From NCBI GenBank assembly GCA_949284985.1, contig CASDWY010000001.1, forward strand, positions 1 to 64,000: a stretch of DNA of 64,000 nt, written 5' to 3'. Position 1 is the stretch's first letter, and each line of letters opens with the position of its first letter. The stretch comes from an uncultured bacterium. Its GTDB lineage: Bacteria; Cyanobacteriota; Vampirovibrionia; Gastranaerophilales; Gastranaerophilaceae. The notes beneath the pieces were generated by a model. That model was given only the letters and a program-made list of their open reading frames with translations. It ran no database searches and was not told the DNA's origin. The position numbers were made by a program, and so were the translations under genes. Shown here one piece after another: positions 1-64,000 of this stretch.

Positions 1-136
1 CCCCGAATACTAAGTCGTAGCAAGGGTTTTAAGGATTTAGCAAGTTGTTTTTCAAGCCACATAATGAGGCTTGATTTTTTATGTGGACTTTTGTTCACAT
101 ATGTAGTTAAATATTGTTTGAATATGGAGGTATCAT
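1..136. other. Intergenic leader upstream of the pilin gene
   Basis: No confident gene is seen here. One frame stays open from base 1 to about 155, but it has no recognisable protein character and crosses a strong terminator hairpin, so I read it as the 3' untranslated end of a transcript that begins outside the window. A ribosome-binding site (GGAGG at about 126-130) for the pilin lies at its right end. Confidence 0.4.
52..80 (+). terminator. Rho-independent terminator of an off-window + strand transcript
   Basis: A 7-bp stem TCAAGCC (52-58) / GGCTTGA (68-74) is followed at once by six T. It would end a + strand transcript that starts left of the window. Confidence 0.75.
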
Positions 137-916
137 ATGAACTTTGACAGTTATATTACAAGCGGTACTAAAACTGCTTTTACTCTTAACATAACAGCCG
201 GAAAAAAAACGTTTAATCTAAAAAAAGTGGCTTTTACTTTAGCTGAAACTTTGATTACTTTAACTATTATTGGTGTTGTTGCTGCTTTAACCATTCCTAA
301 TTTAATCTCTAGCTACCAAAAACATACCTATGTTGTCGGGCTTAAAAAAGCCTATTCTCAACTTCAAAATGCTGTGAAGATGATTCCAATCACTCAAGGC
401 TGCCCTGCTGGGGATTATGATTGCGCAGGGTGGAATGAAGGAGATGGAAAGGCTACAAACATTGAGGGGCAGGAGTTTGATGGTAATACCACTAAAAAAA
501 TGACTTACCTTCTTTCTAAACAATTTAAAATTAATAAACTGTGTTACAGTGGCTCAACTGATGAAAGTTGCGAAAAACTTTTAAAACATTTATATAATTA
601 TGATGCTACTGCTTTTATTACAAATGATGGCATGATTTTTACCTCTTCTGGAGTTGACATAAACGGATTTAAAGGTCCAAACAAATGGGGTAGAGATAAA
701 TTTAGGCTTGAAGTAACAAACCATTACTATTATTTAGTACCTCACGGTACTGTTATTCCTTGGGGCTCAAAATTACATGCTAACTCAGATCCTAATAGAG
801 ACACATACTGGCGAAGCAACCCTACATGGTGTACTACAGAAAATGTTAACAAAGGAAACTCGTATGCAGAATACTGCACAGGACGTGTTCTCGAGGAAGA
901 TGCGATGAATTATTAA
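137..916 (+). CDS. Type IV pilin-like protein (prepilin signal, FTLAE type)
   Basis: A 259-residue prepilin-like protein. After a long, Lys-rich leader of about 33 residues comes KKVA|FTLAETLITL, a prepilin peptidase site with Phe+1 and Glu+5, and then the usual hydrophobic helix (residues ~34-60). The globular part carries paired cysteines and the GPNKWG motif common in pseudopilin-type proteins of gut Melainabacteria. It is probably processed by PilD and exported as a minor pilin or pseudopilin. GGAGG lies 7 nt before the ATG, which supports this start despite the long leader. It stands alone, ending in a terminator shared with convergent thrS. A second pilin of the same style, interrupted by a stop codon, is at 38.1-38.8 kb. 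The family call is firm; the role in a particular pilus is inferred. Confidence 0.85.
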   Translation: MNFDSYITSGTKTAFTLNITAGKKTFNLKKVAFTLAETLITLTIIGVVAALTIPNLISSYQKHTYVVGLKKAYSQLQNAVKMIPITQGCPAGDYDCAGWNEGDGKATNIEGQEFDGNTTKKMTYLLSKQFKINKLCYSGSTDESCEKLLKHLYNYDATAFITNDGMIFTSSGVDINGFKGPNKWGRDKFRLEVTNHYYYLVPHGTVIPWGSKLHANSDPNRDTYWRSNPTWCTTENVNKGNSYAEYCTGRVLEEDAMNY

Positions 917-930
917 TTTTTATCACACAT

Positions 931-971
931 AAAGAGCCCCTAAGTATATAATACAGCTTTGGGGCTCTTTT
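931..971. terminator. Bidirectional terminator between pilin gene and thrS
   Basis: A perfect 10-bp stem AAAGAGCCCC (931-940) / GGGGCTCTTT (961-970) has T-rich flanks on the + side and AAAG (TTTC on the other strand) on the left. It lies between two convergent genes and can serve both. Confidence 0.8.
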
Positions 972-988
972 CAAATTAAACTGCTTTA

Positions 989-2767
989 TTATACATCTTT
1001 TTGAGTAACTATTTCTTTGCCTTTTGTTTTTATCTCATTTTCCAGCGCAGAAATAAATTCGTCAACTCCATAGACACCTATATTGCCACGTCCGCGAGCC
1101 CTTACAGACAGGGTTGCATTTTCCATTTCCTTGTCTCCAACAACCAAAACATATGGCACTTTCTTGTCTTGCAATGCTTCACGAATTTTATAGTTCATAC
1201 TTTCAGACCTATCATCCAAGTTAGCCCTTATATCAAGCGCTATAAACCTTTTTTGGATTTCTTTTGCAAATTCAACATGCCTGTCTGCTATTGGAACAAT
1301 TTGTACTTGAGCTGGGGCAAGCCATGTCGGGAAAGCTCCTGCATAATGTTCTATCAATATACCCATAAACCTTTCCATTGATCCAAAAATTACACGATGC
1401 AACATAACAGGAGTTTTTAATGTTCCATCTTTATCTTGATATTTAATATCAAAACGCTCAGGAAGATTAAAATCAAGCTGAATTGTAGCACACTGCCAAG
1501 TTCTACCCAAAGCGTCTTTAAGCTTAAAGTCAATTTTTGGTCCGTAAAATGCTCCATCACCCTCATTTATGTCATAATTTAAACCTCTTTTTTCCAAAGC
1601 TTCTTTAAGACCTGCTTCAGCTCTATTCCAGTTCTCTATTTTGCCTACATAATCTTCTGGACGTGTAGAAAGTTCTACCTCAAACTTCATATCAAACAAA
1701 CTAAGCGTATAATCAACAAAATCAATAATTGCATTAATTTCATCAACAAGTTGATCCGGTGTACAGAATATATGTGCATCATCTTGTGTAAACCCTGTAA
1801 CTCGAGTTAAACCACCTAAAACACCTGATCGCTCACGTCTGTACACAGTACCAAGCTCTGCCATTCTTAATGGCAAAGATCTGTAAGAATAACGATTAGA
1901 TTGATAAATCAATATATGGAAAGGACAATTCATCGGTTTAAGAACATATTCCTGCCCTTCATCCATAAAGGTATACATGTTTTCTCTATAATGAGAAGAA
2001 TGCCCAGAAATATCCCATAAATTAGACTTTGCAATATGCGGTGTATTTACAATTACATACCCGCGTCTACGATGTTCTTTTCTCCAATAATTTTCGATTT
2101 CTTCTCTCACTATAGCAAGATTTGGATGCCACAATACTAAACCTGCACCAACCTCATCTCTAATAGAAAATAAATCAAGTTGGTTTGATAACTTACGATG
2201 ATCACGACGCGCAGCTTCTTCCATAAAATTTAAATACGCATCTAAATCTTCCTTATTTAAAAACGCTGTCGCGTAAATCCGCTGTAACATTTTGTTTTTT
2301 TCATCGCCACGCCAATAAGCACCTGCAACTTTCAATAATTTGAATGCTTTGATTTTTCTGGTGTTCTCAAGATGTGGCCCTGCACAAAGATCATTAAACA
2401 ATACATTTCCGTCTCTATCCTTAGTAAGGTATAAAGTAGGATTATCATTCCTATGTTCTTCAAGCAACTCTGCTTTATATATTTCTCCTTGAGATTTAAA
2501 TTCTTCAATTTGTTTTTCTACATCCGGAATAACATATTTCTCAAAACGTAAATCTTGCTTAACAAGCTTTTTCATTTCTGCTTCAATTTTTTCAAGATCC
2601 TCATGTGTCAGAGTATGACCATCAATATCAAAATCATAATAAAACCCGTTTTCTATAGCAGGTCCTATTGCCAATTTAGCTTGCGGAAATAAGTTTTGCA
2701 CAGCTTGTGCCATAATATGTGAAGTTGAATGGCGTAAAACTTGTAAATCTACATTATTGTCTGACAT
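989..2767 (-). CDS. thrS: Threonyl-tRNA synthetase
   Basis: Class II aminoacyl-tRNA synthetase that charges tRNA-Thr in the cytoplasm. The 592-residue protein starts directly with the second editing-domain region (HSTSHIMAQAV, residues ~13-23, the HxxxH of the editing site; Cys at FNDLCAGPH). It therefore lacks the N-terminal TGS domain of E. coli ThrS (about 640 residues), as many short bacterial and cyanobacterial ThrS do. The catalytic core shows motif 2 (YRRERSG), the zinc cysteine in MNCPFH, and the class II motif 3 region (HRVIFGSMERF). An anticodon-binding domain ends the protein. AAAAGGATATCTTATG gives a reasonable ribosome site. The gene is monocistronic; a hairpin-ended leader or small RNA lies upstream (2838-2981). 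Confidence 0.97.
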   Translation of the reverse strand: MSDNNVDLQVLRHSTSHIMAQAVQNLFPQAKLAIGPAIENGFYYDFDIDGHTLTHEDLEKIEAEMKKLVKQDLRFEKYVIPDVEKQIEEFKSQGEIYKAELLEEHRNDNPTLYLTKDRDGNVLFNDLCAGPHLENTRKIKAFKLLKVAGAYWRGDEKNKMLQRIYATAFLNKEDLDAYLNFMEEAARRDHRKLSNQLDLFSIRDEVGAGLVLWHPNLAIVREEIENYWRKEHRRRGYVIVNTPHIAKSNLWDISGHSSHYRENMYTFMDEGQEYVLKPMNCPFHILIYQSNRYSYRSLPLRMAELGTVYRRERSGVLGGLTRVTGFTQDDAHIFCTPDQLVDEINAIIDFVDYTLSLFDMKFEVELSTRPEDYVGKIENWNRAEAGLKEALEKRGLNYDINEGDGAFYGPKIDFKLKDALGRTWQCATIQLDFNLPERFDIKYQDKDGTLKTPVMLHRVIFGSMERFMGILIEHYAGAFPTWLAPAQVQIVPIADRHVEFAKEIQKRFIALDIRANLDDRSESMNYKIREALQDKKVPYVLVVGDKEMENATLSVRARGRGNIGVYGVDEFISALENEIKTKGKEIVTQKDV

Positions 2768-2832
2768 AAGATATCCTTTTCTTTTTTCTTGTATATTATT
2801 ATTTATACCACTTAAAAAATAAAAATAAAGCT

Positions 2833-2865
2833 CAAAAGAAAATGGCAGTTTGAAAAAACTGCCAT
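2833..2865 (-). terminator. Rho-independent terminator downstream of the fliR operon
   Basis: A 10-bp stem (2842-2851 with 2856-2865) with a 4-nt loop is followed on the - strand by TTTTCTTTT. It ends transcription from the export operon or from the candidate small RNA above. Confidence 0.75.
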
Positions 2866-2981
2866 GTTAAATATCGTTGTATGGAAAAGTATGCTTGTAC
2901 TTTACCAAATGTAAAGTCAGTTTCATCGGTTAAATCTTTTCAATTGCTTAATCACAAATGAAAACAATTTTACTTCCACAG
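2833..2981 (-). ncRNA. Candidate small RNA or thrS leader ending in a terminator
   Basis: In the 292-nt gap between fliR and thrS, a possible -10 TATAAT (2993-2988, - strand) is followed by about 140 nt with no open frame. This stretch holds a 7-bp hairpin ACTTTAC-ATTTG-GTAAAGT and ends in a strong 10-bp hairpin (ATGGCAGTTT-TTTC-AAACTGCCAT, 2865-2842) with a TTTTCTTTT tail. The hairpin may simply end the fliR operon, but its distance from fliR (about 195 nt) and the upstream -10 fit an independent RNA or an attenuated leader of thrS. There is no good -35. Confidence 0.35.
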
Positions 2982-3059
2982 GTTAATATTATACCTTTTA
3001 TATTTTAAAGTATATTACCCAACTGGGTAATTAAAACTTGATTAGTTAAAATAAAATCT

Positions 3060-3842
3060 TTAAAAAATTTGTGAATATGTTAAAAAATATTGATTAATTA
3101 CATCCATTATCATAGGTAAAATCCAAATAAGAATAGCCGCACCCATTACCGGTTTAAAAAGAAAACTAAGTTGAAAAACATTGACTTGTGGCGCTGTTTT
3201 AGAAATAATCCCAAGAATTATATCCTGCCCTAATGTCGCAAGTAAAACAGGAGATGCTATTTGAAGCCCCATAAAAAGCACATTAGATGTAATTTTTACA
3301 AGATAATCCATATTAACAACAGATTCCAGCGAAAAAGACGGCGCATATACAGGAAAAACTTCAAAACTTCTTAAAAAAGCATTCAACAACCAATAAATGC
3401 CACCAATGTGAATAAAAACAATAAGACCAACTAATGAAAAACATTTCCCAATAAGAGATGTCTGCGCAGATGTCGTTGGATCAAGCACTTGAGCTGCCTG
3501 CAAACCCATTTGCATATTTATCATATCTCCACCTGCCTCTATAGCAATTAATATACATTGCGCAATCCAACCTATTATCGCTCCAAAAGCAATATTTAAA
3601 AGCAATGAATATACTAAAGCACTCCCCTCAGGAGGATGTGGAGGTTTAATAAACATTGTTATAAATACTGCAATTATTAATGTTAATCCAACTTTCGCAA
3701 TAGAAAAAACTTCTTTTCTGTTAAAAAGCGGGGCAAATCTTATAAATCCTAATAAACGACCAAAAATCAAAAGTCCGCCACTTAAAGTATAATTTATTTC
3801 CGGAAAATATTTACCAAAATTTTCAAGAATAACATTAATCAT
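3060..3842 (-). CDS. fliR: Flagellar-type export membrane protein FliR
   Basis: A polytopic membrane protein of the FliR/SctT family, 260 residues (usual ~255-265), part of the FliPQR export gate of flagellar and related type III systems. Several hydrophobic helices are visible, with the family's central GGDMINMQMG segment (residues ~104-113), which matches the conserved G(E)xxxxQMG region. The start overlaps the previous gene by 4 nt (ATGA), so the two are translationally coupled. It is not fused to FlhB. It is the last gene of the six-gene operon running from 7136 down to 3060. Confidence 0.93.
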   Translation of the reverse strand: MINVILENFGKYFPEINYTLSGGLLIFGRLLGFIRFAPLFNRKEVFSIAKVGLTLIIAVFITMFIKPPHPPEGSALVYSLLLNIAFGAIIGWIAQCILIAIEAGGDMINMQMGLQAAQVLDPTTSAQTSLIGKCFSLVGLIVFIHIGGIYWLLNAFLRSFEVFPVYAPSFSLESVVNMDYLVKITSNVLFMGLQIASPVLLATLGQDIILGIISKTAPQVNVFQLSFLFKPVMGAAILIWILPMIMDVINQYFLTYSQIF

Positions 3843-4279
3843 TTTTGATAAACCTCCACTCCTGGCGGTTTATCCAAAACAAATGGTAAATCATTTTTAT
3901 CCTTAGTTGTATTATTTAAAGTATCAATTTTTAATATAGATTTAACAATATTTGATTTAAAAGCACTTAGCTCTTCTTCTTTATTTGCCTCATCTACATT
4001 AACTTCTAATATAACAATGCCCCCATCTGTAGCTATATATAACCTTGAAATACTAGGTTTTAATGGCTTTAATAAAATTTGATTTTTTTCATTATATATC
4101 GTTGTCAAAATTTCTGCCTCAATTGCCCTTTTGTTACTTGGCAAAACTACTTCCGCAGATTTTTCAAGCAACAAGAGATAACTATTTTGAGGCTGAATAT
4201 TCACTCTCAATCTTTCTGATGCAAAACTACAGGATTGAACAACAATATATGTAAAAATTAAAACCAAAAACTTTTTCAA
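3839..4279 (-). CDS. Exported protein resembling the pilus/secretin N-terminal domain
   Basis: 146 residues with an N-terminal signal peptide (MKKFLVLIFTYIVVQSC; cleavage near SFA-S, or at Cys17 if a weak lipobox is used). The central segment (AEVVLPSN..., ILLKPLKPSISRLYIATDGGIVILEV, described in pieces) has the short beta-rich pattern of the domain found at the N-terminus of secretins and CpaC-type pilus proteins (T2SS-T3SS_pil_N-like). The C-terminal third is hydrophilic. It sits between FliQ (3 nt away) and FliR (4-nt overlap), a place where standard flagellar operons have no such gene. It could be an outer-membrane or periplasmic part of this export machine. The family assignment comes from pattern reading only. 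Confidence 0.5.
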   Translation of the reverse strand: MKKFLVLIFTYIVVQSCSFASERLRVNIQPQNSYLLLLEKSAEVVLPSNKRAIEAEILTTIYNEKNQILLKPLKPSISRLYIATDGGIVILEVNVDEANKEEELSAFKSNIVKSILKIDTLNNTTKDKNDLPFVLDKPPGVEVYQK

Positions 4280-4282
4280 AAT

Positions 4283-4774
4283 CTATCTCCCTAGTATTTT
4301 ATTTGTTTCTATAAAGTTTGGACGCGGACGTGGAAACTTATCAGCAGCATTATATTTTTGACGCTCATTTTTATCAACAAATGGCACTTTTCCTGGATTT
4401 TTCATAATTTCATTAACAGTAGGCTGATTCTTAAAACTGTCAACTTGCATTTCTGAATCAAAAGGTCTTGTATACTTATAATAATCCGAAGATATAACAT
4501 AATTGTCATTTTTAGGAATAACATTAAACGCCAATGCTTGACCTTCTTGTAATAAATTAGTCAACAGTCTTGCAAATCCAACTCCAAAAATCATAATCAC
4601 CAAAAATACAGACAATATTTTCGGAGCCGCAACTATAGTTTGTTCTTGCACCTGTGTAACCGCCTGCAAAATACCTATAACAAGACCTATTGCCGCTGCT
4701 GTCAATACACAAGGCATTGAAATCGACAACATTGTCATAAAACCTTTACCTAAATATTCAAATAACAATTCCAT
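4283..4774 (-). CDS. fliQ: Export gate protein FliQ with a long C-terminal extension
   Basis: The first ~90 residues, starting MELLFEYLGKG, are a complete FliQ/SctS with two transmembrane helices around the conserved AVTQVQEQT segment. The family is normally about 89 residues. Here another ~73 hydrophilic residues follow (DNYVISSDYYKY ... PRPRPNFIETNKILGR), rich in Tyr, Asn and Pro and without obvious membrane character. I chose the start at 4774 because AAAGGA precedes it by 6 nt; an earlier ATG at 4804 would overlap fliP and lacks this site. The tail might contact the neighbouring exported protein or a sorting platform; that is speculation. Confidence 0.92.
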   Translation of the reverse strand: MELLFEYLGKGFMTMLSISMPCVLTAAAIGLVIGILQAVTQVQEQTIVAAPKILSVFLVIMIFGVGFARLLTNLLQEGQALAFNVIPKNDNYVISSDYYKYTRPFDSEMQVDSFKNQPTVNEIMKNPGKVPFVDKNERQKYNAADKFPRPRPNFIETNKILGR

Positions 4775-4784
4775 AAAATTTCCT

Positions 4785-5426
4785 TTAATTAAAACTGCCA
4801 ACAAGCCCTTGTACTATCATCGCCCAACCATCAACAGCAATAAATATAAGCAACTTAAACGGTAATGAAATAATAGTTGGCGACAACATCATCATACCAA
4901 GAGCTAAAAGTACGTTTGCCACAATTAAATCAAGTACCAAAAACGGAACAAAAACAATAAAACCTATTTCAAAAGCTGTTTTTAACTCACTAACAATATA
5001 AGCCGGAGCGACCTCCCAAATTGTAATATCTTCAGGAGTTGCCGGTGGAGTTTTTCTTGTAAGTGAAACAAAAAACTCCAAATCTTTCTCTCGAGTTTGC
5101 TTCATCATAAATTCTTTAAGCGGTTTTGACCCCTCAACAAGCATTCCTGCTATATCTTTATTCTTTTGATATGGCACAGAACCCAACTCCCACATTTGAT
5201 TAAATACTGGAGACATTGTATAAAAAGTCAAAATTATTGAAAGCCCAACAAGCACCATACTTGGTGGAACCTGCTGTGTTCCTAATGCCTGTTTTAAAAT
5301 TGAAAATACTACTGCAAACCTCAAAAAACTGGTCATGCAGCTAAAAACAAATGGTAACAATGAAAATACTGTCATTAACAACAGCATTTGTAATACCGGG
5401 TTTAAATCCTTAAAAATAGTATCCAT
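4785..5426 (-). CDS. fliP: Flagellar-type export membrane protein FliP
   Basis: FliP/SctR family subunit of the export gate, 213 residues. It shows the family's conserved blocks: FLRFAVVFSILKQALGTQQ (residues ~35-53), PPSMVLVGLSIILTF, and the C-terminal FIVFVPFLVLDLIVANVLLALGMMML. It lacks the long cleavable signal of E. coli FliP and begins almost directly with the first membrane helix, which is seen in many FliP/SctR proteins. Ten nt separate it from fliO and from the fliQ start. Confidence 0.95.
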   Translation of the reverse strand: MDTIFKDLNPVLQMLLLMTVFSLLPFVFSCMTSFLRFAVVFSILKQALGTQQVPPSMVLVGLSIILTFYTMSPVFNQMWELGSVPYQKNKDIAGMLVEGSKPLKEFMMKQTREKDLEFFVSLTRKTPPATPEDITIWEVAPAYIVSELKTAFEIGFIVFVPFLVLDLIVANVLLALGMMMLSPTIISLPFKLLIFIAVDGWAMIVQGLVGSFN

Positions 5427-5436
5427 TTTTTATCCT

Positions 5437-5949
5437 TTATATTTCCGCAAGTTTCTTCGCCAGCTCTTTCATTACCGGCTTTTTTCTAATTGCTTTTATA
5501 TCCAAATATTTTTCAAATTTTACTGATGCTGCTTTATTAAAAGCATCATCTAAACTCTTTTGCGCATCAAGATTGTCTTGTTTGCGTTCTGGAAGCCTTT
5601 CAAATTGTTTTTCTCTACTTACAAATAATTTACGATTTGACTGCTTGTTCAATTCATCAGAAAATTTTAAAATATCACCTCCAGAAGAAGCTTTAACTTG
5701 CTCATCTTGTGATAATTTTGCAATCAAGGATGTATTGTCCATATCGCCTGCTATCAAAAACCTTTCTCCTCCAGCATTAACAACATACAACGATTTTCTA
5801 GCATTAAGCGCAATTTTATCATCAATTTTCAATGAACTTTTTTTAGCGGTTCCCACTAATGTACTTTTTTTATAAACAAATAATGCGACAACTATTATAC
5901 CAACCATTGCCATAGTATAAACACCAAAATTTATCATGTAACTTGTCAT
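5437..5949 (-). CDS. fliO: FliO-like membrane assembly protein
   Basis: 170 residues with one N-terminal membrane helix (residues ~5-26) followed by a cytoplasmic SH3-like FliO domain: ALNARKSLYVVNAGGERFLIAGD has the family pattern of 'lgprksLyvvevgge.llvG'. FliO assists assembly of FliP rings in flagellar systems and is not usual in injectisomes, so its presence favours a flagellar-type machine. The C-terminal half is charged and probably disordered. GGAGGGG lies 3-4 nt upstream of the ATG at 5949. Confidence 0.8.
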   Translation of the reverse strand: MTSYMINFGVYTMAMVGIIVVALFVYKKSTLVGTAKKSSLKIDDKIALNARKSLYVVNAGGERFLIAGDMDNTSLIAKLSQDEQVKASSGGDILKFSDELNKQSNRKLFVSREKQFERLPERKQDNLDAQKSLDDAFNKAASVKFEKYLDIKAIRKKPVMKELAKKLAEI

Positions 5950-5969
5950 ATACCCCTCCTCGTCCTTTT

Positions 5970-7136
5970 TTAAATCTCATTATTCTCATCAAAATCATCA
6001 TAATTGAAATCATCATCTTCAAATTCCTGTTCGTTAATTTGTTCTTTAACAGGCTGAGCGACATGAACACTTTCTTGAGATTGCAAAGGTATATCCTGCT
6101 CCTCTTCCGGTTCATGTATAACTTCATCAACCCTAACTCCATATCGATCATTAATAATAACTAGCTCTCCTCTTGCTACAATTTTATTTTCAACTTTTAG
6201 ATCTATTCGATTATCGTAAATTGAACCAATATCAACAACCAAACCTTCTGAAATTTGTTTTAACTCCCCTAAAGAAATTTTAACTTTTTCAAACTCTGCA
6301 TTAATATCAACTTGAATACTATCCCACATATTAGCAGCAGAAACTGTATTTTCTGTCATATCTTCTCCCTCATTACCTGTATTTAAAATTATACTTGGAT
6401 CCGGATTTAGTTTGAATTTTAACTCCTCGGCTCCATTACAAATTGTCATTGTGTAAATATCACTATCCTCAAGCAAGAGTATATCATCCGGTTGAATACC
6501 TTTTACTTCTCCTAAAGATAATTTGGATGCTCCAACTTTTATTTTGAGCTCAGTTTTACTGTTTTTAAAATCCTTTAAAGAAAATTCTTCGTTTGCCGGT
6601 GCAACTTCTTGAGGCAATAAAATATTTGTTGGTATCGTAATTACCAATTTTCCAAAATCTATTCCTTGAAAATCAATATAAAAAACCATATGACATAAAG
6701 ACTTTGGCAATTCGGATTTATCAATCTTATCTTCTGTCACCAATACTTTTTTTATACCACTATACAAAAAATCATTAAACGAAGTTATTATTTTGGCTTC
6801 CAGTTCACTTAAATCTTCTATTACAAAAGGGGCTTCACCTTTACCTAATGTCTCATCCAAAAGCTTATTTACAGCAACCTGTGACAATCTTATTGTTACA
6901 TCAAGATTTTTATTATACTTAATTCTTGTTACAAAATACCTGTCACCTTTAAATAAAACATTACTGTTTTCACTTATAGAAAAAAGCTTGAAATCCAAAT
7001 CCAAACCAAAAAACTCAAGACAAGCCTCTTGTAGTTTTTTAACAAAGACAGAAGAAAACCAATTATAAGTTTTTCTTAAATGTTTTGAAAAATCTGTTGT
7101 TGTCTGCTCTAGAGTACTATTCATTAACTTTTTCAA
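5970..7136 (-). CDS. C-ring protein with two SpoA domains (FliN/SctQ-like)
   Basis: 388 residues. Two SpoA (surface presentation of antigens) beta domains are visible, at about 194-255 (KIKVGASKLSLGEVKGIQPDDILLL) and 272-343 (VDINAEFEKVKISLGELKQISEGLVVDIG). A roughly 180-residue N-terminal region resembles a divergent FliM/SctQ N-domain, and the C-terminus is an acidic Glu/Asp-rich tail. FliN has one SpoA domain and FliY has a CheC-like part plus one; two in a row is the layout of SctQ/SpaO of type III injectisomes. It is the first gene of the operon and would form the cytoplasmic ring. The start is uncertain: 7136 is TTG; an ATG at 7124 (MNSTLEQ) is a reasonable alternative. Confidence 0.8.
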   Translation of the reverse strand: MKKLMNSTLEQTTTDFSKHLRKTYNWFSSVFVKKLQEACLEFFGLDLDFKLFSISENSNVLFKGDRYFVTRIKYNKNLDVTIRLSQVAVNKLLDETLGKGEAPFVIEDLSELEAKIITSFNDFLYSGIKKVLVTEDKIDKSELPKSLCHMVFYIDFQGIDFGKLVITIPTNILLPQEVAPANEEFSLKDFKNSKTELKIKVGASKLSLGEVKGIQPDDILLLEDSDIYTMTICNGAEELKFKLNPDPSIILNTGNEGEDMTENTVSAANMWDSIQVDINAEFEKVKISLGELKQISEGLVVDIGSIYDNRIDLKVENKIVARGELVIINDRYGVRVDEVIHEPEEEQDIPLQSQESVHVAQPVKEQINEQEFEDDDFNYDDFDENNEI

Positions 7137-7236
7137 AATCCCCGTCTGTAATCCCCAAGGACATAGTTATCCCAAGTATTACAATATAGGGTTTTGATTG
7201 GTTTAACATCAACTATTTGTTGTATATTATTATTTA

Positions 7237-7839
7237 TCAAACGACAATTTTTTCTTTTTCCAACATTATAGAAATTACCTCTTTAGGCGTTTCAGCCAAA
7301 ACAAGAATATCCATATCCTTTTCAAAGACATATCCGTTTAAATATGAATTGGTTTTAATCCAATCATAAAGGGGTTGCCAATAAGAAGCAGGATAAAGAA
7401 TAAGTTTTCTTTGGCGAGGCTGTTTTTCATATTTCATTGCAAGTTCTTCCCACGCTTCAAAAAGCTCTCTAAGTGTACCTTTCCCACCTGGACATACAAT
7501 TTGATAAGAACTCTTTTCCTTCATTGTTTTTAGTCGAGAAACAAAATCTCCTTTGGGAAAAAGTATTTTTTCATCCAATCTCTTATACGAAAAAGACGGA
7601 TATTCCCCCCAATCAAGATCCACTCCAATACATTTAGTGTTAGGATTAATATCTTTAGCTCCATCACATGCCGCCCCCATCATTCCAACGCCGCCACCGG
7701 TAACAATATCAAAACCTGCCTTTCCCAATTCAATACCAAGTTGATATACTGCTTGTTGATGTGCATACATTGTTTTTGTGGGAGGTTTTTCTATATAAGA
7801 TCCATATATAATTACTGACTTTTTTAATTGAATTGCCAT
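7237..7839 (-). CDS. LOG family nucleotide phosphoribohydrolase-like protein
   Basis: 200-residue Rossmann-like protein of the LOG/YgdH/TIGR00730 group. The diagnostic PGGKGTLRELFEAW (PGGxGTxxE) is present at residues ~116-129 and the GGGVGMMGAACDGA loop near residue 50. Family members cleave nucleoside 5'-monophosphates (ribosyl bond) or act as pyrimidine/purine nucleotide hydrolases; the exact substrate cannot be read from sequence. The start codon overlaps the stop of the upstream helicase (TAATG), so the two are translationally coupled. Confidence 0.88.
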   Translation of the reverse strand: MAIQLKKSVIIYGSYIEKPPTKTMYAHQQAVYQLGIELGKAGFDIVTGGGVGMMGAACDGAKDINPNTKCIGVDLDWGEYPSFSYKRLDEKILFPKGDFVSRLKTMKEKSSYQIVCPGGKGTLRELFEAWEELAMKYEKQPRQRKLILYPASYWQPLYDWIKTNSYLNGYVFEKDMDILVLAETPKEVISIMLEKEKIVV

Positions 7840-10409
7840 TAAAACTTTTTCAACCTCGCAAATGTACTATCCATTGCTTTTTTGCCTTGTGAGTGAAAAT
7901 CTATCATATACATAATTGACGTACCTATTTCTTGTACAGATTCAATATTACCAACACCGTATTTTTCATGAAAAACTCTATCTCCGGCTTTGAATATGGC
8001 AGAAACAACAACCTTAGACTCTTTATTCAATAATGACTTATTTTCTTGAACTTTTTGTGCTTCTGACATTTGTTTTATTTTACTATTTTGAATAATTTGT
8101 CTTATTTTATCTTCATCCGATATTTTTGCAGTAACTTTACCTGCTTCGCTTTGCAATGCATTCTTCTTTTTTATAAAAGCTTTATTTTCAGTTCTTTGAG
8201 GCAAAGAACTGTCTTTCCCAAAACTACCTACAGATTTTTTATTAACAAAAGTAGTAGTTGATTTAACATTTTTAGGTGCAACAAAATTCACACCAAAACC
8301 ACCATTCAAAGATTTTGTAGTCGCAGCTGATGAAGAAAAGTTATTTTTGTTATAATTATCATTTTTAATCTTCTCAATTGCCCCTTTAAATGTACCATTG
8401 GAATAGCCCTTAAAACCTAAACCATCATTTTTTGAATCTATCAAAACCAAAGGTATTTCATTAATAAATCTAGAAGGATTATAATATTTATATTCCCCCC
8501 ACATTTGTCTACGTTTAGCACACGACAAATATAATTTTTTCATTGCACGAGTTATACCTACATACATCAATCTGCGTTCTTCTTCCATTTCAGCATTATC
8601 TATAAGTGAACGATTATGCGGAAAAATTCCCTCTTCCAATCCTGCAACAAAAACTATTGGAAACTCCAAACCTTTTGCAGAATGTATAGTCATTAAAGTA
8701 ACACTTGATGCAGCTTCATCAAGCTCATCTACATCAGACACTAACGCAACCTGAGCAAGAAATTCACCTAAAATATTTTCCGGTTCCTCCGGTTCAAATT
8801 CTTTAGCAACATTTACCAACTCTTGAAGATTTAAAATTCTTGTCTCTGCTTCTTCGGTATCTTCCAATTTTAATTCTTTTAAATATCCTGTTTCATCTAT
8901 TAAAAAAGATATAAATTCATGCAACGGCAATTTTTCAACATTCTCTTTCAATTTTTTTATAATACTATGAAAATCCAGAAGCTTAGACGCTATTTTAGAA
9001 CTAATTTCTTCATAAAGCTCACAATTTTCAATAACATCATACATAGTAACGTTATTTTTAGCAGCAAGCTCCTCAATTTTTTGTATAGTTGCTGAACCAA
9101 TCGAACGCTTAGGCACATTTATAATACGTTTTAAGCTCTGAGTATCACTATTATTATAAATTATTTTCAAATATGCAATTATATCTTTTATTTCTTTGCG
9201 GTCGTAAAATTTTAATCCGCCTAAAATTTTATACGGCACCCCCTCTGCAATCAATGCCTCTTCTATCGCACGAGATTGAGCATTAGTCCTATAAAGAATT
9301 GCAAAATCTTCATAATTTGTTTTAGTCGTTGAATTAGCAGATATAGTTCGCGCAATAAACTTTGCCTCATGACTTTCATCTAAAGCTTCAAATAAGGTAA
9401 TTTTTTCTCCTTGACCTTTATTAGAATATAAGTTTTTACTAACTCTTTGAGTATTATTAACAATAACAGAATTTGCTGCTTCTAAAATTACAGCTGTCGA
9501 TCGATAATTTTGCTCAAGTTTAACAAGTGTTGAATTTCTAAAATCAGATTGAAAATTTAAAATAATACGATAATCAGCACCTCGCCAACTATAAATTGAT
9601 TGATCAACATCTCCAACGACAAACAGACTCCGCCCTTTTAACTCTGTTTCTGCCATATCATTTGTAAACAAACCTTTTATAAGTTTATACTGACTAAGAT
9701 TTGTATCCTGAAATTCATCAACCAAAATATGTTTAAATCTGTTAAAATATTTTTCTTGAACATCTTTATTTCCTTGAAAAAGTTTCACAACTAAAAGCAA
9801 CATATCATCAAAATCTATTGCATTATTTTCTTGCAAAGCTTTTTCATATAAATCATATATTTCTGAAATTTTTTGTGAACGGTAATCCCTTGCCCGAGTA
9901 GCATACTCATATGCATCCAACATTTTTCCTTTAGCATTAGAAATTATTGATTTAACAAGTTTTGGTTGAAATACTTTATCATCTAAATTAAGTTTTTTTA
10001 TAGCATTTTTTACAAGAGCTATAGAATCCGTCTCATCATAAATAACATAATTGTTATCCCACTTACGACCTTCGGGGTTTTTGTAATTTACAAGATCTTG
10101 GCGCAAAATTCTACCGCAAATATTATGAAACGTACCTACCCACATCTTTTTAACAACATCATCGCCAAGTATCAATCCGAGCCTTGCCTGCATTTCTTTT
10201 GCAGCCTTATTAGTAAAAGTAACAGCCATAACAGAATAAGGATTAACATGACAATTTTGAACTAAATTTGCAATACGTGTTGTCAGCACTTTTGTCTTTC
10301 CGGAACCTGCACCCGCCAAAACAAGCATGCTCCCCTCTTTGCACAGTACCGCTTGCTTTTGTTGTTCGTTTAAACCTTCTAAAATATTCCCCATTGCAAT
10401 TTTTCGCAT
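7839..10409 (-). CDS. pcrA: Superfamily 1A DNA helicase PcrA/UvrD
   Basis: ATP-dependent 3'-5' DNA helicase in repair and removal of RecA filaments and stalled polymerase. 856 residues with Walker A (GAGSGKT, residues ~33-39), DExQD box (VDEFQDT), motif III (GDVDQSIYSWRGA), motif IV-VI with VGITRAMKKLYLSCA. The C-terminus ends in the Tudor-like KOW region typical of PcrA (VFHEKYGVGNI). A low-complexity Asn/Lys/Ser linker (residues ~690-790) is longer than usual. Homologues usually begin near NILEGLNEQQ, so the true start may be the ATG at 10394 (MGNILEG) rather than 10409. The gene is divergent from the DprA-like gene at 10467. Confidence 0.95.
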   Translation of the reverse strand: MRKIAMGNILEGLNEQQKQAVLCKEGSMLVLAGAGSGKTKVLTTRIANLVQNCHVNPYSVMAVTFTNKAAKEMQARLGLILGDDVVKKMWVGTFHNICGRILRQDLVNYKNPEGRKWDNNYVIYDETDSIALVKNAIKKLNLDDKVFQPKLVKSIISNAKGKMLDAYEYATRARDYRSQKISEIYDLYEKALQENNAIDFDDMLLLVVKLFQGNKDVQEKYFNRFKHILVDEFQDTNLSQYKLIKGLFTNDMAETELKGRSLFVVGDVDQSIYSWRGADYRIILNFQSDFRNSTLVKLEQNYRSTAVILEAANSVIVNNTQRVSKNLYSNKGQGEKITLFEALDESHEAKFIARTISANSTTKTNYEDFAILYRTNAQSRAIEEALIAEGVPYKILGGLKFYDRKEIKDIIAYLKIIYNNSDTQSLKRIINVPKRSIGSATIQKIEELAAKNNVTMYDVIENCELYEEISSKIASKLLDFHSIIKKLKENVEKLPLHEFISFLIDETGYLKELKLEDTEEAETRILNLQELVNVAKEFEPEEPENILGEFLAQVALVSDVDELDEAASSVTLMTIHSAKGLEFPIVFVAGLEEGIFPHNRSLIDNAEMEEERRLMYVGITRAMKKLYLSCAKRRQMWGEYKYYNPSRFINEIPLVLIDSKNDGLGFKGYSNGTFKGAIEKIKNDNYNKNNFSSSAATTKSLNGGFGVNFVAPKNVKSTTTFVNKKSVGSFGKDSSLPQRTENKAFIKKKNALQSEAGKVTAKISDEDKIRQIIQNSKIKQMSEAQKVQENKSLLNKESKVVVSAIFKAGDRVFHEKYGVGNIESVQEIGTSIMYMIDFHSQGKKAMDSTFARLKKF

Positions 10410-10466
10410 AATACTCTATTATAAATAATTATAACATTAACAAAAAATTAATACCAAGGTGAAAAC

Positions 10467-11030
10467 ATGTCAGAAGAAGAAAAAAAACAGCAACCATCAA
10501 TAATGGTTCCGCTAGGAGATATGGACTCAGTAAGTGAAAAAGATCAAGAAAGTCCGGATGCATTGGCAATGGAACTTGCCACAATCCAACAAATGGCAAA
10601 AAAAATTGCCATTATTGGAAGCCGCAACTTACCTATTACTCATCAACAAATGATTGAAACACTTGCAGAAGCACTTGTAAAACAAGGCAACACAATCATT
10701 ACCTCCGGCGGCTCATCAGGTACAAATGCAGCTGCAATTCGTGGGGCTATGAAAGCCAACCCTAATAAGCTCAAAGTTATTTTGCCGCAAACTATCGGAC
10801 AACAACCATCTGACGTGCAAGATCAACTTATCGGTGTGCCAAATATTATTGAACACCCCGATCGTGCAATGATGACACTTTCTGATGCTTCTCGCATTTG
10901 CAACCGAGAAATAATAGATGATTGTCAACAGCTTATCTGCTTTTTATCACACACTTCAAGAACACTTCATAAAGCTATTGAATACGCTGAAGAAGTTTAC
11001 AAAGTTGTTACAACTTTTTACCTTGATTAA
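10467..11030 (+). CDS. DprA/LOG-like Rossmann protein of cyanobacterial type
   Basis: 187 residues: a polar N-terminal ~45 residues, then a Rossmann domain with KIAIIGSRNLPITHQQMIE, IITSGGSSGTNAAAIRGAM and CQQLICF. Short proteins with the same succession of motifs (GSRxxPITHQQ, TSG..GTN.AAIRGAM, CNQEI...CQQLICF) are, from memory, very widely conserved in cyanobacteria, usually annotated 'DNA recombination-mediator protein A'. It lacks the SAM and winged-helix parts of true DprA, so a role in transformation should not be assumed; nucleotide binding is more likely. AAGGTGA precedes the ATG. A terminator lies 33 nt after the stop. Confidence 0.75.
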   Translation: MSEEEKKQQPSIMVPLGDMDSVSEKDQESPDALAMELATIQQMAKKIAIIGSRNLPITHQQMIETLAEALVKQGNTIITSGGSSGTNAAAIRGAMKANPNKLKVILPQTIGQQPSDVQDQLIGVPNIIEHPDRAMMTLSDASRICNREIIDDCQQLICFLSHTSRTLHKAIEYAEEVYKVVTTFYLD

Positions 11031-11296
11031 TTATCAAAAGTTTTATCATTTAATTTGATATCGACCTGCTTGGGCAGGTCATTTTTTAATCCATTTTCCT
11101 GCTCTCGCTTATAATTATCGTCTACTTGGTCAAAAAATTTCTCTTTTGATAACATTTCAGACATTTTTTGCTGCTCTTTTCTTAAGTCCTCCAAAGAACA
11201 AGCTCCGCCCGTTGGCAAATCACAATTAGCATATATTGAAAGTGCTGTAAAACTAAAAGATATTAATACTAATACAATTACTCTAATCATATTCAT
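11027..11296 (-). CDS. Small exported protein, unknown function
   Basis: 89 residues with a clear signal peptide (MNMIRVIVLVLISFSFTALSIYA, cleavage before NC). The mature part has two cysteines (NCDLPTGGACSLEDL) and a charged helical stretch. I do not recognise the family. Its 3' end overlaps the convergent DprA-like gene by 4 nt and also contains that gene's terminator. It is probably periplasmic. Confidence 0.6.
   Translation of the reverse strand: MNMIRVIVLVLISFSFTALSIYANCDLPTGGACSLEDLRKEQQKMSEMLSKEKFFDQVDDNYKREQENGLKNDLPKQVDIKLNDKTFDN
11063..11087 (+). terminator. Terminator inside the convergent downstream gene
   Basis: A 7-bp stem GACCTGC (11063-11069) / GCAGGTC (11074-11080) is followed by ATTTTTT. 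It ends the + strand DprA-like gene and is embedded in the 3' coding part of the small - strand gene at 11027-11296. Confidence 0.7.
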
Positions 11297-11392
11297 ATAA
11301 TACCTCGCAATAAAAATTAAACATGCACTAAACGGATAATAAATGAGACATATAAAAAACGCTACCGACTAATTATTTTTTTCTCCATAATA

Positions 11393-11418
11393 AGAAAACC
11401 CCAATATAGGGGTTTTCT
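11393..11418 (-). terminator. recA terminator
   Basis: A perfect 10-bp stem AGAAAACCCC (11393-11402) / GGGGTTTTCT (11409-11418) lies 5 nt past the recA stop. The following run is only moderately T-rich (TTTTCTTATTA). Confidence 0.7.
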
Positions 11419-11422
11419 ATAA

Positions 11423-12478
11423 TTATTTTGCTTCAACAAGTTCTTTTTCTTCCTCAGCTGCATCTACCGGCTTAAGTCGTTCCCTAACTTTTGCCTCTAC
11501 CTCTGCCAATATACTTGGATTAGCCTCTAAAAATTCTTTAGCTTTTTCACGGCCTTGTCCAAGTTTTTCGTCATTATAACTAAACCAAGCACCTGCTTTC
11601 TTAATAATATCAAAATTAACTGCTACATCAAGAATACATCCGAGTTTACAAATTCCTTTACCATAAAGCAAATCAAATTCTGCAACCCTAAACGGCGGAG
11701 CAACTTTATTCTTAACAACCTTCACTTTTGTTCTGTTACCTAAGTCAGCAGTTTCTCCCTTAATAAGCTCACCTTTACGAATATCTAAACGCACACTCGC
11801 ATAGTATTTTAGCGCATTACCTCCGGTTGTTGTTTCAGGGTTACCGTACATAACACCAATTTTTTGACGAAGTTGATTAATAAAAATTATTGTAGTATTT
11901 GTTTTCCCAACTACACCTGTAAGCTTTCTAAGTGCTTTACTCATTAAACGTGCTTGCAAGCCCATCTGCTGGTCTTCCATCGTGCCTTCAATCTCAACTT
12001 TTGGCACCAATGCCGCAACAGAATCCACTACAACAACATCCACTGCACCTGAACGCACAAGTTCTTCTGTTATTTCCAATGCTTGTTCACCAGTATCAGG
12101 TTGAGAAATTAAAAGCTCATCCACATTAACTCCTAATGCTTTTGCATATTCAGGATCAAGCGCATGCTCCGCATCTACAAATGCAGCAATACCACCCATT
12201 TTTTGGCATTCTGCTACTATATGCTGAGCCAATGTTGTTTTCCCAGAGCTTTCCGGCCCGTAAATCTCAATAATCCTGCCACGAGGCACTCCGCCTATTC
12301 CAAGTGCTATATCCAAAGATAATGCCCCTGTTGGAATAGCCTCTACTGAAACTGCGGTTTTATCTCCAAGGCGCATAATTGAACCTTTTCCAAAATCCTT
12401 TTCTATCTTTTCTATTGCAAGTTTTAAGGCCTTTTCTCTTTCCGCTGAAACTGTTGAAATTTCTTTTTCTTTTGACAT
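11423..12478 (-). CDS. recA: Recombinase RecA
   Basis: DNA-dependent ATPase that forms filaments on single-stranded DNA for recombination and SOS induction. 351 residues, the normal length. Walker A is GPESSGKTT (residues ~75-83); the MAW and L2 segments ([28 protein letters not shown], in pieces) and the C-terminal [12 protein letters not shown] are present. AAGGAGAAGG gives a strong ribosome site. I saw no obvious LexA-type dyad in the 157-nt upstream region. Confidence 0.98.
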
Positions 12479-12545
12479 TATTTTCTACCTTCTCCTTAGT
12501 TTTATAAAAACATTATACTATTTCAAAACTAAAAAAAAATATAAT

Positions 12546-12563
12546 GTTACATTTTGATATAAT
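12546..12563 (+). promoter_or_regulatory. Possible promoter of the 12636 gene with one GTTACATT octamer
   Basis: GTTACATT (12546-12553) lies 4 nt before a perfect -10 TATAAT (12558-12563). It is one half of the HLR1-like element seen at four other places in the window; a second octamer is missing here. The downstream gene starts about 70 nt later. Confidence 0.35.
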
Positions 12564-12635
12564 TTTGCATATAAAATCAATAATAAAGCAACTTTTTATG
12601 CCTTTGCGTTTTAATAAATTCAACAGGTAGGAATA

Positions 12636-14321
12636 ATGTCTAAAAATTTTAATATTAACAATGTTTATAATCAATTTTTGCAGTCAAATACACTGCCGCA
12701 CTTGTCACTACAAAATTCTAAATCAAATTCTACCTCTAACCCTACTCCCGGCAACAATAATCAACCTATTGCATCAATAAAATTAAATTCTGAAGAAAAT
12801 TATAAAACAACACTAACAACTGCTGTAGCAAGTATAGCTATAGCCGGCGCTATTGGCGGAATAGTCCTTGCTAAAGGACCATCGAGCACCTTCTTCAAAA
12901 AAATAAACTCCTACCTGCAAAAGCTTGATGATAAAATCTTTGACTATACACAACGCTACAACTCTCTTGGTACTATTCAAAAATGGTACCTTAAAATAAA
13001 CAAAGGATTACGAAAAGCACTTGAATCTCTTCAACTTTGCAACAACTTTACAGCAATTAAAGATTCATCTTTTAAATGGCTGTGCAATAAGTTTTATTTA
13101 ACTAAACCAATGGAATGGGTAACAAATCAATTTAAAAAAATCACTATTATGTCATCAAAAAAAGCATACCAAAATGCAAGAAATATAACTGATAACAATA
13201 TTTCATCGTTAAGAGAATTTATACCTAAAATAAAGGATAACCCTTCAGCTCAACAAGCATTAAAAGACTTTTTAAATAAACTCGAACATAATATTCTTTA
13301 CCTTACAAATGCAACAAGCCGTTCACAAAGACTAGTAAAAATTCAAGATGCCACAAAAAATATAGGGCAAGAAGTAGGTGCTGAACTCAAAGAAATTTTT
13401 TGCCATCCTACCAAAAAAAATATTAAAAAACTTAGCCTGTACAGAACAGAAGTTAAAGCCGCCCCAGGACGTGAAAACCTCCAAAAAACACTGCAAGATG
13501 CCAGACGCTCTTTTACATTCAATATAGATGATAAAACTAAAATAATGACCGAAGCAAAAGATGAAATTGCAAGAATGATTGATGTGACTGATAAAACCTC
13601 ACGCCAAATTCTGCGCAATATTACTAAACAAATCAAAGCCTACGGAAAACTATCAGGCACTGCAGAAATACAAAAAAGAACTTTGCTTGTTTCAGAACTA
13701 AAAAATAATATACTTAAACTCAAAACAATAACTACAAACTATAGCTCTGAAGATAAAAAACTGCTTATTTCTCATATTTCTGAAATTGAAGATATTTTAA
13801 ATTCTACCGATCAAAAAGGAATTATAGAAGATATTTTACAGCTGCTAAAATCAAGCTTAAAAGACAAAAATACTAAAGACTACATTAAAGCTAAAAGCCT
13901 TACTCAAGAAATTCGTAACTCCATAAACAAAGCTTTTGATACAGAATTAAAACTTTATGATAAATTTGCAGAATATAGTGTCGGCTCTGCTCCTACAGAT
14001 ATGCTTGGACTTCTTTTACCGGTAGGACTGGCAACTTATGCTATATCAAAAGGTAAAGACAAAGATGAAAAAATTTCTGCTACATTAAACGCGGGTATTC
14101 CTATCTGTGGCGCAGTTTTAACTTCTTTTATTTCAACCGCTAAAATGATGAGCAATATGCAAGGTCTTGTTATGGGTTTTATTGCCGGTATTATCCTCAA
14201 CGCTTTGGGCTCAAAAGCAGATGAAAGCTACAAAGAATATTCAAAAAAACAGCTGTTTATTCAAAAAGCCTTAGATGCATACAAACCTATTAAATCTACA
14301 AAGCAAGTTAACATTTCTTAA
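12636..14321 (+). CDS. Large orphan membrane protein
   Basis: 561 residues, no family recognised. A Ser/Asn/Pro-rich N-terminus (residues 1-55) is followed by one hydrophobic segment (residues ~60-82, AVASIAIAGAIGGIVLAKG), then a ~350-residue Lys-rich, mostly helical region. A C-terminal hydrophobic block follows (residues ~455-530: LGLLLPVGLATYAIS, GIPICGAVLTSFIS, GLVMGFIAGIILNALG). AGGTAGGAA precedes the ATG. It resembles the large lineage-specific membrane proteins I associate with gut Melainabacteria. It is monocistronic and upstream of the sigma cassette, with a 65-nt gap. Confidence 0.6.
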   Translation: MSKNFNINNVYNQFLQSNTLPHLSLQNSKSNSTSNPTPGNNNQPIASIKLNSEENYKTTLTTAVASIAIAGAIGGIVLAKGPSSTFFKKINSYLQKLDDKIFDYTQRYNSLGTIQKWYLKINKGLRKALESLQLCNNFTAIKDSSFKWLCNKFYLTKPMEWVTNQFKKITIMSSKKAYQNARNITDNNISSLREFIPKIKDNPSAQQALKDFLNKLEHNILYLTNATSRSQRLVKIQDATKNIGQEVGAELKEIFCHPTKKNIKKLSLYRTEVKAAPGRENLQKTLQDARRSFTFNIDDKTKIMTEAKDEIARMIDVTDKTSRQILRNITKQIKAYGKLSGTAEIQKRTLLVSELKNNILKLKTITTNYSSEDKKLLISHISEIEDILNSTDQKGIIEDILQLLKSSLKDKNTKDYIKAKSLTQEIRNSINKAFDTELKLYDKFAEYSVGSAPTDMLGLLLPVGLATYAISKGKDKDEKISATLNAGIPICGAVLTSFISTAKMMSNMQGLVMGFIAGIILNALGSKADESYKEYSKKQLFIQKALDAYKPIKSTKQVNIS

Positions 14322-14386
14322 TACTTTTCTTAAAAAATGAACCTTTGTACTTTAATTTCGTTATAAAAGTATAAAGGAAATTAAAT

Positions 14387-14734
14387 ATGACAAAAAAATG
14401 TAACAAATACGAAATTTTAACTACTTTTTGCGAAAATGATGACGAACTTCTTGCGCACATAAATGAGTGTGAAGAATGCAAAATTGAACACGAAAAAATA
14501 CTTGCAGTAACAAAGCTTATTCAAGAAGCCAAACCTTATTATTTACACAAAGAATTGAACTTTCAAAAACTAAAAGTTGCTTGCGTTATGTTTTTTACAC
14601 TTTTTAGCGGCGTAACTTTTGGAATTCTAAATGAAAATTACAAGATAATTGACACTTTATCTTACTATGATGGTATAACCATAGAAGATATGGGCTTTCC
14701 AACAGATGATTACGGATTTATTATGGTAGATTAA
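14387..14734 (+). CDS. Putative membrane anti-sigma factor with a zinc-finger motif
   Basis: 115 residues. The N-terminal half has HINECEEC (H-x3-C-x2-C), the zinc-binding signature of ZAS-type anti-sigma factors. A single membrane helix follows (residues ~63-82, KVACVMFFTLFSGVTFGIL), then a short extracytoplasmic tail rich in Asp/Tyr. The stop overlaps the start of the ECF sigma gene (TAATG), so the two are made together. The usual order is sigma first; here the anti-sigma gene comes first, as in CnrYXH. It likely holds the sigma factor at the membrane until an envelope signal arrives. Confidence 0.65.
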   Translation: MTKKCNKYEILTTFCENDDELLAHINECEECKIEHEKILAVTKLIQEAKPYYLHKELNFQKLKVACVMFFTLFSGVTFGILNENYKIIDTLSYYDGITIEDMGFPTDDYGFIMVD

Positions 14735-15231
14735 TGAATTTTAATAAAATTATAGAAAACAATCGTAATAATGTTAAAAACATTATTAGACTCATAACAA
14801 AAGAAGAAAACGAAGATCTTGAACAAGAAGTCTTTATAAAAGCTTGGGAAAAACACCCAAATTACACCGAAAAAGGCTCTTTTAAAAGTTGGATAAATAC
14901 TATTGCAAAAAACTTATCAAAAGATTATCTAAAAAGCTCTAAGTTTAAAATTCAATCAAAAGCAATAAATGATGAATTAACTATAAATTCCATAAAAGAC
15001 AATAAAAATACTCCAGAACAACAACTAATCATAAAACAAAGACAAATTCGTACAACTAAAGCAATAAACAGTCTTAAACCTAAATATAAAGAAGTAATAA
15101 TTATGTATGAAATAAAAAATTATTCATACGAAGAAATTTCAAAAAAAATCAACTGCCCTATAGGCACAGTTAAATCCAGGATTTATAACGCGAAAAAAGA
15201 ACTATACACTTTGTTAGAAGATTTAATTTAA
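14734..15231 (+). CDS. ECF-type RNA polymerase sigma factor
   Basis: 165 residues with sigma region 2 (DLEQEVFIKAWEKHPNYTEKGSFKSWINTIAKNLSKDYL, residues ~28-66) and region 4 (LKPKYKEVIIMYEIKNYSYEEISKKINCPIGTVKSRIYNAKKEL). Region 3 is absent, as in all ECF sigma factors. It is translationally coupled to the preceding anti-sigma gene and 15 nt before the Spy-like gene. It probably drives its own cassette and envelope-stress genes. Confidence 0.9.
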   Translation: MNFNKIIENNRNNVKNIIRLITKEENEDLEQEVFIKAWEKHPNYTEKGSFKSWINTIAKNLSKDYLKSSKFKIQSKAINDELTINSIKDNKNTPEQQLIIKQRQIRTTKAINSLKPKYKEVIIMYEIKNYSYEEISKKINCPIGTVKSRIYNAKKELYTLLEDLI

Positions 15232-15246
15232 AGAAAGGACAAAACA

Positions 15247-15819
15247 ATGAAAAAATCTCTTATTGTAGCAAGCTTACTTGCATTCACACTTTCAACAGCA
15301 ATAGCAAACGCTCAACCACCTTGCCCACTTGCAGACAATGAAACTCAACCTCCTATTAAAAACGAAAACTGCAAAGGCAGACCTGCACCAATAGATGCTC
15401 AAAAAATGGAAGCAAAAAAACAAGAATTTGAAAACAAACTTAAACTTACAGACGAACAAAAAGCTCAAGCAAAAGAAATTCGTTTAAAAGGTCATGAGCA
15501 AATGAAGCCTGTTTTTGAAAAAATTAAAGCAAACAGGACTGAAGCAAAATCAGTAGTAGAAAGTCAACTTACAGATCAAGAAAAAGCACAAAAACTTAAT
15601 AACTTAAGAGAAGAATTAAAAGTTCTCAAAAAAGAAGCAAGAGACATAAGAATCAAGAATATGCAAGAATTTGAAGCAATTCTTACACCTAAACAAAAGA
15701 AAACACTTGAAAAAATGAAAAAAGAGGGCAAAGAAAACTTTAAAAAACATCACCCAAAACGCCCACCTTGCAACCCATGTCCTCCTTGCAAAAAAGATTG
15801 CGATTGCGACAAAAAATAA
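15247..15819 (+). CDS. Periplasmic Spy/CpxP/CnrX-like protein with a Cys-rich tail
   Basis: 190 residues. Signal peptide (MKKSLIVASLLAFTLSTAIANA), then a long helical domain with two LTxxQ-type motifs (LTDEQKAQ near residue 75; LTPKQKK near residue 140), the mark of the Spy/CpxP/metal-resistance fold. The C-terminus is His/Pro/Cys-rich (HHPKRPPCNPCPPCKKDCDCDKK in part), which suggests metal binding. Such proteins act as periplasmic chaperones or as metal/stress sensors for a sigma/anti-sigma pair. GAAAGGAC lies 7 nt before the ATG. The strong terminator right after it marks the end of the three-gene cassette. Confidence 0.8.
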   Translation: MKKSLIVASLLAFTLSTAIANAQPPCPLADNETQPPIKNENCKGRPAPIDAQKMEAKKQEFENKLKLTDEQKAQAKEIRLKGHEQMKPVFEKIKANRTEAKSVVESQLTDQEKAQKLNNLREELKVLKKEARDIRIKNMQEFEAILTPKQKKTLEKMKKEGKENFKKHHPKRPPCNPCPPCKKDCDCDKK

Positions 15820-15827
15820 AAATACAA

Positions 15828-15862
15828 CAAGATGCTGTCTTAGACAGCATCTTGTTTTTTTA
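15828..15862 (+). terminator. Terminator of the sigma/anti-sigma/Spy cassette
   Basis: A 12-bp perfect stem (15828-15839 with 15843-15854), 3-nt loop, followed by eight T. One of the strongest terminators in the window. Confidence 0.9.
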
Positions 15863-15880
15863 AGCTACTTAAACGTTAGA

Positions 15881-16039
15881 TTATGTTAAACCTAACATTT
15901 TTTTATACCAACTAAAAGTTTCAATTTCCAAGCCATTAAATGTAGTTTTCAAGCATTGTTTTTTTAAATACTTTTCAAATTCATCGGTAAATTTTGATTT
16001 AACTTCTTTTACTTTTACTTCTGTAGATAAAATTGCCAT
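15881..16039 (-). CDS. Small protein, unknown function
   Basis: 52 residues starting MAILSTEVKVKEVKSKF and ending SWYKKMLGLT. I chose the ATG at 16039 because GGAGG lies 6 nt upstream; a longer frame to 16087 has no such site. No family is recognised, and no signal peptide or membrane segment is seen. Confidence 0.55.
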   Translation of the reverse strand: MAILSTEVKVKEVKSKFTDEFEKYLKKQCLKTTFNGLEIETFSWYKKMLGLT

Positions 16040-16212
16040 ACGAAGCCTCCTATTTAACACAATCAACAAATTATATATATTAACCAAGCACTTACATATT
16101 GTATCATATTTTTATAAAACTTACCATACCCCCAAAACAAAAATAATAAAATTTTGTTTGTACAGGGCTAAAACGCCTGTAAATTTTTATGAAGTTTTAT
16201 ATTTTCTATAAA

Positions 16213-16938
16213 TTAAACAAGCTTAAGTCCTTTAGCTCTTATTGCCAACTCAGATGGAGGATGTTTTCTATCTCCTACCGGCAAATATCCATACTTTATT
16301 TGCAATCTTTTAACCAGTGCATTTTTTCTCGGATCGGGATCGAAAAACAATTTTTCATATACGCTTACACCATCTTTCACAATTAATGCATTTGATGTGC
16401 TAAACATATGAGGATAACGCCTTTGTAAATCCCTATGCGCCAATGCGTTTGTGCCTAAAAAATTTATTTCTTCTTGCATGGAGCTTTGATTATCATTATC
16501 TTTTGCATGACCAGCTTCATGCAAAATAGCTTCTGCTATTGCTAAAATTTCTGCGGTGTTAAGTGTATTCTGATAAATTTTATTTATTTTGATAAAATTT
16601 TTAGCAAAATCATACTGTGCATGAACATCCTGCTCCATTTCATCAAAAACTATTCTTGTGTTTGACTTTTTCAAAAAACTTACTGCATCCGCCCCAGATT
16701 CAAAAGGTATACTAACCCCAATTTTCTGAAGCTCTGCAACCTCAACAGGATCAAAAGTTATTTGCTTTAGCTCATTTAATGCCATAAGAATATTTTTATC
16801 TTTTACCCAAGGAAAATCATTCTCAATTACATCTTCGGTAAAGGATTCTTGCACAGCTTTACTATATTGTGAAGTAACAGGTGTAAATACACGAGATTTT
16901 GTTATAGTTGATACTGCTACAGGTAAAATACTAACCAT
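16213..16938 (-). CDS. HEXXH metalloprotease-like protein paired with a regulator
   Basis: 241 residues. ILHEAGHAKD (residues ~138-147) is a gluzincin-type zinc motif, and the Glu pair 12 residues later (QEEINFLGTNALAH) could supply the third ligand, as in ImmA/IrrE (M78) proteases. The region before it is soluble and acidic. It starts 7 nt after the stop of the four-winged-helix regulator, so the two form an operon. ImmA/IrrE peptidases typically sit beside, and cleave, a DNA-binding repressor; by analogy this protein may act on its neighbour. The zinc motif is seen; the partnership is inference. Confidence 0.6.
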   Translation of the reverse strand: MVSILPVAVSTITKSRVFTPVTSQYSKAVQESFTEDVIENDFPWVKDKNILMALNELKQITFDPVEVAELQKIGVSIPFESGADAVSFLKKSNTRIVFDEMEQDVHAQYDFAKNFIKINKIYQNTLNTAEILAIAEAILHEAGHAKDNDNQSSMQEEINFLGTNALAHRDLQRRYPHMFSTSNALIVKDGVSVYEKLFFDPDPRKNALVKRLQIKYGYLPVGDRKHPPSELAIRAKGLKLV

Positions 16939-16945
16939 ATTATCC

Positions 16946-18115
16946 CTAATTTCTATATGATTTTACATATTGCGGATTAACTGCAAGCCACTTAAATGAC
17001 TGCTCTGCTTCCTCCGGAATATCCATAACATAAATACCGCCAAAACGCCCACGCACCAGTCTAACATAGCCCTCGGATGCTATTTGCATAATTGCTTTTC
17101 TAATAGTATTTGTTGAAACATCCATAAGTTCCGACATCTGTTGCATTGATGGAAGTTTTTGACCAATCTCATATTCAGACTTAATTTTATTCCTTATAAA
17201 ATTTTCTATTCGTTGATAGCTATATACAGCAGCTTGTTCAGCAGGCATAAAAATAGAAGTCTCTTTAGCAGGCTGAAATTCACTACTATTTGGCATTTTT
17301 AAAACAACTGTACCATAACGCCCTCTTCTGGCAGTAATTATTCCTCTATCACAAAGCATTTGAACAGCATCATATACGGTTTTATCACTAACATTAAATC
17401 GTTTTGCCCAAACACTAATAGCATCTAACCTTTCACCTACTTCAAGATTTTCTACAATATATTTTTCAATCTTAGCCGAAATTTTTTGTACAAGAGTGTC
17501 TGAAACTATATCCACTTGATTTTTGGTTATATCTGTTTCTTTAAGCTCAGAGATAACAAGCCACAATTTATTATCTTCTTCACTCTCAACCGATTTAATT
17601 ATTCCTTGCATAGCAAGATAATCCAATGCAGATCTCAACGTATTTCTTTTAACTCCAAGTATTTCAACCAGTTTTTTCATAGATGGCAGCATTGTATTTG
17701 GTTTTATACCGTTTTCCCATATATGTTTTTTTATTTGTAAAACAGTTTTTTCGCGCTTTGATGTTAATTTTACCATTTCGGGATTGCCTTTTCTTGAAGC
17801 TATCAAAGTTCCTATACGTTGCTTAGAAACAACCATGCCATTATCCTCAAGACGTCTTATAGCATTTTGCACAGTACCTTCCCCTACTCCAAAATAATAC
17901 GCTAAATCCGCCTTTAGCGGAAGTAAATTATTTTCTTTTATTTCTCCTGATTTAAGATTTTCTACAATCCAATTACTTAACCACTCAAATATAATCATCT
18001 CTTTTGTACCGGAAAGCTTTTTAAAATCCGGTTTGGAAATCGGGAAAATACTTATTTTTATTCTCGGATAACGATTTTCTACACTGGTATTTTTTCTTTT
18101 ATATATTTTGACCAT
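16946..18115 (-). CDS. Transcription regulator with four GntR-like winged helices
   Basis: 389 residues made almost only of four successive GntR-type winged helix-turn-helix domains, at about 41-107, 122-188, 208-273 and 298-365. Each shows the same succession: a first helix, LP.(M/K)..L....GV...T(V/L)..A...L...G(I/M), and a wing ending in a Gly (RIGTLIA, GRYGTVVL, GRFGGIYVM). Ordinary GntR regulators have one such domain plus a ligand-binding domain; here no ligand domain is visible. AGGAAT precedes the ATG. It is divergent from the GH38 mannosidase gene and co-transcribed with the HEXXH protein. Confidence 0.8.
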   Translation of the reverse strand: MVKIYKRKNTSVENRYPRIKISIFPISKPDFKKLSGTKEMIIFEWLSNWIVENLKSGEIKENNLLPLKADLAYYFGVGEGTVQNAIRRLEDNGMVVSKQRIGTLIASRKGNPEMVKLTSKREKTVLQIKKHIWENGIKPNTMLPSMKKLVEILGVKRNTLRSALDYLAMQGIIKSVESEEDNKLWLVISELKETDITKNQVDIVSDTLVQKISAKIEKYIVENLEVGERLDAISVWAKRFNVSDKTVYDAVQMLCDRGIITARRGRYGTVVLKMPNSSEFQPAKETSIFMPAEQAAVYSYQRIENFIRNKIKSEYEIGQKLPSMQQMSELMDVSTNTIRKAIMQIASEGYVRLVRGRFGGIYVMDIPEEAEQSFKWLAVNPQYVKSYRN

Positions 18116-18180
18116 AACATTCCTATTTCTTTTTAAAACACTATCTAACTATAACATTAAATAAACATTATAAAACTTTT

Positions 18181-18216
18181 TGTTAGTATTTTACAGAAAT
18201 GTTAATATTTTGTAAC
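18181..18216. promoter_or_regulatory. Direct repeat between regulator and mannosidase genes, possible operator
   Basis: TGTTAGTATTTT (18181-18192) is repeated with one change as TGTTAATATTTT (18200-18211), 19 bp apart, and the second copy ends in GTAAC, making a GTTA...TAAC dyad. It lies in the 139-bp gap between the divergent multi-winged-helix regulator and the GH38 gene and may bind that regulator. Confidence 0.4.
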
Positions 18217-18254
18217 TTTTTTATTCCTATTTAAAAATGTCTTAAAATAGTTTT

Positions 18255-20696
18255 ATGAAACAAGTTTTTTTATATACACACAGCCATTGGGACCGCGAAT
18301 GGTATCGAGAGTTTGAAGAATTTCGTCTTAGATTAGTCGAAGTTGTTAATGATATTTTAACCAAAATTCAATTAAATGAGCTGCCGTCATTTTACTTTGA
18401 CGGTCAAACCGCTGCTCTTGAAGATTATTTACAAATTCATCCGGAAAACAAATCTCTGATACAAAAACTTATTAATGAAAAGAAACTTTTTATTGGTCCA
18501 TTTTACTGCTCTGCAGACAGTTTTTTAGTATCAGCAGAATTTTTAATCCGCAACCTTTTTATAGGACTTGAATATTCGAAAACCTTTGGCTGCAAAGACT
18601 TTATCGGTTATCTTTCAGATACATTTGGCCATAGTCTTTCAATGAACGAAATTTTAAACTCTTTTGATATACATTACGCAATGCTATGGCGTGGATTAGG
18701 TAACCTCCCATCAGAATTTATTTGGAAAAATATTTATGTAACTTATTTAATACAAGGTTATTTCCAAGACTTTTTATCTATCAATGAAAACTATGATAAA
18801 AAAGCTGAATTACTTAAAAAATATCTCGACAAAATTGCTGAAAAATCTTCAAATGCAATACTTTTACCTTGCGGCGCTGATCACTTGAAAGTAGCTGATA
18901 ACATCAAAAACCAACTACAAGAAATAAACAAACGTCTAAAAAATTATGAAATAAAACTCTCTAACCCATTTGAATACCTTAATGCAGTTAAAAATAATTA
19001 TAAAATGACAGTTAACCATGAGTTTTTAGATGCAAGTAAAAACTTTTTATTAAAAGGAGTATATTCCTCAAGAATTTATCAAAAACAATTAAATGCCATA
19101 ACTCAATGGGAGTTATCAAGAATTAGCGAGCCGCTTGCTTCGATTTACAACATATTGAATCTTACAAAAAACTGGCAAAAAGAACTTGATTATGCCTACA
19201 AAACTATTATAAAAAATCATGCTCATGATAGTATTTATGGCTGCTCTATAGATCCTGTACACAAAGATGTAGCACAAAGATTTGCACATGCACTCCAAAT
19301 ATCTCAAGGCATCAAAAAACGTGTAATAAGGGATATAAGCGAAAATTGTGATGAATTAAAATTTATAAACCTATCAAATTTTAATTACAACGGACTAGTT
19401 GAAATTGAAACAGAAAAAACATTACCTCCAAAATATAATGCACAACTTGTTTCAAAAAGAAAAGCGTTTCCTGACAAAAAACTCTTTGACCCCGCTGAAA
19501 TTCCAATAACTGAAGATATTACTACTATAAAAAAATATCTTATTGAAGTAAAAAATCTTAAACCTTTTACAATGTCTGAAGCACTAATTAATAAAACTCG
19601 AAAAAATAAAATTAGCCATAATTCTATAGAAAATGATGACATACTATTAAAAATTAATTACGGACAAATTACACTTAAAGATAAAAAAACAAATAAGGTT
19701 TATAAAAATTTTATTGAAATTACAGATAAAGCTGATATTGGTGATAGCTATAACTTCGGTGCCCTAAAAAATGATAAACCTATTTTGGCAACTCCAGTCT
19801 CCAGCAAAATTTTAAAAAATGGACACTTAAAAAGTGTATTAAGAGTTATTTTTGAAATTAACATACCTAAATCATCAAGTATAAAAACTTTAACAAGAAG
19901 TAAAAAAACTATTAAACATAAAATTATAGCTGATATATCAGTTTCAAACCTCGAACCACAAATAAATTTTGAATTAAATTGGAATAACAAATCAAAAAAC
20001 CATCTTTTGCAAATAAGATTTAATCTGGAAAATGATATAAATAAAACTTTTAGTGAAGATACAATAGGAATTGTAGAAAGAGAATTTGATCCGACATACA
20101 ACATCTATGACTATATACCTGCTAAAAAAGGAATAGAATTAAAAACAAATATCGCCCCCATGCAAAGATTTGTATGGGCGCAAAACTGCGGCATTGTAAC
20201 AAAAGGTTTGAACGAATACGAAGTTTATAAAAATACCTTAAATTTGACACTTCTGCGTTCAACCGAACTTATTTCAGAACCTAAAAATCCATGCCGAGGT
20301 ACTCCAGCAGGTCCGCCAATCACCTGCCCGGATTTGCAATGCTTAGGTCAAAACTATGCAAAATTTTGTATCAGATTTTGCCAAAAACCGTCCCAACTTT
20401 ATCAAACCGCAGAACTCTTCTACGGAAGCATTATTCCTCTTTTTAGTCAAATAGAAAATATTTCACCTTTCAATATAAAAAATTCTAATATTTTAATCCA
20501 AGCATTAAAACTAGATAAACAAGAAAATTTAATAATCAGACTTGTAAATATCTCTAACAATGATGAACTTCTCAATCTCGAAAGTAAATTTAAAAAAGTT
20601 TGGATTTGCAATTCTCAAGAAGAAATATTATATCCTTATAAAACTGCTATAAAAATCAAAAGCAAATCTCTTGTGACTTTAAAATGTCAAAAATAA
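18255..20696 (+). CDS. Glycoside hydrolase family 38 alpha-mannosidase
   Basis: 813 residues. The N-terminal catalytic domain opens with HSHWDREWY (His9, Asp13: zinc ligands of GH38). GYLSDTFGHS carries Asp122, the expected nucleophile and zinc ligand, and NHAHDSIYGCSID (residues ~314-326) matches the family's NHxHDSxxG motif. A beta-rich C-terminal half with ETxxxP-like repeats follows. No signal peptide is seen, so it is cytoplasmic, as in MngB-type enzymes that split imported mannosides such as 2-O-mannosylglycerate; the substrate is not known here. It is divergent from the regulator at 16946-18115. Confidence 0.92.
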   Translation: MKQVFLYTHSHWDREWYREFEEFRLRLVEVVNDILTKIQLNELPSFYFDGQTAALEDYLQIHPENKSLIQKLINEKKLFIGPFYCSADSFLVSAEFLIRNLFIGLEYSKTFGCKDFIGYLSDTFGHSLSMNEILNSFDIHYAMLWRGLGNLPSEFIWKNIYVTYLIQGYFQDFLSINENYDKKAELLKKYLDKIAEKSSNAILLPCGADHLKVADNIKNQLQEINKRLKNYEIKLSNPFEYLNAVKNNYKMTVNHEFLDASKNFLLKGVYSSRIYQKQLNAITQWELSRISEPLASIYNILNLTKNWQKELDYAYKTIIKNHAHDSIYGCSIDPVHKDVAQRFAHALQISQGIKKRVIRDISENCDELKFINLSNFNYNGLVEIETEKTLPPKYNAQLVSKRKAFPDKKLFDPAEIPITEDITTIKKYLIEVKNLKPFTMSEALINKTRKNKISHNSIENDDILLKINYGQITLKDKKTNKVYKNFIEITDKADIGDSYNFGALKNDKPILATPVSSKILKNGHLKSVLRVIFEINIPKSSSIKTLTRSKKTIKHKIIADISVSNLEPQINFELNWNNKSKNHLLQIRFNLENDINKTFSEDTIGIVEREFDPTYNIYDYIPAKKGIELKTNIAPMQRFVWAQNCGIVTKGLNEYEVYKNTLNLTLLRSTELISEPKNPCRGTPAGPPITCPDLQCLGQNYAKFCIRFCQKPSQLYQTAELFYGSIIPLFSQIENISPFNIKNSNILIQALKLDKQENLIIRLVNISNNDELLNLESKFKKVWICNSQEEILYPYKTAIKIKSKSLVTLKCQK

Positions 20697-20718
20697 AACC
20701 CGCAAACATATTGCGGGT
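20689..20718 (-). terminator. Terminator of the small 58-residue gene
   Basis: On the - strand an 8-bp stem ACCCGCAA / TTGCGGGT (20698-20718) is followed by TTTATTTTTG. It overlaps the 3' end of the GH38 gene on the other strand. On the + strand the T-tract is missing. Confidence 0.65.
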
Positions 20719-20804
20719 ATCGCCTAAACAAAAAATATCTCCTTAAAAAAAACTCCTAAATATTATTATTAAAATAATATTTACTCATAGTCCTTTTCGC
20801 TGTA

Positions 20805-20981
20805 TTAATCCTTAGTTGTTTTAAAGTTAATTAAAGCTTTGTTGGTAACCGCTATAAAACTCATTGATTTCCAGAAATCATCAGGTGATAAAGTAGAAGT
20901 CCTATCAAGATTTACTGTGACTTTTTGAGCGTAAATGGAAGCTAATTTTTTATCGAGTTCGTTGCTTGGTGTAACTGCCAT
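20805..20981 (-). CDS. Small soluble protein downstream of an HLR1-like element
   Basis: 58 residues (MAVTPSNELDKKLASIYAQK ... TNKALINFKTTKD), too short to be noticed by most gene finders. AAAGG lies 8-9 nt before the ATG. The product is soluble, with no cysteine and no membrane segment; no family is recognised. Upstream at 21057-21074 are two tandem GTTACA octamers of HLR1 type, and the transcript appears to run about 85 nt past the stop through an AU-rich hairpin (AAATATTATT/AATAATATTT, ~20760-20785) and two AGGAG sequences to the terminator at 20698-20718. This is a complete, small, regulated unit. Confidence 0.6.
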   Translation of the reverse strand: MAVTPSNELDKKLASIYAQKVTVNLDRTSTLSPDDFWKSMSFIAVTNKALINFKTTKD

Positions 20982-21042
20982 TTTTTTTACCTTTCACAAT
21001 GCTTACTTATATATAAAAACATATATACTTTAAAGATTTCAC

Positions 21043-21074
21043 AGTATATACTTTTTGTTACATTTCGTTACACT
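21043..21074 (-). promoter_or_regulatory. HLR1-like element and promoter of the 58-residue gene
   Basis: GTTACATT (21057-21064), TC, GTTACACT (21067-21074): two octamers two bases apart, matching the HLR1 consensus (G/T)TTACA(T/A)(T/A) twice except for one base. On the - strand it precedes -10 candidates TATACT (21048-21043) and TATATG (21025-21020). Confidence 0.5.
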
Positions 21075-21081
21075 ACCGTTA

Positions 21082-21109
21082 AAAACACTGCCCCAAAAAG
21101 CAGTGTTTT
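21082..21109 (-). terminator. glnA terminator
   Basis: A 10-bp stem AAAACACTGC / GCAGTGTTTT (21082-21091 with 21100-21109), followed on the - strand by further T. It lies 45 nt after the glnA stop. Confidence 0.75.
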
Positions 21110-21153
21110 AATTATTAGAACCATTTTTAAACTCAATTTAAAGTAAGTTGAAT

Positions 21154-22518
21154 TTAATATCTTGCCAAATATTTATCAATTTCCCATTTAGAAACAAAGG
21201 TTCTAAAAGAGTCCCATTCTTTTCTTTTTGCCTGCATAAACTCATTATAGATATGCTCGCCCAAAGCTTGTTTAGCCACCATGCTCTTTTCCATATAATC
21301 AAGAGCTTCTGCAAGAGAACCAGGAAGTGCATCAATTTTTTGTCTTTTCTTTTCTCTATCAGAAAGATGATAAATATTAGCTTCAACAGCAAGCGGCGGT
21401 TCAATTTTGTTACGAAGTCCATCCAAACAAGCTTCTAATATAGCGGCAAATGCAAGATAAGGATTACAAGATGGATCTGGTGAACGCAATTCAACACGTG
21501 TAGCATTTCCTCGTTTTGCAGGCACCCTCAAAAGAGCACTTCTGTTTGCCAATGACCAAGCAAGATAAACCGGAGCTTCATAACCAGGAACAAGCCTTTT
21601 ATAACTATTTACAGTTGGATTACAAACTGCCGTTATTTCTTTTACATGCTTAAGCAAACCGCCTATTGAATATACTGCCTCTTCAGAAAGTTGAGTTGAC
21701 GTATTTTTATCATAAAATGCGTTTTTACCATTTTTAAACAGGGATATATTACAATGCATTCCGGAGCCATTTATACCAAATATCGGTTTTGGCATAAATG
21801 TAGCATGCAAACCATATTTCGCAGCAATAGATTTAACGGTAATTCTAAATGTAGCCACGTTATCAGCGGTTGTAAGAATATCAGCATACTTAAATCCAAT
21901 TTCATTTTGACCATCCGCAACTTCATGGTGAGATGCTTCAATATCAAAACCCATTTTCTGCAATGTCAAAACTATTTCACCACGAATATTTTCACCAAAA
22001 TCATCCGGACCTACATCATAATAACCGGCTTTATCGTGCGTTGTGGTAGTAATATTACCATCCTTGTCTTTTTCAAAAAGGAAAAACTCGCATTCCGGAC
22101 CCATATTCATTTCATATCCAAGTTTTTGTGCTTCTTGCATCACTCGTTTTAAATTACATCTCGGACATCCCTCAAAAGGTGTTCCATCAGGATTATGAAT
22201 ATCACAAATAAGCCTTGCTACTTTTCCGCCAGAATTATCTTTCCAGGGAAGAACTACAAATGTATTTTTATCCGGATACAAAAACATATCAGATGTTTCT
22301 ATACTTCTAAACCCTTTGATAGAAGAGCCATCCAACATAATCTCATTTTCTAAAATTTTATCTATATGACATGCCGGAATAGCAACATTTTTAACTTGAC
22401 CATTTATATCTACAAATTGCAATTTTACAAATAAAACATGTTCATCTTCAATAATACGCTTTATATCAGCTGCAGAATAGTTTTTCCCAGATAATGTTTT
22501 ATAACAAAAATCTTTCAT
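21154..22518 (-). CDS. glnA: Glutamine synthetase type I (alpha class)
   Basis: ATP-dependent synthesis of glutamine from glutamate and ammonia. 454 residues, short type I-alpha length. Visible are the Asp50-type loop (LDGSSIKGF), the NGSGMHCNIS nucleotide region, the NPTVNSYKRL segment and the arginine motif NRSALLRVP. The adenylylation-site motif of GSI-beta (NLYDLP) is replaced by NIYHLSDREKK, so control by adenylylation is unlikely; feedback inhibition is the usual mode in this class. GAGGAGGAAGA precedes the ATG. The gene is monocistronic. Confidence 0.97.
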   Translation of the reverse strand: MKDFCYKTLSGKNYSAADIKRIIEDEHVLFVKLQFVDINGQVKNVAIPACHIDKILENEIMLDGSSIKGFRSIETSDMFLYPDKNTFVVLPWKDNSGGKVARLICDIHNPDGTPFEGCPRCNLKRVMQEAQKLGYEMNMGPECEFFLFEKDKDGNITTTTHDKAGYYDVGPDDFGENIRGEIVLTLQKMGFDIEASHHEVADGQNEIGFKYADILTTADNVATFRITVKSIAAKYGLHATFMPKPIFGINGSGMHCNISLFKNGKNAFYDKNTSTQLSEEAVYSIGGLLKHVKEITAVCNPTVNSYKRLVPGYEAPVYLAWSLANRSALLRVPAKRGNATRVELRSPDPSCNPYLAFAAILEACLDGLRNKIEPPLAVEANIYHLSDREKKRQKIDALPGSLAEALDYMEKSMVAKQALGEHIYNEFMQAKRKEWDSFRTFVSKWEIDKYLARY

Positions 22519-22604
22519 TCTTCCTCCTCAGATATTAATCTATGTTATTAGTTTATTATATTAATTTTTTTTCAAATAGCTAAAATCTTTATAAATCTTT
22601 AAGA

Positions 22605-23201
22605 TTAAATAAATTTAAACACAAGTTGAACCTGAAATACTTTTTCAAACAAATCTTTTTTTCTTATGGCAGAAGATATATCCGGATTGCGTTCCAGAAT
22701 ATTAGATTCCAGTAAAACTTCAAAAACGCCATTATCTTCATAATAATTAGCCTTAAGTGATTTAATTAACTCAAGATGCGCCCTATCTAATCCATCACAT
22801 AACCTCAGAATAGCAGAAAGCTTTTTAACAAGTTTACGTTCTTTTTTATTTAACTCAGCATATTTTTCATGCTTAGTTTTATCCGGCAAAGATCCTCTAT
22901 GATAACGTGCAATATTAGCTATCATCAACGTTTCATTTTCATTAAATCCTTGAAGCCCATTTTCTATAATTAAGGTCAAAGAATGTTTATTATGATTTTT
23001 AGACTCAATATTATAACCAATATCATGCAGAATTGCAGCGGTTTCAAGCAATTTTCTGCTTTTGAGGGGAATATCATCAAAAGTTTTATTAACTTCATCA
23101 AATAACATTAAAGATAATTTTTTTACTGCATACGCATGAGAAGAATCACGATAATATTTCTTAACGTACTTATCAACACACAACCCCTCAGACATTACCA
23201 T
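22605..23201 (-). CDS. Stand-alone HD-domain protein like the C-terminus of Ppx/GppA
   Basis: 198 residues. ILHDIGYNIESKNHNKHS gives the HD motif and following His ligands (residues ~58-75), and IARYHRG plus LRLCDGLDRAH match the helical C-terminal HD domain of exopolyphosphatase/GppA proteins, without their actin-like N-terminal domains. Possible roles are a phosphohydrolase or a regulatory domain acting in trans. Its start overlaps the 3' end of cheA by 14 nt (an alternative ATG at 23195 also works with GGAAAGGACAAG), so it is translated with the chemosensory operon. Confidence 0.7.
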   Translation of the reverse strand: MVMSEGLCVDKYVKKYYRDSSHAYAVKKLSLMLFDEVNKTFDDIPLKSRKLLETAAILHDIGYNIESKNHNKHSLTLIIENGLQGFNENETLMIANIARYHRGSLPDKTKHEKYAELNKKERKLVKKLSAILRLCDGLDRAHLELIKSLKANYYEDNGVFEVLLESNILERNPDISSAIRKKDLFEKVFQVQLVFKFI

Positions 23202-26200
23202 TAACTTGTCCTTTCCGAATTAAATATTCAACTGAACGTAAAAAATACGCTTGATCAAATTCGTTTTTCTCGATAAAAAGATCAGCTCCTGCTTCCTTAG
23301 CCGCTTCTTTATTTTTTTTATCCGACAAAGAAGAAATAAGAATAACAGGAATTTTTGATTTCAACTCAGAACCTCTTATTGTTTTAACAAATTCATATCC
23401 ATTCATTTTTGGCATTTCTATGTCTGAAATTATAATATTGTAATTTTTATAACCTACCTTATCCAAACCTTCTATTGCATCATTTGCGACATCAACATTA
23501 TAGCCTTTTGCACTCAAAATATTTTTAAGCATTATTCTTGTTGTCATAAAATCATCTATAATCAATACTGAATAATCTGCAGGAACATAATTAAACTCCA
23601 ACTCGTTTTTTGTAACAGGCTGTGGATTAAATTGCTTATATTCACCCGACATAATAGTCTTTAAAACTTCTGAAACATTAATTATTAAACAAATTTCACC
23701 ATTAACAAGTGTTGTAATCCCGGAAATATTTTTAATCTTAAACAAAGGAGGCGCCAACTCTTTATTCAAAATTTCTTGATCACCCACAAGCTCCTCTACC
23801 ACAAAACCAATAACATTATTTTCTGCCTCAATCATCAAAATTGTTTTCTTATCTCTATTATTAGGCTTAGCCTCAAAACCCAAAACAGATGCAAGATTAA
23901 AAATAGGTACCGATGTTTGATGATATAAGATATTTTCTTTTCCATCCTTTGTATAAATATCACTTGTTGAAACTTTAGTAACTGATTTTATTGAAGAAAC
24001 AGGTATAGCAAAAGATTGTGAATTAATTCTTATAATAAAAGACTTAATAGTTGCCATAGTAACCGGAAGCTCAATTATAACTTTTGTACCTTTAGAAACA
24101 ACAGACTGAACTTTCACTTTACCATTGAGTCTGGAAATTTTAGTTTGAACAATATCAAGCCCTATACCACGACCTGAGATATCAGTAACAGTATCCTCAG
24201 TTGTAAATCCCGGCCAAAAAATAAGATTCATAATCTGTTCATCTGTCATAGAATTAATTTCATCGAAAGTTAAAAGCTCATTTGTTATAGCTTTTTGCCG
24301 TATTTTTTCAAGATTGACACCACGACCATCATCAGTAATCTCAATAATAATTTTATTATCACTATGACGCGCACTTAAGGTTATTTTCCCTGATGGTTCT
24401 TTTCCAAGTCCTATTCTTTCATGAGGTGTTTCAATCCCATGATCAATTGCATTCCTAATTATATGTACCAGTGGAGTCTTAATTTCTTCAATAATTTTTT
24501 TATCTACACTGGTCTCACTACCTGCAATTGTTAAATCAACCTCTTTGCCGCTATCTTTAGCAATATCTCTAACCATACGAGGTATCATATGAAAAACAGT
24601 TGCAAGAGGTAAAAGCCTTATATCCTTTACCATTTGCTCAAGTTTGTTTACTACTAAATTTAGTTTTGCATCATCTTCTTGCATGCGTTTATGCAGCATA
24701 TAAATTTCTTGAATACCATCATTTAGCTTAACTTGACTTTCACTCCAAAAAGAAAGAATTTGTTTATTAAAATTAACAAATACACTAGTATCGCCATCCC
24801 GCTCTACCTGAGAAATTTTCCTATCATAATACCTCAAATAATTTTGAGCCTTAAAAGAAAAATCATACAAATCTACAAGTTGATTGTGTATCTCCTCAAG
24901 TTCCAAAATATGTTTTTGAGTTTTTATTTTTGAAATTATGACCTCACCTATCTGATTAACCAATTTATCAAGCTTTTGAGTATCTACTCTTAACGTTTTA
25001 ATAGCTGTTGATTCAAAAATCTGAAAAACATCCTGCCCTTGAATTTTAAGTGGTTTTTCTGGTCTTTCAAGTTGTTTTTGAAAAGTTTTTGCCGGTGCCT
25101 CAAACAGACTCTCTTCTTTTTTTAACCCGACCATTTGCTCAGTAATATCAAGGCTTTGGAGCAAAAGATCAATATCTTCTTTATCTGCAGGCTGAGTATC
25201 ATTAATTAACTTTTCAACAAGTTGTATACTTTGTCTCAAAATATTAACCATTTCTCCATCTGGGCGAATATTTTGTGACTTTATTAAACTTAAAATACTG
25301 TAAACCTTCTTAAAAATAACTTCAATTGATGTATTAGCATATAAAACTATTAATTTATCAATATCCACAAGAATAACATCAGCAATATCAGATGAATCTT
25401 CCAATTTTAATATATTTTCAATAAGTTCTTTAGAGTTAAATTCTGGATATACTCTTTTTTCTTCTTCTTGAGCATTTTTGGGTCGATTTTCCAATTTACT
25501 TTTTGAAAGTGCTTCATAATCTAATACTTCAAAATTCAAAGAATTAAAGAGATTTACAATTCTAGCTGTTACATCTTTAAATTTAACTTTTAACTCCGAA
25601 GTTTCAATTTTATTAAGAATACCCGTATTTTTAGCCACGAATTCTAATTTAACAAGAATATCATCCAACCCGGCTTTAAGCTCTTTGTTTAAAGACAATT
25701 GAAATATATTCTTTAAAAAATCAATATCATATATTAATGCTAAAATGCAGTTCAAATCTGCTTTTTCCTCTGTCTTACTTAACAAATATGTAATCTCTGT
25801 AATTTTTGCATTAACATCATTTACTTCAGTTTTCAAAGCAGCTAAAAAATTTGGATCTTCCAAAGGCTCTTTATTATCATCTTTTTTAGCTTCTTCAGAA
25901 ACATCTCCTTCTGCAACCGACTGTTTATTTTGAGTATTTTTAACAATTTCTTCCAACGAAGCCATAAATTTACCATAATCATTAAGCTTGACTTCTTTTT
26001 TAGCTTTTACGGAAAGTTGTATATTTAGATTTACAAAGTCAATAGCCTTATAAAGAACATCTGTAACATCAGATTTGATAAGGATTTTACCTTCCTTTGC
26101 CAACCCTAAAATATCTTCAATTTTATGAGCAATCGCTTGAATATCATTAAAACCAATCATTCTTGCAGCGCCCTTAAGACTATGGGCATCCCGAAAAAGC

Positions 26201-26334
26201 TCAATAATTATATCTTTGTTTTCGGGATCTTTTTCCAAAGAAAGAATATTGTTATTTATACGATGAACAATCTCATCACTCTCTTCGTTAAATATGGATA
26301 ATATGTCTTCAAATTCTTCTTGCGAAAACTCCAT
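23188..26334 (-). CDS. cheA: Hybrid chemosensory histidine kinase CheA with C-terminal receiver
   Basis: 1048 residues. An Hpt domain has phosphorylatable His51 in RDAHSLKGAARM. A long helical linker (residues ~130-440) may hold degenerate Hpt-like helices. Then come the dimerisation helices, the HATPase with HIIRNAIDHGIE (N box) and DDGRG/ISGRGIGLDIV (G boxes), a CheW-like domain, and a CheY-like receiver at ~920-1040 (LIIDDFMTTR, DIEMPKMNG with the phospho-Asp). This fused CheA-REC layout is typical of type IV pilus chemosensory systems (PilL/ChpA and cyanobacterial homologues). With the MCP 12 nt upstream it forms a signalling operon. Confidence 0.95.
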   Translation of the reverse strand: MEFSQEEFEDILSIFNEESDEIVHRINNNILSLEKDPENKDIIIELFRDAHSLKGAARMIGFNDIQAIAHKIEDILGLAKEGKILIKSDVTDVLYKAIDFVNLNIQLSVKAKKEVKLNDYGKFMASLEEIVKNTQNKQSVAEGDVSEEAKKDDNKEPLEDPNFLAALKTEVNDVNAKITEITYLLSKTEEKADLNCILALIYDIDFLKNIFQLSLNKELKAGLDDILVKLEFVAKNTGILNKIETSELKVKFKDVTARIVNLFNSLNFEVLDYEALSKSKLENRPKNAQEEEKRVYPEFNSKELIENILKLEDSSDIADVILVDIDKLIVLYANTSIEVIFKKVYSILSLIKSQNIRPDGEMVNILRQSIQLVEKLINDTQPADKEDIDLLLQSLDITEQMVGLKKEESLFEAPAKTFQKQLERPEKPLKIQGQDVFQIFESTAIKTLRVDTQKLDKLVNQIGEVIISKIKTQKHILELEEIHNQLVDLYDFSFKAQNYLRYYDRKISQVERDGDTSVFVNFNKQILSFWSESQVKLNDGIQEIYMLHKRMQEDDAKLNLVVNKLEQMVKDIRLLPLATVFHMIPRMVRDIAKDSGKEVDLTIAGSETSVDKKIIEEIKTPLVHIIRNAIDHGIETPHERIGLGKEPSGKITLSARHSDNKIIIEITDDGRGVNLEKIRQKAITNELLTFDEINSMTDEQIMNLIFWPGFTTEDTVTDISGRGIGLDIVQTKISRLNGKVKVQSVVSKGTKVIIELPVTMATIKSFIIRINSQSFAIPVSSIKSVTKVSTSDIYTKDGKENILYHQTSVPIFNLASVLGFEAKPNNRDKKTILMIEAENNVIGFVVEELVGDQEILNKELAPPLFKIKNISGITTLVNGEICLIINVSEVLKTIMSGEYKQFNPQPVTKNELEFNYVPADYSVLIIDDFMTTRIMLKNILSAKGYNVDVANDAIEGLDKVGYKNYNIIISDIEMPKMNGYEFVKTIRGSELKSKIPVILISSLSDKKNKEAAKEAGADLFIEKNEFDQAYFLRSVEYLIRKGQVNGNV

Positions 26335-26345
26335 AACGTTAATCC

Positions 26346-27386
26346 TTAGTCAGTTATTTTAGACTTAACAGCATCCGACAAAGAAGCAAGCAAATACATA
26401 AGCTCAATATTATCATCAGACTTTGAAATAAGCTTTTTATATGAATCATTTAAAGAGTTAAGAATAGAATCTGAAGAATCTGCACATTTTGTTTGTTCAG
26501 CTACAAAACTTAATATTTCTTCTTGTGTTGATGAAATTTGTTTAATTGTTTCAATCAACAAATTAATATTTTTATCAATACTATGTGCAAGTTGAACCCC
26601 TGTTTCAATTTCTTTTGTACCTTCTTCTGTCGCCATAACTGTTGAATTAGTAGCTTGATGAATATTATTAATTAATACAGAAATTTTAGCAGTAGCCTGT
26701 TTAGACTCATCTGCAAGTTTTCTAATTTCACCTGCAACTACAGCAAAACCTTTACCGTGTTCACCGGCTCTAGCCGCTTCTACTGCAGCATTTAGCGCAA
26801 GCATATTTGTTTGTTCCGCAATTTCTTCAACAACCCCAATAGTAGAACCTATTTGTTGAATTTGTTCTGACAATTCTAAGATAAGTTCTGCTATAATTTG
26901 AATTTTTTGTTTTAAAGTAAGCATCTTTTCAATATTATGCTGTGCTGATTCTTGTTCTTTATGAGAAAAAAGCATTGATTCTTTTATTTTTTCATATGCT
27001 GTTTTAACTGCTTCCTCACTTTTGCCAGCAAGATTTTTCAATTGAGAAATAAGCTTTATTGCCTCTGCTGTTGAATCATTTTGAGCAATAAGTGCATTTT
27101 TCTGCTGTTTTGCTTCTCCAATAACTGTTTTTAAAGATTCCTTAACTCCTGTAATATCATTTTTTATATTTACTTTAAGAGAATTAAGCACCCAACCTTC
27201 AGAAAATACAGACAAACCAATGTACAAAAATACTAATAAAATATAAATTACAAAACCCATATCAGTCATTTTAAAATGAGGACTTATATACAAAAATATA
27301 AATATTGCAACAAATAAAACAATCTCAAACATTGTTTTAAGTCTTATTTTTTGATCCAAATTTAAGTTTAACCTGATATTTTTCAT
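26346..27386 (-). CDS. Methyl-accepting chemotaxis-type receptor without a periplasmic sensor
   Basis: About 346 residues. Two membrane helices (residues ~20-36 and 45-63) are joined by a short loop, so there is no extracytoplasmic ligand domain and no HAMP domain. A coiled coil follows, with the signalling hairpin ([28 protein letters not shown] in pieces). GTGATG gives two possible starts; the ATG at 27386 has AAGGTGA upstream. It would sense membrane state or a partner protein rather than a periplasmic ligand. It is co-transcribed with cheA, 12 nt apart. Confidence 0.9.
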
Positions 27387-27500
27387 CACTTCACCTTACT
27401 TATGTCATACAAACGTATTATATTTTTATATTTATAAACATTATTCAATAGAAATATTGTATAATTTATTATATCTTATTATTTTAAATTTGCATTAATT

Positions 27501-28943
27501 ATGAACAAAAAAATACTCTTAATAGACGACAGCAAAACACAATTAAAAACATTAAAAATAATGTTCAATAGAGCAGGCTTTGATGTAGAAACAGCTTGTG
27601 ATGGAATAGAAGGTTATCAAAAGATTTTTGAAACCGCACCAGATGTAATAGTTTCTGACATAATGATGCCAAACTTAAACGGCTACCAATTTTGCCGTCT
27701 TATTAAAGATAACCCGATTACAAAAGATATTCCAATAATACTTTTAACTGTACTTGAACAAAAAATTGACAAATTTTGGAGTAAAAAATCCGGTGCAGAT
27801 GTATTTTTGCTTAAATCTGCAGAAATAGAAAATATTGTTGCTACAATTGAAGATTTAATAAAGAAAAAACCTATCTCAGAGGAACATAAAGAAAAAATTA
27901 AAACTCAATCTTATTCAACCGGTTTAATTCAAGCAGAGCTCAATCAAATTTTAGATAATTCACTTATGCGCTCTAGTCTGCTTAATGAGTTTAGGCTTCT
28001 TGCAATGCACCTCGAAAACAACTCTGCCATTGCTAAAAATCTTTTTGATTTATTATCTTCAGTATTAAATTTTGACTTATCACTGCTAATTCTAAATACT
28101 CCAGGACTCTCCGAAAAAGAAGTCTTTGCAAGCGGTTGCCTTAATCTTGCAGATTCATATATTAAAAAAGCTGTAGAAAAAAGTATAACTGGTATTTTTG
28201 GTCCAAACACAAGTTATACTTTAAAAACTGTTTATGAAAATTGGTGCGGAATAGAAAAATTAGACGACAAAATATTCCAAAACTCTTATATTCATCCAAT
28301 TAAATATGAAAATGAAACTATAGGTGCAATATGCTTTTTTGGCAGACAAGATAAAGATATTGAAAACCAAAAACTCTTTTATGTGGTTTTAAAAGAAATT
28401 GATTTGCTTATAACAATTCAAACTTTATATGCTCAAAACAAATATTTATCATTAACAGACAGCTTAACCGGTCTATTTAACCGCAGATACCTTATGGAAA
28501 TGCTAGAAAGAGAATATTCTCGTTCAAAACGATATAAAACCGATCTTGGACTTGCTCTTATAGACATTGACTTTTTCAAAAAAATTAACGACACCTACGG
28601 TCACCAAGCCGGAGATTTTATGCTAAAAGAAATTACAAGTATAATTAAAAAAATGCTTCGTAAAAGTGACATCATTTTCCGCTACGGTGGGGAAGAAGTG
28701 CTTATTATACTTCCTGAAACAAACAAAGAAAAATCATTCGTTCCTCTTGAACGTATAAGAAAACTAATCGAAAAAACAGACTTTAAGTACAAAGACACAA
28801 TAATAAAAACTTCGGTCAGCATTGGAATTACTGACACCAAACAAGAAACTCTTACCCTTGAAATGCTTATTGAACAAGCAGATAAAGCAATGTATCATGC
28901 TAAACAAACCGGACGCAACAAGGTTATAATTTACGATGAGTGA
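27501..28943 (+). CDS. Response regulator with GGDEF diguanylate cyclase domain
   Basis: 480 residues: receiver domain (residues 1-125, LLIDDSKTQ, DIMMPNLNGYQF with the phospho-Asp), a GAF-like middle region (~150-305), then a GGDEF domain. The active site reads RYGGEEV (GGEEF class) and RKSD lies five residues before it, giving an RxxD product-inhibition site, so it should make c-di-GMP and be feedback-controlled. It is divergent from the MCP gene; its stop overlaps the CheW-like start by 8 nt. It links the chemosensory pathway to c-di-GMP. Confidence 0.93.
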   Translation: MNKKILLIDDSKTQLKTLKIMFNRAGFDVETACDGIEGYQKIFETAPDVIVSDIMMPNLNGYQFCRLIKDNPITKDIPIILLTVLEQKIDKFWSKKSGADVFLLKSAEIENIVATIEDLIKKKPISEEHKEKIKTQSYSTGLIQAELNQILDNSLMRSSLLNEFRLLAMHLENNSAIAKNLFDLLSSVLNFDLSLLILNTPGLSEKEVFASGCLNLADSYIKKAVEKSITGIFGPNTSYTLKTVYENWCGIEKLDDKIFQNSYIHPIKYENETIGAICFFGRQDKDIENQKLFYVVLKEIDLLITIQTLYAQNKYLSLTDSLTGLFNRRYLMEMLEREYSRSKRYKTDLGLALIDIDFFKKINDTYGHQAGDFMLKEITSIIKKMLRKSDIIFRYGGEEVLIILPETNKEKSFVPLERIRKLIEKTDFKYKDTIIKTSVSIGITDTKQETLTLEMLIEQADKAMYHAKQTGRNKVIIYDE

Positions 28944-29967
28944 TATTATAAAAATCGAATCAACACAAAATAACGAAAACTATTGTCTGATTTTTTCTTT
29001 AGACAATAAATTTTACGGCATAAACGTTGAAAACGTACTGGAAATAATCAAAGTGCCTAAACTTGATGTTCCTCAAAAAATGCCCAAAAATATCTTGGGG
29101 TTAATTACTTATAACAATATTTCCGTTAAAATAATTGATATTTATAGTATTTTATCTTACAAAAAATGCAATTACTCATTAGATTCACAAGTTATCATAA
29201 TTAAAACAGAAGAAGCAATTTTTGGCATAATTGTAGACAAAGCTGTTGATGTACGACAACTAAAATCTCAAAACATTCAACCCCTTCCTTATCACAGTGA
29301 AGATAATTTAGTGCAATATATATACCGTCTCGATGACATATTTGTTTCTATCATTGATTTAAATTCTGTACAAAATGTTATTCAAAAAACCCAATTTGAA
29401 ACCAGCACAACTGACGTTACAGAACTCTTCCCTCAAGACCAAAAATCTACTTCAATAATGGAAAAAAGACAATTTGATTTAATTAAAAAATTTGAATCAA
29501 GTATTGAACAAATATATTATGATATCGAACAATATGTAATCTTCACTCTTAGTAAAAATTTATATTCACTGCCAATTCAAAATATTAGAGAAATAGTTAA
29601 CTTAAAAAATGTTTCTATAGTAAGCCTTCCATCAAAATATAATTATATTGAAGGAATTATAAACCTTAGGGGTGATTTTATTTCAGTATATAATTTTGAA
29701 AAATTTCTTAAAATTGACAAAGGAAAAAAAGAAAAAACTTCAAGTGGAATGCTGATTGTACTAGAGTTAAAAGATTTTAAAATTGCACTTCTAGTTGATG
29801 AAATAATAGACATTACTACAATTCGCCCTAATGAAGTTATAAGAAAATTTGACAACAAATTTGAGTCAAAATATGTTGTAAGTGAAATTCACTACAATAA
29901 TAAGATAATAAGCGTAATCAGTACAGACAAGCTCATCGCAGATGAACGTTTATATATCAAAGATTAA
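28936..29967 (+). CDS. Double CheW-domain coupling protein
   Basis: 343 residues with two CheW folds, about 12-145 (CLIFSLDNKFYGINVENVLEI) and 195-335 (QYVIFTLSKNLYSLPIQNIREIV), joined by a linker with charged residues. CheW proteins connect receptors to CheA; tandem CheW proteins can bridge arrays. It overlaps the diguanylate cyclase gene by 8 nt and is convergent with the permease gene, overlapping it by 4 nt. Confidence 0.9.
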   Translation: MSDIIKIESTQNNENYCLIFSLDNKFYGINVENVLEIIKVPKLDVPQKMPKNILGLITYNNISVKIIDIYSILSYKKCNYSLDSQVIIIKTEEAIFGIIVDKAVDVRQLKSQNIQPLPYHSEDNLVQYIYRLDDIFVSIIDLNSVQNVIQKTQFETSTTDVTELFPQDQKSTSIMEKRQFDLIKKFESSIEQIYYDIEQYVIFTLSKNLYSLPIQNIREIVNLKNVSIVSLPSKYNYIEGIINLRGDFISVYNFEKFLKIDKGKKEKTSSGMLIVLELKDFKIALLVDEIIDITTIRPNEVIRKFDNKFESKYVVSEIHYNNKIISVISTDKLIADERLYIKD

Positions 29968-31238
29968 TACGGATAAAATACAAAAAATATTGCTGATAAA
30001 ACTCCAAACAATATAGAAACAAGATTTATATCCATAAATCTTCCTGTACAAATTTTCAACACCAAATAAACTAAAAATGCAGCACAAATACCAACTGCCA
30101 GGTTAACTGTAAAACAAGTTAAAACTACCATTAAAAATGCAGGTACATATTCAGAAAATTCTTCAGCACTATATCCCTTATGTTCAATTTCACTTGTTAA
30201 TAATATTCCAATATATACAAGCACAGCAGCACAAATATAACTAGGAATTACAGATAAAAACGGTATCAAAAATATTGAAAGCAAAAACATAATACCCAAA
30301 GTAATCGGAACAAATTTTGTTTTTGCATCACATTCAACAGCTAAAACACTTTCGGGATAAACCCCAGAAGAAACACAACCTAAAATTGGAGCTACACACG
30401 AAGAAATAGCTGTTGCCATAATTGTTCCTTGATAATCAGTAACATCTTTTTGTTTAGTATGATTTAAGGCAGAAACCGAAACTGCAGTCATATCATTTAA
30501 TAAAAAAACAAAAAATGTTATTATTAAGGTTAAATAATTTAAATTCAATGTTTCTCTCATATCAAGCTGCATAAAAACATTTGAAAATTCTGGAATTGAA
30601 AAAACCGGTATAGGAATTAACCCCTTAAAAGCAGCAATCAATAATGTTATCGCAATTCCAAACAAAACATTCAACCTAACATTTAAAGCTCGCAAAACTA
30701 TTATTATAACTAAACACATCATTCCCATAATAACAGGTAAAGTATTTAATTCTCCAAGCTTAAGCATAAGACTTCTCGAGGAAATTTGTACAACACCCAT
30801 CTCTAAAAGCCCAAGTATAGTTAAAAATAAGCCTATTGCAACAGGTAACGCTGAACGTATACAATTTGGAATATTATCAATAAGGTATTTTTTTATATCT
30901 GTCATTGCTATAAGTAAAATTGCTACAGCAGCCCAAAAAGCACACCCAAGAGCCTCTCTATAAGAATATCCCATTATCATAACGGCTGAAAAAGCCAAAA
31001 AAGAGTTCTCGCCTATATAAGGAGCAAAAACAAACGGTTTTTTAGCAAATACCGCACACATAAAACATCCAAACGCACTTGCTAAACAAACTGCCAAAAA
31101 TGCTGCATTATATGGTATACCAACATTTGACAAAACATTTGGTATAATTATTAACACATATATCATTGCAAAATATACACTTGCAACAGCCGCAATTTCA
31201 CTAAAAATTGACACATTTTTACTATTTCTTTTTTTCAT
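29964..31238 (-). CDS. Purine/nucleobase permease (NCS2, AzgA-like)
   Basis: 424 residues with about 12 hydrophobic segments. The FAPYIGENSFLAFSAV segment (residues ~70-85) matches the APYMGENAFFA motif of AzgA/GhxP-type adenine/guanine/hypoxanthine transporters (COG2252), and the N-terminal helix ends in PNVLSNVGIPYNAAF, like NP.IL...GM. It probably imports purine bases for salvage. AAGGG precedes the ATG. I looked for a purine riboswitch upstream and saw none. Confidence 0.8.
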   Translation of the reverse strand: MKKRNSKNVSIFSEIAAVASVYFAMIYVLIIIPNVLSNVGIPYNAAFLAVCLASAFGCFMCAVFAKKPFVFAPYIGENSFLAFSAVMIMGYSYREALGCAFWAAVAILLIAMTDIKKYLIDNIPNCIRSALPVAIGLFLTILGLLEMGVVQISSRSLMLKLGELNTLPVIMGMMCLVIIIVLRALNVRLNVLFGIAITLLIAAFKGLIPIPVFSIPEFSNVFMQLDMRETLNLNYLTLIITFFVFLLNDMTAVSVSALNHTKQKDVTDYQGTIMATAISSCVAPILGCVSSGVYPESVLAVECDAKTKFVPITLGIMFLLSIFLIPFLSVIPSYICAAVLVYIGILLTSEIEHKGYSAEEFSEYVPAFLMVVLTCFTVNLAVGICAAFLVYLVLKICTGRFMDINLVSILFGVLSAIFFVFYPY

Positions 31239-31271
31239 TTTACTATAATACCCTTAAGTTTCTTAATATTC

Positions 31272-31292
31272 AACTTGCATGACTTGCAAGTT
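31272..31292. promoter_or_regulatory. Perfect dyad between the permease and rplI genes
   Basis: AACTTGCA-TGACT-TGCAAGTT is a perfect 8-5-8 inverted repeat in the 106-bp gap between the divergent permease and rplI genes. No T-tract follows on either strand, so a protein-binding operator is more likely than a terminator. Confidence 0.45.
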
Positions 31293-31344
31293 TGTGATTT
31301 TATAGAATATACAATATACAATAATAATATTTAAGGAGATAAAA

Positions 31345-31854
31345 ATGCAAGTTATACTCAAAAAAGATGTTCAAAATTTGGGTGAAGCAGGTGACGTTGT
31401 TAACGTAAAAGACGGTTACGCAAGAAATTTGCTTATTCCCCAAAACTTAGCTGAAATCGCTACAAAAGGTGCGCTTTCTAACAGAGAAAAAAATATTGAA
31501 AGAATTAAAGCTAAACAAGAAAAAATGCATCAAGAAGCTTTAGCACTTACAGAAAAAATTCAATCTTTAGTTAAACTTGAGCTAGCAGCTCGTGCAGGTG
31601 AAAGCGGAAAATTATTTGGTACAATAACAACCAAAAAATTAGCTGAAGAACTAACTGCTAAACTTGGTATGGAAATTGATAAAAAATCATTGATTCTTGA
31701 CAAACCTATTAACAAAATTGGTGATTATACATTAACTGTTAAATTAACATCTAAAGTTAAAACTGATCTTCCAATTTCTGTAAGTGCTTCTGAAATTCTT
31801 AAAGAAGAAATTGAAGAAGTTGCTACAGAACAAACAGAAGAAACAGCAGAATAA
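31345..31854 (+). CDS. rplI: Ribosomal protein L9
   Basis: Large-subunit protein L9, 169 residues (usual 147-150). It begins MQVILKKDVQNLGEAGDVVNVKDGYARNLLIP, of which the GDVVNVKDGYARN segment is the family signature, and continues through the linking helix and the C-terminal RNA-binding domain (KLFGTITTKKLAEEL). An acidic C-terminal tail (EEIEEVATEQTEET) lengthens it. AAGGAG lies 7-8 nt upstream. It stands alone and not with rpsF/rpsR. Confidence 0.97.
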   Translation: MQVILKKDVQNLGEAGDVVNVKDGYARNLLIPQNLAEIATKGALSNREKNIERIKAKQEKMHQEALALTEKIQSLVKLELAARAGESGKLFGTITTKKLAEELTAKLGMEIDKKSLILDKPINKIGDYTLTVKLTSKVKTDLPISVSASEILKEEIEEVATEQTEETAE

Positions 31855-31872
31855 TTTATTTTTCACAAACAA

Positions 31873-31905
31873 AAACAGGGTTAATCTTAACCCTGTTTTT
31901 TATTT
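31873..31905 (+). terminator. rplI terminator
   Basis: Stem AACAGGGTTAA/TTAACCCTGTT with a short loop, followed by TTTTTTATTTTT. Confidence 0.9.
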
Positions 31906-31920
31906 TTGATAATCTAAACT

Positions 31921-32565
31921 TTACTCTTTACATTCAAAAGAAGTTAAACAAAATGCCGCCGCAGCAGCAATAGCCCCCAAAATATTAGAAATAATTGTAA
32001 AAACAACTGTTTTCCAAGTAACAATCCCTAAAAATCCTACACCTAAAGCAACTGCCGGATTAAAAGCTGCAGGACATATTCCTCCAACAGCAAAAATCCC
32101 GCTCATAACCGTCGCTCCTATAGCAAGTCCGAAATAAGAATTCCCCATTGTTCTAGCAGCAGTTGCGGTATGTAATACAACAAACGCCAACGCAAACGTA
32201 AACAAAAATTCACCAATCAATATAGATATTATATTAAATTCTGTCGGCAAAACAGGTATTAGACCATTTACAAGCCAAGTCACAATAAAAGCTGCACACG
32301 CACCTCCCAAAACCTGCACTATCCAATAAGGAATCAAATGCCGCCATAAAAGATCACCTTTCATAGCTACAGCGAGAGAAACTGCAGGGTTATAATGCCC
32401 ACCTGAAACATAACCTCCGGCATAAACCATTATCATTAAAACTGCCCCTATTGCAATTGCAGGAATAACCCCGGAAGAACCAATTACCATTGTACAACCA
32501 ACAGTAAATACTAAAAAAAAAGTTCCCAAAAACTCCATAAAATATTTTTTAAAGTTTGCTTTCAT
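31921..32565 (-). CDS. Aquaporin/glycerol-facilitator family channel, atypical filter
   Basis: 214 residues with six hydrophobic helices and two NPA half-helices: HYNPAVSLAVAM in the first repeat and AFNPAVALGVG in the second. In aquaporins and GlpF the second motif is NPAR, where Arg forms the selectivity filter; here Val follows NPA. The fold is clear, but the pore should be wider or less polar than in water channels, so the solute is unknown. The protein is short and starts with a brief N-terminus (MKANFKKYFMEFLGTFFLVF). Confidence 0.85.
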   Translation of the reverse strand: MKANFKKYFMEFLGTFFLVFTVGCTMVIGSSGVIPAIAIGAVLMIMVYAGGYVSGGHYNPAVSLAVAMKGDLLWRHLIPYWIVQVLGGACAAFIVTWLVNGLIPVLPTEFNIISILIGEFLFTFALAFVVLHTATAARTMGNSYFGLAIGATVMSGIFAVGGICPAAFNPAVALGVGFLGIVTWKTVVFTIISNILGAIAAAAAFCLTSFECKE

Positions 32566-32730
32566 TCCTATCTCCTAATTACAATTACAAATCAAATTTT
32601 AGCATTCAATAACATAAAAACCATTGCCTTGTTGGATATATATTACACACAAGCTTGGAAGAAATATTCAATATAATCAATGTTTTTGGCAAAATTTTGC
32701 TATTTTTTTAGAAACAAAACAAAATCTAAG

Positions 32731-33243
32731 CTAAATTAATTCTTTATGTTTTAACTCATATAAAGCTTTATCTAAAAACTTCTGGGCTAAACTATTAGGA
32801 TAAACAACATTCAAAGCCTCATCAACGCTAAACCAACATGCACTATCAACTTCAGTTGTCAAAGCAAAATTTTCACTTTTAACAATTACTATAAAATTAC
32901 TTATCAAAGTATTTGATTTTTCAAAATAAGAAGATGCGTTAAATTTAAAATTCAAAACATCAAGATTTACTTCCTCTTTAATTTCACGAACAATTGCCTG
33001 CTCAAGGTTTTCACCCTTATTTACATATCCTGCAACAAGAATATTTTTTTTATTTCCATATTGTTGAATAAACAAAGTCTTAGTACACTCTTTATTAAAA
33101 ATCACCATACTTACAGCAGCATTAAACATAGGGAACCTAAATTCTTGACAACTAGGGCAAAAAGGCACAAACCCCTCACTTATGCCAAAATTTATACATT
33201 CTTTTTTTTCTAATTTGCTACCGCATTCAATACAATACTTCAT
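32731..33243 (-). CDS. NUDIX hydrolase with N-terminal zinc ribbon
   Basis: About 170 residues starting MKYCIECGSKLEKK. Four cysteines (CIEC ... CPSC) form a zinc ribbon like that of NudC (NAD-capped RNA/NADH pyrophosphatase). The Nudix box GYVNKGENLEQAIVREIKEEV fits Gx5Ex7REUxEE, but the usual Gly near its end is Asn. It would hydrolyse a nucleoside diphosphate linked to another group; the substrate is unknown. An upstream ATG at 33261 is possible but lacks better support. Confidence 0.85.
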   Translation of the reverse strand: MKYCIECGSKLEKKECINFGISEGFVPFCPSCQEFRFPMFNAAVSMVIFNKECTKTLFIQQYGNKKNILVAGYVNKGENLEQAIVREIKEEVNLDVLNFKFNASSYFEKSNTLISNFIVIVKSENFALTTEVDSACWFSVDEALNVVYPNSLAQKFLDKALYELKHKELI

Positions 33244-33352
33244 AAAAACATCATAGCACAAAGCCCACTAAGCAATAATAAAATATTTTCCTGTTAAATT
33301 GCTTACATAAACAAAAATCTTATGTAATAATCAATAAAAAAAGGAAATATTT

Positions 33353-33562
33353 ATGGAGCAAGAAATTACAATCGGGAGAATATACAAACATTACAAAGGC
33401 AATTTATACAGAATAATTGCAATAGCAAAACATTCTGAAACATTAGAAGAAATGATTGTATACCAATCGCTTAAAAATAATGAAACATGGGTTCGTCCCA
33501 AAACAATGTGGAATGAAGTAATTGATGAAAGAAACGCACTAAGATTTACACTACAAAAATAG
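33353..33562 (+). CDS. DUF1653 protein
   Basis: 69 residues with the family's pattern: G(R/K)IYKHYKGNLYRIIAIAKHSETLEEMIVYQ ... VRPKTMWNEVI. The family is a small SH3-like barrel of unknown function, often next to NUDIX or metabolic genes; here it is divergent from a NUDIX gene. It ends with TAG, which shows that UAG is a normal stop in this genome. Confidence 0.85.
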   Translation: MEQEITIGRIYKHYKGNLYRIIAIAKHSETLEEMIVYQSLKNNETWVRPKTMWNEVIDERNALRFTLQK

Positions 33563-33595
33563 ATATATTAATGGAATAAAGCCAAATTTAAGTGC

Positions 33596-33997
33596 TTATA
33601 CTTTAGCTTTAGCTTCAATAATATCTTCTATAAATTTTTTTGCTTTTTCTTTATCGTTAATAGTTTGTATTATTTTCTGTGAACTATGCGCGGTAACAAC
33701 TATAGTTTGTTTTTTTGTTACAAAAAATAGAATAAAAAGGATAATACCTATAACAACACCCCATAGTAATGCATAATTAACATAATTGTTTTGGAAATAT
33801 ATACCTAAAATTATAGATATAATTGCAAGAAGTAATAAGATTGGTTTAGATTGAGAACCATATATTATCGAACTAATGTCTTTTAAGAATATTGTTATAG
33901 AATAATTTTTACCGATTTTTGAATAAGAACTACTAACATAATCCTTTGTTAATACTGTATCTTCAAGAGAAGATATAATAGATAAATTTTGTTCCAT
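33596..33997 (-). CDS. Small membrane protein, unknown function
   Basis: 133 residues from MEQNLSIISSLEDTV. Two adjacent membrane helices (residues ~50-68 and 74-94) follow a soluble N-terminal part, and after them comes a short beta-like and helical segment (VVTAHSSQKIIQTINDKEKAKKF). The layout recalls small membrane proteins with a PH-like fold, but this is weak. I prefer the ATG at 33997 (GGTGG 5 nt upstream) over the GTG at 34006. Confidence 0.55.
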   Translation of the reverse strand: MEQNLSIISSLEDTVLTKDYVSSSYSKIGKNYSITIFLKDISSIIYGSQSKPILLLLAIISIILGIYFQNNYVNYALLWGVVIGIILFILFFVTKKQTIVVTAHSSQKIIQTINDKEKAKKFIEDIIEAKAKV

Positions 33998-34057
33998 ATA
34001 AACCACCGTTACTTTGTATAAATACCATAAAGATTATAAATTTAACTTCAGATAAAA

Positions 34058-34138
34058 TGTCGTAGGAGGGACTTGAACCCTCAAGGATTTCTCCACACGC
34101 CCCTCAAACGTGCGCGTATACCATTCCGCCACTACGAC
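34058..34138 (-). tRNA. tRNA-Leu (anticodon GAG)
   Basis: An 81-nt type II tRNA. Acceptor GTCGTAG/CTACGAC, D-arm GTGGCGGAATGGTATACGC, anticodon stem CACGT/GCGTG with loop TTGAGGG (anticodon GAG), a long variable arm (TGGAGAAATCCT) and a T-arm GAGGG-TTCAAGT-CCCTC. The discriminator base is A, as expected for leucine. CCA is not encoded. Confidence 0.95.
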
Positions 34139-34196
34139 ATAGCTTATATTTAAATTTCACTATAAGCATCTTACACAAAACAAAATTAATTGTAAA

Positions 34197-35411
34197 CTAT
34201 ACTTTTCCATATATTACATAGTCATAAATAATTTTTGAAGCTGCCACTATAAACTCTTTACCTTGAGGACTATTATATGGTCGTTTAGCAAAAATTGTTA
34301 CTATATACCTTTTTCCATCCGGAGCATACACTATACCTGCATCACCAAGCATGGACCCTATATCTCCTGTTTTGTGAATAAACTGTGCATTTTCTGGAAT
34401 ACCAGCTTTAATCAAACGATTATTTTTAACATGTGTCATATAATCTATTATGCTTTCTCTGCTATTTATATTCAAAAGAGATTCATTATTAATATTGTAT
34501 AGCATAGTGGACATTTCTCTTGCCGTAGAAACATTTCCACCTCCTAAATCCGGAAGCCAATTCTCAATATGTGTTTTTTTCATTCCCCAATTCTTTAAAG
34601 CACGATTAACCGAATGTTTGCCGCCAATTTTAGCCATAATCATATTAGTCGATGTATTATCCGATTCTTCTATCATATGTCTGGCAAGATCATCCATTGT
34701 AAACTCAGAATATCTAGGCTTAAACTGTAATGAGCCAGATCCGCCTGTTCTATAATATTCATCCATAACCATTCTGTCATAAAGCTTAAACTGACCTGCT
34801 TCAATTGACCTAAACATTTCAATTAAAACAGGTATTTTTATAATACTTGCTGTAGGAAATATTTCATCTGCATTAACATTTGCATATTTTCCATTTTCAT
34901 ATTCCCATACGTATATAGAAGGATGAATAGACTTATAACTTTGCATCAGCTCACCCAGACGAGCTTCCAACATAGTCATTCTATCTGATTCGAAAAGCGG
35001 CTGCATAATCGGTTTTTTGACTTCTGCAGAAACTCGCAATGGTTGATTCATAAAATATTCGTTATTCATATAACTTAATGTTGGGTTAAGAATATAATTA
35101 TAGTCTGTTTTAATATTTTTGTTTTTTAAAGGATTAAAAAGAGCCGCCTTTGTAAAGTGCGAAAAACAATAAGGAAGAACTATTCCACCTAAAAATAGCG
35201 CAAAACCATACTTAAAAAAAGATTTAATCGGATTAACCTTACGAACTACTTTAACACGCTTCATTTTTGTTCTTGAAGCAGGTTTTGAACGTCTTATTAC
35301 TCCTGCATTTATACTTTTCTTAGTATATGGATCTGTATTAAAATACGTCTTTGTTGATTGAATACTTTCATTATAATATCCGTAATGATAATTATGAGCT
35401 GCTTTTGGCAC
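34197..35411 (-). CDS. Membrane-anchored class A beta-lactamase-like serine hydrolase
   Basis: 404 residues. A basic cytoplasmic N-terminus (~60 residues), one membrane helix (~66-85), a linker, then a class A beta-lactamase/PBP fold: S189-I-I-K192 (SxxK), S250-D-N252 (SDN), K347-T-G349 (KTG). A Glu that could act in deacylation (Glu283 in HIENWLPDLGGGN) is possible but not certain, so it may be a penicillin-binding type peptidase or an esterase rather than a resistance enzyme. The start is GTG, with GGGGAGAGG upstream. Confidence 0.8.
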   Translation of the reverse strand: MPKAAHNYHYGYYNESIQSTKTYFNTDPYTKKSINAGVIRRSKPASRTKMKRVKVVRKVNPIKSFFKYGFALFLGGIVLPYCFSHFTKAALFNPLKNKNIKTDYNYILNPTLSYMNNEYFMNQPLRVSAEVKKPIMQPLFESDRMTMLEARLGELMQSYKSIHPSIYVWEYENGKYANVNADEIFPTASIIKIPVLIEMFRSIEAGQFKLYDRMVMDEYYRTGGSGSLQFKPRYSEFTMDDLARHMIEESDNTSTNMIMAKIGGKHSVNRALKNWGMKKTHIENWLPDLGGGNVSTAREMSTMLYNINNESLLNINSRESIIDYMTHVKNNRLIKAGIPENAQFIHKTGDIGSMLGDAGIVYAPDGKRYIVTIFAKRPYNSPQGKEFIVAASKIIYDYVIYGKV

Positions 35412-35519
35412 TTTTTAAATCCTCTCCCCTGGACGTTAAATAAAATAACGTTACTTCCCTATAATAATTATATTATAACTCCATATTTCTATTTTTTTAT
35501 AATCCATATAATGTATATT

Positions 35520-35909
35520 TTACTCAAAATTATTAATACTGGTCGGAACCACAAAAACCTTAACAATTCTATTATTGGGTTTTTGAATTGTAAGTGAAAT
35601 TCTTTTGTTTTTAACATAATTTAAATAATCTCTAATCATATACGCAGAACTTACTTTCTTTCCGTCAATATCCAGCAAAATATCTCCAACTTCCAACCCA
35701 ACTTTTTGAGCGGGCGTATTCATAATTACATCTTTTATCTTTAATTTTCCATCACTTTCCTTTATACCAATACCTAAAAGACTTGAAGTTTTATTATATT
35801 CTCTCAATATTTTAGCATCATCAAAATGCTGCTGTAAATTTTTTGTATCAATATAAGCAACAATAACAAATAATGCCAACAATGCTATAATCAAGCGATA
35901 ATACATCAT
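35520..35909 (-). CDS. Membrane-anchored single PDZ-domain protein
   Basis: 129 residues: an N-terminal membrane helix (MMYYRLIIALLALFVIVAYID), then a PDZ domain with GIGIKESDGKLKIKDVIMNTPAQKVGLEVGDILLDIDGKKV in pieces, the carboxylate-binding and GDxIxxIdG pattern. There is no protease domain. It may act as an adaptor for secreted proteins or proteases. AGGAG lies 5 nt upstream of the ATG. Confidence 0.8.
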   Translation of the reverse strand: MMYYRLIIALLALFVIVAYIDTKNLQQHFDDAKILREYNKTSSLLGIGIKESDGKLKIKDVIMNTPAQKVGLEVGDILLDIDGKKVSSAYMIRDYLNYVKNKRISLTIQKPNNRIVKVFVVPTSINNFE

Positions 35910-36040
35910 TCGCTCCTATTGTAAAATCTATTAAACTCAGTTTAACAAATAAATTACAAAAAAATATTAGCCAAGCAGGCTACCCTAGATAACAAACTAC
36001 TACCTCTAAAAAATTAGGGCAAAGTACCTCTTCACAAAAT

Positions 36041-38059
36041 TTATTTAACTATTTTAGAAAAATCAGCAATAAGTTCATTTTTTTGCTTTATTTGGCCTAA
36101 AAGATTTATTCTATTTGTTTTAACATTTTCATCTTTATCCATAACCAAAACATCTGCAAAAAACTTATCAATCTGTCCTGTAATCGACATTAATTCTTTA
36201 GCCAAAACAGTATAATCATTAGAGTTTACCGTCAAAAAAGCATTATACAAAGCTTTTTCAGCATCAACTTTAAATAATTCAGGTTTTACCTCCCCTATCT
36301 CATTATCTTTAATAATTCTAATAATTCTATTTGCCGCCTCATGAAACTTTCCATAATCATCAGACTTAACCATCTTAGATACAAGTTTCAAACGTTTTAC
36401 AAAATCACTTAAATTACCAAGAACTTTTTTGCCAGAGATGCAAGCTTCAAGGACATCATGCCTATATTCTCCTGTATAAAGTATAGTCAAACGTTGTACA
36501 AAAAAGTCTTCGATATCAGCCACAAGTGCATTAACATCATCTGCTTTTTTAGGGAGCAGTGATAAACTATGTCTTATAAGTTTTGATAAATCAATGTTCA
36601 ACTCATTTGCAATAACTGTTTTTAAAATCCCAAGTACCGCTCTCCTTACACCCAAAGGATCAGCTGAACCTGTAGGTTTTCTACCATCTAAGAATACTGC
36701 ACAAATTGTATCAATCTTATCAGCAATACCAACAACCTGTCCTTCTATAGACGATGCAAGTTCTCCATCAGTACTAAGCGGATAATAATGCTCTGTTATC
36801 CCTTTTGCAACACAAGGCTTTTCGCCACTTATCAAAGCATAATCTCCACCGATAAACCCTTGCAACTCTGTAAACTCAAATACAAGTTTTGTAACAAGGT
36901 CACACTTGCAAAGCTTAGCTGTTCTCAATATATCAACACTTTCAACTCCAAGTTCTTCAGCAATATATTTAGAAAGCTTTTCAATACGAACAGTTTTGTC
37001 ATACATTGTTCCCATTCCCTTTTGGAATGTAACCCCCTTAAGCTCTTCTTCTTTATCCGAAAGTGGAGTTTTCGTGTCTTGTTCAAAAAAGAATAATCCA
37101 TCTTCAAGTCTTGCAACAACAACTCTTTCATTACCTGCTTTTATATTATCAAATTCATCACCAATATAATTTGTCATTGTAATAAACTTATTAATAAGCT
37201 TTCCATCCTTATACATCGGAAAGTATCTTTGATGAGAAGCCATAACAGTAACATTAACCTTTTCAGGAATATTTAAATATTTTTTATCAAAGCTACAAAT
37301 AGCTGGAACCGGCCACTCCGTAAGATTTGAAACTTCATCAACCAAAGCCTCATCCAAAACAACATCTGCACCAATACTCTTAGCAGCATTTTTTGCCAAT
37401 TGAACAATAATATCACGACGTTCTTTTGGACAAGCATATACATTGTTCTCTTTGAGTGCTGAAACATACTCATCCGCTGATTTTATTTCAACATGATCTG
37501 ATTTAAATCTGTGACCACGAGAATACCTCGAGGATTTTACTCCTGCAACCTCTACAGGAAGTTCTTCATTATCTAATAAAGAAACAACCCAACGAATCGG
37601 ACGTTGAAACTTTACATCTAAATCTGCCCAACGCATAAAATGAGACCCTTGAAGCTTTAAAACCATAGCTTCAACATTCTCACTCAAAATATCACTTGTT
37701 AACTTACCCTTTTGCTCAATCTTGGCAAAAACATAATTATCCTCAACATACAATTTTGAAACATCAACACCATTTTTCTTTGCAAATCCAATTCCTGCAG
37801 GCGTAAGCTTTTTACTTTCATCATAAGCAATATTAGCAATAGGACCCTTTATTATTTTTTCTACATCAGCTTGCTTTTGCGGCAAACCACTTATCTTCAA
37901 AGCCAAACGCCTTGGCGTCGCATATGTCTCTATATTCTCATATCCAATTTGGTTATCCTGCAACAATTTTTCAAAACTTCTTTTTAACTGTTCTTGCGCC
38001 GCAGGAATAAACTTGTATGGTAATTCTTCAGTTCCGATTTCTAATAAATATTTGCTCAT
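36041..38059 (-). CDS. glyS: Glycyl-tRNA synthetase beta subunit
   Basis: 672 residues, the usual length of the beta subunit of the heterotetrameric bacterial enzyme; starts MSKYLLEIGTEELP. The HD-like and B3/B4-type core regions and the C-terminal DALR-like helical domain (EDFFVQRL) follow. The alpha subunit (glyQ), which holds the catalytic site, is not in this window, consistent with the unlinked genes I expect in cyanobacteria. Confidence 0.95.
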   Translation of the reverse strand: MSKYLLEIGTEELPYKFIPAAQEQLKRSFEKLLQDNQIGYENIETYATPRRLALKISGLPQKQADVEKIIKGPIANIAYDESKKLTPAGIGFAKKNGVDVSKLYVEDNYVFAKIEQKGKLTSDILSENVEAMVLKLQGSHFMRWADLDVKFQRPIRWVVSLLDNEELPVEVAGVKSSRYSRGHRFKSDHVEIKSADEYVSALKENNVYACPKERRDIIVQLAKNAAKSIGADVVLDEALVDEVSNLTEWPVPAICSFDKKYLNIPEKVNVTVMASHQRYFPMYKDGKLINKFITMTNYIGDEFDNIKAGNERVVVARLEDGLFFFEQDTKTPLSDKEEELKGVTFQKGMGTMYDKTVRIEKLSKYIAEELGVESVDILRTAKLCKCDLVTKLVFEFTELQGFIGGDYALISGEKPCVAKGITEHYYPLSTDGELASSIEGQVVGIADKIDTICAVFLDGRKPTGSADPLGVRRAVLGILKTVIANELNIDLSKLIRHSLSLLPKKADDVNALVADIEDFFVQRLTILYTGEYRHDVLEACISGKKVLGNLSDFVKRLKLVSKMVKSDDYGKFHEAANRIIRIIKDNEIGEVKPELFKVDAEKALYNAFLTVNSNDYTVLAKELMSITGQIDKFFADVLVMDKDENVKTNRINLLGQIKQKNELIADFSKIVK

Positions 38060-38132
38060 TTTTTCTCTCGCTATTCTAATTAGTAAATATATTATATAAA
38101 GAAAATGAAAAACGGCAAAGCTAAACTAAAAA

Positions 38133-38840
38133 TTACCACTCATTACTAACATCCCTATATTTATAATCCATATTTCCATGCTTTAACACCCAAGCGTAAC
38201 AATTCATACCATCGTAAATGCCTCGATCTTTACCCAAAACTATATTACACCGAGCCTTAAAAAGATTGTTATAAACACTAGGTGCAAACGCTAAACCAAC
38301 CTTATTATCCAACGGGATCTAAAAAACATCATATCCAAGCCTATTTGGTCCTTTTTTCCCATTTGTATCCACAACAACTGTTCTTTCATACCCAGTAGAC
38401 AAACGAGTTAAGTGAACAATAATCATACCATTCTCTAACACCATAGCGTTATGATAATTATGCGTATTTGGTCCATTAGCAGTTGCACACTTCCCTGTTA
38501 AAGACTTAAAATAAATATGTCCCGTTCCGTTACAATCGTGACCATAATTTACACATGGGAATTTCTTCGATTCAGGACAATCATGTGCAACCTTTAAATA
38601 CGGTTTAATTTTATCCTTTATGGTAGTTTCACCAAGCTCCCACGTGTCAATCGGACCATTTTCGTATATTGCCATCTTAAAAGCCTGACTCAAAATCGAA
38701 TATGCAGTCTTAAACGCTGTTACTTGAACATGATCTTCATATTTTCTCATCAAAGTCGGCACGCTCAACACCGCAACAATACCAATAATTATTAACGTAA
38801 TAAGTATTTCCGCCAAGGTAAAACCTTTATTGTTTTGCAT
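38133..38840 (-). pseudogene. Type IV pilin-like gene interrupted by an in-frame amber codon
   Basis: The first 173 codons encode a typical prepilin: MQNNKG|FTLAEILITLIIIGIVAVL (cleavage after Gly, Glu+5), a soluble domain with cysteines, and the clade's DTNGKKGPNRLGYDVF. The frame then meets TAG (38319-38321) and continues without another stop for 61 codons (IPLDNKVGLAFAPSVYNNLF..., ...YDGMNCYAWVLKHGNMDY...) to TAA at 38133-38135. The downstream part has the Cys-x-x-Trp and NMDY ending seen at the C-terminus of such pilins, and the total (about 234 residues) is a normal length. So one base change, for example CAG or AAG to TAG, has truncated it, or readthrough occurs. A strong promoter lies upstream. 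Confidence 0.75.
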
Positions 38841-38862
38841 AATAACCTCATTTCAACAATAT

Positions 38863-38911
38863 TTACACCATTATAATAGTATAGAATACACTATGTCAAT
38901 ACTATAAAATT
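38863..38911 (-). promoter_or_regulatory. Strong promoter of the interrupted pilin with overlapping repeats
   Basis: TTGACA (38899-38894, - strand), 18-nt spacer, TATAAT (38875-38870): the closest match to a sigma-70 consensus in the window. It contains repeated ATAGTAT/ATAGTGT/ATACTAT elements, with an ATAGT-N9-ACTAT dyad between -35 and -10. The adjacent divergent XRE regulator is the natural candidate to bind it. Confidence 0.65.
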
Positions 38912-38916
38912 ATTAA

Positions 38917-39132
38917 ATGATATTATATACTGACGTGCTTAAAAAAATTGGCAAAAATATTAGAATTGAGAGAATACGACATGGTTGGTCTCAAGAACAA
39001 TTCGCAGAAATTGCAAACGTTCATACAAACTACATAGGAAAAATTGAACGCGGCGAACAAAACCTCACACTAAAATCCCTGGTTTCACTCATAAACATCC
39101 TAGAAATTCCCATAGCGGAGATATTAAAATAA
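38917..39132 (+). CDS. XRE-family HTH regulator
   Basis: 71 residues, essentially one helix-turn-helix of the Cro/C1 type: GKNIRIERIRHGWSQEQFAEIANVHTNYIGKIERGEQNLTLKSLVSLINIL in pieces. It is divergent from the interrupted pilin with about 75 bp between them. There is no clear ribosome site, and the transcript may be nearly leaderless. The likely job is control of the neighbouring pilin promoter. Confidence 0.88.
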   Translation: MILYTDVLKKIGKNIRIERIRHGWSQEQFAEIANVHTNYIGKIERGEQNLTLKSLVSLINILEIPIAEILK

Positions 39133-39403
39133 CAGCCGACAAGAGTTGTTTTTATAAACATCCAAATAATTTAAATGTTAAGGAAAATTTACATAACGCA
39201 CCAAATCAGCCTGCTAAAAAGGCTTAAAGACCCCTGCACCACCATTGTATATATCACTACTTTATATAAACAACATAGATAAAACAAGCAAAAAAACCAT
39301 GCAAATGCACTATTCGTAAAGAAAAATGCTTGTCAAAGTTTTTTTAGCATGTACGATATATTAACGGCGTGTTGTAACCACGCCTCAGAAAAGGAAAAAA
39401 CAC
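39133..39403 (+). promoter_or_regulatory. infA leader: Promoter and leader region of the infA-rpsI operon
   Basis: This 271-nt gap has no gene. A possible promoter (TTGTCA at ~39332, TACGAT 16 nt on, or TATATT) precedes a leader with the hairpin GGCGTG-TTGTAAC-CACGCC (~39366-39384). AAAGGAA lies before infA. A weak AGCCT/AGGCT hairpin near 39206-39225 could end the XRE transcript. Confidence 0.4.
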
Positions 39404-39619
39404 ATGTCAAAAGATGTAATTGAATTTGAAGGAACAATACTAGAATCAATGCCAAATGCAATGTTCAGAGTTGAACTTGAAAATGGACACGAAATTTTAG
39501 CTCACATTTCCGGAAAAATTAGAAAAAACTTTATAAGAATTCTGCCTGGCGACAAAGTAAAAGTCGAAATGACCCCATACGACTTAACCAGAGGAAGAAT
39601 TACATACAGACTTAAGTAA
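39404..39619 (+). CDS. infA: Translation initiation factor IF-1
   Basis: 71 residues, an OB-fold protein. It starts [46 protein letters not shown] in pieces, the standard sequence. First gene of the ribosomal operon, 27 nt before rpmJ. Confidence 0.98.
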
Positions 39620-39646
39620 ACACATTAAAACCGAAAGGACAAAATA

Positions 39647-39760
39647 ATGAAAGTTAGAGCATCAGTAAAACCAATTTGCAAAGACTGCCAAGTTATCAAA
39701 AGAAGAGGCAGAGTAACAGTAATTTGCAAACACCCTAAACATAAACAAAGACAAGGGTAA
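39647..39760 (+). CDS. rpmJ: Ribosomal protein L36
   Basis: 37 residues, [20 protein letters not shown]...[11 protein letters not shown], with the CxxC...C...H zinc ribbon of L36. GAAAGGAC lies 7-8 nt upstream. It is very short and easily missed; it sits between infA and rpsM as in most bacteria. Confidence 0.97.
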
Positions 39761-39830
39761 AACAAATTTAACAATTCCTAAACAGGAAATCCAACAAAGA
39801 AAACAAACTACATAAAAAGGAGCAAAATAA

Positions 39831-40196
39831 ATGGCAAGATTAGCAGGGGTAGACTTACCTCGTAACAAAAGAATGATAATAGCCCTTACCTATATTTTTG
39901 GTATCGGCCCGACTCGTTCAGCAAAAATTCTCGCAGCTACAGGAATATCTCCTGACTTGAGAACAGACGACTTGACCGAAGACGACATTAAAAAACTCAG
40001 AGACGAACTTTCTAATTATGTAATAGAAGGTGACTTAAGAAGAGAAGAAGGTCTAAGCATAAAAAGACTTTCAGAAATTAACTCATATAGAGGCATGAGA
40101 CACAGAAGAAAACTTCCATGCCGTGGTCAAAGAACTAAAACAAACGCAAAAACAAGACGCGGCAAAAGTTCTGGTCCTATTAGTAAAAAGAAATAG
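39831..40196 (+). CDS. rpsM: Ribosomal protein S13
   Basis: 121 residues: [26 protein letters not shown]... and the C-terminal [24 protein letters not shown]-type tail (here [12 protein letters not shown]). Small-subunit head protein. It ends with TAG. Confidence 0.98.
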
Positions 40197-40229
40197 TTAT
40201 AAAGATTTAAAAATAAAAAGGAAATAAAA

Positions 40230-40616
40230 ATGGCAAGACCGACAAAAACTAAGAAAAAAGAAAAAAAGAACGTATTGCAGGGTATAGTACACATTCAATC
40301 TACATTCAACAATACGATCGTAACTTCTACAGATCCCCAAGGTAACTCAGTTGCATGGGCATCAGCAGGTGCTTGCGGATTTAAAGGTGCAAGAAAAGGT
40401 ACACCATTCGCAGCACAATCAGCAGCAGAACTTGTTGCTAAAAAATCAATGGATCAAGGTATGAAAAAAGTTGAAGTTTATATCAAAGGTCCCGGCTCAG
40501 GTCGTGAAACAGCTATCCGAGCTATCCAAGCTGCTGGTTTGGAAATCACATTGATCAAGGACGTTACACCTATTCCTCACAATGGATGCCGTCCGCCGAA
40601 AAAACGTAGAGTATAA
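40230..40616 (+). CDS. rpsK: Ribosomal protein S11
   Basis: 128 residues with [15 protein letters not shown], the [12 protein letters not shown] segment and the C-terminal [24 protein letters not shown] precedes the ATG. Confidence 0.98.
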
Positions 40617-40633
40617 TAAAAAGGAGCTGAAAA

Positions 40634-41236
40634 GTGGCTAGATATACAGGACCTTCAAATAAATTATTCCGCAATTACGGAGTAAAAGATTTATCTAACA
40701 GAAAGCTCGTTTCTTCAATGAGACAAAGTGCTTCAGGTCAGCACGGTGCAGCAAGAAAAAAGCTTTCTGAATATGCTCTTCACTTAAATGAAAAGCAAAA
40801 AATAAGAATGACTTATTTGGTTAGCGAAAAGCAATTTGCCAAATATTACCATAACGCAGCAAGAAAAAAAGGTGTTACAGGTACAATTTTGTTACAAATG
40901 CTTGAATCAAGACTTGATAATATTATTTTTAGAGCAGGCTTTGCTAACAGCCGTAAGCAATCCAGACAAATTGTTAATCACGGACACGTTCTTGTTAACG
41001 GAAAAAGAGTTGACATTCCATCTTATCTGGTAAAAGCAGGCGATGTTATAGCAATTAAAGCGTCCAGCGCTTCATTTATAAATTCAATCATTGAAGGAAT
41101 TGACTCAGTTAGTGCTCCTGCGTGGATGACAGCAGATAAAGCAGCTTTAAAAGTTACTTTTGACAGAATTCCGCAAAGGGACGAACTAGATCCTGACTTC
41201 AAGGAACATCTTGTAATTGAGTATTACTCTAAGTAA
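40634..41236 (+). CDS. rpsD: Ribosomal protein S4
   Basis: 200 residues, starting with GTG (AAGGAG 8 nt upstream). MARYTGPSNKLFRNYG... lacks the N-terminal zinc cysteines (C- form). The S4 RNA-binding domain RLDNIIFRAGFANSRKQSRQIVNHGHVLVNG is complete in pieces. It binds 16S rRNA and often represses its own operon. Confidence 0.97.
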   Translation: MARYTGPSNKLFRNYGVKDLSNRKLVSSMRQSASGQHGAARKKLSEYALHLNEKQKIRMTYLVSEKQFAKYYHNAARKKGVTGTILLQMLESRLDNIIFRAGFANSRKQSRQIVNHGHVLVNGKRVDIPSYLVKAGDVIAIKASSASFINSIIEGIDSVSAPAWMTADKAALKVTFDRIPQRDELDPDFKEHLVIEYYSK

Positions 41237-41256
41237 TTAACCGGGAGAATAAAATA

Positions 41257-42243
41257 ATGGAATTAAAAATTAAATGCGTAAACACAACAACAAGTTCAGA
41301 TGGTTCACAATACGGAAAATTTGTTATTGAGCCGCTTGAAAGAGGATTTGGTGCTACAATTGGAAACTCTTTAAGAAGAGTATTACTTTCAAGTCTTGAA
41401 GGCGCAGCTTGTACTGCTTTAAGAATTGAAGGTATCACACACGAATACACATCAATCCCTGGTATTGTTGAAGACGTAATTGATATTATGCTTAACCTCA
41501 AAGGTTTAGTTGTAAAGTGCGATTCTCCGGAACCGCAAAATATAAGATTAGATATAGACAGACCTGGTCCGGTTTTAGCATCTGATCTTCAATTACCATC
41601 CGGCGTTAAAGTTGTTAATCCGGACTGGTTAATTTGTACAGTAGCAGATGGTGGATCTATTCACGGGGATATTACAGTAGAAACCGGAAAAGGCTATATA
41701 GCTATCGATGTATTAAAGGAAAACAAAGGTAGCATGCCAATCGATGTTTTACCGATTGATGCAACCTTTATGCCTATCAAACGAGTAAGTTATAATGTTG
41801 AACCTACTCGTGTAGGTGACGTACTTGACTATGACAAATTAACTATTGAAATTTGGTCAAACGGAAGTATCGATGTAAACTATGCACTTTCTCAATCAGC
41901 AAACTTGCTTATTGAACATTTTATGCAAATTGCTGCAATTACAGGACAAATCAACTCTTCTACTCCAAAACTCAACTCAATGATTTTGGAAGATGAAGTT
42001 GAAGAAGCTGCAGAAGAATCTCAATCAAGCTTAACTATTGAAGATTTGGAATTATCAGTAAGGGCATATAATTGTTTAAAAAGAGCTTCCATTAATTCAA
42101 TGTCAGAACTTCTTAAAAAATCTGAACACGATTTACTAAACATCAAAAATTTTGGTAAAAAGTCATCAGATGAAGTTATTGAAAAACTTAAAATAGTAGG
42201 ATTGGATCTAGCTCCAAACCCTGAAGGCGTAGAAATTGAATAA
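41257..42243 (+). CDS. rpoA: RNA polymerase alpha subunit
   Basis: 328 residues: N-terminal dimerisation domain (GFGATIGNSLRRVLLSSLEGAA) and C-terminal helix-hairpin-helix domain (LELSVRAYNCLKRASINSMSELL...). These are the expected parts for assembly and UP-element/activator contact. 20 nt after rpsD. Confidence 0.98.
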   Translation: MELKIKCVNTTTSSDGSQYGKFVIEPLERGFGATIGNSLRRVLLSSLEGAACTALRIEGITHEYTSIPGIVEDVIDIMLNLKGLVVKCDSPEPQNIRLDIDRPGPVLASDLQLPSGVKVVNPDWLICTVADGGSIHGDITVETGKGYIAIDVLKENKGSMPIDVLPIDATFMPIKRVSYNVEPTRVGDVLDYDKLTIEIWSNGSIDVNYALSQSANLLIEHFMQIAAITGQINSSTPKLNSMILEDEVEEAAEESQSSLTIEDLELSVRAYNCLKRASINSMSELLKKSEHDLLNIKNFGKKSSDEVIEKLKIVGLDLAPNPEGVEIE

Positions 42244-42264
42244 TAATTTAAAAGGATAATAAAA

Positions 42265-42693
42265 ATGAGACACCAAACAAAAAAACATATGCTTGGAAAA
42301 GCTCAGGACCAAAGAAAAGCCCTTCTTCGTTCTTTGGCAACAGAGTTATTTCTTCATGGCGAAATAAAAACCACGATGGCAAGAGCAAAAGCACTTCGCC
42401 CTTATGCTGAAGATCTCATTTCTTTAGCAAAAAAAGGCGACTTACACTCACGCCGCCACGCAGCCAAATTTATCTTTGACAACAAAACCGGAAGACTTAT
42501 GAACTCCAAAACAAAAGAAGTTGTCACAGAAGCTAAAGATAACGAAAAAGTTATGGCTGAAACTGTTTTGAGAAAATTATTTGCAGAAATTGGCAAAAAA
42601 TATTCAAACAGACAAGGTGGATACACAAGAATTTTAAGAATGCCACCAAGACGCGGTGATGCGGCAGAAATGGCTTTAATTCAACTCGTGTAA
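42265..42693 (+). CDS. rplQ: Ribosomal protein L17
   Basis: 142 residues, MRHQTKKHMLGKAQDQRKALLRSLATELFLHGEIKTT in pieces, the standard L17. The C-terminal part (YTRILRMPPRRGDAAEMALIQLV) is complete. Confidence 0.97.
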   Translation: MRHQTKKHMLGKAQDQRKALLRSLATELFLHGEIKTTMARAKALRPYAEDLISLAKKGDLHSRRHAAKFIFDNKTGRLMNSKTKEVVTEAKDNEKVMAETVLRKLFAEIGKKYSNRQGGYTRILRMPPRRGDAAEMALIQLV

Positions 42694-42695
42694 TC

Positions 42696-43484
42696 GTGAA
42701 ACGATATAAACTTGAAATAGAATATATCGGTGCAAAATATAAGGGCAGCCAAAAACAGCCCAACGGAGTTGTAACAATCCAATCAGAAATTGAAACAGCT
42801 CTTAGAACATTGACAAAACAAAATACAAAAACAATATTTTCAGGACGTACAGATGCTGGTGTCAACGCTAGAGGACAAGTCCTTCATTTTGATTATGATG
42901 GAGTTTTTGTTGCTTCAAAATTCCTCAATTCTATGAACGGTCTACTTCCAAATAACATTAGCGTAAAAGATATAATAGAAGTTCCGCAAAATTTTCACGC
43001 ACAAAAAAGTGCAAAATGGAGATGGTACCAATATTCTATTATTAATAGAACCCAACGCTCAGCATTTGATAGCGATTCATTACTAGTTAAAAAACCGCTA
43101 TGTCTTGAAAACATAAATCTTGCCCTAAAATGTTTGGAAGGTGAACATGATTTTAGCGCTTTCAAAAATATGGGCACAGAAACACCTAGCAGTATTTGTA
43201 ATATTTTATATGCAGGAGCTGAAAAAGTAAATGATAAAATTATTATAAATATTGTTGGAACTCGGTTCTTATATAATATGGTAAGAACCATAGTCGGAAC
43301 CATTTTGATGATAGAGAAAGACAACCTAGACCCACAAAATATGAAAGTTATCTTAAACTCAAAAAACAGAAAAAATGCAGGTCCGACAATAAGTCCCAAC
43401 GCCTTAACTTTTATGAAAGTAGGTTATGACGATTGGAATGAAGACATAAAAAATAAAATAATAAACGGAGATAAAAGAATATGA
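42696..43484 (+). CDS. truA: tRNA pseudouridine synthase A
   Basis: 262 residues, GTG start 2 nt after rplQ. Catalytic Asp in [18 protein letters not shown] (RTDxGV). Modifies U38-40 of the tRNA anticodon stem. Its stop overlaps the rplM start by 4 nt (ATGA). Confidence 0.95.
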
Positions 43485-43918
43485 AAACTTATTCAGCAAA
43501 ACCTCTCGAAGTTGAAAGAAAGTGGTACATAATCGACGCGACAGACATGCCGCTTGGTCGTCTTGCAACCGCTGCTGCAAACTTGCTTAGAGGTAAAACA
43601 AAACCTGAATACACTCCAAACGTTGATACCGGTGATTTTGTTATTGTTATCAACGCCGAAAAAGTGATTGTTACAGGTAAAAAGGAAACAGAAAAAATTT
43701 ACCGTCATCATACGGGATACCTTGGCGGATTAAAAGAAATCAGCTTTAAAGCATTGATGGAAAAAGACCCAAGACTAGCAATCGAGAAAGCTGTTAAAGG
43801 CATGCTGCCACATAACACTCTCGGTTCAGAACAATTTACTAAATTGAAAGTATACGCAGGTGCAGAGCATCCACATGCTGCTCAAAAACCTGTTGAATAC
43901 AAACCGGAGGTTAAATAA
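43481..43918 (+). CDS. rplM: Ribosomal protein L13
   Basis: 145 residues; [25 protein letters not shown] and the [13 protein letters not shown] segment are conserved. It overlaps truA by 4 nt and rpsI by 1 nt. Confidence 0.98.
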
Positions 43919-44313
43919 TGACTGATAAAGAAATTATGGCAACAGGAAGAAGAAAAACTTCTATAGCAGTTGTAAAACTCGTTAAAGGTAAAGGTAGAGT
44001 TTTCGTAAATGGCAAAACTCTTGCAAATTATATCGGCAACAGACCGACATTAGAGATGCTAATCTACAAACCGCTTGCTTTAACAGATAACCAAGAAAAC
44101 TATGACGTTAGAGTTAAAGCAATAGGTGGCGGAATTTCTTCTCAAGCAGGCGCTATTAAACATGCCATCTCTAGAGCATTACTAAAAGCAAATGAAGAAT
44201 ATAAATCTGTTCTCAAAGCTGAAGGTATGTTAACACGTGATCCACGAGTTAAAGAACGTAAAAAATACGGTAGAAAAAGAGCAAGAAAAAGATTCCAATT
44301 TTCAAAACGTTAA
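43918..44313 (+). CDS. rpsI: Ribosomal protein S9
   Basis: 131 residues; TGRRKTSIAVVKLVKGKGRVFVNGK at the start and the basic KYGRKRARKRFQFSKR tail that reaches the P-site tRNA. Last gene of the operon; a terminator follows. Confidence 0.98.
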   Translation: MTDKEIMATGRRKTSIAVVKLVKGKGRVFVNGKTLANYIGNRPTLEMLIYKPLALTDNQENYDVRVKAIGGGISSQAGAIKHAISRALLKANEEYKSVLKAEGMLTRDPRVKERKKYGRKRARKRFQFSKR

Positions 44314-44336
44314 TTTTTACAAAATATATTTACAAA

Positions 44337-44365
44337 AAAGGCTTGGAGATTTCAAGCCTTTTTAT
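44337..44365 (+). terminator. Terminator of the ribosomal operon
   Basis: 9-bp stem AAAGGCTTG/CAAGCCTTT (44337-44345 with 44353-44361) with a T-rich tail, 23 nt after rpsI. Confidence 0.85.
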
Positions 44366-44432
44366 TATTTTATACGCAGGCAGTATTTTAATCTATCAAC
44401 AGCATGTTGCTATATATTTACTATATAAATTA

Positions 44433-44467
44433 TTAACATTTTGTTACATTTTAATTAACCTTATTAT
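44433..44467 (+). promoter_or_regulatory. HLR1-like element and promoter of the 440-residue protein
   Basis: TTAACATT (44433-44440), TT, GTTACATT (44443-44450), then TTAATTAACC and a -10 TATTAT (44462-44467). The two octamers fit the HLR1 pattern with one mismatch and overlap the -35 position. Confidence 0.45.
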
Positions 44468-44472
44468 GACTG

Positions 44473-44523
44473 GCTTTTAAGGGGCTAAAAGCATGTCAGT
44501 GCATGCTTTTCAGGCAATTTTTT
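44473..44523 (+). promoter_or_regulatory. 5' leader with two mutually exclusive hairpins
   Basis: Hairpin A: GCTTTTA (44473-44479) with TAAAAGC (44486-44492). Hairpin B: AAAAGCATG (44487-44495) with CATGCTTTT (44502-44510). They share bases 44487-44492, so only one can form. A T-run (44518-44523) follows B by a few bases. It may be a switch, an attenuator or an RNA stability element. Confidence 0.45.
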
Positions 44524-44575
44524 ATATACATTCTATTTTATTTATATATAAAGTAAAAAAAGAGAGTATAGAGAA

Positions 44576-45898
44576 ATGGCAGAACTACCAAGAATTACAG
44601 ATCAATGGGGCAAATACGCAAAAAAAACAGAGTCAAAGCCAACTACAACAGTTACGTCAGGTAACACGACTATCACAACAAATGGCAAAACTCAAATAAA
44701 TATTTTTAACCGTGGGCACAATCACTCCTGCCACAAGCCAAGTAATGTTTTTCTAAATGGAAAACACTATCATGTTCCGGTTAATACATATGCCGGAAAC
44801 ACAAATTTTGGTTTTCCATCAATATTTCCAAACTTTGGCTACTCATACAATTTTCCATATGGCGGCTATTACCAACAAGATAAACTATCAAACTTTGAAA
44901 AAGCAATGATAGCGATAAAAACTGTAGGGCCAGGAAACGTTTTAGCCTTAGGCGGCGGTATTCTTGCAGGATTAGGCAGTGCAATAAAAGACATGGTTAC
45001 AGGCGGACCAAACGAAACTTACATACCTGCAAACAATGCTACTGCTGCAGCTGCAACATCAGCACAAAATGCTGTAGCGAACTATAGCCCAATTAACGAT
45101 AAAAATTATAAGGATTTAAATGCTGTTCAAGATTACAACAGCGCAACAGATGAACTTAAACCGCTAAGTGATGCAGTCTCATCTAAAGCCAAATTAGTTA
45201 ACCAAGCAACACAAACTCATCAAGAAGCTCAAAAAACAGTTAACAAACATCAATTAAATATAAAAGACATAAATGAAAAACTTACTACAGCAAAAAGCGA
45301 ACTAAGTTCAGCTGAAAGTGAATTGCAAGAAGCTCAAAATGCAGATCCAAAAGATGAACAACTTATTTCTCAACTTGAGGAAAAAGTCGAGTCATTAAAA
45401 GAAAAAGTTGAAGAACTTAACGATCAATTGCAAGAAGAACAAGAAAACTTGACAGATGCTCAAAAAGCACTAAAAGACGCTGAATCTGAAAAAAGCCAAG
45501 CTACAAGTGAGTTTGAAAATGCTGAAAAGGCTTTTAAAGCAAAAGAAACCGATGTACAAAGTAAAAAAGCTAAAGCAGATGATGCTATCAGACAGGTTAA
45601 TGAAGGTCTTGACCCAGAACAAATATCAACATCTACAAACTCAACTAACTCAACTAATTCAACAACTTCACAAAATACACAAGCACAAACTCCAAACATT
45701 TTAACAGTCACACCACCAACATCTAATGCTCAAGACCAACAAATAAAAGAAATACAAAATATGACAGATCAAGCTACCTTAGAAAAAATAGCATCAGGTA
45801 ATGAATACTCACTAGATATAAAAATTGCAGCAAAAGACAGATTAAAAACAGTCATTGAGCAGTCTTCACAAGGAACAAGATTAAACACTGAATCATAA
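44576..45898 (+). CDS. Coiled-coil protein with a glycine-rich hydrophobic segment
   Basis: 440 residues, family not recognised. The N-terminus is polar with His and Asn-rich stretches (NRGHNHSCHKPSN) and a Phe/Gly/Tyr-rich patch (~80-100). A short hydrophobic Gly-rich segment follows (residues ~123-142, NVLALGGGILAGLGSAIKDM), then ~180 residues of Gln/Glu/Lys/Ala coiled coil (about 185-345). A Ser-Thr-Asn repeat (STNSTNSTNSTTS, coded by a 9-bp-like tandem) and a Thr/Pro/Gln-rich C-terminus end it. There is no signal peptide. It follows the HLR1-like promoter and the two-hairpin leader, and ends before a strong terminator. It is probably an envelope-associated or structural protein. Confidence 0.6.
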   Translation: MAELPRITDQWGKYAKKTESKPTTTVTSGNTTITTNGKTQINIFNRGHNHSCHKPSNVFLNGKHYHVPVNTYAGNTNFGFPSIFPNFGYSYNFPYGGYYQQDKLSNFEKAMIAIKTVGPGNVLALGGGILAGLGSAIKDMVTGGPNETYIPANNATAAAATSAQNAVANYSPINDKNYKDLNAVQDYNSATDELKPLSDAVSSKAKLVNQATQTHQEAQKTVNKHQLNIKDINEKLTTAKSELSSAESELQEAQNADPKDEQLISQLEEKVESLKEKVEELNDQLQEEQENLTDAQKALKDAESEKSQATSEFENAEKAFKAKETDVQSKKAKADDAIRQVNEGLDPEQISTSTNSTNSTNSTTSQNTQAQTPNILTVTPPTSNAQDQQIKEIQNMTDQATLEKIASGNEYSLDIKIAAKDRLKTVIEQSSQGTRLNTES

Positions 45899-45905
45899 TT
45901 AAGTA

Positions 45906-45938
45906 AAAAAAAAGAGGTTAACACCTCTTTTTTTTACA
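45906..45938 (+). terminator. Terminator after the coiled-coil gene
   Basis: Stem AAAGAGGT/ACCTCTTT extended by A/T pairs (45906-45935) with a four-base loop and a T-rich tail. Confidence 0.85.
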
Positions 45939-46033
45939 TAATGTTATTTTATTAAATTAATTAGTTGCCTTTTCCATAAAAACTGATATGATAACTGTAT
46001 AAATTTAGTATATAGATTATACAGGAGAACTCA

Positions 46034-47173
46034 ATGAAAAATTTATTTAAAAGCTTTATTCCTGTTGCACTTGCAGTTATTATATCTGCATCAACAGCAT
46101 CGGCAGATCCAACATTTAGTGACCTGCCTGAAACCCACTGGGCATATACACAAATAAATGAACTCGCTAAAGAAGGCATAGTTGTAGGTTATCCTGATAA
46201 AACATTTAAACCTGATGAAAAAATAACCAGAGCAGAATATGCTGCAATGGCAGTTAAAGCTCTTAAGCAACAAGATGCCGATATTACAGACATTATTAAT
46301 TTTTCTGACGTGCCCAAAGAAAATTGGGCATGGGAAAGTATTCAACGAGCAGTGCGTTTTGACCTTATTGATGAAACAGACGATAATAAATTTAGGCCTA
46401 ATGACGCCGTAACAAGAGCAGAAGCAATAGAACTCGTTATAAATTCACTAACTACAAATGATATAACCTTAGAAGATGCAAAAAGTATTTTAGAAAAAAA
46501 ATATATTGATGCAAACACAATTCCTGAATGGTTTATAATCAAAGCCGGAAAAGCCGAAAAACTAGGAGTTATTATTTCTATCCCAGGCAAAGAAGCTAAT
46601 CTATATGCAACAAACCCAGCTACTCGTGCAGAAGTTGCAGCCTTTTTACAAAAAATGATTGAACAAGTCAAACTAGCTCCAAATGACAAATTAGCTGAAG
46701 TTTTAAAACCAATTAAAGCAGAAGGTATAGTTCTTGAAGATGCTAAAGTTAAAGGTAACGTTGGTATTATCCCCGCAGGAACAACTCTTCCTATTGTAAT
46801 AGAAGATGATTTAAACTCACAATCCAGCATGATTAGCGACGTTTTTGAAGCTAAAATACCTAAAAACCTTATCACTCCAGAAAGTTATCTTTTAATTCAA
46901 GAAGGAGCAACGGTTAAAGGACTTTTAATTGACAAGAAAAAAGCTATAATACTTATTAGAAATGGTAAACTTGTACTTAATACAAAAGTTATCACAACTG
47001 CTAACGATCAAACTGCAGCATTTTATGGCGTAACAGAAACTAATCCTAAACTTAGCATTTGGAGAAAAATCTTTAAAGGCCTTAAAGTAAAATATACAAA
47101 CGGCGAAGTTTTGTCTATTAAACTTTTAAAACCTCTAAAAATTGATCTTACAAATAGCTGGATTATTGAATAA
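46034..47173 (+). CDS. SLH-domain surface protein
   Basis: 379 residues. Signal peptide (MKNLFKSFIPVALAVIISASTASA), then three SLH-like repeats (residues ~28-85: FSDLPETHWAYTQINEL..., ~88-150: FSDVPKENWAWESI..., and a divergent third ~155-215), each with the ITRAE/VTRAE-type motif (ITRAEYAAM, VTRAEAIEL, TRAEVAAFL). A C-terminal beta-rich domain (~225-379) is of unknown type. In cyanobacteria SLH domains bind peptidoglycan and join the outer membrane to the wall; here no porin barrel is seen. AGGAGA precedes the ATG. Confidence 0.9.
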   Translation: MKNLFKSFIPVALAVIISASTASADPTFSDLPETHWAYTQINELAKEGIVVGYPDKTFKPDEKITRAEYAAMAVKALKQQDADITDIINFSDVPKENWAWESIQRAVRFDLIDETDDNKFRPNDAVTRAEAIELVINSLTTNDITLEDAKSILEKKYIDANTIPEWFIIKAGKAEKLGVIISIPGKEANLYATNPATRAEVAAFLQKMIEQVKLAPNDKLAEVLKPIKAEGIVLEDAKVKGNVGIIPAGTTLPIVIEDDLNSQSSMISDVFEAKIPKNLITPESYLLIQEGATVKGLLIDKKKAIILIRNGKLVLNTKVITTANDQTAAFYGVTETNPKLSIWRKIFKGLKVKYTNGEVLSIKLLKPLKIDLTNSWIIE

Positions 47174-47200
47174 TGAAAAATTTAACTAATTAATTTAACA

Positions 47201-47238
47201 AAAGCGGTACTTTTTCTAAAATGTAGTACCGCTTTTTA
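47201..47238 (+). terminator. Terminator after the SLH gene
   Basis: 10-bp stem AAAGCGGTAC/GTACCGCTTT (47201-47210 with 47226-47235) followed by T. It can also serve the convergent small gene. Confidence 0.9.
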
Positions 47239-47253
47239 TATGAAAATTTTTAC

Positions 47254-47427
47254 CTAAAAATCTTCAGGCAAAAAAATGTTTTGCTCCCTTAAAATATCCA
47301 AAATTTTTTCATATTTTTTTGTTCGCTTTACCAAATATTGATATGTACGAACAACATTAATAACATCATAAGAAGACAATAAAATTTTACGTCGTCCACC
47401 CTCTATGTTTTCAATTACCTTTGCCAT
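47254..47427 (-). CDS. Small basic protein, unknown function
   Basis: 57 residues from MAKVIENIEGGRRKILLSS, with a helical, Lys/Arg-rich body and acidic end (LPEDF). I chose the ATG at 47427 because GAGAGGG lies 4 nt upstream; the frame extends to 47472 without such a site. No family is recognised. Confidence 0.5.
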   Translation of the reverse strand: MAKVIENIEGGRRKILLSSYDVINVVRTYQYLVKRTKKYEKILDILREQNIFLPEDF

Positions 47428-47597
47428 TTTACCCTCTCTTTCTAACCATATTTTCTTCGACATTTTAACCAAAATTCTTTAAAAATAAACTAAATTATAA
47501 ACAATATGATTTAGAAAATTATTTTAAAATTGTAAAAAATATTTGAAATTAGGCAAAAATTATTATAGTTTTGTTTTAAGTAAAAAAAAGGTGTAGC

Positions 47598-48461
47598 ATG
47601 ACAAAAATTATTTCCCAAAATATAGTTTTAAGTAAAAATCAAAATTCCATCCAGCACAAAAAAAACCATGCCGGAGCCACAGCTATACCTGCATTTAAGG
47701 CTTATCCGGATACACAATTATATTCTAATACCGATGAAGAAACAGTTAAAAATACAGGGCTAATATTTATATTCGGTCTTGCATTAAGAAATGCGTTAAA
47801 ACATTTATCTGACAAAATGTTTACATCATATTTCTCTAAAAATCCAAACATCAACCCAGAACAACTGAAACAAATTGGACTTAATATGCTTGTTGACAAA
47901 GGACTTATGTCTAATCAAAGACTTATTAAAACTCCAACTGCAGACATTTACACAGACAAACTTAAAAAACTTAATCTTATAATAGAAAAAACAGGACAAA
48001 ATGCACACTTTGACTATATTAACAAAGAAATAAAAGTCAGTAAAAACACCTTACTATCCTTACCACATGAAATAGGTCATGCAGTGCAAGAACACTCAAC
48101 AACAATCCTAAAAAAACTCCAAAGATTTCGTGGGAATTATACTTTTTTAGCTCTACTACTTTATGGCCTCGGAAGAAATAAATCTAATGCTCCGGATGGA
48201 AAAGAAAGCTTTATAGGTAAAATTCAAAATACATTACATAAATATAACTTATTCATTCCACTACTTGCTTTTAGCCCAGAACTAATAACCGAATTTGTTG
48301 CCTCTAAAATAGGTATAGACTATCTTAAACAAACAAAAGCTCCTAAAACTCTTATCAATGCCGCAAAAAAACATTATGCAATCGCCTTTTGCACCTATCT
48401 TGCATTACCTTTGTTTGCGATACTGGATAACTTAATTTATCAAAAGGCAACAAAAAATTAA
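47598..48461 (+). CDS. Membrane protein with a HEIGH zinc-protease motif
   Basis: 287 residues. The N-terminus is polar (1-50) with a lineage-like NHAGATAIPAFKAYP segment. A hydrophobic segment follows (~55-65), then LPHEIGHAVQEHS (residues ~155-167), a HEXXH zinc motif, and further hydrophobic helices (~185-195, ~215-230, ~260-280). SPELITEFVASKIG after the zinc motif could give the third ligand (Glu), as in membrane zinc peptidases such as the YugP group. No known family is matched with certainty. It overlaps the convergent TPR gene by 4 nt. Confidence 0.6.
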   Translation: MTKIISQNIVLSKNQNSIQHKKNHAGATAIPAFKAYPDTQLYSNTDEETVKNTGLIFIFGLALRNALKHLSDKMFTSYFSKNPNINPEQLKQIGLNMLVDKGLMSNQRLIKTPTADIYTDKLKKLNLIIEKTGQNAHFDYINKEIKVSKNTLLSLPHEIGHAVQEHSTTILKKLQRFRGNYTFLALLLYGLGRNKSNAPDGKESFIGKIQNTLHKYNLFIPLLAFSPELITEFVASKIGIDYLKQTKAPKTLINAAKKHYAIAFCTYLALPLFAILDNLIYQKATKN

Positions 48462-49204
48462 GCCAACTGCAAAAAATTATTTTCTGATTTAAACCTTCCA
48501 CATTTTATTCGCTCAAGACGCTCACGAACATCACCAGCATTCTGAGAATTTGGTTTCAATTTTAAAAACTTTTTATAATAACGTACTGCACTATTTGATT
48601 TACCCATTTTATCAAAACATATTCCTATACCAAGAATAGCCTTATAATATTGTGGATTAATTTTTAATAACTCAGCAAAAATAGCTGCTGCTGATTGATA
48701 ACGCCCCAATTCAACCAAAAGAGCCGCTTTATGTTGATAAGCTTTTAAAAACGATGGATGTTTTTCCATAATTCGCTGATAAACCATAAGCGCCAAATCA
48801 TATTCCTCCAAAAGCTCATGAGCAACACCAAGTTGTAACTGAGCCTCTATATTATTACTATCGAGTAAAATAGCTTCTTTTAGACTTATAATTGCAACAC
48901 ACGGCAATCCCATACTCATAAAGCAACAACCAATCTCAAAAGGAATACTGGCATCATTTGGCTTAATACTCCGAGCTTTTTCAAGGACATTTAACGCTTT
49001 ATCAACTTCTCCCAAATGTACATATGACTGAGCCAAGCCAAGATAAATCCGAATATTATCACGTTCAAGCATTAAAGCAGAAAGATAATTTTTAACACTT
49101 TCTTTAAACATTTCATTTATTCTTAAAGCATCTGCCTTAACCAAAAATTTGTATGATTTTTTAACATCAGAAAGAGAAGACTTCTTAACCAAAATCTCCT
49201 CCAT
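48458..49204 (-). CDS. TPR-repeat protein
   Basis: About 248 residues, from MEEILVKKSSLSDVKKS; AGAGGGG lies 5 nt upstream, and the longer frame (to 49276) has no ribosome site. At least six tetratricopeptide-like repeats (for example YLGLAQSYVHLGEVDKALNVLEKARSIKPND and PYYKAILGIGICFDKMGKSNSAVRYYKKFLKLKPNS-type units) run through it. It should be a cytoplasmic scaffold for protein contacts. No partner is identified. Confidence 0.8.
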   Translation of the reverse strand: MEEILVKKSSLSDVKKSYKFLVKADALRINEMFKESVKNYLSALMLERDNIRIYLGLAQSYVHLGEVDKALNVLEKARSIKPNDASIPFEIGCCFMSMGLPCVAIISLKEAILLDSNNIEAQLQLGVAHELLEEYDLALMVYQRIMEKHPSFLKAYQHKAALLVELGRYQSAAAIFAELLKINPQYYKAILGIGICFDKMGKSNSAVRYYKKFLKLKPNSQNAGDVRERLERIKCGRFKSENNFLQLA

Positions 49205-49276
49205 TCTATCCCCTCTGTTTCCTTCAATTAGAAACGTCACTTTCCCTCTCTTTATTACATCCCATTTTTGGGACAA

Positions 49277-49377
49277 TCATCAATTACATTAATATTTTAG
49301 ACAATTTGAGACAAAAAAATATCAACCCTAGGGTCTATATTATATTAACCTTAAGATTGATATTTTAATTAAAGGTT
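49277..49377. other. Short AT-rich gap with a TAGGG palindrome
   Basis: ACCCTAGGGT (about 49326-49335) is a perfect 10-bp palindrome inside a wider ATATCAA...TTGATAT imperfect repeat (about 49318-49372). On the - strand a TATAAT lies just upstream of it, so it may be an operator in the TPR gene's promoter. No gene is seen. Confidence 0.3.
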
Positions 49378-49638
49378 TTAAATTTCGAATTCACCACAGT
49401 AAAAAGAAACAATATGAAGACCGCTTATACCTAAGCAATCTATCATTTTAACTTCTTTTTCACAGCCATGTCCATGCTTAACCTTTGCATTTTTAATAAC
49501 CAAAATACCATCAGCTTCTTTTGTCGTTTCTACATCTACACAACCGCATATACAAGCATGATTTGTGCATATATGGATTTTGTCACATCCTTTTTTTTCT
49601 ACCATATCAGCAATTTGCTTACAAATACATTTCGACAT
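49378..49638 (-). CDS. Small cysteine-rich protein, probably metal-binding
   Basis: 86 residues with 10 or so cysteines and several histidines: MSKCICKQ, GCDKIHICTNHACICGC and HGHGCEKE. The N-terminal half resembles a zinc or iron-sulphur binding module, followed by a small beta-rich part (IDCLGISGLHIVSFYCG). AAAAGGAGATAAATT precedes the ATG. No family is recognised. Confidence 0.55.
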   Translation of the reverse strand: MSKCICKQIADMVEKKGCDKIHICTNHACICGCVDVETTKEADGILVIKNAKVKHGHGCEKEVKMIDCLGISGLHIVSFYCGEFEI

Positions 49639-49725
49639 AATTTATCTCCTTTTTAATGTTAACTGAAACCTTTTAACTAAAAGGTCAAAATTTTATATTG
49701 TTAAAACAAACTCAAACCTGATAAA

Positions 49726-50403
49726 TTAAACAATTCCCTCTCTAATAGCCTTAACCGCAGCTTGAGTTCTGTCATCAACTACAAGTTTTTGAATAATATT
49801 ACAAACATGCGCCTTAGCAGTATGCTCGCTTATACAAAGCTCTGATGCTATATCATTGTTTGAACTTCCATTAACAAGCAGCTTGAGAACTTGATACTCT
49901 CTTTCTGTCAAGTTAGCATGTTTTGCTCGAAATTCAGAACGACTAACATGCTTTTTAGGAATTATATTTCCACCCTTAGAGCGCAATTTGGGTACAATTC
50001 TGGAATCAAGCCATATAGCACCATCTTGAACTGTTTTAATTACCATAATAAGATACTCGGTATTAATATCCTTTAATGCATAAGCATAAACACCAACACT
50101 AAGTGCTTCATTAATCTCTGCATCATCTTGATGTGATGTTAAAATAATAATTTTTTGTTCAGAATTTTCTTCTAAAATTTTTTGTGCAGCCTCAATTCCA
50201 GAAATATCCGGCAACCCAATATCCATCAATATAACGTCCGGCTTATAAAGTCTTGCTTTTTCAATAGCCTCTTTGCCGTTTTCTGCCTCGGCCACTACCT
50301 CTATATCATTACCTTCTTCAAAAAGAGTTCTTAAACCAACTCTAACTAGTTTATGATCTTCTACCATCATTATTTTAACTTTTTTATTAATATTATTTGC
50401 CAT
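49726..50403 (-). CDS. NarL/FixJ-type response regulator
   Basis: About 225 residues from MANNINKKVKIMMVEDHK (start chosen for AGAGAGAGTG upstream; a longer frame to 50460 is hydrophobic and unsupported). Receiver domain with the phospho-Asp in ILMDIGLPDISG, then a LuxR-type HTH (LTEREYQVLKLLVNGSSNNDIASELCISEHTAKAHV in pieces). It is orphan; no sensor kinase is adjacent. It is not of the OmpR type, so it is not a candidate for binding the HLR1-like repeats. Confidence 0.93.
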   Translation of the reverse strand: MANNINKKVKIMMVEDHKLVRVGLRTLFEEGNDIEVVAEAENGKEAIEKARLYKPDVILMDIGLPDISGIEAAQKILEENSEQKIIILTSHQDDAEINEALSVGVYAYALKDINTEYLIMVIKTVQDGAIWLDSRIVPKLRSKGGNIIPKKHVSRSEFRAKHANLTEREYQVLKLLVNGSSNNDIASELCISEHTAKAHVCNIIQKLVVDDRTQAAVKAIREGIV

Positions 50404-50528
50404 ATCACTCTCTCTAATAAAATCCTTTAATATAATAAAAAAATAAAACATGCGCTTCATTAGCCAACATGCAAAATTAAAAGAGATTATTAAAAAACTT
50501 TCTATTTAAAATATAATTTGAAAAAACT

Positions 50529-52163
50529 CTATGAATTCTTCAACATTTTTAAATTTGTAGCTGCATCTTTATGCTCCGGACATAAAACCAAAACTTTATT
50601 ATACAATTCCGCAGCTACATCGGCTTTTCCTGCAAGCTCATTTGCCAATGCTAAATTATATAAATAATCCCAATTTTGAGGCTCAACTCTCACTGCTACT
50701 CCAAGATTTTCAAGAGCATTTTGAATATCCTTATGCTTAACATTTATCATACCAAGCTTAGCCCGACAAATAGGATTTTCAGGTTCTATAAAAACAGCCT
50801 CTTTATACATTCTTTCCGCTTCATAAATATTATCCGTTTCATAAAATATATCTGCCAGAAAAATATAATACTCACAATTTCCAGCATCTAAATCTATAGC
50901 TTTTTGCATCTGTCTTATCGCATCATTATAATTTTTTGAATAAAAATTAACTTGACCCAAACCATAATAAATATCCGGATTATCAGGATTGCATTGCAAC
51001 GCTGCTTCAAATTTTTTAAATGTTTCTTCAGTATTGCCATTATTATATAAGAATAAAGCCCAATCACAATAAACCGAACTTAATTGACTTTTATATACTT
51101 TTGCATACTTTAAATCAGACCAATCAATAAGCTTTTGATACAATTGAATTGATTCCTCATAACGTCCATAAAGTCTATATGCATATGCTAAAGTTTCTGT
51201 AAGTCTTATCGATTCGGGGTATAGTTTCATTATATCTTCAAGAACTTTTATACCTTCTTCTATTCTATTAGTTTTGATATAAATATTCGCTATTATATTT
51301 TGCAAAACCTGTATATCTGCATTAGGGGTATTTAAAGCAGGTATAGCAATATCTAAAGCCAAATCATATTGTCCGCTATTATAATAAAGATTAACTAAAT
51401 CAACTTGCAAATACGCATCATTCGGAGCCAAAACCAATAATCGATTCATTACTTCAATTTCTTTTTCAGAATTGCTTGTTAATTCATATAACTCTTTTAA
51501 AAGATATAAAAGCCGAATATTATTCTTATCAACATTCAATGCAAAATTCACATACTCAATAGCATTTTCAAACTCAGCCAAATCTTTGTATATTGATGCT
51601 ATTTGATAATAGTAATTAAGCTTTTCACCTTCTTTAATATCAAGGTTTAAAAGTCGTTTATAAATATTTAAAGCAGACTTTTTATGATTAACACTGTTAT
51701 ATAATTCTGCAAGCGGAACAAGAATATCTACAGACTCTGGATTAGTTTCTAAAATCTGAAGGTAAGTATCAATAGAATTATTATTTTGTCCAGTCCGCTT
51801 ATATGAATCCGCAAGCATTAAAAATAAATCCAATCTATCAGGGAAAATTTTGACAAGCTTTTCAAGATGTTCTATAGCCTCATTCAAGGCACTTGTATCA
51901 TAGTAAGAACGAGCTAAAATAATTCTAAGCCTATCATGAGTAGGATTTTCTTTAAGATATTTTTTTGCAAGCTTTTGGGCAACAGGATGATTTCCATTTG
52001 CAATAGAAATTCTAACCTGTTCATAAATATCATCCGGACTAATAAATAAATTTTCTCCATTACCAGCCGAACCGCTTTCCATAACTGAGCGAATTAATTT
52101 ATATAAAACAGCTAATAAAACAACAATACCAACTGTGATTAACAACATTATAGTTTGATTCAT
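50529..52163 (-). CDS. Membrane-anchored TPR protein
   Basis: 544 residues. An N-terminal membrane helix (MNQTIMLLITVGIVVLLAVLYKLI) is followed by about 12-13 tetratricopeptide repeats over residues ~45-540, with the usual spacing of Tyr/Gly/Ala and Pro at repeat ends (for example NPDNPDIYYGLGQVNFYSKNYNDAIRQMQKAI). It likely acts on the cytoplasmic face as an assembly platform, for instance for envelope or pilus systems; no partner can be named from context. Confidence 0.85.
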   Translation of the reverse strand: MNQTIMLLITVGIVVLLAVLYKLIRSVMESGSAGNGENLFISPDDIYEQVRISIANGNHPVAQKLAKKYLKENPTHDRLRIILARSYYDTSALNEAIEHLEKLVKIFPDRLDLFLMLADSYKRTGQNNNSIDTYLQILETNPESVDILVPLAELYNSVNHKKSALNIYKRLLNLDIKEGEKLNYYYQIASIYKDLAEFENAIEYVNFALNVDKNNIRLLYLLKELYELTSNSEKEIEVMNRLLVLAPNDAYLQVDLVNLYYNSGQYDLALDIAIPALNTPNADIQVLQNIIANIYIKTNRIEEGIKVLEDIMKLYPESIRLTETLAYAYRLYGRYEESIQLYQKLIDWSDLKYAKVYKSQLSSVYCDWALFLYNNGNTEETFKKFEAALQCNPDNPDIYYGLGQVNFYSKNYNDAIRQMQKAIDLDAGNCEYYIFLADIFYETDNIYEAERMYKEAVFIEPENPICRAKLGMINVKHKDIQNALENLGVAVRVEPQNWDYLYNLALANELAGKADVAAELYNKVLVLCPEHKDAATNLKMLKNS

Positions 52164-52211
52164 TCTTATATTATAACCGTAAATTTATTATTTATGAACC
52201 ATCTAATAATA

Positions 52212-52532
52212 TTAGTTGTTTGCTGAAATTTCATCAGTTTTTATAAAATCACACATAGCCTCAAGACGCTTATCTTCCATACTATCAATTAACTCTTGAA
52301 TATTTTTTATCTTTCCTAATGCAAATCCTGTCTCTGCAAGCAACACACAATCATTACAAAGTCTATACTCACTATATTTTATTGAACCTGCATAATCCTT
52401 TGATTTACCACAAGCGCTACAAGTAAAAAATTCATCTAAACATTGAGGATTTTCTTCAATATCATCAATTCTCATTTGAGCTGCAACCTGCTGCATTTCT
52501 TCAATTATTCTTAATTGTTCTTCTTTATCCAT
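52212..52532 (-). CDS. Small zinc-finger protein, unknown function
   Basis: 106 residues. CSACGKSKDYAGSIKYSEYRLCNDC holds two CxxC pairs that should bind one zinc. The rest is acidic and helical. Its start is divergent from alr with a 54-nt gap. AAAAGGAAATT precedes the ATG. Confidence 0.65.
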   Translation of the reverse strand: MDKEEQLRIIEEMQQVAAQMRIDDIEENPQCLDEFFTCSACGKSKDYAGSIKYSEYRLCNDCVLLAETGFALGKIKNIQELIDSMEDKRLEAMCDFIKTDEISANN

Positions 52533-52586
52533 ATTAATTTCCTTTTATTATGTGCCAAAAAATTTTGTTTAAACTATGATTATTAT

Positions 52587-53717
52587 ATGAAAAATAACCG
52601 CTCATCATATTTAAGCACAAGAAGAGATTCATGGGTAGAGGTCAACATAGCTAATGTTGAACATAATATTGCTGAAATAAAAAAATTTATTCCTCAAGAC
52701 AAAAAAATTCTTGCAGTAATAAAAGCTGACGCATATGGACATGGTGCCCTTATGCTAGCACCTACATTTATCGCAAGCGGAATATCAATGCTTGGGGTTG
52801 CCTCACTGGATGAAGCAAGACAATTACGAGAAGGTGGATTTGATCTTCCTATACTAGTGCTGGGTGCAGCACCGGTTTGGGCTTTTGACTGGGTAAGCGA
52901 AAATAATATAACCATTTCTGTTTTTTCCAATCAACATATAGAAGCCGCCAAACAAGCCTATGAAAAAACAGGTATAAAAGTTCCTGCTCACGTAAAAATA
53001 GACACTAGCATGAATAGAATAGGTATTGCTCCTGAAAAAGCCCTTGAATATATAAAAAAAGTTCAATCTTGCGGATACATAGATCTTAAAGGTGTGTTCA
53101 CACATTTTGCCTGCGCAGAAAATAAAAACCTTACATTAAAACAAATTGAAACATTTAAAAATATAGTAACTAAAATTGAAAATAAAAATAATTTAATAAT
53201 TCATTGTGCAAATACCGCAACAACAATTGCATATCAAAAAGAAATTGACTTCACAAATATGGTTAGAGAAGGTATTGGACTATACGGACTTATGCCGGAT
53301 TTGCCTAATGACACTGCCAAAAAACCAAATCTTAAACAAGTAATAGGTCTCAAAGCAAGAATAGTAAATATACACACCGCACAAAAAAACTCCGGAGTCA
53401 GCTATTCATACTCCTATAGAGCTCCCAAAGAAATTAAAATCGCAACTATTCCAATTGGCTACGCAGACGGGGTCTCGCGCTCCTTATCAAACAAATTAAA
53501 AGCAAAATTACATAATCAACAAATTACACAAATTGGAAATATTACAATGGATCAAATGATGTTTGATATAACAGGAATAAATGCCAATGAAGGCGATATA
53601 ATTACACTTTTAGATGAAAATCTCTCAATAAATACTTGGGCACAAGAATTAAATACAATTAATTACGAACTTACATGCCGTTTAAAAGTCCGCCTGCCAA
53701 GAGTTTATGTAAGGTAA
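52587..53717 (+). CDS. alr: Alanine racemase
   Basis: PLP enzyme making D-Ala for peptidoglycan. About 376 residues from MKNNRSSYLSTRRDSWVEVN. The PLP lysine is in AVIKADAYGHGA and the catalytic Tyr region is SYSYRAPKEIKIATIPIGYADGVSR in pieces. The start at 52587 fits the family better than the frame's first codon at 52515, which would add an unlikely hydrophobic leader. Confidence 0.95.
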   Translation: MKNNRSSYLSTRRDSWVEVNIANVEHNIAEIKKFIPQDKKILAVIKADAYGHGALMLAPTFIASGISMLGVASLDEARQLREGGFDLPILVLGAAPVWAFDWVSENNITISVFSNQHIEAAKQAYEKTGIKVPAHVKIDTSMNRIGIAPEKALEYIKKVQSCGYIDLKGVFTHFACAENKNLTLKQIETFKNIVTKIENKNNLIIHCANTATTIAYQKEIDFTNMVREGIGLYGLMPDLPNDTAKKPNLKQVIGLKARIVNIHTAQKNSGVSYSYSYRAPKEIKIATIPIGYADGVSRSLSNKLKAKLHNQQITQIGNITMDQMMFDITGINANEGDIITLLDENLSINTWAQELNTINYELTCRLKVRLPRVYVR

Positions 53718-53724
53718 TTTAAAC

Positions 53725-53841
53725 AAAAAAAAAGCTCCAATAAGGAGCAATGCTTTTAATAGGAAGGGAAGGTTAGGAAGTTATAAAATAAGTCTGTGTT
53801 TACTTGATGTTTTAATTACGTTTAATTATCTCTTACATATA
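53725..53841 (-). ncRNA. Candidate small RNA with CU-rich segment (sRNA-1)
   Basis: On the - strand a -10 TATACT (53853-53848) could start an RNA near 53841. About 65 nt later comes CTAACCTTCCCTTCCT (53776-53761), the complement of a Shine-Dalgarno-like stretch. The RNA then ends in the hairpin GCTCC-TTATT-GGAGC (53748-53734) with nine T. There is no open frame of any length. An HLR1-like element (53888-53905) is centred about 55 bp upstream of the start. A second RNA with the same plan lies at 59919-59979. On the + strand the same hairpin would be a weak terminator for alr. Confidence 0.5.
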
Positions 53842-53887
53842 TATAAAGTATATAAACAAATAAAAATTTCACTCTTCCTCTTACTTT

Positions 53888-53905
53888 GTTACATTTCTTT
53901 ACAAC
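53888..53905 (-). promoter_or_regulatory. HLR1-like element upstream of sRNA-1
   Basis: GTTACATT (53888-53895), TC, TTTACAAC (53898-53905), read on the + strand. The pair fits the HLR1 consensus except for the last base, and the RNA it may control runs on the opposite strand. Confidence 0.5.
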
Positions 53906-53979
53906 GCAATCTCAAACAATACAACTAAAATGGTTTTTAACAGCTACTTTAAATCACCGCAACAAATAAATACAAAAGA

Positions 53980-54144
53980 TTAATCTGCGACGCGCTCAAA
54001 AATTCTTTTATAATTCCTTTCAATATCAAAAAGATTACTCAAATTATCGGTAAAAGCAGCTAAACACAACCCAACAACAGCACTGCATAATAATATAACT
54101 AAAACTAATTCCAAAGTAATTGCAAAAGCTTCTTTTTTTTTCAT
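53980..54144 (-). CDS. Small single-span membrane protein
   Basis: 54 residues: MKKKEAFAITLELVLVILL, with one membrane helix (residues ~8-31), then a polar tail ending FERVAD. The positive start and EAFAITLELVLV give it the look of a very short pilin-like or Flp-like peptide, but the Glu is at the sixth and not the fifth position after a possible cleavage, so this is not a confident prepilin. The ribosome site is weak. It lies between sRNA-1 and gatD, divergent from gatD. Confidence 0.4.
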   Translation of the reverse strand: MKKKEAFAITLELVLVILLCSAVVGLCLAAFTDNLSNLFDIERNYKRIFERVAD

Positions 54145-54183
54145 AAGGTTTTTATCTCACACAATCTGTGCTAAACTAAGTTT

Positions 54184-54912
54184 ATGTATAAATTAAGTTT
54201 AGCACATCTTTACCCAAAATTACTAAATCTTTACGGAGATTTAGGAAATATTACCACACTTAAAATGCGATGCAAATGGCGAAACATTGAACTAAGCATT
54301 ACCCCAATAGATATAGATGAAAATATTAACCCACAAAAATACGACATCTACTTTATAGGTGGCGGACAAGATTTACAACAATCAATGGTAGCACAACAAC
54401 TTCAAAACCAAAAAACCGCTCTAAAAGACGCAGCAGAACAAAACGCAGTCTTTCTTGCAATTTGCGGAGGTTATCAACTTTTAGGTGAATACTATCAACC
54501 TCATGATGGAAAAAAACTTTACGGTGCAGGTCTTCTCGATGCATACACAATTGCAGGTAAAACCAGATTTATAGGCAATGTAACTGCAGAAACGTCTTTA
54601 ACCTCACCCAGAACTTTGGTTGGATTTGAAAATCACAGCGGATTAACTTTTTTGAAAGAAGGTACAAAACCTTTGGCAAAAATTCAAATTGGAAACGGAA
54701 ATAACGGTACAGATAAAACTGAAGGTGCAAGGAAAAATAATATTTTTGGCACTTATTTACATGGCGCTTTTTTACCTAAAAATGTTCATTTTGCAGACTA
54801 CTTAATCGAACTTGCACTTGAAAAAAAATACAAGGAAAAAGTTCAACTAAAACAACTAAACGACTCAATTGAAACAAAAACACACGAAAACTTAATTGGA
54901 AAGAAATATTAA
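54184..54912 (+). CDS. gatD: GatD-like glutamine amidotransferase (CobB/CobQ family)
   Basis: 242 residues with the class I amidotransferase elbow AICGGYQLLG (Cys nucleophile) and a C-terminal FENHSGLTF and TYLHGAFL with the His and following acid (HG). The family is the GatD partner of MurT, which amidates the D-glutamate of lipid II. MurT (a Mur ligase) is normally the adjacent gene, but no such gene is in the window; alr and era flank it. It may pair with a MurT coded elsewhere, or with another ligase. Confidence 0.85.
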   Translation: MYKLSLAHLYPKLLNLYGDLGNITTLKMRCKWRNIELSITPIDIDENINPQKYDIYFIGGGQDLQQSMVAQQLQNQKTALKDAAEQNAVFLAICGGYQLLGEYYQPHDGKKLYGAGLLDAYTIAGKTRFIGNVTAETSLTSPRTLVGFENHSGLTFLKEGTKPLAKIQIGNGNNGTDKTEGARKNNIFGTYLHGAFLPKNVHFADYLIELALEKKYKEKVQLKQLNDSIETKTHENLIGKKY

Positions 54913-54915
54913 ACA

Positions 54916-55797
54916 ATGAAAAGCGGATTTATAACAATAATAGGTCGCCCAAATGTAGGCAAATCAACGCTTTTAAATAAACTTTTGGGACAAAAAATTG
55001 TAATTGCGACAAACAAACCCCAGACAACAAGACGCCGAATAAAAGGGATTTTAACAACAGAACAAGGACAAGCTGTCTTCATTGATACTCCCGGAATTCA
55101 TCGCCCACTTGATAAACTTGGTGAATTTCTTGCCGAAGAAAGTAAAATGGCTATACCTGATGCAGACATCATACTTTTTATGGTCGATGGCTCAGAACCG
55201 GCAGGCAAAGGCGATAGATGGATTGTAGAAAACTTACTCAACGTACAAAAAAACATAATTATAGTATTGAATAAAGTTGACAAAATAAAAAACTTGCAAA
55301 AAAGAGAAGAAATTCTTTTAACATACAAAACCCTATTCAAAACAAATATCCCAACAGTTAAAGTTTCGGCATTAACAGGTAGAAACGTCGATACCCTTAT
55401 AAGCACTATATTTAAAAAATTACCGAATGGCGAACTAATATACGCAGAAGACGAAGTAACAGATGAAAGTATTCGAAGCATAACACAAGAAATTATACGT
55501 GAAAAAATTTTGTTAAATACAAAAGATGAAGTTCCACATGCCGTTGCAGTTCAAATTGAAAAATATGAAGAAACTCCAGACATAGATAGAGTTTACGTCA
55601 ATATAATCGTTGAACATTCCAGCCAAAAAGGTATACTAATTGGTAAACAAGGTGCAATGCTAAAAAAAATTGGAACCGAAGCAAGATTAGAACTGGAAGA
55701 ACTTGTTCAAAAAAAAGTTTTTCTAGCATTGCAAGTAAAAGTTGTAAAAGATTGGCGAAAAAAACAAAAAAATATTGATAGCTGGGTCAATTCTTAA
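54916..55797 (+). CDS. era: GTPase Era
   Basis: 293 residues. G1 GRPNVGKST, G2 region TRRRIKG, G3 DTPG, G4 NKVD, and the C-terminal KH domain with GKQGAMLKKIGTEAR. Binds 16S rRNA and ties ribosome maturation to growth. It starts 3 nt after the gatD stop. Confidence 0.97.
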   Translation: MKSGFITIIGRPNVGKSTLLNKLLGQKIVIATNKPQTTRRRIKGILTTEQGQAVFIDTPGIHRPLDKLGEFLAEESKMAIPDADIILFMVDGSEPAGKGDRWIVENLLNVQKNIIIVLNKVDKIKNLQKREEILLTYKTLFKTNIPTVKVSALTGRNVDTLISTIFKKLPNGELIYAEDEVTDESIRSITQEIIREKILLNTKDEVPHAVAVQIEKYEETPDIDRVYVNIIVEHSSQKGILIGKQGAMLKKIGTEARLELEELVQKKVFLALQVKVVKDWRKKQKNIDSWVNS

Positions 55798-55959
55798 CAA
55801 AACTTCATACTTAGACAACACCAAACTCCTCTCACCATCTCCAGTTTTAGCTTAAGCTTAACTATAAAAAATTTAGTTGCAAACTTTATATCAACATACT
55901 TTTTTGTTTATGTTATCTTGTTATTGATAAATTGTTTAGAGTAAAAAGAGGAATAAAAT

Positions 55960-57651
55960 ATGTCATTACCAAAAGTAGCATACTTTTCTATGGAAATTGC
56001 AATGGATCAATCGCTTTCGACATACTCTGGCGGTTTAGGATTCCTAGCAGGTTCCCATATGCAATCAGCAGGCTATTTGCAAATGCCTATGGTAGGAGTT
56101 ACAATGCTTTGGTCTTATGGTTATTACGACCAACGTATTGATCACGAAGGCAATGTAGAAGTTGCATATATTAAAAAACATTATGACTTTTTAACAGATT
56201 TAGATCTTTACACTGAAGTAGATGTTTTTGGTGAAAAAGTCAAAATCAAAGCATACAAAGTAGAACCGCAACTTTTTGGTACTTGTCCTGTATTCCTATT
56301 AACTACTGATATAGAAGGTAACTCAGATTGGGCAAGAAGAATATCTCACAAACTCTATGACGGAGATGAAAGAATAAGAATTGCTCAAGAAACAGTACTT
56401 GGTATTGGTGGGGTTAGAATGCTTCAAGCAGCAGGATATGACTTTGACGTTGTACATATGAACGAAGGTCACGCACTCCCGGCAGCATTTGAACTTCTTA
56501 GACAATATAATGGTGATTTAAATGCAGTAAAACGCAAAGTTGTATTTACAACTCACACACCAGTTGCAGCAGGAAATGAAGTGCATTGGGTAGATACATT
56601 ACTTGAAGGCGGATTTTTTGCAGGTTGCTCAAGAGAAAGAGCTGTTGAACTTGGTGGGGAACAATTCTCACTAACAGTTGCAGCATTAAGAATGTCAAGA
56701 ATTGCTAACGCAGTTTCTCAACTACATGGTTTAGTTGCTAACAAAATGTGGGAATGGGTTGATGGAAGATGCCCAATCCGAGCTATTACAAATGCCGTAA
56801 ATATTCACTACTGGCAAGACCCAAGAATAGCTAAAGCTCAAACTCCAGATGAACTTTTAGCTGCTAAATATGAAATGAAAAAAGATCTTTTCAAATACAT
56901 AGCAGATACTGCAGGTAAAAGATTTGATCCGGATGTTTTGACTATAACTTGGGCAAGAAGATTTGCTGATTACAAACGTGCTTGGCTTATCTTTATGGAT
57001 AAAGACAGAATAGGCAAATTGCTTGAAGAGAATAAAGTTCAATTAATCTTTGCAGGTAAATTCCACCCGGATGACACTATGGGACGTGAAATGTTCAACA
57101 AAATTCTTCATAAGTCATATGACCTCAAGAATGTTGTTGTCCTTCCGGGATATGAACTTGAATTAAGTGCAAAACTTAAAAAAGGCTCTGATATTTGGCT
57201 TAATACACCTATTCGCCCACTTGAAGCATCAGGAACTTCAGGTATGTCTGCAAACATGAATGGTGCTTTGCACTTCTCAACATATGATGGTTGGACAGTT
57301 GAAGGTACTTTCCCAGGTATCAACGGCTATACAATCGAATATCCGGGATTAGATGATGATATTCCTTGGGAAGAAAGACACTGGAAAGATCATGACTGTA
57401 TGATGAACATTATTGAAAATCAAATTATCCCAACTTACTATGAAAATAAACCAGAATGGGCAAGAATGATGCGTCAAGCTATGAGAACTGCTGAAGCATA
57501 CTTCAACTCAGACAGAATGGTTATAGAATACTATAACAGAATATATAAACCAATCGCACACGAAGAATTTTCTGCAGAAGGTGAACATACCTCTGTTAAA
57601 GTAGATAAAAAAGTAAATGCAGATGCTTGGACTTATTCAAACATCAAATAA
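55960..57651 (+). CDS. Alpha-glucan phosphorylase homologue lacking the PLP lysine
   Basis: 563 residues, GT35/short alpha-glucan phosphorylase (TIGR02094-type). Conserved: VAYFSMEIAMDQSLSTYSGGLG at the start, NEGHALPAAFE, FTTHTPVAAGNE and the EASGTSGM block. In active phosphorylases the block runs GTSGMKAA or GTSNMK, with Lys holding the pyridoxal phosphate; here it reads GTSGMSANMNGAL, with Ser in that place. So either the enzyme does not use PLP or it has another activity, perhaps a non-phosphorolytic glucosyl transfer. No other glycogen gene is in the window. GAGGAATAAAATATG gives a start. Confidence 0.85.
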   Translation: MSLPKVAYFSMEIAMDQSLSTYSGGLGFLAGSHMQSAGYLQMPMVGVTMLWSYGYYDQRIDHEGNVEVAYIKKHYDFLTDLDLYTEVDVFGEKVKIKAYKVEPQLFGTCPVFLLTTDIEGNSDWARRISHKLYDGDERIRIAQETVLGIGGVRMLQAAGYDFDVVHMNEGHALPAAFELLRQYNGDLNAVKRKVVFTTHTPVAAGNEVHWVDTLLEGGFFAGCSRERAVELGGEQFSLTVAALRMSRIANAVSQLHGLVANKMWEWVDGRCPIRAITNAVNIHYWQDPRIAKAQTPDELLAAKYEMKKDLFKYIADTAGKRFDPDVLTITWARRFADYKRAWLIFMDKDRIGKLLEENKVQLIFAGKFHPDDTMGREMFNKILHKSYDLKNVVVLPGYELELSAKLKKGSDIWLNTPIRPLEASGTSGMSANMNGALHFSTYDGWTVEGTFPGINGYTIEYPGLDDDIPWEERHWKDHDCMMNIIENQIIPTYYENKPEWARMMRQAMRTAEAYFNSDRMVIEYYNRIYKPIAHEEFSAEGEHTSVKVDKKVNADAWTYSNIK

Positions 57652-57723
57652 TATTTAACAACAAATTATAAATTAGTACAAAAGGTGGTTGAATAACCAT
57701 CTTTTGTATTTTAAAGTCAAAAT

Positions 57724-58932
57724 ATGAAAAATACAGCACTGGATTATGTTTGTATCTTTACAGGCGGCTCTATACGAGGCGCAGCATACGTTGGCGCACT
57801 TAGGGCAATGGAAGAACTCGGAGTAAATAATAAATGCTTTGTAGGGTCATCTGTTGGCTCTGTAATTGGTGTATTTTATGCCGCCGGTTATTCGCCAAAT
57901 GAATTAGAAGATATAGTTAATGAAATTAATTTTGATCTCTTTAAAGATATTAATTTTTCTTTCGGAAAAGAATTTTCCATTAGCAAAGGTGAATATTTTT
58001 TAGAATGGCTAAAAGAACATATTGAAAAAAAGATTTACGCTAATAATTATGAAAAAGGTAAAAACCCACCTGTCACATTTAAAGATTTAAAAAAAGATAT
58101 TATTATCCTTACAACAGATTTAAATTCAGCAAAAGTAAAAATTTTTTCTCGCAAAGAAACCCCTGATTTTGAAGTAGCTAAAGCAGTGCGAATTTCTTCC
58201 AGCATGCCAGGCTTATTAAAACCATTGATTGATAATGGACATATTCTTGTTGATGGTGACCTCTCAAGAAGCTGGGCTATATGGAAACTCGTTCCCAGTC
58301 TATTTGACTACAACTCAAGAATATTAGAATTTCGTCTCGAAGGTGGGAAAGAACGCTATAACATCGATAATACAGCAGAATATCTAAATGCCGTATACAC
58401 AACATTCTCAAACTTTGCAGCAGACCATATAATAAGCACCTATCAAGACAAAGATAAATTTGACTATATTAGGCTTGATACTGGCGAAGTTAATATTACA
58501 GACTTCAATCTACCTTTAGAAAAGAAAAAAGAACTTTATAAATTAGGATACCAAACAACTATCAATTTTTTCAAAAATCAACTTCCTCAAAAAAGAGCTA
58601 CCTTATTACCACATTACAATAAATTTCTTAAAGCATTGCAATCTATAAAAAATTACATAATAAATTCTAAATACATAATAGCAAAAAACACCCTAGCTGA
58701 GCTTTTTGTAGAAATTTCTAAAGCAAGGAAAATTATAGATACTGCATTCTACGAAGAAATTTTAGCATTTTATGAATTTTTTATGAACAATTTATTTTTA
58801 ACACTTGGTATAATATCTATCATAAAAAACAAAAATACTATTCTCCAAAAGCTTGATAACATTATTGAAAAACTGGAGGCAAAAACTCAAGAAATAGAAG
58901 AGTTTATCAATACGGCTTCATTAAATCATTAA
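57724..58932 (+). CDS. Patatin-like phospholipase
   Basis: 402 residues. Oxyanion loop GGSIRGAAYVGALRAM, nucleophile elbow GSSVGS (Ser in GxSxG) and catalytic Asp in LVDGDLSRSW, all in the first 190 residues. A long helical C-terminal part (~290-402) is extra and may bind membrane or a partner. Likely substrates are membrane phospholipids or esters. Its 3' end overlaps the convergent gene by 26 nt. Confidence 0.88.
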   Translation: MKNTALDYVCIFTGGSIRGAAYVGALRAMEELGVNNKCFVGSSVGSVIGVFYAAGYSPNELEDIVNEINFDLFKDINFSFGKEFSISKGEYFLEWLKEHIEKKIYANNYEKGKNPPVTFKDLKKDIIILTTDLNSAKVKIFSRKETPDFEVAKAVRISSSMPGLLKPLIDNGHILVDGDLSRSWAIWKLVPSLFDYNSRILEFRLEGGKERYNIDNTAEYLNAVYTTFSNFAADHIISTYQDKDKFDYIRLDTGEVNITDFNLPLEKKKELYKLGYQTTINFFKNQLPQKRATLLPHYNKFLKALQSIKNYIINSKYIIAKNTLAELFVEISKARKIIDTAFYEEILAFYEFFMNNLFLTLGIISIIKNKNTILQKLDNIIEKLEAKTQEIEEFINTASLNH

Positions 58933-59542
58933 TTGTAACTCGATTGGCTTGAGGAGCCTCAATATAATCAAATTGCGGTACGTAATTTTTCATAGCCAGC
59001 ATTTTGTTTAATTCACAACTAAGAGTAGAAAAAGCAACAGGAACTGACTTGCTGAATTTTTTATTAGCAGAATACTCTAATACTGTTTCTAAAATATCTA
59101 TAAACATATTTTTGTTAATATGCGCAAATTCATAATCTTCAAATACCTCAAGTAAATACGGATAAGTATCAACTGCTCCAAGCTTATTAATTTTAGCAAT
59201 AAGCTCTCTAATATCTATATCAGAAATATCAAGTGTCAAAATTTTCAAATAATAATTAGAATATCTATAAATATGCTTAAGAATATTTTCATCAGATTTC
59301 ATTCGTATCGCATATTCATAAAAATCCCTAAACGCTATATATATATCATCACTTTCAAGAATTTCACCATTTGCATATATCGAAAGATAATCACTAATAA
59401 ATTGTTCTATTTTATCTTCCAAAGCATGCTTAGAAAAGTTTTCCTCAATACGCACAAAATAATTGGCAAAAAGATTAATAGCACTTTTCCTTTGCAAAGT
59501 TTCTATTAAAAAAGCTTTAATTTTTTCCAAATTATTTCTCAT
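58907..59542 (-). CDS. Helical protein resembling the C-terminal part of DUF262 proteins
   Basis: 211 residues, all helical. KSAINLFANYFVRIEENFS...FISDYLSIYANGEILESDDIYIAFRDFYEY and the later DTYPYLLEVFEDYEFAHINKNMF (each read in pieces) resemble the helical region after the catalytic domain of DUF262/GmrSD-type restriction proteins. The N-terminal ParB-like nuclease part is missing. It may be a remnant, a half protein, or an unrelated helical protein. Its frame is intact and starts at an ATG with no strong ribosome site. Confidence 0.4.
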   Translation of the reverse strand: MRNNLEKIKAFLIETLQRKSAINLFANYFVRIEENFSKHALEDKIEQFISDYLSIYANGEILESDDIYIAFRDFYEYAIRMKSDENILKHIYRYSNYYLKILTLDISDIDIRELIAKINKLGAVDTYPYLLEVFEDYEFAHINKNMFIDILETVLEYSANKKFSKSVPVAFSTLSCELNKMLAMKNYVPQFDYIEAPQANRVTINDLMKPY

Positions 59543-59611
59543 AACACCCTGCTTAATATAATTATTTCATATATTAAATAAAAAGCAAAAATATTAAGAA
59601 ATTGCTAAATA

Positions 59612-59789
59612 AAAAAGCCTTATGCAAGTACGATTTTGTTACCTGCGTATCTCGCAGGTGGGTGCCCGCCTTAGTATAACCCGTTTCCTGCTAACTCGCC
59701 TTACGGCGGGCAGGTCTACTTTGATACTAACAGAAACTAAGCTCCCTATTAATAAAATTGAAGGAACAAAATAGTGCCCTGCATAAAGC
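59612..59789 (-). ncRNA. ssrS: 6S RNA-like structured RNA
   Basis: About 178 nt on the - strand, 3' end at a six-T run (59616-59611). The 5' segment (59789-59763, GCTTTATGCA...TTTTGTTCC) pairs with the 3' segment (59643-59617, GGTAACAAAA...TGCATAAGGC) into a long closing stem. Between them is an open region whose 3' strand holds the hairpin CCTGCG-AGATA-CGCAGG followed by the GGCACCC/ACC-type sequence. The apical arm nests three stems (59671-59677 with 59724-59730; 59687-59691 with 59710-59714; CGCC-GTAA-GGCG). The closing stem, bubble with a small 3' hairpin and long terminal arm are the plan of 6S RNA. A -10 TACTAT (59796-59791) precedes it. No homologue search was done. Confidence 0.6.
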
Positions 59790-59861
59790 AATAGTATTTT
59801 TACACATATTTTTAAAAAAGTCTACTATCTAACATAATAATTTATTAAGTTTTTAAAATAA

Positions 59862-59889
59862 AAGTAACAAAATGTACATAAATTTGCAT
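59862..59889 (+). promoter_or_regulatory. HLR1-like element and -35 of sRNA-2
   Basis: On the - strand TGTACATT-TT-GTTACTTT (59881-59862): two octamers two bases apart with two mismatches from the HLR1 consensus. On the + strand TTGCAT (59884-59889), 17 nt, TAATAA (59907-59912) is a good promoter for sRNA-2. The element could also act on the 6S-like RNA on the other side. Confidence 0.4.
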
Positions 59890-59918
59890 TAGTATATGAG
59901 TTTGTGTAATAATCAAAT

Positions 59919-59979
59919 ATAGTTAATAGTCTAACCATTCCTTTCTTGACTTATGCGGCCTATGTGCCGCATTTATTTT
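59919..59979 (+). ncRNA. Candidate small RNA with CU-rich segment (sRNA-2)
   Basis: After the promoter TTGCAT-17-TAATAA, a ~60-nt RNA would hold CTAACCATTCCTTTCTTG (59931-59948), close to the CTAACCTTCCCTTCCT of sRNA-1 (13 of 17 positions), and end in the hairpin ATGCGGC-CTATGT-GCCGCAT (59953-59972) with TTTATTTT. No reading frame. The HLR1-like element is centred about 48 bp upstream. Confidence 0.5.
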
Positions 59980-60000
59980 GGTTTTGAATTTGTAAATAAA

Positions 60001-60027
60001 AACGGCTCATTAAATGAGCCGTTTTTA
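60001..60027 (-). terminator. Terminator of the flavodiiron gene
   Basis: 10-bp perfect stem AACGGCTCAT/ATGAGCCGTT (60001-60010 with 60014-60023), 3-nt loop; T-rich tails on both strands. Confidence 0.85.
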
Positions 60028-60030
60028 TTT

Positions 60031-61200
60031 TTATAAAGAATTAATTTTTTCAATCAGCTCATCTGCAAGTTTATCAACTTTATGTAAATCTTCTATTGTT
60101 GGTTTACCTTTGACTACAATATAATCCAGCTTTTGAGCTTTAACCATTGGCATTAAAGAATCAATAGTTTCCGTAAGTCGTCCACCCCAACCAAATGAAC
60201 CAAGAATAGAGAAAAACTTCATTTTAGGCTTAATCAAATTCATTAAATAAGCTACATAAACTGCTTTTGGATGAGGTCCTGCAAGAACCATAGAACAAGC
60301 CAAAACAACCGCCCCTGCATCAACAAGTTCCATAGCTATTTCGCCTTCATCTGTATGCACAAGGTCAGCCATAACTGTTTTTATTCCTGCTTTAGAAATT
60401 CTTTCTGCCAATCTTTCTGCCATTTCATAACTGCTGTTATACATTGAAACATATGGAATAACTACTTTTTTCTCAACTTCATCAGATGTCCAATTTTTAT
60501 ACAAATCTATTATAAATCTTGGCTCTTTATATATTGGACCATGACTTGGGCAAATCATTTGGGGATTAATTTCTTCGACTAAAGATATATATTTTTTACA
60601 GAAATTCCTATAAGGCATCATAATTTCGGCATAATATCTTTTTGCAGAAACCATCAACTCCTCAGAATTATCAGCAAAAACACTTCCTTGAGTGTGATGA
60701 GCACCCAAAAAATCACATGTAAACAAAATATTATCTTCTTTCAAATAAGTAAACATCGTATCCGGCCAATGAACCCAAGGTGCAAAATAAAATTCTAATG
60801 TTTTATCCCCAAGTGAAAGACTTTCTTTATCAGAAATAACTATAAATTTATTTTCTTCTATATGATGCTCTGCTATCAAAAGCTCTTTGCATTTCGGATT
60901 AGTAACAATCATAACATTAGGAAATTTTTCCAACAATGTTGGTAATGCACCGCTATGATCCTGCTCACCATGATTAGCAATAATATAATCAATAGATGCT
61001 ATATTATTTTTCTCCAATTTTTCCACTAACTCCGGAATTAATTGTGGATAAATTGTATCTACAAGAGCAGTTTTTTTACTACCTATAATCAAAAATGAAT
61101 TATATGTTGTACCCTGCGGCAAAGGAATAAGTTGATCAAAAATAGTCCTCTGGGGATGTTTTTCGCCGCAATAAAAAACATTATTAGCCAATGTTTCCAT
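60031..61200 (-). CDS. Flavodiiron protein (FprA-type oxygen/NO reductase)
   Basis: 389 residues. N-terminal beta-lactamase-like di-iron domain with HGEQDHSG (His77, Glu79, Asp81, His82) and further ligands near DFLGAHH; C-terminal flavodoxin domain (~250-389) with SMYNSSYEMAERL for FMN. Reduces oxygen (or NO) to water, in the cytoplasm, with electrons from rubredoxin or NADH via partners not in the window. It marks an anaerobic or micro-aerobic lifestyle. GGAGGG lies 7 nt before the ATG. The next gene runs the other way. Confidence 0.95.
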   Translation of the reverse strand: METLANNVFYCGEKHPQRTIFDQLIPLPQGTTYNSFLIIGSKKTALVDTIYPQLIPELVEKLEKNNIASIDYIIANHGEQDHSGALPTLLEKFPNVMIVTNPKCKELLIAEHHIEENKFIVISDKESLSLGDKTLEFYFAPWVHWPDTMFTYLKEDNILFTCDFLGAHHTQGSVFADNSEELMVSAKRYYAEIMMPYRNFCKKYISLVEEINPQMICPSHGPIYKEPRFIIDLYKNWTSDEVEKKVVIPYVSMYNSSYEMAERLAERISKAGIKTVMADLVHTDEGEIAMELVDAGAVVLACSMVLAGPHPKAVYVAYLMNLIKPKMKFFSILGSFGWGGRLTETIDSLMPMVKAQKLDYIVVKGKPTIEDLHKVDKLADELIEKINSL

Positions 61201-61267
61201 TGTTTTCCCTCCTTAATTAATATTTTTCCGGATTGAGTATATCATAAAAATATGCTATAAAAAAGCA

Positions 61268-62170
61268 ATGACAATATATAATCCTAAAGAAATAAATATT
61301 ATATTTTCGACAGATAAAAAATATTATAAATATTGTTCGGTTGCAATAATCTCCATAAAAGAAAGTCAAAAAGATTTTGACAAAATTAATATATATATTC
61401 TTGCAAAAAATTTACCCAATAAAATCTGCACCGAATTAAAAAAATTATCCAACAATATTTTAAAAATAAATTTGATTAACTTTAAATCATTAAATGTAAA
61501 CAATCTTAAAATCCAAAACCCAACACTACCAGACCCGACATACTATAAACTCTTAATTCCTAAAATATTACCAAAGGTTGACAAAATACTCTACCTAGAC
61601 TGCGATGTAATCGTAAAAAAATCCCTAAAAGAACTTTGGCAAATAAATATTAGCAACTATCTTCTTGCCGCAGTAAGTGACTTAAACGAAAAATTGGTAC
61701 TTGATAGTGCAAACGCCCCACAAAATAAAAAAAAGTACTTTAACGCAGGTGTAATGTTGATAAATTTAAAAAAATGGCGAGAAGAAAAAACACTTGAAAG
61801 GCTTAAAACTTTTTTAAAAAACCCAACAGCCCTGCTGAGATATAGCGATCAATGCATATTTAACTTTGGACTAAACGATTATGAAATATTATTTTTAGAC
61901 AACAAATGGAATTTCCACTATAACTCTCCTCATCCTAACAGTGAGAATGCCGCTATTATTCACTATGTGTGGGATAAACCTTGGCTTTTCTCCAGTTTAA
62001 ACGCATATAGAAACGACTACTGGCAAGTTGTCAAAAAAACCAAATGGAAAAACGAAATATACTTATACAAAATTATCAATTCATTAGCTAACTATCATCA
62101 CTGTATCCTAAAAAGAAAAATTCTTAATTTTATAAAAAACAAAATAATAAAAAAATGCCGCATCAAATAA
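61268..62170 (+). CDS. Family 8 glycosyltransferase
   Basis: 300 residues. GT8 motifs: the DxD of LYLDCDVIVKKSL, FNAGVMLINLKKW, the DQCIFNFGL segment, and HYVWDKPW near the end (HxxG..KPW type, but with Trp-Asp). Transfers a hexose, from a nucleotide sugar, to lipopolysaccharide or another surface glycan. It is not next to other sugar genes. Its 3' end contains the terminator of dnaK from the other strand. Confidence 0.88.
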   Translation: MTIYNPKEINIIFSTDKKYYKYCSVAIISIKESQKDFDKINIYILAKNLPNKICTELKKLSNNILKINLINFKSLNVNNLKIQNPTLPDPTYYKLLIPKILPKVDKILYLDCDVIVKKSLKELWQINISNYLLAAVSDLNEKLVLDSANAPQNKKKYFNAGVMLINLKKWREEKTLERLKTFLKNPTALLRYSDQCIFNFGLNDYEILFLDNKWNFHYNSPHPNSENAAIIHYVWDKPWLFSSLNAYRNDYWQVVKKTKWKNEIYLYKIINSLANYHHCILKRKILNFIKNKIIKKCRIK

Positions 62171-62182
62171 TCGATGCGGCAT
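62148..62182 (-). terminator. dnaK terminator
   Basis: 10-bp stem ATGCCGCATC/GATGCGGCAT (62155-62164 with 62173-62182). On the - strand TTTTTTTATTATTTT follows. It lies across the stop codon of the GT8 gene. Confidence 0.85.
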
Positions 62183-62200
62183 TGAATATGAAAGGAAAAA

Positions 62201-64000
62201 TTATTCTTTAGTGTATTCAGCATCAATAACATCATCATCATTGTTTGAAGATGTTTGTTCTTGTTGCGCTTCAGAACCCTCTGAACTTGCACTTTGAGCT
62301 TCTTCTTTTTGAACTTGCTCATAAGCTTGCTGAGATATACTAAACATTTTTTGTTGTAATTCTTCAGATATTTTCTTAACCTCATCAACAGGTTTATTTT
62401 CATCAAGAGCTTTTTGAAGGTTTGTTTTCAATTCTTCCAAGCCTGACTTATCTGCATCAGAGATTTTACCTTCAAAATCTTTTACAATTCTTTCTGCTGA
62501 AGAAATCAATGAATTAGCATTATTTTTAATTTCTGCTTCTTCTTTTTTCTTTCTATCTGCTTCTGCATTAGCCTCAGCTTCTTTAACCATTTTATCAATG
62601 TCAGATTCACTAAGGTTAGAAGAGTTAGTGATAGTAATTTTTTGTTCTTTATTTGTAGCTTTGTCCTTAGCAGACACATTTACAATACCGTTAGCATCAA
62701 TATCAAAAGTAACTTCGATTTGCGGCATACCTCTCATTGCAGGCGGCAATCCATCGAGTCTAAACATACCCAAAGATTTATTATCTTTAGCCATAGGACG
62801 TTCTCCCTGCAACACATGGATATCAACAGCAGTTTGATTATTTTCCGCAGTAGAGAAGACTTGTGATTTTGAAACAGGAATTGTAGTATTTCTTGGAACC
62901 AAAGGTGTCATAACACCACCAAGAGTTTCAATACCTAAAGTTAAAGGAGTAACATCAAGTAATACTACATCTTTAACTTCACCTGCCAAAACACCTGCTT
63001 GAACAGCTGCACCAACAGCAACAACTTCATCCGGGTTAACAGATTGGTTAGGATCCTTACCTGTAAATTCTTTTACTAAAGCTTGTACTGCCGGAATACG
63101 TGTTGAACCGCCAACTAATACAACTTCATTAACATCACCTTTTGACAAACCTGCTTCTTTTAATGCATCTGCAACAGGTTTTTTACATCTTTCCAACAAA
63201 TCGTGAGAAAGTTCTTCAAATTTTGCACGAGTCAATTGAATATCCAAGTGTTTTGGACCATTTGCATCAGCTGTAATAAACGGAAGATTAATATTAGTTT
63301 CAACAACAGAAGACAATTCACACTTTGCTTTTTCTGCTGCTTCTTTTAAACGTTGCATTGCTTGTTTATCATTTCTAAGATCAATACCTTCTTGTTTTTT
63401 GAACTCATCAGCAAGCCAGTCCATAATTTTTTGGTCAAAATCGTCACCACCAAGATGTGTATCACCAGAAGTTGATAAAACTTCGTGAACACCATCACCT
63501 ATTTCCAACACAGAAACATCAAAAGTACCACCACCAAGGTCAAATACAAGAACTTTTTCCGGTTTTTCTTTTTCAAGTCCATATGCGAGTGCTGCGGCTG
63601 TAGGTTCGTTTACAATACGCAAAACATCCAACCCGGCAATTTTACCTGCATCTTTTGTTGCTTGTCTTTGAGCATCATTAAAATATGCAGGAACAGTAAT
63701 TACAGCAGATGTAACTTTTTCACCCAAATATGCTGAAGCATCATCTGCTAACTTTCTCAATATCATTGCAGAAATTTCTTGCGGGGTATAATTCTTACCA
63801 TCTACATTAATTTTGTAATCATCGCCCATATGACGCTTAATAGAAATAATTGTTCTATCAGGGTTAAGAATTGCTTGACGTTTAGCTAACTGTCCGACCA
63901 ATCTTTCACCTGTTTTTGAAAAACCAACAATAGAAGGGGTTGTTCTAGATCCTTCTGCGTTGGCTATAACAGTAGGCTTTCCGCCTTCCATAACGGCAAC
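62201..64000 (-). CDS. dnaK: Chaperone DnaK (Hsp70), N-terminus outside the window
   Basis: The gene is cut by the window edge: the frame runs through codons for VAV before MEGGKPTVI, so about 15-20 residues (MAKIIGIDLGTTNSC-type) are missing. All other Hsp70 parts are present: the nucleotide domain ([30 protein letters not shown]), the substrate domain ([16 protein letters not shown]) and the helical lid, ending [12 protein letters not shown]. It should be ~610-615 residues. A GrpE/DnaJ neighbour is not visible here. Confidence 0.97.

Follow-up and report, generated by a model that had tools for sequence, protein, structure and literature searches.

On the minus strand of the window, by which we mean the whole 64,000-nucleotide stretch of DNA that was analysed, a putative small RNA (sRNA) gene of about 116 nt occupies positions 53725..53840. 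The gene call rests on covariance-model matches in relatives and on the lack of a conserved ORF; the start, at about 53840, was predicted from the -10 box TATACT (53852-53847) with the usual spacing, without transcript data. The -10 box is included in the block TATACTTTATATATATGTAAG (53832..53852), which showed little or no variation among 12 promoters, and the promoter is proposed to act without a -35 consensus. Further upstream, alignment identified TGAAAT (53866..53871) as the window's version of a TG(A/C)AATTTT element located between the -10 box and an HLR1-like box (53888..53905), the spacing of which is fixed in homologues. The octamers of this box, GTTACATT-TC-TTTACAAC, are read on the plus strand, i.e., opposite to sRNA transcription. 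Within the transcript, the CU-rich segment CTTCCTAACCTTCCCTTCCT (53761..53780), predicted to be unpaired, was designated a putative seed on the basis of conservation and fold; it contains CTAACCTTCCCTTCCT (53776-53761 on the minus strand). The gene ends in a Rho-independent terminator (53725..53748), supported by covariation of its stem and composed of the hairpin GCTCC-TTATT-GGAGC (53748-53734) and nine T (53733-53725).

An earlier sequence-only reading of this DNA had claimed a TATACT box on the minus strand, a non-coding stretch of about 117 nt, the CU-rich segment CTAACCTTCCCTTCCT, a hairpin followed by nine T, and two octamers two bases apart upstream of the start. All of these parts were present, with the stretch measured at about 116 nt and the octamers agreeing with the HLR1 consensus at 17 of 18 positions. 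No ORF of eight or more codons was found in the ten transcripts examined, which ruled out a coding RNA. The alr gene (TIGR00492) is convergent with the sRNA gene and ends at 53717. Upstream of the sRNA, a 54-aa ORF (53980-54144, minus strand) encodes a product with a membrane-like N-terminus, for which no Pfam family was found; a similar ORF also lies upstream of the sRNA in a relative from the same genus.

HLR1-type promoter and its candidate regulator

Comparison of the window box with the pattern KTTACAWW-N2-KTTACAWW revealed a single mismatch, in agreement with the consensus of an HLR1 element. Counted from the start that the -10 box predicts, HLR1 is located at -65 to -48, i.e., inside the range of about -66 to -45 from which RpaB activates transcription in cyanobacteria (PMC13421787). 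Because of this position, activation is inferred to be the expected sign of regulation here. The pattern alone was weak, since 63 sites with at most one mismatch were counted in the genome compared with 39 for the reversed-pattern control, only 1.6 times as many, and an HLR1 match on its own was rejected as evidence. The homologous loci were more informative. Among the 68 distinct regions upstream of homologous copies, 62 had an HLR1 box with no more than two mismatches 35-38 nt before TACTTT (0.12% in shuffles) and 45 matched the full consensus; 63 had (G/T)(A/C)AATT, at a distance of 20 nt from TACTTT on its upstream side. Since the box is conserved in homologues at a fixed spacing, its occurrence is far beyond chance. 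The TATACTTTATATATATGTAAG block was also found in front of HLR1-driven protein genes.

The proposed test for an RpaB homologue gave a positive result: a protein encoded at C28:45175-45924 scored 360.5 bits against the RpaB model (NF045944), above the equivalog cut-off of 330 (NCBIfam). RpaB was also detected in 52 of 59 relatives, with identities of 73-96%. The cut-off was passed by one of 14 control genomes, presumably that of Synechococcus elongatus. Homologues of RpaB in these non-photosynthetic gut and groundwater bacteria were reported in 2013, with the suggestion that their function there may be a different one; the lineage was described as lacking photosynthesis genes (PMC3787301).

The genome encodes three OmpR-family regulators with a DNA-binding domain, and the promoter block might be real and yet be controlled by one of the two paralogues of RpaB, whose scores with the RpaB model, 211 and 216 bits, fall short of its cut-off; octamer types can be common to related regulators. 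However, RpaB is the only equivalog, it is widely retained in the relatives, and the box fits both the RpaB consensus and the activating position. Control by another OmpR-family regulator was therefore considered quite unlikely, and RpaB remains the preferred candidate.

Conservation and distribution of the sRNA family

An alignment of 13 copies from the genus and family showed a near-invariant 3' module, CTTCCTAACCTTCCCTTCCTATTAAAAGCATTGCTCC-hairpin-T8, separated from the TATACTTTATATATATGTAAG block by a variable body. The CU-rich segment was nearly invariant among these copies, and in 60 distinct sequences from the order most of its columns were 86-98% conserved. It was unpaired in the predicted fold. 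The fold of the whole transcript was no better than that of shuffles (z -0.05), and a structured RNA beyond the terminator was rejected on this basis. The terminator stem, for its part, varied by compensatory pairs, the kind of change that had been named as worth searching for at this locus: both sides had changed at five of six pairs, 95.6% of cells were paired, and covariation reached 0.588 versus 0.233 in shuffled alignments. Cells changed on both sides numbered 81, against 26 after shuffling, and every slid control was much lower. It should be noted that the alignment had been fitted to the structure of the model, which biases the covariation count towards it. A lack of conservation in relatives had been set in advance as grounds for refutation; the HLR1 box, the CU-rich segment and the terminator were instead kept together. 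With its own promoter and terminator and no coding capacity, the gene has the layout of a trans-acting base-pairing sRNA, as judged from sequence and conservation only.

When the locus was searched against 59 genomes, another complete copy turned up in its own genome (G000:C21:21945-22130, 78% identity), and further ones came from the same genus and family. Homologues with an identical order of parts occurred in seven families of Gastranaerophilales. These findings bear on a cis-acting explanation, in which the element would serve the 54-aa ORF upstream as 3' UTR or terminator, or be antisense to the end of alr. Such an explanation could draw on the presence of that ORF on the same strand, on the convergent end of alr and on one copy beside alr in the genus. 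The second copy and those in other genera have other neighbours, however, and in each of them matches to the promoter model place a separate promoter between the RNA and the gene next to it. The copies at unrelated loci thus appear already to disfavour a cis element, which we regard as very improbable, and a separate sRNA gene is preferred.

The covariance model of the 3' module (R1) matched 176 of 383 genomes of the order (E <=0.01), often twice per genome. Matches were strongest in the family to which the window belongs; those in additional families of the order were weaker and diverged. The inspected ones among the diverged copies differed in their terminator stems and kept the order of parts; many of the weak matches are judged real on the basis of these inspected copies. 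In one distant family of the order, two near-identical sRNA genes with the diverged seed CTACCTAACCTAACTAACCTTCCCTAACC were arranged in tandem (L192, G041:C2:187421-188015). In a class-wide draw of 381 genomes, 94 had a match, all of them from the same family or order, and no match was found in other families of the class. The exact seed-plus-T-run pattern was present in 92 stretches among 84,980 genomes. The 80 matches listed of these 92 were named Gastranaerophilales, Melainabacteria, Cyanobacteria or (uncultured) bacterium, with one additional Clostridia record. The latter, CAMEWS010000002.1, named uncultured Clostridia and carrying the sRNA, is probably a mislabelled Gastranaerophilales genome. 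The absence of matches to the pattern in viral contigs ruled out a phage origin of the sRNA. The 12-mer AGGAAGGGAAGG, a complement of the segment, had exact matches only at both sRNA genes in each of the three genus genomes.

Siblings from one genome had 90-100% of the 3' module in common and only 49-70% of the body, and their terminator loops were often alike, whereas those of different genomes were unlike. Since siblings share the module and the loops in this way, the result suggests that the copies were either homogenised or recently duplicated.

Searching the window against Rfam 15 at gathering cut-offs yielded tRNA only, and nine homologous loci gave only chance-level matches to other Rfam families (E up to 1), so that a known RNA family was rejected. 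No sRNA described for this bacterial group was found in a literature search. The genes appear to form a previously undescribed sRNA family, confined, among the genomes listed, to the order Gastranaerophilales.

Candidate targets and proposed mode of action

The seed is complementary to Shine-Dalgarno (SD)-type sequences, and UCCC motifs are a mark of SD-blocking sRNAs in low-GC bacteria (PMC4132741). A search for individual targets did not single one out. Sites for the best 12-nt complement, counted with up to two mismatches, were no more frequent in the genome than those of the reversed control (40 versus 49), and the complement of a second segment was depleted (106 versus 220); extended seed complements were rejected as a target signal. 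Duplex energies over 251 ORF-predicted starts, which relied on crude start calls and covered stretches of the genome only, were broadly favourable without a trusted outlier. In all three genomes of the genus, the rpaB leader contains GAAGAAGGGAAAG, a complement of the seed. The leaders in other genera differ, so that the complement is limited to the genus, and rpaB ranked 25th of the 251 starts by duplex energy; negative feedback on rpaB was demoted to a genus-level candidate for these reasons. In the HLR1-driven gene at C31:70774, GAAAGGGAAGGAAAT before the ATG provides a 9-base match to the complement of the seed, and this single case would give a feed-forward loop of the RpaB-PsrR1 kind. 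Neither the complement counts nor the 251 starts nor the rpaB leaders yielded a broadly conserved or outstanding mRNA target.

These results leave room for a different role of the CU-rich segment. For SD pairing, a shorter seed than the conserved one would suffice, which counts against this account and makes a protein partner possible. In that case, a real HLR1-driven sRNA would bind a protein as a titration RNA rather than mRNAs, as may be indicated by the roughly 20-nt conserved segment with repeated UUCC/CUAACC units and by the missing enrichment of its complements. On the other hand, unpaired UCCC segments are typical of SD-pairing sRNAs (PMC4132741), and no candidate protein is in hand, none having been sought. 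We consider protein titration unlikely, although it deserves somewhat more weight than control by another regulator, and retain SD pairing as the working account.

Known systems offer partial parallels. In Synechocystis, PsrR1 (SyR1) is likewise an sRNA in the RpaB regulon; it comprises 131 nt, pairs with the ribosome-binding regions of its photosynthesis-gene targets (PMC6202907) and is induced by high light under RpaB control (PMC6202907; PMC12850537). The window sRNA differs in that it belongs to a lineage without photosynthesis, has HLR1 at an activating position, is present in at least two copies and has no shown sequence relation to PsrR1. Photosystem or phycobilisome mRNA targets of the PsrR1 kind are not expected, because the lineage was reported to lack photosynthesis genes (PMC3787301). 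LhrC1-5 of Listeria monocytogenes are sibling copies, all LisR-driven, in which CU-rich UCCC repeats block SD sequences (PMC4132741). Sibling copies, a CU-rich UCCC segment and a response regulator (RpaB, by inference) are common to both systems. In contrast, LhrC carries two motifs in stem-loop loops, comes from another phylum, has another regulator and shares no common sequence family; the LhrC arrangement (UCCC in two loops plus linker) is absent here, where the CU segment lies, unpaired, on the 5' side of the sole supported stem, the terminator. As far as the anatomy shows, PsrR1 and LhrC may be regarded as functional analogues, with kinship or membership not established. The core of another sRNA, Yfr1, is also CU-rich and unpaired. 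Yfr1 measures 65 nt and is conserved across cyanobacteria (PMC6202907). The window sRNA is set apart from it by the lack of any Rfam sRNA match in the window and in the nine homologous loci above chance level.

In conclusion, the locus probably encodes an RpaB-activated trans-acting sRNA, one of two siblings, that pairs with SD regions. RpaB bound to HLR1 (about -65 to -48) would switch on the promoter and produce the RNA of about 116 nt, the unpaired CUUCCUAACCUUCCCUUCCU (UUCC/UCCC) would pair with purine-rich SD regions of several mRNAs and lower their translation, and the terminator hairpin would protect the 3' end. Genome comparison establishes a gene family with a co-conserved HLR1 box, a conserved seed and a covarying terminator, together with an RpaB equivalog, whereas the remaining steps are inferred, with confidence falling from transcription through RpaB binding and activation to SD pairing. 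Reading the locus as an RpaB-box sRNA is supported, and the SD-pairing step remains unproven.

The wider set of HLR1-type promoters

A promoter model (R2) detected 7-41 sites per genome in each of 40 family genomes. Its 11 sites in this genome (E <=0.1) corresponded to the two sRNAs and to ORFs mostly of unknown family. In other genomes, the best R2 promoters are followed by this sRNA again, by an RNA of a second type with CACACTAACCTTCACTTCACACGAGGAATTAC, or by a member of a 51-58 aa protein family. A second HLR1-type promoter in the window, GTTACATTTCGTTACACT (plus-strand reading; 21057..21074, minus strand), was identified by pattern search and an R2 match at 21002-21073. It lies upstream of a 58-aa ORF (20805..20981, minus strand), and at least six other genomes have similar proteins of 51-58 aa behind promoters of the HLR1 type. 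The 58-aa ORF matched no Pfam family, and the HLR1-driven proteins no clear one.

The second RNA type, which was not found in the window, consists of CACACTAACCTTC(ACTTC)ACACGAGGAATTAC, then AAAAAGAATTCC or similar, then a terminator; it was observed in family genomes L126, L135, L140, L145, L147 and L148, in tandem in the last. In addition, HLR1-type promoters about 290 bp apart form a tandem at G000:C31:70774-70834 and 71060-71128 (L156, L150), where both precede ORFs of unknown family and the first has the SD GAAAGGGAAGGAAAT. A further HLR1-like site with one mismatch, TTAACATTTTGTTACATT, is located in the window at 44433-44450 (plus strand).

The promoters share the consensus of the box and its distance for activation with the cyanobacterial HLR1 regulon; the RpaB regulon of Synechocystis likewise includes 22 non-coding-RNA promoters (PMC12850537). 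A difference is that the box is here accompanied by TG(A/C)AATTTT and TATACTTTATATATATGTAAG and that its outputs are sRNAs and small, uncharacterised proteins. A tentative extension, which we hold to be possible rather than probable, is that an order-wide RpaB regulon acts largely via RNA, its strongest promoters driving at least two CU-rich sRNA types that would retune translation initiation.

RpaB is a light-response regulator in photosynthetic cyanobacteria. If its regulon in this order does act largely via RNA, its control of sRNAs may be older than, or unconnected with, the role in light acclimation. An undescribed sRNA family is added to a group with none found described in the literature. 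The fixed promoter signature provides a readable candidate RpaB regulon with the sRNA family as its marker output, and thereby makes the function of RpaB outside photosynthesis directly testable.
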